From Rhodopirellula sp. (GTDB taxonomy: Bacteria; Planctomycetota; Planctomycetia; Pirellulales; Pirellulaceae), in NCBI GenBank assembly GCA_002714565.1, contig PAXU01000026.1, positions 43,104 through 53,323 on the forward strand: DNA of 10,220 bases, given 5' to 3'. Positions within the stretch are counted from its first letter, which is position 1. Every line of letters starts with the position of its first letter. The position numbers and the translations under genes are program-made. This document shows, piece by piece, positions 1-10,220 of the stretch. A model generated the notes under the pieces. The model was not told the DNA's origin, ran no database searches, and saw only the letters and a list, made by a program, of their open reading frames with translations.

Positions 1-953
1 GCACCTTAAGTTTTTGGAAACTGTTAGCCCTCTTTGTTGTTCTTATAACCGGTTGTGGCGATTCAGACGGTGTAAATTGGCCAGACGAAAATAGTCTCTA
101 TCCTGTCATTGAAAACCCAATCACCACGGAAGTTGTGGATGTTTCTAACTCCATTTTTGACGACGAATTAGTATTAGGCGTTGTTATTGATGGAAAGGCG
201 CGTGCTTATCCAATTAACATGCTGACCGGGCCAACACGAGAGATCATAAATGACGAGCTGAGTGATGTTGCAATCGCTGCGACGTGGTGACACCTCTGTC
301 ATAACGGTATCGTGTATATCCGTGAAATTGATGGAAAGCAGCTGACATTTGCTGTTTCACCTCTCTTGTATAACGAGAGTTTAGTAATGGTAGATTCCGA
401 GACGCATACCTTTTGGAGTCACTTGCTGGGTAAAGCCATGCGCGGCCCATTGGAGGGTCAGGAACTAAAGATGATCAATTCGGTTGTTTGTGATTGGAAG
501 TCATGGAAAGCAGACCATCCTGACACAACGGTGTTGGATATGGTTCCGACAATCGCATCACTTAAGGATGACTATTATGCTGATGCATCAAAATACATTA
601 TTGGCATGACAGCTGAGGGACAATCTCGAGCGTGGCAATTAGACCATCTGAAAAAATCAACAATCATCAACGATGAATTCAATGGTTCGGTAGTCATCGT
701 CCATGATCAGAACGGTTTAGGCACGCAAGTGTTTAGTTCGATGATTGATAGTAAATCACTAACCTTTGTTATCAAAAAAGATCAGATGAGAGACCTGGAG
801 ACCGACAGTACATGGAACATGCGAACCGGTAAAGCTATTGACGGTGCACTAACAGGCCGTTCGCTAAAACCACTGGAGTCAAAAATCTCATTAAAGAAAG
901 CTTGGGATGTTTTCTATCCAGAAAGTAGTTATTGGTTTCCTGTAGAAAACTGA
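1..953 (+). CDS. DUF3179 lipoprotein, probable selenoprotein (5' end outside window)
   Basis: The first complete codon is at base 3, and no start codon precedes the signal peptide, so the gene begins left of the window. The frame is open from base 3 to the TGA at 951-953 except for one TGA at 288-290. Counting from base 3 (316 codons), a hydrophobic stretch ends in the lipobox ITGC (Cys18), so the protein is probably a lipidated, membrane-anchored exported protein. Family hallmarks follow: GKARAYPINML, IINDE, then ATW-U96-HLC99-HNGIVY, LTFAVSPLLYNESLVM, and FWSHLLGKAMRGPLEG. Most DUF3179 proteins have Cys at residue 96 (TWCPLC type), so the TGA replaces precisely a conserved Cys. The C-terminal half (about 195-305) is a degenerate second copy of the same unit, again with IINDE and LTF but no Cys pair. 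The family's biochemical role is not established; a thiol/selenol redox or metal-binding role is inferred. Alternatives are a nonsense mutation or a sequencing error. Confidence 0.85.
288..290 (+). other. In-frame TGA, candidate selenocysteine codon
   Basis: This TGA lies in frame within the DUF3179 gene, giving T-W-(TGA)-H-L-C. It occupies the first Cys position of the family's CxxC motif, and the second Cys (297-299) is kept. UxxC in place of CxxC is the classic pattern of selenoproteins that have Cys homologues. TGA also serves as the normal stop of this same gene (951-953) and of dinB, so the genome does not simply read TGA as an amino acid. Decoding would need selA, selB, selC and selD, none of which is in the window. 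Confidence 0.72.
296..334 (+). promoter_or_regulatory. Putative bacterial SECIS hairpin
   Basis: Hand folding of the RNA after the TGA gives an upper stem of 304-307 (ACGG) with 320-323 (CCGU), continued by 308-310 (UAU) with 316-318 (AUA). U319 is bulged and the apical loop is CGUGU (311-315). In an alternative register U308 bulges on the 5' side, followed by two base pairs (A309-U319, U310-A318) and a loop starting C-G-U. That is close to the layout of the E. coli fdhF element, with a bulged U, two pairs and a loop containing GU. A weaker lower stem may form between 296-301 and 329-334, including G-U pairs. The loop begins 20 bases after the TGA and has G at its second position, as expected for bacterial SECIS elements. 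No energy calculation was made. Confidence 0.5.
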
Positions 954-958
954 ATAAC

Positions 959-2122
959 TCACTGATTCTTCTTGTCTGAAAGTCCTCGATGCAAGGCACT
1001 ATCCCCAAATCGGTTCTTGATTTGATCTGCCACGGAGTCAATCGACTTATTCCTTTTCTGCTCCTCTCGATCAAACATCAATTGCTGAGACTGGCCGGTA
1101 TCATCCAGATTGGAAACACCCATTCCAAGTAGTCGAAGGCAGGTTGGTCTGTCAGGAAGTTTACTAAGTAGTAATTCTTTAGCGAATTGCCAGATGATGT
1201 CCGTCTGATCAGTCGGTTCCGATGCGGTCGCGCTGCGGGTTACCGTTTGGAAGTCATCATAGCGAGCCTTGATGTTAATGGTTCTTGCTTTGAGACCAGC
1301 CCTTCTCAAACGACGGCCGACTTGCTCGGTTTGATCTAAGAGTTTTGCGATAAGCACATCCAGGTCAGCAACATCACTCGCAAAGGTCGTTTCATGCGAA
1401 ATCGACTTTGCTTCTCTATCCGGGATTACATTACGGTTATCAATTCCCTTGGCTAGTCTCCAGATTTGAGCACCAGACTTCCCAAATCTATCGATGAGCA
1501 GTTGCTCGGGTAATTCTCTCAATTGCCGGATGGTACGGACCCGCAGTTTTTCAAACACAGCTAGAGTCGCTTTACCGATCCCCCAAACTCGCTTGATCGG
1601 AAGCGGATCGAGAAACTCCTGAACCGCGTTTTCTTCAACAACACAAAATCCATCAGGCTTATCGACGTCGCTTGCCAGCTTGGCGAGAAACTTATTTGGC
1701 GCTATTCCTACCGATGCAACTAAACCTACTTGCTCTTGTATGTTTTGCTTAATAGATTTGCCAATCTCAGACGCCGATCCAAATAGACGGATGCTTCCAC
1801 TTACATCAATAAAAGCCTCGTCTAATGCTAGTGGTTCTACTAACGGTGAATAGCTGTGAAATACTTCTCGAATGGTTTTTGAAATCTCTCTGTAGTAACC
1901 AATGCGAGGCTTCAAAACGATGGCATGTGGACAGAGTTTAAGTGCGGTTTTGGTTGGCATGGCGCTATGCACTCCGTATTCACGCACGGCATAATTTGCA
2001 GCAGCGACCACTCCTCGCCTGTCGGCTGAGCCACCGACGATAACAGGTTTTCCCTTTAACGACGGTTCATCACGTTCTTCGATTGATGCATAGAAGGCAT
2101 CCATGTCAACGTGCAGGATCAC
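959..2122 (-). CDS. dinB: DNA polymerase IV (Y-family translesion polymerase)
   Basis: The 387-residue protein is a cytoplasmic error-prone polymerase that extends past lesions and stalled forks. The N-terminus HVDMDAFYASIEE supplies the first catalytic Asp (D6) and an aromatic steric-gate residue (Y11). PLALDEAFIDVSG carries the second acidic pair (D101, E102). SVGIAPNKFLAKLASD and the helix-hairpin-helix-like VWGIGKATL (about 179-187) follow as in DinB, then the little-finger domain. QQLMFD (346-351) sits where many DinB proteins carry a QLxLF-type sliding-clamp motif. The length is slightly above that of E. coli Pol IV (351). The start is GTG, preceded by GGGAG seven bases upstream; no better in-frame start was seen. 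It is convergent with the DUF3179 gene, with only five bases between the stop codons. It is isolated in function from its neighbours, and no LexA-like box was recognised in the short upstream region. Confidence 0.96.
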   Translation of the reverse strand: MILHVDMDAFYASIEERDEPSLKGKPVIVGGSADRRGVVAAANYAVREYGVHSAMPTKTALKLCPHAIVLKPRIGYYREISKTIREVFHSYSPLVEPLALDEAFIDVSGSIRLFGSASEIGKSIKQNIQEQVGLVASVGIAPNKFLAKLASDVDKPDGFCVVEENAVQEFLDPLPIKRVWGIGKATLAVFEKLRVRTIRQLRELPEQLLIDRFGKSGAQIWRLAKGIDNRNVIPDREAKSISHETTFASDVADLDVLIAKLLDQTEQVGRRLRRAGLKARTINIKARYDDFQTVTRSATASEPTDQTDIIWQFAKELLLSKLPDRPTCLRLLGMGVSNLDDTGQSQQLMFDREEQKRNKSIDSVADQIKNRFGDSALHRGLSDKKNQ

Positions 2123-2163
2123 AATTGTTCTCCCGGCTCACTCAGTCGTTCTGACTGTATCAA

Positions 2164-2194
2164 AAAAGGACCACTCAAATTGAGTGGTCCTTTT
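2164..2194 (-). terminator. Rho-independent terminator behind the NIPSNAP gene
   Basis: A perfect inverted repeat is centred on base 2179. Its core arms are GGACCACTCAA and TTGAGTGGTCC, flanked by A-runs on the left and T-runs on the right. Read on the minus strand it follows the NIPSNAP stop codon by about 40 bases and ends in a run of six T. On the plus strand it also ends in TTTT, so it could act in both directions. It separates the NIPSNAP transcript from dinB, which therefore probably has its own promoter between here and 2122. Confidence 0.9.
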
Positions 2195-2231
2195 GTTAAT
2201 CGAAGATTCGATTTACTCACTGGATTCCCAA

Positions 2232-2978
2232 CTACTTGATTTGTGAATAGTCTGTTGACTTCATATAGATTGAAATAGGAGGCTTCGCCAAGCGACCGAC
2301 ACCGGATGCGGCAGCGGCCTTTTTCCATTCGGGATCGGCAATAAATGCCTGCCAGGATGCTTTGGCAGCATCGCGGCTTTTGTGGTGAATGATGTAGTAC
2401 AAGTGATCCTTTGAAATCGGTTCATCGGTTGGGTGCCAATAAGCCAGATTTCTCATGCCGTGTTTTTCAAATAACTTTATGGTGTGATCACGGAATCGTG
2501 CATCAAGTTTGCCAAGCTTTCCTTCGGCGGCCTGATAAATACGCAATTCAAAAACGCCATCATCACCTTTGTTCTTCCATCCCTTTTTGGGGGAGTAATC
2601 AGTCGATTCAAGGAAAGTGGCTTCGGGTGCTTTGGATAGCAGCGGCCCGTCTACGCGAGATTTCTTAAATACGTCTTGCCATTCCGGATCTGCTACAAAG
2701 TCCGCCCATGACTTCTTTGCGGCATCGCGACTCTTATGACTAATGACATAAATCAATGTGTTTGGAATGTCTTCGGGCACCCAGTAACCAATGTTCTTCA
2801 TGCCATGGTTTTCAAAGATCCGCATTGTATGATCGCGGAAGCGTGCATTGAGATTCTCTAGTTTTCCTTCGTGCGTTGTATAGACGCGAAGTTCAAGTAC
2901 ATCGGCTGTAGCGTCGTCTGACATGGTGAACCCTGTTAGAAGAAAAGTAGCAAGTAACGTTTTGATGGTGCGTTGCAT
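2232..2978 (-). CDS. Exported protein with two tandem NIPSNAP domains
   Basis: This 248-residue protein starts at the ATG at 2976-2978, chosen because GGAGAG lies seven bases upstream and a signal peptide (RTIKTLLATFLLTGF) follows at once. The frame stays open a further 168 bases upstream, but that part has no family similarity. Two NIPSNAP units follow, at about residues 27-128 and 142-245. They share LELRVY/FELRIY, ARFRDHT, HGM-N-YW, HKSRDAAK-SW-F-ADPEW and a closing STDYS. NIPSNAP domains adopt a ferredoxin-like, dimeric alpha-beta fold; their chemistry is unknown and no catalytic residue can be named. The tandem form could fold as an internal pseudo-dimer. The gene is divergent from a sulfatase gene and shares its upstream region, so co-regulation is possible. 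Confidence 0.9.
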   Translation of the reverse strand: MQRTIKTLLATFLLTGFTMSDDATADVLELRVYTTHEGKLENLNARFRDHTMRIFENHGMKNIGYWVPEDIPNTLIYVISHKSRDAAKKSWADFVADPEWQDVFKKSRVDGPLLSKAPEATFLESTDYSPKKGWKNKGDDGVFELRIYQAAEGKLGKLDARFRDHTIKLFEKHGMRNLAYWHPTDEPISKDHLYYIIHHKSRDAAKASWQAFIADPEWKKAAAASGVGRLAKPPISIYMKSTDYSQIK

Positions 2979-3173
2979 TGAGTGCTCTCCGAGCTGCAAA
3001 TAAATAGAATGACTGATCCTGACGTGAATTATAAACGGAATCCGTATCCTCGTGGTCTCCGTAACAACAAGTGGTTGAAGGGAATTGGTAAAGCTGATAG
3101 CCTCGGTAGAGTTGATTTCATCACGCTGTTGAGAGACGTGAATCAAACCAGCGATCCTTATCCGGAACTCTCA
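2979..3173. promoter_or_regulatory. Divergent promoter region, NIPSNAP gene / sulfatase gene
   Basis: This 195-base spacer separates the two divergent starts. On the minus strand 3028-3033 reads TATAAT, a perfect -10 match about 50 bases before the NIPSNAP start, but no convincing -35 lies at the proper distance. On the plus strand no promoter match is convincing (TTGAAG at 3075-3080 lacks a good -10). No clear operator palindrome was seen. Both strands happen to stay open in one frame through this spacer, but the translated sequence has no recognisable family features. Confidence 0.45.
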
Positions 3174-4769
3174 ATGTTTGACTCTATGTGTCGAAGATTT
3201 ATCGCAATTGCGATTTGCCTGTTTGCCGCTACCACGTCAGTAGCAGCGGCAGAAAAACGGCCCAACGTCGTATTCTTTCTACTGGATGACCTCGGTTGGA
3301 CAGATTTGGGTTGCTATGGCAGCGAGTTTTATGAAACTCCGAATATTGATCAATTGGCCAAAGAGAGCGTACGGTTTACGCAAGCATATGCAACTTGCCA
3401 TGTTTGTTCTCCGACCCGTGCAAGCATTATGACGGGCAAATACCCTGCCAGACTCCACTTAACAGACTGGCTGACCGGCCGACGTAACTACCCGTTTCAA
3501 CAGTTGCTCAATGCGGAAATCCATCAACAACTTCCGCTGGAAGAAATAACTATTGCCGAAGCGCTAAAGTCACACGGCTATAGTACAGCTCATATCGGTA
3601 AATGGCATTTAGGCGAAGAGCCCCACGGTCCGACGGCCCAGGGGTTTGATATCCAGATTCCGAAGTGGAACAAAGGTTGGCCCAAGGTGGGGTACTACGC
3701 ACCGTTTCAGTTAGACGGCCTGAAGGACGGACCTGGTGATTACCTGACCGATCGTTTAACCGACGAAGCGCTCAACTTCATCGAGTCGAATCAAGAGCAA
3801 CCATTTTTCCTGTACATGTCTCATTACGCCGTTCACGATCCCATTCACGGCAGGCCTGACTTGGTGGAGAAATATGAACAAAAGCTTGCAAGACAGAAGC
3901 CAAAGCCCGACCCCGCTTTTATCCTGGAATCTAATCCGGATGATTTGCTCCCGTTATCACGACAGGAATTGAATGAACTCGGATCAACACCGGAATTCGC
4001 AGGATTCAAGATACTTCCAAGACGCACGGTAAAGATCAAGCAGCATCAGGACAACGTCCACTTTGCAGCGATGGTTGAATCCGTTGATCAGAGCTTGGAG
4101 CGCATACGTCAGAAATTGGAGGCATTGGGTATAGATGACAACACGATAATCATCTTGTTTTCTGATAACGGTGGCATGTCGGCAGGTAATTTTGGTAATC
4201 CCAACCGTGTTGTAAGCCCAGCAGCACTCGACAAGGCATTTGCCACATCGAACCTGCCCCTACGTGGTGCAAAAGGCTTTCTATATGAAGGCGGTATTCG
4301 AGAGCCAATGATCGTGCATTGGCCAGGTCGCGGGAAGTCCGGCAGCGTGTGCCGTGTGCCGGTGGTCAGCACGGATTTTTATCCGACGATTCTCGAAATG
4401 GTCGGAGTCGATGTGATGCCAGACCAGCATAAGGATGGTGTCAGCCTTACTGGTTTAATTCAAGGTGACAAACACCTATCACGCGATGCGATCTATTGGC
4501 ACTTTCCGCACTACAGTAATCATGGGATGCAAAGCCCGGGCGGCGCAATTCGAGTCGGAGATTACAAGCTGCTAGATTATTTTGAAAACGGTAGCGTTCA
4601 GTTGTTCAACTTGAAAAAGGACATTGCCGAACAAAAGGACTTGTCCGAAAAACATCCACAACTTGCTTCGCAATTGAAAGCAAAACTCGATGCATGGAGA
4701 GTGGAAGTGAACGCCAACATGATGAAACCAAATCCACAATACGATCCAAACGCACCAATCAAGCGGTAA
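3174..4769 (+). CDS. Exported formylglycine-dependent sulfatase
   Basis: The 531-residue sulfatase hydrolyses sulfate esters, probably on a carbohydrate, outside the cytoplasmic membrane. A signal peptide (RRFIAIAICLFAATTSVAAA) is followed by the metal-binding NVVFFLLDDLGWTDLGCYGS (two Asp at 38-39). The maturation motif CSPTR (Cys78, codon 3405-3407) is the site converted to formylglycine. Further family residues are IGKWHLG (K143, H145), SHYAVHD (H217, H221), FSDNGG (D331, N332) and LRGAKGFLYEGGIREP (K367). The length is typical of type I sulfatases. The start is uncertain: ATG at 3174 has a weak GGA seven bases upstream, while ATG at 3186 gives a cleaner signal peptide. The open frame extends to 2982 but that part is unlikely to be translated. 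The activating enzyme is not in the window. It is followed after 53 bases by an ADP-ribosylglycohydrolase-like gene, probably in one transcript. The substrate cannot be assigned by eye. Confidence 0.95.
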   Translation: MFDSMCRRFIAIAICLFAATTSVAAAEKRPNVVFFLLDDLGWTDLGCYGSEFYETPNIDQLAKESVRFTQAYATCHVCSPTRASIMTGKYPARLHLTDWLTGRRNYPFQQLLNAEIHQQLPLEEITIAEALKSHGYSTAHIGKWHLGEEPHGPTAQGFDIQIPKWNKGWPKVGYYAPFQLDGLKDGPGDYLTDRLTDEALNFIESNQEQPFFLYMSHYAVHDPIHGRPDLVEKYEQKLARQKPKPDPAFILESNPDDLLPLSRQELNELGSTPEFAGFKILPRRTVKIKQHQDNVHFAAMVESVDQSLERIRQKLEALGIDDNTIIILFSDNGGMSAGNFGNPNRVVSPAALDKAFATSNLPLRGAKGFLYEGGIREPMIVHWPGRGKSGSVCRVPVVSTDFYPTILEMVGVDVMPDQHKDGVSLTGLIQGDKHLSRDAIYWHFPHYSNHGMQSPGGAIRVGDYKLLDYFENGSVQLFNLKKDIAEQKDLSEKHPQLASQLKAKLDAWRVEVNANMMKPNPQYDPNAPIKR

Positions 4770-4822
4770 GCCAATTTGGTGATAGCCCACAACGATAAGC
4801 TGCAATCGCAAGAAAGTAGATA

Positions 4823-6169
4823 ATGATGAAAACAGCCAAGCTTCTGATTCTTTTAGCCACTTTCCTCGTGGTCAACGTTTCCGTAAAGGCAATCGAGCCG
4901 GACAAGGGGCTGGAATACCCTGAGTATTCACCGAGCGGTGATGATTTGATTATTTCCCGAAGTGCCTACCATGAAAAACTCAAGGGCTTTTGGCTGGCTG
5001 AGTGTATTGCCAATTGGACTGGCTTACGGACGGAAGGCGTGAAGAAGACGGGACCGTTTTATACAGATGAAGACTGGGGAACCAAACGCGGTAGACGCAA
5101 GGGCAGAAACGGTGAACCACAGATGATTGAATTCGTGCTCGTGCCGGAAGGTGAAGTTTGGGGCGCCGATGATGACACAGATATCGAATATATCTACCAG
5201 AGTATTCTGGATACGAATGACACGAGTGTGGTTTCCGGTGAACATATTCGAGATGGCTGGTTAAAGCACATTAAGCACAAAGAGCAGAATTTCTTATGGG
5301 TATCAAATGAGAAAGCACTACATTTGATGATTGATGGCTTAGTACCGCCGCAGACGAGTATGCCGGAAAATAATGAACACTTTGATCAAATTGATGCGCA
5401 GCTGACCACGGAAATCTTTGGACTATTCGCGCCAACTCGTGCAGACATTGCGCTGAAAATGTCACATATGCCGATTCGTACGACGGCCTACCGCGATGCA
5501 GAATGGATCGCAGAATTCTACGTCATCATGCACGCCTTAGCATCAAGTGTCGATCCGGATATGAGTACGCACGAGCAGGTGATGTGGTTGGCGGAAGAAG
5601 CACGTGGACGGCTCCCAAACGAATCGTTTCCGGCAAAAATGTATGACTTTGTAAAACGAGAGTACGAAAAAAATCCAGATAAAGACAATTGGGAAGCGAC
5701 ACGCGATTATTTGAATTGGCGTCACACCGGTCAGACGATCGATGGGTATAACTACCGCAGTTGGTTCGATGCCGGTATTAACTATGGCGCCAGTTTAATC
5801 AGCTTGTTCTATGGCCAAGGAGATCTAAAACGGACGATTAAAATTGGTTCACTATGCGGATGGGATTCAGATAACCCAACAGCTACGTGGGGTGGTTTAC
5901 TCGGTTTCTTAATCGGTGAGAAAGGTGTGGATGAGGCATTTCCGGACGTGAAGCTCTCAAAGCTATATCGCATCGGCCGCACCCGAGTGAATTTTCCGGA
6001 TCGTACACCCGACCAGCCCGGCGATGATTCATTTGAGTTGATGTCAACACGCGGGATTCACGTAATTGACAGAGTGGTCATCGAAGAAATGGGTGGCGGC
6101 GTGGACTTGGAAAAAGACGTCTGGTACATCCCGCGATCAACCGTCGGTGTTGTGCGTGCCAAGTACTAG
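4823..6169 (+). CDS. Exported ADP-ribosylglycohydrolase-fold protein
   Basis: The 448-residue protein has an N-terminal signal peptide (KLLILLATFLVVNVSVKA). Family signs are AYHEKLKGFWLAECIANW (about 48-65), the acidic metal motif WGADDDTDIEY (113-123) and the second metal motif GWDSDNPTATWGG (346-358). The DDTD and DxDNxxA pair corresponds to the binuclear metal site of the DraG/ARH superfamily, which cleaves N- or O-glycosidic bonds of ADP-ribose in the cytoplasm. Export makes protein de-ADP-ribosylation improbable, because the usual substrates are intracellular. A glycosidase-like role on extracellular sugar is an inference from its place between a sulfatase and a GH32-like gene. Two adjacent ATG codons (4823, 4826) compete as start; only a weak purine stretch (AAGAAAG) precedes them. 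The length exceeds that of simple ARH proteins (about 300-360), with insertions between the two metal motifs. Confidence 0.86.
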   Translation: MMKTAKLLILLATFLVVNVSVKAIEPDKGLEYPEYSPSGDDLIISRSAYHEKLKGFWLAECIANWTGLRTEGVKKTGPFYTDEDWGTKRGRRKGRNGEPQMIEFVLVPEGEVWGADDDTDIEYIYQSILDTNDTSVVSGEHIRDGWLKHIKHKEQNFLWVSNEKALHLMIDGLVPPQTSMPENNEHFDQIDAQLTTEIFGLFAPTRADIALKMSHMPIRTTAYRDAEWIAEFYVIMHALASSVDPDMSTHEQVMWLAEEARGRLPNESFPAKMYDFVKREYEKNPDKDNWEATRDYLNWRHTGQTIDGYNYRSWFDAGINYGASLISLFYGQGDLKRTIKIGSLCGWDSDNPTATWGGLLGFLIGEKGVDEAFPDVKLSKLYRIGRTRVNFPDRTPDQPGDDSFELMSTRGIHVIDRVVIEEMGGGVDLEKDVWYIPRSTVGVVRAKY

Positions 6170-6326
6170 TCAAGAAATAGTGGTGTACGATTTGCGGATT
6201 GCCCAAGTGCAGGGAAGGTCAGCCAAAGCAATGGCTCCAATCACATATACGGATTGCTATAAGTAATAATATTACTATTACAAAGTCAGTTGTAAGTTAT
6301 GAATTTTCCACAACAGTGAGTGTCAC
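6170..6326. promoter_or_regulatory. Spacer before the GH32-like gene with AT-rich inverted repeat
   Basis: This 157-base gap is the longest within the plus-strand trio. It holds a perfect inverted repeat AGTAAT-AAT-ATTACT at 6262-6276, overlapping the -10-like TATAAG at 6258-6263, which may be an operator or promoter element for the GH32-like gene. The octamer CGGATTGC occurs twice (6195-6202 and 6250-6257). No terminator with a T-run follows the upstream gene, so read-through from it remains possible. No convincing -35 was found. Confidence 0.3.
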
Positions 6327-7919
6327 ATGATGCGACGGATATCCCTTCTAGTTTTGGCTCTTACTTTTTCGTTTACCTTTGGTGCATTAAGTCATGCTCA
6401 AGACAGCACGCAAGGATTGATTGAAGCAACTCGCAGGTTGCGAACCAAGTATCTGAACGACCGTTATCGACCTACGTGGCACTTTCTGGGGTCAGAAGGT
6501 GTTTGTTTCCCATTTGATCCTCAAGGTTGCATTTACTGGAAAGGGAAATACCACGTTTTTTATGCTATTCAGGACAAAGGAAAAGGAGCCTGGGGTCACG
6601 CGTCGAGTATCGACCTTGTTCATTGGGTGCATCATCCGATTCCACTAACGGTTAACGCGGGCGATCCGGAAGAGCATGTTTTTGCAGGGGGGTCGCTCAT
6701 CAGTCTCGATGGTAAGCCAACGATGATTTACCACGGAGTCAATTCGGGGACGTGTATTGCACAGAGTCTAGACGATGACCTCATTCGATGGCAAAAATCC
6801 TCTAGAAATCCGGTCATTCAGTTACCGAAGGCGGGAGAACCTAATTATGGAAAATACCATGTGTGGGATACCTGTGGGTGGGTTAAGGACGGTGTGTATT
6901 ACTCCATCAGTGGAGATCATCCTAATCATGCACCTCCCACAGACGGAGATATTGCCTACCTATTCCGATCAAAAGACCTGGTGAAGTGGGAGTATATGCA
7001 TCCGTTTTACAAATCGAAACGTGAATGGACACCAGATGACGAAGATTGTTCCTGCCCAGACTTTTTCAAGTTAGGTGATAAGCATGTGTTGATGTTTATC
7101 AGTCATACGCAAGGGACTCAATACTATATTGGCCGATATGAAGACGATCGGTTTTTTCCGGAAAGTCACGGCAAGATGAACTGGGCGGGTGGCCCTGTAT
7201 TTGCCAACGATAGCCTTGTTGATGATAAAGGGCGTCGCATCATGTGGGCTTGGGCATGTGAATCGTGGGAACGCGATACTCAACTTTCAGCTGGTTGGTC
7301 GGGTGTTATGACAATGCCTCGCGTCCTTTCCATGTCAAAAGAAGGCACGATGCTGATTAATCCTGCAGAGGAGCTGCAGCAATTGCGCATGAATCCAGTA
7401 GTTAAGGATAAGTTTACACTCCCAGCAGGGGATGCCATTTCAGTCAACGAGGTTGAAGGTGATTCACTGGAACTGGAAGTTAATGTGGATATGGCTAGTG
7501 CCAGTCAGTTCTCAATTTTGGTGCGGTGTTCTCCGGACGGATCTGAAGAAACGGTGATTACATATGACAAGAACGCCGGTGTTATCCGAATAGACACTAC
7601 TAAATCTAGTCTGCGAGATGACATATTTCAGCCATTTCCTTATCCGCAAGCGGCCTATTTTCCAAAGCAAGTGCGGCAGTCAAAGGATGTTCGAATCCAA
7701 GAGGCTCCATTTGAAGTGAAGCCCGCAGAAGTCTTAACGCTACGTGTGTTTCTGGATCGCTCGATTCTTGAAGTGTTTGCCAATGGTCGTCAGTGTGTGA
7801 CTCAGCGGATTTATCCATCACGCAAGGATAGTAAACGGATTAAGGTGATGAGTGCCGGAGGTGATGTGACGGTCCAGTCTATTCGCGCCTGGGACATGGC
7901 ACGAGCAAATGCTTTTTAG
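6327..7919 (+). CDS. Exported GH32-like glycoside hydrolase with altered active-site motifs
   Basis: The 530-residue protein begins with a signal peptide (RRISLLVLALTFSFTFGALSHAQ) and then shows a GH32-type five-bladed propeller pattern. FDPQGCIYWKGKYHVFY (63-79) corresponds to the WMNDPNG block and keeps the nucleophile Asp (D64). WGHASSIDLVHW (89-100) is typical. VWDTCGW (179-185) stands for the RDP block and keeps Asp181 but not the Arg. SCPDFFKLGDKHVL (242-255) stands for the ECPD block, but the acid/base Glu is Ser242. The C-terminal beta-sandwich is clear (LRVFLDRSILEVFANG). GH32 enzymes usually cleave sucrose or fructans; here specificity, and even activity, is open because of the substitution. 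D238, E239 or D240 just before it could compensate. Two ATG codons (6327, 6330) compete as start, with weak ribosome binding (AGTGAG). It is convergent with a sugar kinase gene. Confidence 0.9.
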   Translation: MMRRISLLVLALTFSFTFGALSHAQDSTQGLIEATRRLRTKYLNDRYRPTWHFLGSEGVCFPFDPQGCIYWKGKYHVFYAIQDKGKGAWGHASSIDLVHWVHHPIPLTVNAGDPEEHVFAGGSLISLDGKPTMIYHGVNSGTCIAQSLDDDLIRWQKSSRNPVIQLPKAGEPNYGKYHVWDTCGWVKDGVYYSISGDHPNHAPPTDGDIAYLFRSKDLVKWEYMHPFYKSKREWTPDDEDCSCPDFFKLGDKHVLMFISHTQGTQYYIGRYEDDRFFPESHGKMNWAGGPVFANDSLVDDKGRRIMWAWACESWERDTQLSAGWSGVMTMPRVLSMSKEGTMLINPAEELQQLRMNPVVKDKFTLPAGDAISVNEVEGDSLELEVNVDMASASQFSILVRCSPDGSEETVITYDKNAGVIRIDTTKSSLRDDIFQPFPYPQAAYFPKQVRQSKDVRIQEAPFEVKPAEVLTLRVFLDRSILEVFANGRQCVTQRIYPSRKDSKRIKVMSAGGDVTVQSIRAWDMARANAF

Positions 7920-7966
7920 ACAGCGCATTGCACGATAAAGATCACAGTGCCAGACTCGAGATTAAA

Positions 7967-8917
7967 TCAGATTTGGGACATTTGTAGTGTTTCTTCGTAG
8001 GTCTTTATACCGGCGATTGCACCAACTTGGGTAACACAGCATGCGCCAGTTGCAGAGGCGAGTCCCGCAGCAGCGTTAAGATCAAGGCCGTTGCATAACC
8101 CGGTAATGAGCCCCGCGTAGAAGCTATCTCCTGCACCCGTTGTGTCGACTACCCTTCCAGGTGGCGTGACTGGTGCTACATCGAGCCAATGATTCGCATC
8201 AGCACTCAATAAAGCTCCTTTATCCCCAAGCTTGATCCCAAGTAGGGCATTGGGTGCGAAGTTTCGGTAGGCGGAAATCATTTCTTTCGGGTCTGTATAT
8301 CCGGTTTGAGAGAGTCCTTCTGAATAACTGGGAATGTAGAAATCCAAATAGGGCAGGCAGCGATCCAGTGGCTGAAGGTTTCCACCGCCACCGGCCGTAT
8401 CGAGTGCCGTTTTGCATCCGGTTTCCTGAACCTGCTTTAGCACTTCCGGCAGGTCATCTTCCATGTTGGGCATGAGATGGTAGTATCCGAACAATGCGTA
8501 TTGAGTTCGTTCAAACAAATCGAGGTGATCCAGTGCCGTGTTCTTGTCGAAACAACGTGATGCACCCGAATGATAGATGAACGAATGCTCGGCATCATCA
8601 CCGACTATCACAGCAGTTGCACTGGTAGCTTCTTGTGGATGAACCAGAACATAACTGGTGTCGAGCCCACCATTTTCAAACGCTGCCTTTACCAAGTCTG
8701 ACCACGGGTCATCGCCAACGTAACCGAACGCTCCGACTCGCAGTCCCAGCCGGGCCATGACCAAACCGCTGTTGGAGACGATTCCACCCACGCCTGGGCA
8801 GATCGGATCGATGCGAACCGTTTCCATTTGTTCCAGTGGCAGACGACGATCCACGGTGCGCATTGGTAGATCGACGCATATTTCGCCACAAACCATGCAA
8901 TCGAATCGATCACTCAT
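7967..8917 (-). CDS. PfkB-family carbohydrate kinase
   Basis: This 316-residue cytoplasmic kinase transfers phosphate from ATP to a sugar or sugar-like alcohol. The N-terminal glycine-rich block PGVGGIVSNSGLVMARLGLRV with AFGYVGDD (about 41-70) and the C-terminal signature VVDTTGAGDSFYAGLITGL (256-274) identify the ribokinase/PfkB family; D264 in GAGD is the catalytic base. ALDTAGG and IPSYSE (171-200) occupy the usual central positions. The length is normal for the family. The substrate is undetermined: a fructokinase-like role would fit the GH32-like neighbour, and a ketose-phosphate kinase would fit the divergent aldolase-like gene. The ATG start is preceded by a weak GGTAG seven bases upstream. 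The stop lies 47 bases from that of the convergent GH32-like gene, with no clear terminator between them. Confidence 0.93.
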   Translation of the reverse strand: MSDRFDCMVCGEICVDLPMRTVDRRLPLEQMETVRIDPICPGVGGIVSNSGLVMARLGLRVGAFGYVGDDPWSDLVKAAFENGGLDTSYVLVHPQEATSATAVIVGDDAEHSFIYHSGASRCFDKNTALDHLDLFERTQYALFGYYHLMPNMEDDLPEVLKQVQETGCKTALDTAGGGGNLQPLDRCLPYLDFYIPSYSEGLSQTGYTDPKEMISAYRNFAPNALLGIKLGDKGALLSADANHWLDVAPVTPPGRVVDTTGAGDSFYAGLITGLCNGLDLNAAAGLASATGACCVTQVGAIAGIKTYEETLQMSQI

Positions 8918-8989
8918 TTCGAAACTACCAAAAGCTGATAATATGTTGGAAACGTATGTTGTAAACCTTCATGAGGAATAAATCGACCG
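8918..8989. promoter_or_regulatory. Divergent promoter spacer, kinase / aldolase-like gene
   Basis: Only 72 bases separate the divergent starts, so promoters and any operator must overlap or lie close together. GATAAT at 8937-8942 is a plausible -10 for the plus-strand gene, about 50 bases before its start, but the -35 is poor. The palindrome TTTCGAAA (8917-8924) overlaps the kinase start. GAGGA at 8973-8977 may be the ribosome binding site of the plus-strand gene, although its 12-base spacing is long. Confidence 0.3.
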
Positions 8990-9997
8990 ATGGAAAAGTC
9001 ACTGGACACGAAAATTAAACGAATTCGCGAAGACTCGTCTGTTAAGGACTTTATTCTGGCCGATGCCAAAGACGGCGATATGGGATTTGGAATCTCTTGT
9101 CCCGGACCAAATAAAGGTGATACGAAAGAGCGATTTCCGTTTGATACGCTGGAAAGCTATCGGCAATCCATGCGGGAAATCACGGAGCAGGGTCTGGTTG
9201 ACATCATGCTCATGAGTGCCAGTGTCAGTGAGCAACTCACGATTAACGAGCGTATTTTCGAAAATTCTACCGTGACGCCTGCTGTACGAGCCAATGACAC
9301 TACAGATATCTGGCTTGGATTGAGTGCAAACTATACATCTCAGCCATCACAGCCTTTCCGCTCCGCAACAATTGACCATATTCAGAGTGGCAAGGTCGAT
9401 TGTACAGATGAAGAACGTACGCTTGGGTCTGATTTAGGATTGTATTCGGTTACGTTTAATCACGATTCCACATTGGATAGGGAGTCGTTGCAACATTATG
9501 GAGAGTTTCGGCTGGAAGCGGAACGCAAGAACTTCCGCCATTTTCTTGAGGTCTTTGCTCCAAATGCACCCGTTCGAGAAATTGACGACGTGCCGAGATT
9601 TGTCAACGATCATATAGCGCGATGTTTAGGCGGAGTTACCAGTAGTGCCCGTCCTTTATTTCTCAAAATGCCGTACTTCGGCCCGGCGGCAATGGAACAA
9701 CTGGTCGAATATGACCCTAATTTGATTCCAGGCATCCTCGGTGGTTCCTCAGGGACAACACATGATGCATTTCGAATGTTATGGGAAGCTAAAAAATACG
9801 GTGCTCGCGCAGCGTTATTTGGACGGAAGATCAACTTTGCTGAAAACCAGTTGATGTTCATACGTATGTTGAGAGCTATCGCTGACGATGAAATTGAGCC
9901 GGAAGAAGCAGTACGAGATTATCACGGTCAATTGCAATCAGCCGGCATCGCACCGCATAGAAGCTTGGATGACGATTTACAACTGACGCAGCTTTAG
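8990..9997 (+). CDS. Putative TIM-barrel class I aldolase-like protein
   Basis: This 335-residue protein has no signal peptide and is probably cytoplasmic. Features suggest a DeoC/LacD-type beta/alpha barrel: ILADAKDGDMGFG (22-34), LVDIMLMSASVSEQL (69-83), PLFLKMPYFGP (222-232), IPGILGGSSGTTHDAF (246-261) and ARAALFGRKINFAENQL (272-288). The barrel layout makes Lys226 in LFLKMPY the candidate Schiff-base residue, with the Gly-rich GGSSG and GRKIN segments as a phosphate site. This family assignment rests on pattern only; the annotation could equally be an uncharacterised barrel protein. The divergent PfkB kinase suggests a kinase/aldolase pair that phosphorylates and then cleaves a sugar, as in the tagatose, inositol and sulfoquinovose routes. 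The ATG at 8990 is the first start in the frame after the GAGGA at 8973. Confidence 0.7.
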   Translation: MEKSLDTKIKRIREDSSVKDFILADAKDGDMGFGISCPGPNKGDTKERFPFDTLESYRQSMREITEQGLVDIMLMSASVSEQLTINERIFENSTVTPAVRANDTTDIWLGLSANYTSQPSQPFRSATIDHIQSGKVDCTDEERTLGSDLGLYSVTFNHDSTLDRESLQHYGEFRLEAERKNFRHFLEVFAPNAPVREIDDVPRFVNDHIARCLGGVTSSARPLFLKMPYFGPAAMEQLVEYDPNLIPGILGGSSGTTHDAFRMLWEAKKYGARAALFGRKINFAENQLMFIRMLRAIADDEIEPEEAVRDYHGQLQSAGIAPHRSLDDDLQLTQL

Positions 9998-9998
9998 T

Positions 9999-10027
9999 GG
10001 ATGGTTGGTTTTGATTTGCAATCATCC
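9999..10027 (+). terminator. Stem-loop after the aldolase-like gene, weak terminator candidate
   Basis: GGATGGTT (9999-10006) can pair with AATCATCC (10020-10027) as an eight-pair stem with one G-U pair and a 13-base loop, starting two bases after the stop codon. No T-run follows, so intrinsic termination is doubtful. The rest of the gap to 10083 holds the palindrome TGGATATCCA (10038-10047), which may be chance. Confidence 0.3.
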
Positions 10028-10083
10028 TAAAGCCTTGTGGATATCCAAGCCAAAGTAGATTGAATCGCAAAGGAAATGATACC

Positions 10084-10220
10084 GTGCAGCGCAGTATTAT
10101 CTGGACAGTCTTTGCACTTTTGATCCATTGTGGGAGCATCTATGCTCAATCCGTGATTGAAGTTAACATTTCCGATCGTGCTCAGCGTATTCATCAGGGA
10201 TCCTTTGTTTTTGACGGTCA
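10084..10220 (+). CDS. Exported protein, possibly membrane dipeptidase (peptidase M19), 3' end outside window
   Basis: A GTG start with AAAGGA nine bases upstream opens a frame that runs off the right edge after 45 full codons. The ATG at 10076-10078 is in another frame and soon meets a stop. The product begins with a signal peptide (QRSIIWTVFALLIHCGSIYA) followed by ISDRAQRIHQGSFVFDG and a partial codon CA, which would be His or Gln. The pattern of an amphipathic RAxxIH segment leading into a hydrophobic strand and DGH recalls the start of M19 dipeptidases, where DGHxD supplies zinc ligands. Those enzymes cleave dipeptides, often ones containing D-residues. Too little sequence is present for certainty. 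Reality of the gene is well supported; function is tentative. Confidence 0.6.
   Translation, partial: MQRSIIWTVFALLIHCGSIYAQSVIEVNISDRAQRIHQGSFVFDG

Follow-up and report, generated by a model that had tools for sequence, protein, structure and literature searches.

The window, meaning the whole stretch of DNA analysed here, is 10,220 nt of a Rhodopirellula sp. genome assembly. Its first gene (Table 1) is read in a frame that is open from base 3 except for a single internal TGA, and that ends at a terminal TGA. The start codon is an ATG at position -3, just outside the window, and the second codon contains an N. A re-reading of the frame confirmed the single internal stop that the sequence-only reading had described. 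That reading had also placed DUF3179 sequence both before and after the TGA, and the read-through product matches PF11376 (DUF3179) with an E value of 2.7e-57 and 194.9 bits (Pfam gathering cut-off 27 bits). No NCBIfam model matched the protein. Standard gene calling recovers merely a 213-aa ORF that begins with the GTG at 312, as had been anticipated, and truncated forms of such proteins stand in protein databases (P0002 and P0003). The ITGC near the N-terminus, which by eye resembles a lipobox, lies in a region where the N-termini of orthologues differ from one another. We predict that the protein is exported and carries a lipid anchor.

Table 1. Features of the window; positions count from its first base.
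Feature	Position	Strand	Basis
DUF3179 gene, very probable selenoprotein (ATG 3 bases 5' of window)	1..953	+	natural stop TGA 951-953
ITGC, lipobox-like, possible lipid-attachment Cys at 54-56	45..56	+	by eye from sequence
Repeat 1, predicted Rieske-like domain, residues 52-186 (structural match 63-168)	156..560	+	predicted structure
Stretch of excess RNA stability in TGA loci, -3 to +36 of UGA	285..323	+	folding of relatives
In-frame TGA, very probably read as selenocysteine, U96	288..290	+	frame translation, conserved column in relatives
U-H-L-C motif (UxxC), counterpart of CxxC in Cys homologues	288..299	+	translation, homologue alignments
Putative SECIS core stem-loop GGUAU-CGUGU-AUAUC, five pairs	306..320	+	comparison of relatives
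Repeat 2, predicted Rieske-like domain, residues 194-314 (structural match 204-298), Asp replaces Sec	582..944	+	predicted structure
Neighbours: DinB-type polymerase (-), NIPSNAP (-), sulfatase, ADP-ribosylglycohydrolase, GH32, PfkB kinase (-)	959..9997		Pfam

The neighbouring genes are listed in Table 1; positions 8990-9997 have no Pfam match. Comparison of the gene neighbourhood at 12 loci and at 87 partly overlapping loci, which include 30 near-identical pair lines, shows no conservation other than synteny within lineages, such as a DinB gene near seven of the loci and a phosphatase-like gene near nine. The neighbourhood was therefore dropped as a functional clue.

The position of the TGA is conserved. 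The flanks on both sides of the codon are maintained across nine orthologues; one of these has TGC in place of TGA, and the other eight have TGA. Column 96 of alignment A2 was expected to hold Cys in homologues, and it does so in 78 of 80 rows (seven of these are TGA rows read as Cys), the other two having Ser. Other homologues with TGA in this column are abundant. A search of named genomes with patterns that omit the Sec codon found 78 loci; the alignment behind these patterns has 10 rows, 9 of them with Sec. One of them (L163) has no readable motif, and the Sec column of the other 77 holds 74 TGA, two TGC and one TGT. By phylum labels read by eye from record titles, the TGA loci include 23 from Verrucomicrobiota and three from Poribacteria, a few of them near-identical to each other. 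In the order, 27 of 146 genomes have DUF3179, and TGA stands at the motif in 11 genes from 10 of the 27. A twelfth TGA row (G144:C14:123255) was dropped as a truncated duplicate with its TGA away from the motif. On the same contig, a stretch of about 5 kb is repeated in tandem with almost no change (L076, G144:C14:121000-130500), and this duplication includes a truncated DUF3179 copy whose TGA is away from the motif.

In the host genome, DUF3179 is matched six times, at five loci. At two of these loci the motif contains an in-frame TGA, namely in the window gene (TWUHLC) and in C38 (CSYUSSE). The C38 protein matches at least 131 of 392 genomes of the phylum, and all 64 TGA-bearing rows among the matches listed fall on the Sec column. 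First-repeat matches, which total 19,118 residues, have no in-frame TGA outside that column. This placement is not due to chance, since the 64 listed rows share one column and no other in-frame TGA is present in the first repeat. First and second repeats were distinguished by their order in the frame, so that a few single rows may be misassigned. One second-repeat match (L247) has a TGA near its end, and four of the 77 named-genome loci have further TGAs 219-228 codons on, which is the site of the natural stop of the window gene. The locus sets by order, named genomes and phylum overlap, with the same records under different handles (e.g., L157 is L219); L273 was removed as a duplicate of L165.

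These data bear on two simple explanations. If the gene were decaying, the TGA would be a nonsense mutation, and the presence of one in-frame stop is in keeping with this, as is an omega relative to the nearest relative of 0.53 after the TGA and 0.29 before it, values that come from only 18 and 10 changes. However, the same codon stands in the same column in the 74 TGA loci of Planctomycetota, Verrucomicrobiota and Poribacteria, the flanks are conserved, and an RNA stem described below forms and covaries in TGA loci only. The random stops or frameshifts in close relatives that the sequence-only reading had named as a refuting sign did not occur, and the first-repeat matches have no other in-frame TGA. 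Decay is thus highly improbable. An error of sequencing or assembly, with TGC or TGT as the true codon, is suggested by the presence of N bases in this metagenome-assembled genome and by the single base that separates TGA from either codon. Yet the same TGA is present in a separate record (L086) with DNA 97% identical to the window gene, and in dozens of others, and an error can be set aside with near certainty.

The host genome is a 4.54-Mb MAG, 89% complete and 7% contaminated. The search for the four sel genes that had been proposed gave selA, selB and tRNA-Sec (selC), all on contig C44, but selD was not found over the cut-off: the best profile match in this 89% complete genome is 51.6 bits against a cut-off of 125, and it looks like ThiL. 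Two other genomes likewise gave no selD over the cut-off: G526, a close relative, and G050, where SelA is present. Of the 27 genomes of the order that carry DUF3179, 16 have selD over the cut-off. The SelD genes of some relatives have an in-frame TGA of their own (L067-L071, in G026, G041, G060, G027 and G129). Control genomes also pass the cut-offs, the tRNA-Sec model in 5 of 14 and selB in 2 of 14, and the ARAGORN anticodon call, which backs the tRNA-Sec of the host genome, therefore matters. Because the MAG is incomplete and contaminated, the window and C44 could derive from different cells.

Strong SelA matches (E <= 1e-80; 45 of 146 genomes, counted by eye) are found in 9 of 10 TGA genomes of the order versus 36 of 136 others (p 1e-4); when only the 27 DUF3179-bearing genomes are compared, the link is weak (9 of 10 versus 9 of 17, p 0.09). 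In the phylum, 49 of the 52 TGA genomes among the matches listed have selB, compared with 186 of 340 other genomes, and within the 131 matching genomes among those listed the comparison is 49 of 52 with 44 of 79 (the 52 and the 79 were counted by eye). The frame would equally be open if UGA were reassigned to Trp or to another ordinary amino acid in the host organism. However, the window gene itself terminates at a TGA, in-frame TGAs of the first repeat are restricted to a column where homologues have Cys, and selA, selB and tRNA-Sec are present in the genome, which leaves reassignment a very small chance.

A stem loop downstream of the UGA is found by comparison of relatives. RNA stability was measured by folding against synonymous-codon shuffles, and the sharpest excess is at -3 to +36 of the UGA, where the mean z is -1.38 in TGA loci (n=134) and -0.03 in Cys loci (n=35). 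Three of 137 TGA loci, with short flanks or N, were left out of this profile and of the pairing counts. The stem consists of five base pairs at positions +18 to +22 and +28 to +32. All five pairs are present in 110 of 134 TGA loci versus 1 of 35 Cys loci, and one or more are missing in the other 24 TGA loci. The proportion of paired cells in TGA loci is 90.6%, and it falls to 22.8-55.4% if one strand of the stem is shifted by 1-3 bases. There are compensatory changes in the stem. In the 110 TGA loci with Ile/Val and Tyr codons, the first base of the Ile/Val codon and the third base of the Tyr codon co-vary with zero exceptions (73 A-T and 37 G-C), a covariation that is not demanded by the protein; the link is absent in the 13 Cys loci with such codons. 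Over all 134 TGA loci this pair fails in 10. The stem pattern persists after clustering below 70% identity (14 and 14) and below 55% (6 and 7), and these clustered figures are the safer ones because the locus sets overlap.

The fold of the window's own sequence at 285-335 is not better than shuffled (z -0.06), and the five pairs can form in it. The 51-nt block does not clearly separate TGA loci from Cys loci (mean z -0.63 versus -0.48); the 39-nt profile is decisive. Bacterial SECIS loops are known for a G near the 5' side. Here the loop begins with G in 127 of 134 TGA loci, but 34 of 35 Cys loci show it as well, and this G does not serve as a SECIS test because it is equally common in Cys loci. 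The comparison of relatives supports a putative SECIS element downstream of the UGA.

The sequence-only reading held that the UGA is translated as Sec, in the place that the first Cys has in the CxxC motif. This is strongly supported by the machinery, the conserved column and the SECIS covariation, and Sec is very probably the residue at position 96 of the DUF3179 protein; this degree of confidence refers to decoding and not to function. In the cell, SelB with Sec-tRNA would read the UGA as Sec, and the mRNA stem loop just downstream would direct the insertion.

Structure prediction suggests that the DUF3179 protein is a duplicated Rieske-like beta domain that lacks iron-sulfur ligands. A Rieske-type fold was found in the predicted structure, with the Sec at the end of a strand in the first repeat. 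In the Foldseek output the top rows by E-value are unrelated folds, and the Rieske rows stand lower, with probabilities up to 0.98 and E above 0.1; the Rieske structural matches were drawn from within this same list. No sequence similarity to Rieske proteins was found by a Pfam scan of 80 members, and a PDB sequence search gave no match and hence no solved relative by sequence. The reactive site would be only in the first Rieske-like copy and would consist of Sec, usually with a Cys three residues on.

The motif in relatives is variable. The +3 Cys is kept as UxxC in 49 of 62 Sec genes and absent in 13, and relatives show UxxA, UxxE and UxxV motifs. The Sec column of 113 first-repeat rows has His in five, Ser in seven and Asn in three. 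An inverted CxxU motif, which was the first reading of the second gene of the host genome, was rejected, as a Cys at -3 is present in only 1 of 63 Sec genes. A poorly resolved tree of 136 Sec and 35 Cys rows gives 14 inferred Sec/Cys changes, compared with 28-35 with shuffled labels. At one locus (L226, G309:C23:156000-161500) four DUF3179 genes stand in tandem; the Sec column holds TGA in three of them and Gly in the fourth.

Export and the motif together would place redox or metal chemistry at the cell envelope. The likeliest function, with moderate confidence, is a selenol/thiol redox site there, with a selenenyl-sulfide formed with the +3 Cys. The Sec genes that have no such Cys speak against a plain selenenyl-sulfide mechanism. 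Second in rank, though rather unlikely, is that the Sec is a ligand of a metal or metalloid and not a redox catalyst. The genes without the +3 Cys and the His, Ser and Asn rows agree with a ligand, but UxxC is kept in most Sec genes, soft metals are poorly bound by Ser and Asn, and Sec is best known from redox sites. A broader proposal, offered tentatively, is that Sec-type DUF3179 is a widespread selenoprotein of Planctomycetota and neighbours with a duplicated, ligand-less Rieske fold, in which Sec often lacks a resolving Cys and can be replaced by Cys, His, Ser or Asn. With the resolving Cys missing and such replacements seen, Sec may work by itself or bind a metal or metalloid, and not belong to a standard UxxC redox pair.

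The suggestion that this is a new selenoprotein family does not hold. A DUF3179 selenoprotein of the Olavius algarvensis delta symbiont is said to have been described by Zhang and Gladyshev in 2007. DUF3179/PF11376 with motif UxxC/T stands in the selenoprotein tables of two reviews, PMC9312934 (2022) and PMC13188914 (2026), both with Zhang and Gladyshev 2007 as source, and a public Planctomycetota protein (P0050) is named 'DUF3179 domain-containing (seleno)protein'; the family claim is therefore old. In the main texts of these two reviews the word planctomycet- is absent. Planctomycete genomes are reported with selenoproteins in PMC4807772, which places its candidate list in a supplement. A search for planctomycete selenoproteins with metagenome terms gave no further case, and the few papers found that name DUF3179 or PF11376 gave no function. 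The spread in Planctomycetota with Verrucomicrobiota and Poribacteria, the motif variants with Sec but no +3 Cys, and the Rieske-like fold were not met in the literature searched.

The window gene very probably encodes a selenoprotein, one that is cut by ordinary gene calling, in a family listed since 2007. The conserved column, the SECIS covariation and the predicted fold make a ready test set of 136 Sec and 35 Cys rows, with the tandem array and the partner-less Sec forms. Rieske cluster ligands have the pattern CxH...CxxH. Unlike the Rieske ferredoxins and NirD (e.g., 4p1b, 1vm9, 3c0d), the DUF3179 protein lacks them: the candidate residues in its repeats are limited to U96, C99 and C163, and none of these is part of a CxH. 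The DUF3179 protein is also duplicated, and hhalign shows no sequence-profile similarity between the two. The Cys DUF3179 proteins, e.g., P0004 (TWCHLCHNGIVY) and the TYCPLC paralogues, have the architecture and column of the Sec protein, but Cys replaces Sec and the five-pair stem is nearly always lacking. The DUF3179 selenoprotein of the published lists belongs to the same Pfam family and has the same UxxC motif as the window gene. In comparison, the gene described here is from a planctomycete, is of a TWUHLC sub-family with UxxA, UxxE and UxxV relatives, and is one of two Sec paralogues in one genome.
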